NCBI GenBank assembly: GCA_031262565.1
Contig: JAISHL010000045.1
Location: 1-9,430 of the forward strand
Reading direction: 5' to 3'
DNA length: 9,430 nucleotides
DNA from: Candidatus Nomurabacteria bacterium
GTDB taxonomy: Bacteria > Patescibacteriota > Saccharimonadia > Saccharimonadales > Saccharimonadaceae
Shown here: positions 1 through 9,430 of the stretch, in pieces
Position numbering within the stretch: the stretch's first letter is position 1
Layout of the letters: every line of letters begins with the position of its first letter
Position numbers and translations under genes: made by a program
The notes under the pieces: model-generated
Told to the model about the DNA's origin: nothing
Databases searched by the model: none
What the model saw: the letters and a program-made list of their open reading frames with translations, nothing else

Positions 1-170
1 ATTATAAAAATGAGCGAATTGATGTTGGTGAGATTTTGGCGACTGGCGAATATGATCCAGAAAGCTTTTTCTTTATTTGCGGGCGTGAGAATTTTGTTGG
101 CGATATGTGGCGCGGATTGGTTGCTGGTGGGATCGCGGAAAATAAAATCGCCACCGAAGCGTTTTTTTAG
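1..170 (+). CDS. FNR-type flavin/NAD(P)H oxidoreductase, C-terminal fragment
   Basis: This is the 3' end of a gene that starts before the window. It is read in the frame whose codons begin at position 3 and ends at TAG 168-170, giving about 55 residues. The translation contains FFFICGRENFVGDMW, then a helix, then ENKIATEAFF at the terminus. This is the usual end of the ferredoxin-NADP reductase/flavohaemoprotein NAD-binding domain: a hydrophobic strand, CG, a helix, then an acidic residue and a terminal aromatic. Enzymes of this fold move electrons between NAD(P)H and a flavin. The partner domain and substrate cannot be told from this fragment. Its last 4 nt overlap the stop of the convergent sufU. 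The competing ATG frame (10-204) has no recognisable domain and is a shadow. The fold is likely; the specific enzyme is unknown. Confidence 0.72.
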   Translation, partial: YKNERIDVGEILATGEYDPESFFFICGRENFVGDMWRGLVAGGIAENKIATEAFF

Positions 171-544
171 ATTCTTTTTTGGCTCGCTGATTTTAATTCA
201 TTGAGCGCGATTTGCGCGAGTTCAAAACATTTTAATCGCACGGGATTTTGCAGTAAACTTGCGCCAATTTCGCCCAATAAATCCGCGGAATTTATTTGAG
301 ATAACTCGGTGATTTTTTGCCCGATAATTTTGTCCAGCAATAATTCCGCGCCGTAATTTGCGATCGAACATAATGAACCGTCAAATTTTGCGTCAACAAT
401 TTTATCGTCAAAAATTTCTAAATATATCGTAATTTTGTCGCCACACGAAACATTTTCTGAGGCGATTTTTTGTCCAGAATTTTTGCCACGATGAAGTGGA
501 TGTTTGTAGCGATAAATAATTTCTTCCAAAAAAACTTTGTCCAT
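167..544 (-). CDS. sufU: SufU-like iron-sulfur cluster scaffold / sulfur acceptor
   Basis: 125 residues. In the Suf system of Gram-positive bacteria, SufU is a zinc protein that accepts persulfide sulfur from SufS for Fe-S cluster assembly. The three family cysteines and the aspartate are present: C34-G-D36 (NVSCGD), C59 (GSLCSIA) and C106 (PVRLKC). The context PxRxKC, without the His found before the last Cys in IscU, is SufU-like. The C59-C106 gap is 47 residues, shorter than the roughly 62 of classical SufU and closer to IscU, so the characteristic SufU insertion is mostly missing. The ATG (544-542) directly abuts the sufS stop with no spacer and has no separate Shine-Dalgarno, which suggests coupling to sufS. 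No sufB, sufC or sufD is visible here. The stop TAA (169-167) overlaps the neighbouring convergent gene. It could be labelled IscU/NifU-N, but the pairing with a SufS-type desulfurase favours SufU. Confidence 0.87.
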   Translation of the reverse strand: MDKVFLEEIIYRYKHPLHRGKNSGQKIASENVSCGDKITIYLEIFDDKIVDAKFDGSLCSIANYGAELLLDKIIGQKITELSQINSADLLGEIGASLLQNPVRLKCFELAQIALNELKSASQKRI

Positions 545-1693
545 TTAATCCGCCAGCCTTTCGATCGCATTTTTATAGCCAGCGATAAATTTATCGACGT
601 CAGTTTTTGTTGTGTAAATTCCGAACGACGCACGAACCACGCCACGATCCAGCCCGAGTTTTTGCATTAAAATATCACTACATGATCGCCCCGCGCGCAC
701 GGCGATTTTTTGCTGGTTCAGTAACATTGCAAAATCGTGTGGGTGAATTTTGGGGTGGTTTAATGAGAAAATTCCAGTCGTTGGCGCGCCGATTAAAAAC
801 TGCATCAAGCCGTTTTTTTCTAACTGTTTGGTCATATATTTTGTTAACTCAATATCGTGTTCGCTAATTTTGTTCATGCTGATTTTATTCAAAAAATCTA
901 TTGCTGCGCCGAGTCCAATTACACCCTCAATGTTCGGCGTGCCAGCTTCAAAACGCGAAAAATTGTCAGCCAAAATAACGTTTTCGCGCGAGATTTTTTT
1001 GAACGTTTGACTGCCAAAAATCAGTGGATTTATTTTTTCTTGAACTTCTCGGTGCGCAAATAAAACTCCAACGCCACTCGGTCCGTAAATCTTGTGCGAC
1101 GAAAAAACGGCAAAGTCGTAATTTTTCAAATTGGTTTTCGTCCGCCCGATGGACTGCGTTATGTCGGCTAAAACCAATCCGCCATTTTCATGAACTTTCG
1201 CGGTTATTTCGTCGTAATCAAAAACCTCGCCCGTGATATTTGACACGTGCGAAAATGCAAAAATCTTCACGTTTTCTAGGTCGGGTTTTTCGTCCAAAAA
1301 CACCACTCGCGCCCCAGTTTCGGCGGCAACTTTTTGCCATGCGATGATGTTTGAATTATGCTCATATTCCGTCAGTAAAATCACGTCGCCAACCCGCAAA
1401 AAATCCCGCAAACCAAACGCAACTTGGTTGATTCCGTAAGTCGCAGAATGCGTAAAAATCACTTCGCGCAAATCCGCGCCAACAAAATCAGCAACTTTCT
1501 GTCGCACCGAGTTAAATTCCAACGTGGCGCGCTCCGCTAGGTCATAAGTCGCCCGCCCGATATTCGCCGAGTAGTTTTCATAGTAATTTCGCACAGCATC
1601 AATCACGGCGCGTGGTTTTAATGTCGTGTTGGCGCTATCTAAATACACCAAGTCTGGCTGGTAGTCAAAAATGGGAAAATCGGAGCGGTTCAT
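545..1693 (-). CDS. sufS: Cysteine desulfurase (SufS/NifS class V aminotransferase fold)
   Basis: 382 residues, slightly short for SufS (about 406). It takes sulfur from L-cysteine, giving alanine and an enzyme persulfide, and passes it to SufU. Visible landmarks are the N-terminal YLDSANTTLKP (usually LDxAAxxxKP), the H112 region (TEYEHNSN) that stacks on PLP, D177 and Q180 (LADITQS) which contact PLP, the PLP lysine K201 in SSHKIYGPSGVGV, and the catalytic cysteine C338 in RAGRSCSD. The last motif is normally RAGHHC, so the His-His pair is replaced by Arg-Ser. R354 (VRASFGIYTT) closes the active site. The start ATG 1693-1691 gives the expected N-terminus and lies 7 nt after an extended -10 box, so the message is probably leaderless. 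It forms a two-gene operon with sufU, with no nucleotides between them. Confidence 0.92.
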   Translation of the reverse strand: MNRSDFPIFDYQPDLVYLDSANTTLKPRAVIDAVRNYYENYSANIGRATYDLAERATLEFNSVRQKVADFVGADLREVIFTHSATYGINQVAFGLRDFLRVGDVILLTEYEHNSNIIAWQKVAAETGARVVFLDEKPDLENVKIFAFSHVSNITGEVFDYDEITAKVHENGGLVLADITQSIGRTKTNLKNYDFAVFSSHKIYGPSGVGVLFAHREVQEKINPLIFGSQTFKKISRENVILADNFSRFEAGTPNIEGVIGLGAAIDFLNKISMNKISEHDIELTKYMTKQLEKNGLMQFLIGAPTTGIFSLNHPKIHPHDFAMLLNQQKIAVRAGRSCSDILMQKLGLDRGVVRASFGIYTTKTDVDKFIAGYKNAIERLAD

Positions 1694-1699
1694 GTAGAT

Positions 1700-1708
1700 A
1701 TTTTAGCA
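1700..1708 (-). promoter_or_regulatory. Extended -10 promoter of sufS-sufU (leaderless)
   Basis: On the minus strand the sequence TGCTAAAAT (1708 to 1700) is an extended -10 box (TGnTAnAAT). The last base of the box is 6 nt from the sufS ATG. A start site 7 nt past the box falls on the A of ATG (1693), predicting a leaderless mRNA. No convincing -35 is seen, as expected of extended -10 promoters. The same 11-mer TGCTAAAATAT precedes uvrA. Confidence 0.6.
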
Positions 1709-1720
1709 GAGAAATTTGCT

Positions 1721-1750
1721 TTGGTATATATCAACATTCGATGATATAAT
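1721..1750 (+). promoter_or_regulatory. Promoter of the C45-type hydrolase gene (leaderless)
   Basis: The -35 is TTGGTA (1721-1726). An 18-nt spacer leads to a perfect TATAAT (1745-1750) preceded by TG (1742-1743), giving an extended -10. The ATG begins 7 nt after the last base of TATAAT, so the predicted transcription start coincides with the A of the start codon. No Shine-Dalgarno can fit. It shares a 63-nt region with the divergent sufS promoter, so one regulator or RNA polymerase occupancy could affect both. Confidence 0.68.
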
Positions 1751-1756
1751 GTATAC

Positions 1757-2785
1757 ATGAAAATATTGAAATTTGTGGGTAGTCCAGATAAAATCGCAGC
1801 CCAAATAGGTGAGTTTTATAAGGCTGAACATCGCGTGATGAATAATACTCATATTAGTCGTTCTATATTTAGAGAGCAATTGAAAATTTATCAAAAATAC
1901 TTCCCTGAAATTATAGCAGAGCTGAAAATTATCGCCCAGATATGCGGCTTTGATGAAGAGCAATTTTTAGCATCAAGTTTAGCTGAAAATTTGAATATGA
2001 AAAATATTGGTTGGCGGGAAAGCTGCACGATTTTTGGCGTGGCAAGTGGCGACAAATTGTTTGTCGGGCGAAATTATGATTGGGTCGCGCAGGCACGTGA
2101 TGCGTTTCATGTCTATGACGTTGCAATTGATGGTCGCTGTCAATGGCGTGGAGTGTCTGATATGAACACGTATGATGTGCAACATAAATCGTCAAAACAT
2201 TGGAGTTTTGCGCCCGAGGACGCAATCAACGAAAAAGGTCTGTTTATTGGGCTAACGGCTGCACATGTAACAAAAATGAATTATGGATTAGGATCAACAG
2301 ACTTAATTCGGTTAGTTGCGGAAACTTGCGCAACGGTAAGTGAGGCATTGGCGTTGTTGAAAAAAGTTCCTTGGTCGCGCCCGAAAAATTACTTCATCGC
2401 GGATGTTCATGGTGACATGGCGGTAATTTCTGGTGCATATGGAATCAAAGAAATTCGTCGCCCAGAAAATGGTATTTTAATTCAAACAAATCATTTTGTT
2501 GGTCAAAAACTGAAACGATACGATGAGATTATAAAGAACCCAACGCATACGACATTTTTGCGCTATCACGAGGCTTATCGTGAGATTATGAAGAAACACG
2601 ACGATAAATTTAATATTCGCGATGTGCGACGAATTTTGCGTGACACGCCGTATGTGTATACTAATGAAGGTTTACATCGTCAGACAATTTGGTCGATTCT
2701 AATGGAGATGACTGAAAAACGATATAAAATGATTTACGATACGGCGATTGGTGAAACTGAATATGACATGTCGCTAAAGGATTAG
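1757..2785 (+). CDS. Ntn-hydrolase, C45 acyl-CoA:6-APA acyltransferase-like / linear amide C-N hydrolase
   Basis: 342 residues. The core matches self-processing Ntn hydrolases of the C45/C59 type, which cleave linear amides or transfer acyl groups. Residue C90 in RESCTIFGV is the expected nucleophile, exposed after autocleavage of an 89-residue propeptide. Penicillin acyltransferase has the same plan, with its Cys near 103 of 357 residues. R105 and D108 in GRNYDW lie +15 and +18 from the Cys, the spacing of Arg and Asp in bile salt hydrolases. N158 (INEKGLF), N245 (QTNHF) and possibly R269 match the other active-site positions. No signal peptide or membrane segment is seen, so it is probably cytoplasmic. 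The gene stands alone and convergent to uvrA (13 nt apart). The real substrate is unknown; N-acyl amino acids, N-acyl homoserine lactones, peptidoglycan-derived amides or small peptides are all possible. Family assignment is confident, specificity is not. Confidence 0.82.
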   Translation: MKILKFVGSPDKIAAQIGEFYKAEHRVMNNTHISRSIFREQLKIYQKYFPEIIAELKIIAQICGFDEEQFLASSLAENLNMKNIGWRESCTIFGVASGDKLFVGRNYDWVAQARDAFHVYDVAIDGRCQWRGVSDMNTYDVQHKSSKHWSFAPEDAINEKGLFIGLTAAHVTKMNYGLGSTDLIRLVAETCATVSEALALLKKVPWSRPKNYFIADVHGDMAVISGAYGIKEIRRPENGILIQTNHFVGQKLKRYDEIIKNPTHTTFLRYHEAYREIMKKHDDKFNIRDVRRILRDTPYVYTNEGLHRQTIWSILMEMTEKRYKMIYDTAIGETEYDMSLKD

Positions 2786-2798
2786 TAGATTTCATAAA

Positions 2799-5756
2799 TT
2801 ACAATACGGTTTTTAGATATCTACCTGTCGCTGACTTTGGATTTTTCGCGATATCTTCTGGTGTGCCACTTGCGACGATATAACCGCCATTCAAGCCGCC
2901 GTCTGGACCGAGGTCAATGATATTGTCGGCGCATTTGATTACGTCCAAATTGTGTTCAATGACGACCATGGAATTGCCCGCCGCGACCAGTTGCTGTAAA
3001 ACCGATAATAATTTTCGCACGTCCGCTGGGTGCAAGCCAGTCGTCGGCTCATCCAAGACATACAAAGTTTTACCTGTCGCCCGTCGCGATAATTCCGTTG
3101 CCAGTTTGATTCGCTGGGCTTCACCGCCCGAGAAAGTTGTGGCTGGTTGACCGAGCGTGATATAACCAAGTCCGACTTCTTTCAAAGTTTCGAGTTTGCG
3201 CGCAATGGCTGGGATTGGCGCGAAAAAGTCCGCCGCTTCGTCAACCGTCATATTCAAAACTTCGCTAATATTTCGTTCGCGCCACTTAATTTCCAACGCC
3301 TCGCGGTTATAGCGCGCGCCACCACATTCGCTACAAGTCACATAAACATCAGGCAAAAAATGCATTTCAAGTTTAATCCCGCCGTCGCCCTGACAATTTT
3401 CACAGCGTCCGCCACGCACATTAAAACTAAACCGCCCAGATTTATAACCGCGAATATTTGCCTCTGGCGTCGCGGCAAATAGATCGCGAATGTTGGTGAA
3501 AATTCCTGTGTAAGTTGCTGGATTTGAGCGTGGTGTGCGACCGATTGGCGACTGGTCGATCGTGATAATTTTGTCCAAATTTTCAATGCCGTCGATCGCT
3601 TTGTGCGAGCCAGCCACGTCGTGCGATCGGTTTAATCGCGCGGACAATTCTTTACTCAAAATATCATTCACCAGCGTCGATTTTCCTGATCCTGAAACGC
3701 CCGAAACCACATTCAAAACGCCAAGCGGAAAAACCGCGTCAATATTTTTCAAGTTGTGTTCGTTGGCTCCGCGGACGACTAGTTGACGTTTTGGATCGAG
3801 CGGACGACGCTTTTTTGGCACGGGGATTTTTTCCGTTCCAGAGAGGAATCTGCCCGTTATTGAATCTGGATTTTTAGCAACTTCGGCGGGTGTTCCTGCG
3901 GCGATCACATAGCCACCTTTCACGCCAGCCTCTGGTCCGATATCCAGCAAATAATCCGCCTCGCGAATCGTATCTTCATCATGTTCAACAACCAAAACCG
4001 TATTTCCGAGGTCGCGCAAATGTTTCAACGTTACAATCAAACGATCATTATCTCGCTGATGCAAGCCGATTGACGGCTCGTCCAAAACATATAAAACGCC
4101 TTGTAATCCCGAGCCAATTTGCGTCGCCAAGCGAATGCGCTGAGCTTCACCGCCAGACAAAGTATTTGCCGCGCGCCCAAGCTCCAAATAATTCAGTCCA
4201 ACATCTTTCATAAATGTCAGACGGTCGTTAATTTCCTTAAAAATCTGCTTGCCGATAAACATTTCTTGTTCAGACCATTTGATCTTTGAGAAAATATCCA
4301 GCGCGTCGTCCACCGATAAATTACAAACATCAACAATTGACAAATCATGCACCGTTACCGCCTGAACGACTGGCTTTAAACGCGTGCCGTGGCAAGTCGT
4401 GCATTCGCGCTCGCGCATGAATCGCTCAATATCTTTGCGCATAAACTCGCTATCGGTTTCTTTCCAACGACGCTCCAAATTCGGAATCACGCCCTCATAA
4501 GTCGTGTTGTAAACGCGCCCGTTTTCGCCCCATTTTGCATGGTTGCCGATGTTGACTTCATAAGTTTCATTGCCCGTGCCATAAAGAATCGCATTTCGCT
4601 GTTCGTCGGTCAAATCTTTGGCGAGTGTGCGCAGGGTAAAACCGAATTTTTCGCCGACTTTGGCTAATTTTTTCATCCACCAAGCGTCGACGTTGACGCG
4701 GTTGAATGGTCGAATTGCGCCTTCGGAGATTGTTAAGTTGGAGTTCAAAACGAGTTCTGGGTCGACTTCTAGTCTTGCGCCGAGTCCCATGCAGGTTGGA
4801 CAAGCGCCGAACGGGGCATTGAAAGAGAAGAGTCGCGGTTCGAGTTCGGGAATTACTTCGTCGAGGTGATCAACACAGACGTAACGGGTGGAGAACGTGA
4901 CGACTTTTACCGCACTACTTTCGCGCACCACTCCTTCACGCCCGTCGTTACGGGGTTCAGTCATTGACGCTGATGTCGTAACATCAGAGTCTGCACGAGA
5001 AGTAGTCGCAGCTCCGTCGTTATTGATTATTATAATTTCCATACTCCCCCCGCCAATCTCTATCGCCGATTCCACAGACTGCGTAATGCGCGACACAGAA
5101 TCTGGGGAAATTACCAATCGGTCAACGATCAGTTCGATGTCGTGCTTGAAGTTTTTGTCCAGCGTTGGCCATTCGTCCAGCGCATAAATCACGCTGTCAA
5201 CTCTGGCGCGCGCAAAACCTTTCGCCATAAATTGCTCGGGAATATGCGCAAATTCACCCTTTTTCTGTTTGGCGATTGGTGCGCCGATATAAACTCGCGC
5301 TCCGTCCAGCTTCATAATTTCGTCAACGATATGCTGAGCGCTACGTTTTTCCACAACTTTTCCACAGATTGGACAGTGGGGAATGCCGACGCGTGCGAAT
5401 AACAAGCGCAAATAATCGTAAATCTCGGTAACAGTGGCGACGGTCGAGCGCGGATTGCGACTGGCGGATTTTTGATCAATCGAAATAGCTGGCGACAATC
5501 CGTCAATCTGGTCAACGTCGGGCTTTTCCATTTGTCCCAAGAACTGGCGCGCATAACTCGACAAACTTTCCACATAACGGCGTTGTCCCTCGGCGTAAAT
5601 CGTGTCAAAAGCCAGCGACGACTTGCCAGATCCCGACAAACCAGTGATCACCACCAACTTATCGCGCGGAATGTCCACGTCAATATTCTTCAAGTTGTGC
5701 TTGCGTGCGCCACGAACCCGAATAAATCCACTGCCAGTTTTGTAATTATCATTCAT
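2799..5756 (-). CDS. uvrA: UvrA, excinuclease ABC subunit A (with in-frame insertion)
   Basis: 985 residues from ATG 5756, against about 940 in E. coli. UvrA is the dimeric ABC-type ATPase that finds bulky DNA lesions and loads UvrB. Visible in order: Walker [10 protein letters not shown] (39-47); the UvrB-binding and signature-I region; a first zinc finger C294-x2-H297...C319-x2-C322, in which the usual second Cys is His; signature LSGGEAQR (about 533-540) and [10 protein letters not shown]; second Walker [10 protein letters not shown] (about 686); second zinc finger CENC...CSEC (about 784-811); FSGGEAQR (about 873) and [10 protein letters not shown]. The extra length comes largely from residues about 243-286, a hydrophilic insertion encoded by palindromic DNA. 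A TTG 30 nt upstream (5786) is in frame, but the ATG is preferred: the promoter-like box lies between the two and the conserved N-terminus ([15 protein letters not shown]) begins just after it. There is no Shine-Dalgarno. It is monocistronic here; uvrB and uvrC are not in the window. Confidence 0.96.
4900..5022. repeat. Cloverleaf-like palindromic insertion inside uvrA
   Basis: About 123 nt encoding roughly residues 245-286 of UvrA, a region absent from E. coli UvrA. It contains two hairpins with near-identical 4-nt loops. One is CCCGT-CGTT-ACGGG (4941-4954). The other has an 11-bp stem with one mismatch around TGATGT-CGTA-ACATCA (4966-4991). Both are enclosed by imperfect arms: 4912-4927 matches the complement of 4992-5009, including ACTACTT/AAGTAGT. 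Short ACGAC/GTCGT matches (4900-4904 and 5016-5020) extend the arms. The whole could fold as a three-way junction. The 9-mer CCGTCGTTA occurs at 4942-4950 and 5014-5022. It keeps the uvrA frame open. It is interpreted as a degenerate coding-region palindromic element; no second copy exists in the window to prove it is a repeat. Confidence 0.5.
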
Positions 5757-5766
5757 AAACTTGAAT

Positions 5767-5775
5767 ATTTTAGCA
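5767..5775 (-). promoter_or_regulatory. Extended -10 promoter of uvrA
   Basis: Minus-strand TGCTAAAAT (5775 to 5767) is the same extended -10 as at sufS. Ten nucleotides separate it from the ATG at 5756, so the predicted transcript has a leader of only about 4 nt. No clear -35 or SOS (LexA) operator is visible nearby. This box lies downstream of the alternative TTG at 5786, which argues against that start. Confidence 0.52.
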
Positions 5776-5862
5776 TATTTTACCAAATTTTTCCATACCC
5801 TTGGTTTTTCATTCCACCTATTGCTAAACTCTTTTACATAAGCGCATAAGAGGTTTATGATG

Positions 5863-5890
5863 TTGTGTTTATTACGAATTTTGGTATAAT
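5863..5890 (+). promoter_or_regulatory. Promoter of the T-box/ileS operon
   Basis: An extended -10, TGGTATAAT (5882-5890), holds a perfect TATAAT. A weak -35, TTGTGT, lies at 5863-5868 with a 16-nt spacer. Transcription should begin near 5897, just before the first strand of the T-box leader. The stretch 5787-5862 between this promoter and the uvrA promoter shows only a short direct repeat CATAAG (5837-5842 and 5845-5850) and nothing else I can interpret. Confidence 0.66.
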
Positions 5891-5896
5891 GTTGAC

Positions 5897-6086
5897 AGTG
5901 GCGTTATGAGTGGCGATCAACCACCAGCCGTTGGAAGAAATTTTGCCGAGCTTTGAGATTTGGCAAGAGATTAGACCCGACCGTGAAACCGCGTAAGAGT
6001 TAAACTAAGCGCTGAAAATCATTAAGACTTTCGGAAATCGGATGGTACCACCCCTGAATTTGGGGTTCCGATGGACGGAAGTTTTT
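5897..6086 (+). promoter_or_regulatory. T-box riboswitch, ultrashort stem I, Ile (AUC) specifier, probably translational
   Basis: The leader has the layout of actinobacterial ileS T-boxes. Stem I is very short: GGC (5900-5902) pairs with GCC (5927-5929), and GTGG (5910-5913) pairs with CCAC (5921-5924). The loop CGATCAA contains the specifier AUC (5916-5918), an isoleucine codon. A hairpin TTGCC/GGCAA (5943-5947/5962-5966) follows, then smaller helices. The T-box motif ATGGTACCAC (6042-6051) sits in the bulge of an antisequestrator: ATCGGA (6037-6042) pairs with TCCGAT (6067-6072), enclosing CCCC/GGGG. TGG there can pair with the free CCA end of uncharged tRNA. CTTTC (6028-6032) can pair with GAAAG (6093-6097) of the downstream Shine-Dalgarno, suggesting control of translation. 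A longer pairing 6024-6033/6076-6085 next to TTTTT (6082-6086) leaves attenuation possible. A T-box is well supported; the mechanism is inferred. Confidence 0.87.
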
Positions 6087-6092
6087 AATTTA

Positions 6093-6100
6093 GAAAGGAG
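6093..6100 (+). promoter_or_regulatory. Shine-Dalgarno of the cupin gene, probable T-box target
   Basis: GAAAGGAG lies 7 nt before ATG 6108. It fixes the cupin start and excludes the in-frame ATG at 6042, which falls inside the T-box motif and has no ribosome binding site. It can be masked by CTTTC at 6028-6032 when the antisequestrator is not formed. Confidence 0.72.
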
Positions 6101-6107
6101 CGCGGAG

Positions 6108-6449
6108 ATGAAAATCATTAAAAAATCAGATGCGGAAATTATCAAACACGGTGGTGTGGAGAGCGCGGAATATAATACTGGTAATGCAGATTTGAACATG
6201 GCGGTCGTGACGGTGAATGGGCGACATCCGAAGCAAAATTACACGATGAATACCGAGTGTAAAGAGATTTTATATTTTATAAATGGTCGTGCGCAGTTGT
6301 TTATGAAAAACGCGGATCCGCAGGAATTGGCTGCTGGTGATATAGTTTTGATCGAACCGAATGAGTCGTATTATTGGCAGGGCGATTTTACGGCGGTTAC
6401 TTCATGTTCGCCAGCATGGACGATTAAACAAGTTAAGGAGGTGAAATGA
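6108..6449 (+). CDS. Small cupin-fold protein lacking the metal-binding histidines
   Basis: 113 residues with a single-domain cupin pattern. The strand-rich segment ILYFINGRAQLFM (54-66) and AAGDIVLIEPNESYYW (75-90) correspond to cupin motifs 1 and 2: G-x-A-x-L, then G-D-x-x-x-I-x-P-N/G. The usual HxH of motif 1 is replaced (residues 40-46 read HPKQNYT), and motif 2 lacks its His. Metal-dependent catalysis as in typical cupin enzymes is therefore unlikely, and a binding or sensory role is possible. Start ATG 6108 is chosen from the strong Shine-Dalgarno; the longer in-frame reading from 6042 would run through the riboswitch. It is the first gene of the T-box operon and overlaps the next gene at TGATG, so its translation probably drives that of the following genes. 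The specific function is unknown. Confidence 0.75.
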   Translation: MKIIKKSDAEIIKHGGVESAEYNTGNADLNMAVVTVNGRHPKQNYTMNTECKEILYFINGRAQLFMKNADPQELAAGDIVLIEPNESYYWQGDFTAVTSCSPAWTIKQVKEVK

Positions 6450-7243
6450 TGGAAAACTATCTGGAATTTGCGAAAAAGTTGGCGCGGGATGCTGGCGAAA
6501 TCATGCAGAAATATTTTAATCAGGCAGTTGCTACACATTATAAAGGCGACAAAACCATTGTGACGGCGGCGGACGAGGAGATAAACCAGATGGTTATTGA
6601 CCGCGTGCAGGAGAAATATCCCGAACATGGCGTTTTTGGCGAAGAACAGTCTTTTGGTCAAGATAAAATTACGCTCTGGGTTTGTGACCCAGTTGACGGC
6701 ACGGCTATGTTTGCGCGCGGAATCCCGACGGCGGTTTTCTCTATTGCGCTGGTAGAGGACGGAGTGCCAAAAATTGGTGTGGTTTACGATCCGTTTATGG
6801 ATAAAATGTGGTATGCGAGCGTGGGTGGCGGGGCGTTTTGTGACGATAAACCGGTTTATGTAAACGAGACATTACTGGCCGATAACTCGGCGACGGTGAA
6901 TTTTGATACTTCGGCGCGATATATGCCGAAGGGCGACGCGTCTCATGTGGCGCAAAAAATTGTTCAATACGCGGACGAGCGAGTGTATTTAGTGTCAATT
7001 GGGAGCATAATTCACGCAGGCTGTTTGGTTGCGGAGGGTAAATTTGTCGCGGAAATTACAGGTGTAACAAAGGGTAAAAATATGGATGTCGCGGCGTTGA
7101 AAGTGATTGTTGAAGAGGCTGGCGGACGCGTGACGGATATTTTTGGCAATGAACAGCGTTATGATCGGGATATAAATGGCGCAATTATCTCAAATGCGGT
7201 GGTTTTTGACGAGCTGATGAGAGTTGGAAAGGGCGAAAAATGA
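6449..7243 (+). CDS. Inositol-monophosphatase-family sugar phosphatase
   Basis: 264 residues, the usual IMPase length. Members are Mg2+-dependent, Li+-sensitive phosphatases acting on inositol phosphates, histidinol phosphate, 3'-phosphoadenosine 5'-phosphate (PAP) or fructose bisphosphate. Metal-site motifs are present: VTAAD (38-42), GEE (64-66), DPVDGT (80-85; usually DPIDGT) and NMDVAAL (211-217; usually WDxAAG, so Trp is Met but the catalytic Asp D213 is kept), followed by EEAGG (222-226). Two ATGs are adjacent (6446 and 6449). AAGGAGG (6435-6441) is 4 nt from the first and 7 nt from the second, so the second is preferred. The cupin stop overlaps it (TGATG). The 3' end overlaps the next gene by ATGA. 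The substrate is undecided. A CysQ-like PAP phosphatase or a histidinol-phosphatase-like role is possible but unsupported. Confidence 0.9.
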   Translation: MENYLEFAKKLARDAGEIMQKYFNQAVATHYKGDKTIVTAADEEINQMVIDRVQEKYPEHGVFGEEQSFGQDKITLWVCDPVDGTAMFARGIPTAVFSIALVEDGVPKIGVVYDPFMDKMWYASVGGGAFCDDKPVYVNETLLADNSATVNFDTSARYMPKGDASHVAQKIVQYADERVYLVSIGSIIHAGCLVAEGKFVAEITGVTKGKNMDVAALKVIVEEAGGRVTDIFGNEQRYDRDINGAIISNAVVFDELMRVGKGEK

Positions 7244-7665
7244 ACGGAAAAATTTTCACCTTGCGATTAAAAACGAGCGAAAAATTACGCGCGACGTTAC
7301 AAAAATTTTGCGCGGACAATGGGATTTTGGCGGGCGGTATCGTGACTTGTGTGGGGGCGTTGTCATCGGCGACATTGCGCATGGCTGGAGCGACGCCGAC
7401 CGCGCAGGATGTTCGGACTTATGACGAGGATTTTGAAATCGTCAGTTTGGTCGGGACGTTGACTGATAATGATTGCCATTTGCATTTGTCGATCGCGAAT
7501 CGTGACGGTGCGGTGATCGGCGGGCATTTGAAAGAGGCGACCATAAATATTACGACCGAAATTGTAATCTTGGACGATCGTGATAAAATTTATGCAACAG
7601 AATTGGATGACACGGGTTTTACCTGTTTGTCGATTAAAGAACGCAATGATAAGGAAATAAAATGA
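7240..7665 (+). CDS. PCC domain (DUF296) protein
   Basis: 141 residues forming one PPC/PCC domain (plants and prokaryotes conserved, DUF296). The landmarks are ADNGILAGGIVTCVGAL (25-41), the strand FEIVSLVGTL (65-74), and the conserved histidines in HLHLS (H80, H82) and GGHL (H96), which form a metal-like site in solved bacterial members. The biochemical role of stand-alone prokaryotic PCC proteins is poorly defined. In plants the domain is fused to AT-hooks, but none is present here, so DNA binding is not suggested. The start overlaps the IMPase stop (ATGA). A purine-rich GGAAAGGG lies upstream. The stop again overlaps the next start (ATGA). The position in an Ile-responsive operon gives no obvious function. 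Confidence 0.86.
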   Translation: MNGKIFTLRLKTSEKLRATLQKFCADNGILAGGIVTCVGALSSATLRMAGATPTAQDVRTYDEDFEIVSLVGTLTDNDCHLHLSIANRDGAVIGGHLKEATINITTEIVILDDRDKIYATELDDTGFTCLSIKERNDKEIK

Positions 7666-8012
7666 CAAAAACGTCCGCAATAGATTTTATCGGAAAAGCG
7701 GTAGATGTTGTCATTGACCGCCCGCTTGGTTCAAGACATCCTGAGCATGACACGATTTATGAGGTTAATTATGGGTTTGTTCCGCAAACTATTAGCGGTG
7801 ACGGCGAGGAGCTTGACGCGTATATATTGAATCTTGACAAACCTGCGGAGAAAATTAGCGGAAAAGTTATCGCGGTTATTCAACGCTTGGATGATGATGA
7901 CGATAAGTTAATTATATCGGCGAACGGTCAAGATATTTCCGATGAAGATATTCGTAAAATGGTAAATTTTCAGGAAAAATATTTTAAGTATATTATAAAG
8001 AGAGGAGAATAA
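7662..8012 (+). CDS. ppa: Compact inorganic pyrophosphatase (family I)
   Basis: 116 residues, much shorter than E. coli Ppa (about 175), but the catalytic core is recognisable: IDRPLGSRHP (18-27), YEVNYGFVP (33-41), GDGEELDAYIL (46-56) with D47 and D52 at the spacing of E. coli D65 and D70, and the acidic run RLDDDDDK (75-82) corresponding to the D97/D102 loop, which looks shortened. The enzyme hydrolyses pyrophosphate in the cytoplasm and pulls PPi-releasing reactions forward. It sits directly before ileS (1-nt gap), whose product makes PPi with every aminoacylation. The start overlaps the PCC stop by ATGA, with AAGGA upstream. The C-terminal helices of long family members are missing. Activity is probable given the retained aspartates. 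Confidence 0.88.
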   Translation: MTKTSAIDFIGKAVDVVIDRPLGSRHPEHDTIYEVNYGFVPQTISGDGEELDAYILNLDKPAEKISGKVIAVIQRLDDDDDKLIISANGQDISDEDIRKMVNFQEKYFKYIIKRGE

Positions 8013-8013
8013 A

Positions 8014-9430
8014 ATGAGTAAAACTTTTAAACACGGCACGCGGCGTAAGGCGATCGAATATGAGAAAGCCCTCGTCGAATATTGGAAGAAAAATCGGACG
8101 TTTGAGAAGTCGGTCGAGCAGCGCGACCCAGCGAACAGTTACGTTTTTTATGACGGTCCACCGTTCATTACGGGTTTGCCACATCATGGGACATTGCTCA
8201 GTTCGATCGTGAAAGACTGCATTCCGCGTTATCAAACTATGCGTGGCAAACGCGTTGAAAGGCGGTGGGGTTGGGATTGTCACGGATTGCCAGCGGAGAA
8301 TTTTGTTGAAAAGCAGCTCGGTATTACGGATCGGCGTGACATTGGCACGAAAATCAGCCTCGAAGAATATATCACCAAGGCGCGCGAATCGATGGTGGCG
8401 AACAGTGAGATGTGGGAGAGCACGATCGACCGCGTGGGGCGTTGGGTGGATTTCAAAGGCGCGTATCGCACGATGGACAAGGATTTTATGGAGAGCGTTT
8501 GGTGGGCGTTCAAAAAACTTTACGATGCGGGCAAAATTTATGAGGGCGAAAAAGTTTTGATGTATGACACAAAATTCGCCACGCCAGTCAGTAAAAACGA
8601 AGTGACGATGGACAATGACGCGTATCAGACGGTGACTGATCCGAGTGTTTATGTGAAGTTCAAGATGAAAAAGCCAATTGTTAGTTTTGTCATGGGGATT
8701 AATGATGCGGAAAAAGACCTGCAAAAAATTGGCGTTAAAATTGTAGAGAAATATCCAAAAGCGCTCGATTATGATTGTTATGGCGTTGAGATTCCGCGCG
8801 AATCGCTAGAAAAATTTGAGGAGTATATTTCCGAAAAAATCGCACCTGAATTTTTTAATGAATATATTGATAATGGAAAAATCACTTTTACATTTAAGAC
8901 GGCAGATGGTAAGATTGAGAAATATTTTTGGAGTGAAGAAAATCATGGTGACGAGCCAAAAATCGCTGAGTTGGTGAAAAAATTCACAGGCTCGTATAGT
9001 GGCGTGCGAAATATGATTGAAAATAATAAATTCTACGGGTCTGATATTTTTACGCCGACGTATTTTTTGGCGTGGACAACGACGCCGTGGACACTACCAG
9101 CGAATACAGCATTGGCGGTGAATCCTGAGATGAAATATGTTGAGGTTGAAGTTAAAAATTCTGTCATTGCGAGCGGAGCGAAGCAATCTAGTGTGAATGA
9201 TACGGATTGCCACGGCGATGAATCGCCTCGCAATGACGATAGAGAGCGTTTTATCTTGGCGAAGAGTTTGGTTGAAAAAGTTTTGACGGACGAAAAAAAT
9301 CAGCTTTTGGAATATAAAGTTTCGCGAGAAATTGATGGCGCGGAATTGGTCGGAGAAGATTATGAACCAATAATGGAACAGTCTGATCAAGAGCTCATGC
9401 TAAACCACTCATATGTAGAATATGGAAAAG
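8014..9430 (+). CDS. ileS: Isoleucyl-tRNA synthetase, N-terminal half (runs off window)
   Basis: 472 codons are present and open to the right edge. Class I synthetase charging tRNA-Ile. N-terminal landmarks resemble type 2 (eukaryote-like) IleRS: PPFITGLPHHGTLLSSIVKD around residues 49-68, RRWGWDCHGLPAE (about 83-95), GRWVDF (about 141-146) and SVWWAFKKLYD (about 158-168). The class signature HxGH reads HHGT, so the last His is replaced by Thr. The CP1 editing domain begins with DPSVYVKF and has the threonine-rich editing motif WTTTPWTLPANTA (354-366). Two in-frame additions are visible: residues about 221-349, AT-rich and unlike known IleRS, and residues 384-408, encoded by a 75-bp palindromic repeat. 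GAGGAG (8002-8007), 6 nt before the ATG, sets the start. It is the last visible gene of the T-box operon and the expected target of the isoleucine T-box. The KMSKS motif lies beyond the window. Confidence 0.95.
   Translation, partial: MSKTFKHGTRRKAIEYEKALVEYWKKNRTFEKSVEQRDPANSYVFYDGPPFITGLPHHGTLLSSIVKDCIPRYQTMRGKRVERRWGWDCHGLPAENFVEKQLGITDRRDIGTKISLEEYITKARESMVANSEMWESTIDRVGRWVDFKGAYRTMDKDFMESVWWAFKKLYDAGKIYEGEKVLMYDTKFATPVSKNEVTMDNDAYQTVTDPSVYVKFKMKKPIVSFVMGINDAEKDLQKIGVKIVEKYPKALDYDCYGVEIPRESLEKFEEYISEKIAPEFFNEYIDNGKITFTFKTADGKIEKYFWSEENHGDEPKIAELVKKFTGSYSGVRNMIENNKFYGSDIFTPTYFLAWTTTPWTLPANTALAVNPEMKYVEVEVKNSVIASGAKQSSVNDTDCHGDESPRNDDRERFILAKSLVEKVLTDEKNQLLEYKVSREIDGAELVGEDYEPIMEQSDQELMLNHSYVEYGK
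8674..9060 (+). other. ileS: AT-rich insertion domain inside ileS (residues about 221-349)
   Basis: In IleRS the segment DPSVYVKF is normally followed within about 12 residues by the LAWTTTPWTLP strand. Here about 128 residues separate them, so roughly 115-120 are extra. Composition shifts: G+C is 15/60 at 8821-8880 and 19/60 at 8881-8940, against 31/60 at 8281-8340. The predicted protein is charged and mostly helical, with a beta segment KITFTFKTADGKIEKYFW (289-306). I recognise no domain family. Both edges remain in frame and the editing motif downstream is intact, so the enzyme is presumably functional. It could be a lineage-specific insertion or an acquired domain. Confidence 0.6.
9163..9237. 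repeat. 75-bp palindromic repeat (RPE/MITE-like) inserted in frame in ileS
   Basis: The element has perfect 11-bp terminal inverted repeats, GTCATTGCGAG (9163-9173) and CTCGCAATGAC (9227-9237). A second inverted pair, GCAATC (9183-9188) and GATTGC (9205-9210), flanks a central loop. The sequence GTCATTGCGAG...GAAGCAATC...GATTGCCACG...CTCGCAATGAC is the widespread intergenic palindrome seen in Rickettsia, Wolbachia and many other bacteria. Here it starts and ends exactly on codon boundaries (25 codons, residues 384-408), between a conserved NPEMKYVEVEV strand and RFILAKSLVEK. The encoded peptide is polar and includes SGAKQSS and PRND. Confidence 0.9.

What the first reader, a model, noticed from the sequence alone, without database searches (positions are those of the whole stretch)
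9163..9237. Selfish palindromic repeat turned into 25 codons of isoleucyl-tRNA synthetase
A 75-bp palindrome with perfect 11-bp terminal inverted repeats lies inside ileS, exactly in codon phase, and adds residues 384-408 in the CP1 editing domain without any stop. This parallels the Rickettsia palindromic elements reported inside protein-coding genes, but the repeat core (GTCATTGCGAG...GCAATC) is the common intergenic type, and the host here is an essential synthetase in what looks like a CPR genome. The site is between two conserved strands, so the peptide should form a surface loop. It is a clean example of a mobile repeat creating protein sequence.
Basis: partly seen in the sequence, partly recalled or inferred. 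Interest (0 to 1): 0.78.

Follow-up and report, generated by a model that had tools for sequence, protein, structure and literature searches.

The report
Palindromic repeat captured inside isoleucyl-tRNA synthetase
A short, likely mobile DNA repeat sits in frame inside the isoleucyl-tRNA synthetase gene of a Saccharibacteria genome, where it would add a floppy 25-amino-acid loop to the enzyme, and 29 further copies were found in frame inside reading frames, mostly of core genes, of this genome and four relatives.

Summary
Window 9163-9237 is a 75-bp inverted repeat with perfect 11-bp ends, in codon phase, encoding IleRS residues 384-408. It is a real repeat: 39 matches in the 588-kb genome, and 45 exact GTCATTGCGAG against 0 for the reversed pattern. 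None of 108 other aligned IleRS rows has it. AlphaFold2 puts the peptide in a coil (387-404, pLDDT <50) between two well-predicted CP1 strands.

The case is not isolated. In fetched stretches of five Saccharibacteria genomes, 30 of 63 paired copies lie in frame inside ORFs: pheT, recJ, lepA, gatA/B, cysS, obgE and others. recJ has it at one site in three genera but not in a congener. That pheT site and this IleRS turn are occupied by other repeat families in relatives. Among genic copies of 3n length, 23 of 24 use one phase, which argues that the peptide is translated.

It works like Rickettsia RPEs and intragenic CGTC-type REPs: a new member of a known kind, here in Patescibacteria. Mobilising enzyme not identified; translation not measured.

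The parts
8014..9429 (+). ileS, N-terminal 472 codons; the contig ends inside the gene
   Evidence: (PF00133, E 2e-55); C-terminal part not found elsewhere in the assembly
9163..9237 (+). 75-bp paired palindromic element (REPIN-like dimer), read in frame as residues 384-408
9163..9173 (+). left terminal inverted repeat GTCATTGCGAG (tag TGTC with the preceding T)
9227..9237 (+). right terminal inverted repeat CTCGCAATGAC (tag CGTC on the other strand with the following G)
9163..9188 (+). repeat unit A (GTCATTGCGAG....GCGAAGCAATC), also found alone
   Evidence: (matches to query 1-31)
9205..9237 (-). repeat unit B, also found alone
   Evidence: matches to query 43-75
9133..9156 (+). codons of predicted CP1 strand 374-381, before the insert
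9241..9261 (+). codons of predicted CP1 strand 410-416, after the insert
4896..5012 (-). copy of a different repeat family, in frame inside uvrA (ORF 2799-5786 minus), with weak hairpin potential; the same family sits in pheT of the congener at the site where this genome's pheT carries the 9163-type element
   Evidence: z -1.90, 9 of 200 shuffles as good, for 4903-5002

Best explanation
The 75 bp are an inverted pair of short palindromic repeats of a family scattered through this Saccharibacteria genome, lying in frame in ileS where they are predicted to be translated as a disordered 25-residue loop in a turn of the CP1 editing domain, most likely after insertion as a non-autonomous mobile element that was kept because the protein tolerates it. 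Shown: the repeat family, the in-frame position, its absence from the orthologues examined, and recurrent in-frame capture in other genes at the same sites in different species. Inferred: copies insert widely (mobilising enzyme unknown), most genic hits are lost because they shift the frame or bring a stop, and survivors are those of 3n length in the VIAS...RND phase at exposed turns. Translation of the insert is inferred from the open frame and the phase bias, not measured.
For: Repeat family: 39 matches; exact 11-mer 45 against 0 control. Absence elsewhere: 0 of 108 other aligned IleRS rows carry the peptide; 88 of 109 rows have an 11-residue segment where the window has 39; 0 of the 115 proteins covering the site among 120 listed hits. 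In-frame capture: 63 paired copies examined in fetched stretches of G000, G001, G020, G021 and G028; 30 in frame in ORFs (19 with at least 100 codons open on both sides; the window's own copy is not among the 19 because the contig ends), 8 with open flanks but not in frame, 25 other. 26 of the 28 other host ORFs match named families. Recurrent sites: recJ in G000, G020 and G021, absent from 22 of 25 rows including the congener G001; pheT in G000 and G020; lepA in two species and the ileS C-terminal region in two species. Peptide-level filter: of genic copies with 3n length, 23 of 24 read VIA...RND although the alternative phase is nearly as often stop-free in non-genic copies (32 against 26 open readings; p 1.5e-5, copies treated as independent). 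Structure: coil of pLDDT <50 at 387-404 between strands 374-381 and 410-416.
Against: No transposase of the REP-associated type (PF01797) was found in the window's genome, which is 71% complete; such genes occur in 3 of 6 repeat-bearing and 15 of 55 other genomes searched (Fisher p 0.35). In G020 and G001 the gene lies about 3.5 and 9 kb from the nearest listed copy, and no copy is listed on its contig in G021. No target-site duplication was evident by eye and no same-species empty site was available; the relatives are different species. The AlphaFold model is of a truncated protein (mean pLDDT 64.7). Enrichment of 3n length in genic copies (24 of 30 against 19 of 33) is only suggestive (p 0.065), and non-genic copies also lean to 3n (19 of 33, p 0.005; 14 of 28, p 0.07 without one cluster).
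Confidence: 0.85

Rival explanations
1. Insertion is targeted: the recurring sites (recJ, pheT, lepA, the IleRS turn) are DNA hot spots, for instance structured or single-stranded replication-fork targets, so the coincidence of sites comes from the mobilising enzyme and not from protein tolerance.
For: Same-site hits in different genera and by different repeat families. A pyrimidine stands before the left end in 60 of 63 copies (T 39, C 21) and a purine after the right end in 55 of 63; this could be a target preference, but is as well explained by the element's own TGTC/CGTC tag.
Against: Different families share the sites, as does a 182-residue piece with a hydrolase match in the congener, which points to the protein loop. 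The junctions differ by a few codons between species, and the strong phase bias needs a protein-level filter.
Confidence: 0.15
2. The peptide has been co-opted and now does something for IleRS, such as tuning CP1 movement or a contact.
For: It is carried by an essential enzyme; other Saccharibacteria have folded enzyme-like domains in the same part of IleRS.
Against: Only the window's species has this peptide there among 109 rows; it is predicted disordered; much the same peptide appears in unrelated proteins as a plain consequence of the repeat.
Confidence: 0.07
3. The 75 bp are not translated: the ribosome hops over the hairpin or the RNA is processed.
For: Strong hairpin; removal would spare the enzyme.
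Against: No in-frame stop; 23 of 24 genic copies of 3n length share one phase, which would not matter if the insert were skipped.
Confidence: 0.04
4. Assembly artefact: a repeat wrongly joined into ileS in a metagenome-assembled contig.
For: Fragmented 89-contig assembly with many copies of the repeat; the contig ends 193 bases after the insert.
Against: The reading frame continues on both sides into conserved IleRS sequence, and the in-frame pattern recurs in 29 other places in five different assemblies.
Confidence: 0.02

Closest known systems
Rickettsia palindromic elements, especially RPE-4/6/7 (PMC3767692: passages and section 12 read)
   Same: Palindromic repeats inside genes without breaking the frame; ATGAC motif; encoded segments modelled as solvent-exposed; different RPE groups in the same gene of different species; isoleucyl-tRNA synthetase and the PheT beta subunit are on the R. 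japonica list.
   Different: Different phylum. The list gives insert lengths of 68-192 bp; here 75 bp. Whether the Rickettsia IleRS insert is at this turn was not tested.
CGTC-tagged REPs and intragenic REP dimers (PMC3733652: passages and section 15 read; figures with the consensus not held)
   Same: CGTC/TGTC tags at the outer ends, stem beginning AT, dimers, intragenic inserts of which more than half are dimers or groups encoding 20-30 amino acids, many in DNA-repair genes and some in tRNA synthetases; the paper equates R. conorii RPE-6 and RPE-4 with CGTC-1 and CGTC-4.
   Different: The words candidate division, CPR and TM7 do not occur in its main text. Most REPs there are intergenic; here 30 of 63 examined pairs are in frame in ORFs.
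REPINs mobilised by RAYTs (PMC3116915: passages read)
   Same: Inverted pair of short palindromes as the unit, with single units as likely remnants.
   Different: REPINs are described as extragenic and linked to a RAYT gene; neither holds for the copies examined here.
In-frame MITE fusions such as ERIC, YPAL and the Neisseria 107-bp element (PMC2229807: passages read)
   Same: Small inverted-repeat elements with an open frame fused into proteins.
   Different: About 100-200 bp, mostly with target-site duplications and TA ends; neither seen here.

Membership tests
CGTC-tagged REP (dimer) | CGTC or TGTC motif at one end of each unit | tested here: met
   TGTC at 9162-9165; CGTC at 9235-9238 on the other strand. 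Across 63 pairs the left end is preceded by T or C in 60
CGTC-tagged REP (dimer) | stem beginning with AT | tested here: met
   ATTGC...GCAAT in unit A
CGTC-tagged REP (dimer) | 8-9 bp stem with 4-5 bp loop and CCA tail | tested here: inconclusive
   Stem of unit A is interrupted by mismatches; tail is CTA in the window, CCA in some other copies; published consensus figure not available
CGTC-tagged REP (dimer) | multi-copy in the genome, with inverted dimers | tested here: met
   39 matches; 10 pairs in G000 among the fetched contigs
Rickettsia palindromic element | in frame inside conserved genes without breaking them | tested here: met
Rickettsia palindromic element | encoded peptide on the protein surface | tested here: inconclusive
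   predicted disordered loop between two strands; no experimental structure
Rickettsia palindromic element | Rickettsia-specific repeat family | tested here: not met
   Saccharibacteria genome. Not compared base by base with RPE sequences
REPIN/RAYT system | two inverted REPs forming a hairpin | tested here: met
   z -3.62
REPIN/RAYT system | cognate RAYT gene flanked by the repeat | tested here: not met
   No PF01797 match in G000 (71% complete); in G020 and G001 the gene is kilobases from the nearest listed copy; none listed on its contig in G021
REPIN/RAYT system | extragenic placement | tested here: not met
   30 of 63 pairs in frame in ORFs
MITE | target-site duplication | tested here: inconclusive
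   Eight-base flanks printed for 63 pairs show no evident duplication by eye; no same-species empty site

The most novel reading that the evidence does not exclude
A lineage of Saccharibacteria carries at least three different short repeat families, two of them clearly palindromic, that are repeatedly written into its proteins at the same permissive loops, with element length and phase tuned to be translated: a population of selfish DNA adapted to live inside essential genes of a reduced genome, convergent with Rickettsia down to the same hosts (IleRS, PheT, Uvr proteins).
Probability: 0.35. Interest if true: 0.7.

Novelty: new member of a known kind. Interest (0 to 1): 0.5.

Why it matters
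Protein-coding palindromes are best known from Rickettsiales. Finding them in number in a candidate phylum of reduced genomes, in core genes, at sites reused by different repeat families, gives an independent replicate of the phenomenon. It lets one test whether the pattern comes from target choice, from relaxed selection in reduced genomes, or from repeats evolved to be translatable. It also warns annotators that VIASxAKQS...RND-type peptides in predicted proteins can be genuine coding sequence.

Tried and rejected
Gene fusion by the element: in this genome one copy lies between the RNase HII and YraN parts of one ORF, but 19 of the 21 family relatives with an RNase HII match have an open frame of 312-421 residues, long enough for both parts, so the element only sits in a linker.

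RAYT mobilisation: PF01797 presence does not track the repeat (3 of 6 against 15 of 55 genomes). The enzyme stays unknown.

Remnants of the repeat at the edges of the domain inserted at the same IleRS turn in the congener: only a 9-base inverted match and a 6-base AATGAC, taken as chance.

Third family as a palindrome: the uvrA copy folds only weakly better than shuffles (z -1.90, 9 of 200 as good) and its best inverted arms are 11 bases with one mismatch, so I call it a repeat family, not a palindrome. Of its five longer copies in relatives (L313-L317), four are spanned by a frame with the TEPRNDGREGVV reading; in L317 the best spanning frame is on the other strand and reads differently; L318 and L319 are partial.

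Plasmid collection: 31 bases of unit A match two records of Methylosinus trichosporium OB3b only, so plasmids gave no lead.

Literature: the exact motif GTCATTGCGAG as text gave 8 papers, unrelated by title. Listings for Saccharibacteria + palindromic, Candidate Phyla Radiation + palindromic + repetitive + protein-coding and Patescibacteria + palindromic repeat showed no paper on protein-coding palindromes in this phylum; I saw the listed titles and abstract starts only (20 of 26, 1 of 1, 20 of 35), and passages of one (PMC11257099), where the palindromic hits were CRISPR. PMC186582 is not held. Ogata 2000/2002/2005 and Abergel 2006 are known to me here only through papers that cite them.

Limits of the survey: only the stretches fetched were classified. 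G004 was not fetched, only one of G028's 5 matches was, and a few copies in G001, G020 and G021 were left out. The match counts are lower bounds (at most 15 candidates scored per genome). The in-ORF classification needs open flanks of at least 60/50 codons, so some of the 30 may not be real genes (2 of 28 ORFs matched no family), and one, in priA of G021, lies beyond the matched domain. Row L148 dropped out of the IleRS alignment and L050/L120 carry the same segment. At the pheT site G003, G009 and G018 have other long segments that I did not analyse.

Full report
What is there. The window is a whole contig (C28) of an 89-contig, 71%-complete genome. Of the 80 loci kept from an IleRS search of named genomes, most are titled Candidatus Saccharibacteria, so the CPR guess is right. 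The ileS ORF starts at 8014 and runs off the contig end; the rest of the gene was not found in the assembly. At 9163-9237 lies a 75-bp inverted repeat with perfect 11-bp ends in codon phase, giving residues 384-408. As single-stranded DNA it folds better than all 200 shuffles.

It is a repeat. The 75 bp match 39 places in the genome at E<=1e-3; many are matches to one of two units alone, A (1-31) or B (43-75). The exact 11-mer occurs 45 times in this genome and the reversed control pattern not at all. Among 61 genomes, 6 have the element by the 75-bp search: the window's own, its only congener in the set and four others of the family. In a wider sample of the phylum, which did not include those other carriers, 27 of 286 genomes have the 26-base unit-A pattern: the window's genome with 18 copies and 26 others with one to four.

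It is an insertion. In 109 aligned IleRS rows the segment that is 39 residues in the window is 11 residues in 88 rows and 7-13 in 101; the window alone has this peptide. The solved IleRS chain 9wqs aligns on both sides of the site with four residues between the aligned parts, where the window has 31. Among the 120 listed hits of a protein search (of 5375), 115 cover the site and none matches the repeat-peptide patterns tried. AlphaFold2 gives strands at 374-381 and 410-416 (ten-residue mean pLDDT 95 and 93) and a coil below 50 at 387-404; the model as a whole is weak because the protein is cut off.

The same turn takes other things. In L153 the turn holds RHSELDSES...LDSRVKPENDK, encoded by a repeat of another family (GTCATTCTGAAC type) whose outer ends GTCATTCT/AGAATGAC are inverted. 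In the congener G001 (same segment as L120) it holds 182 extra residues that include a Pfam serine-hydrolase match (E 2e-5). In L117 it holds 39 extra residues.

The same repeat is in many core genes. I fetched stretches around most copies in G000, G001, G020 and G021 and one in G028 and paired the outward ends (at most one mismatch each, 45-110 bp). Of 63 pairs, 30 lie in frame in ORFs with open flanks of at least 60/50 codons, 19 of them with at least 100 on both sides; 8 have open flanks but are out of frame; 25 are neither. In G000 the split is 6, 0 and 4. The 30 copies lie in 29 ORFs. Of the 28 other than the window's, 26 match NCBIfam families: IleRS, PheT, RecJ (three species), a ClpB-type ATPase, RNase HII-YraN, a RecD-like helicase, GatA, GatB, transketolase, LepA, YchF, Tgt, CysS, RecG, NifS, SufS, RsmA, RlmD, PriA and ObgE. 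Many of these matches are below the curated cut-off, in part because ORFs are cut by contig or locus ends. Single units also sit in frame in leuS, lepA and exonuclease I of the window's genome.

Sites recur. In recJ the element lies between VQALQ and GQEKWLL in G000, G020 and G021, in two different phases, while 22 of 25 rows, including the congener G001, have no such insert. In pheT the site after the EF..P motif holds this element in G000 and G020, and another repeat family in the congener G001; three further rows have long segments there that I did not analyse. LepA (two species) and the IleRS C-terminal region (two species) show the same recurrence. The family in G001's pheT also lies in this very window, in frame in uvrA on the minus strand at 4896-5012. 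It has 1 match in G000, 6 in G001 and 2 in G020 among 41 genomes. Four of its five longer copies in relatives share the TEPRNDGREGVV reading in long ORFs. Its hairpin potential is weak.

Evidence that the peptide is made. For copies of 3n length, two phases are about equally free of stops in non-genic copies (32 and 26 open readings), yet 23 of 24 genic copies use the VIA...RND phase (p 1.5e-5, copies counted as independent). The disfavoured phase ends in a LAMT-type reading. Skipping at the RNA or ribosome level would not care about phase. A non-genic copy dropped at random would keep the frame in 58 of 198 strand-phase combinations, whereas 30 of the 38 pairs with open flanks are in frame; that contrast leans on an ORF-based definition of 'genic' and is supportive only. 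The 3n-length enrichment itself is weak (p 0.065).

What it is. By anatomy it is an inverted dimer of REP-like units with CGTC/TGTC tags: the left end is preceded by T or C in 60 of 63 pairs. The text of PMC3733652 describes such CGTC repeats, says that R. conorii RPE-6 and RPE-4 belong to them, and that more than half of intragenic inserts are dimers or groups encoding 20-30 residues. PMC3767692 lists RPE-7 in isoleucyl-tRNA synthetase and PheT beta of R. japonica and notes the ATGAC motif, which this element shares. So it works like an RPE and is best filed as an intragenic CGTC-type REP dimer, with the published consensus not checked. How it moves is open: no PF01797 gene in G000, no link in the others.

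Verdict. Observation confirmed, reading supported, kind known, host lineage and density new as far as the listed searches show.

Noticed in passing
window 4896-5012 (minus), inside uvrA 2799-5786: In-frame copy of a third repeat family (GAATTSRADSDVTTSASMTEPRNDGREGVVRESS). In relatives four of five longer copies lie in long ORFs with the same TEPRNDGREGVV reading, one of them pheT.
   Followed up: partly
window 8668-9057 (IleRS residues 219-348): A second, much larger insert in IleRS, confidently folded in the AlphaFold2 model (ten-residue means 81-96), with 16 residues or fewer at this place in 26 of 29 relatives; no Pfam match.
   Followed up: partly
L050, L063, L065, L233, P0018, P0020: IleRS of other Saccharibacteria carries whole enzyme-like domains inside the chain: serine hydrolase, NUDIX, low-molecular-weight phosphatase and GNAT acetyltransferase. 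An unusual habit of domain accretion in one synthetase.
   Followed up: partly
L097 2755 and 3583; L098 2913; L099 6509; L100 730: A second palindromic family (GTCATYCTGAAC, peptide HPELVSGS...) is also in frame in genes of the window's genome: RNase HII-YraN, leuS, exonuclease I and lepA.
   Followed up: partly
L221 (G020 C16, about 3.6-8.3 kb): Four 72-bp copies within 5 kb, two of them between open frames that do not join, perhaps ends of neighbouring genes.
   Followed up: no
L211 (G020 pheT): One pheT gene holds three copies of the element at three sites, one of them about 135 bp by its reading.
   Followed up: partly
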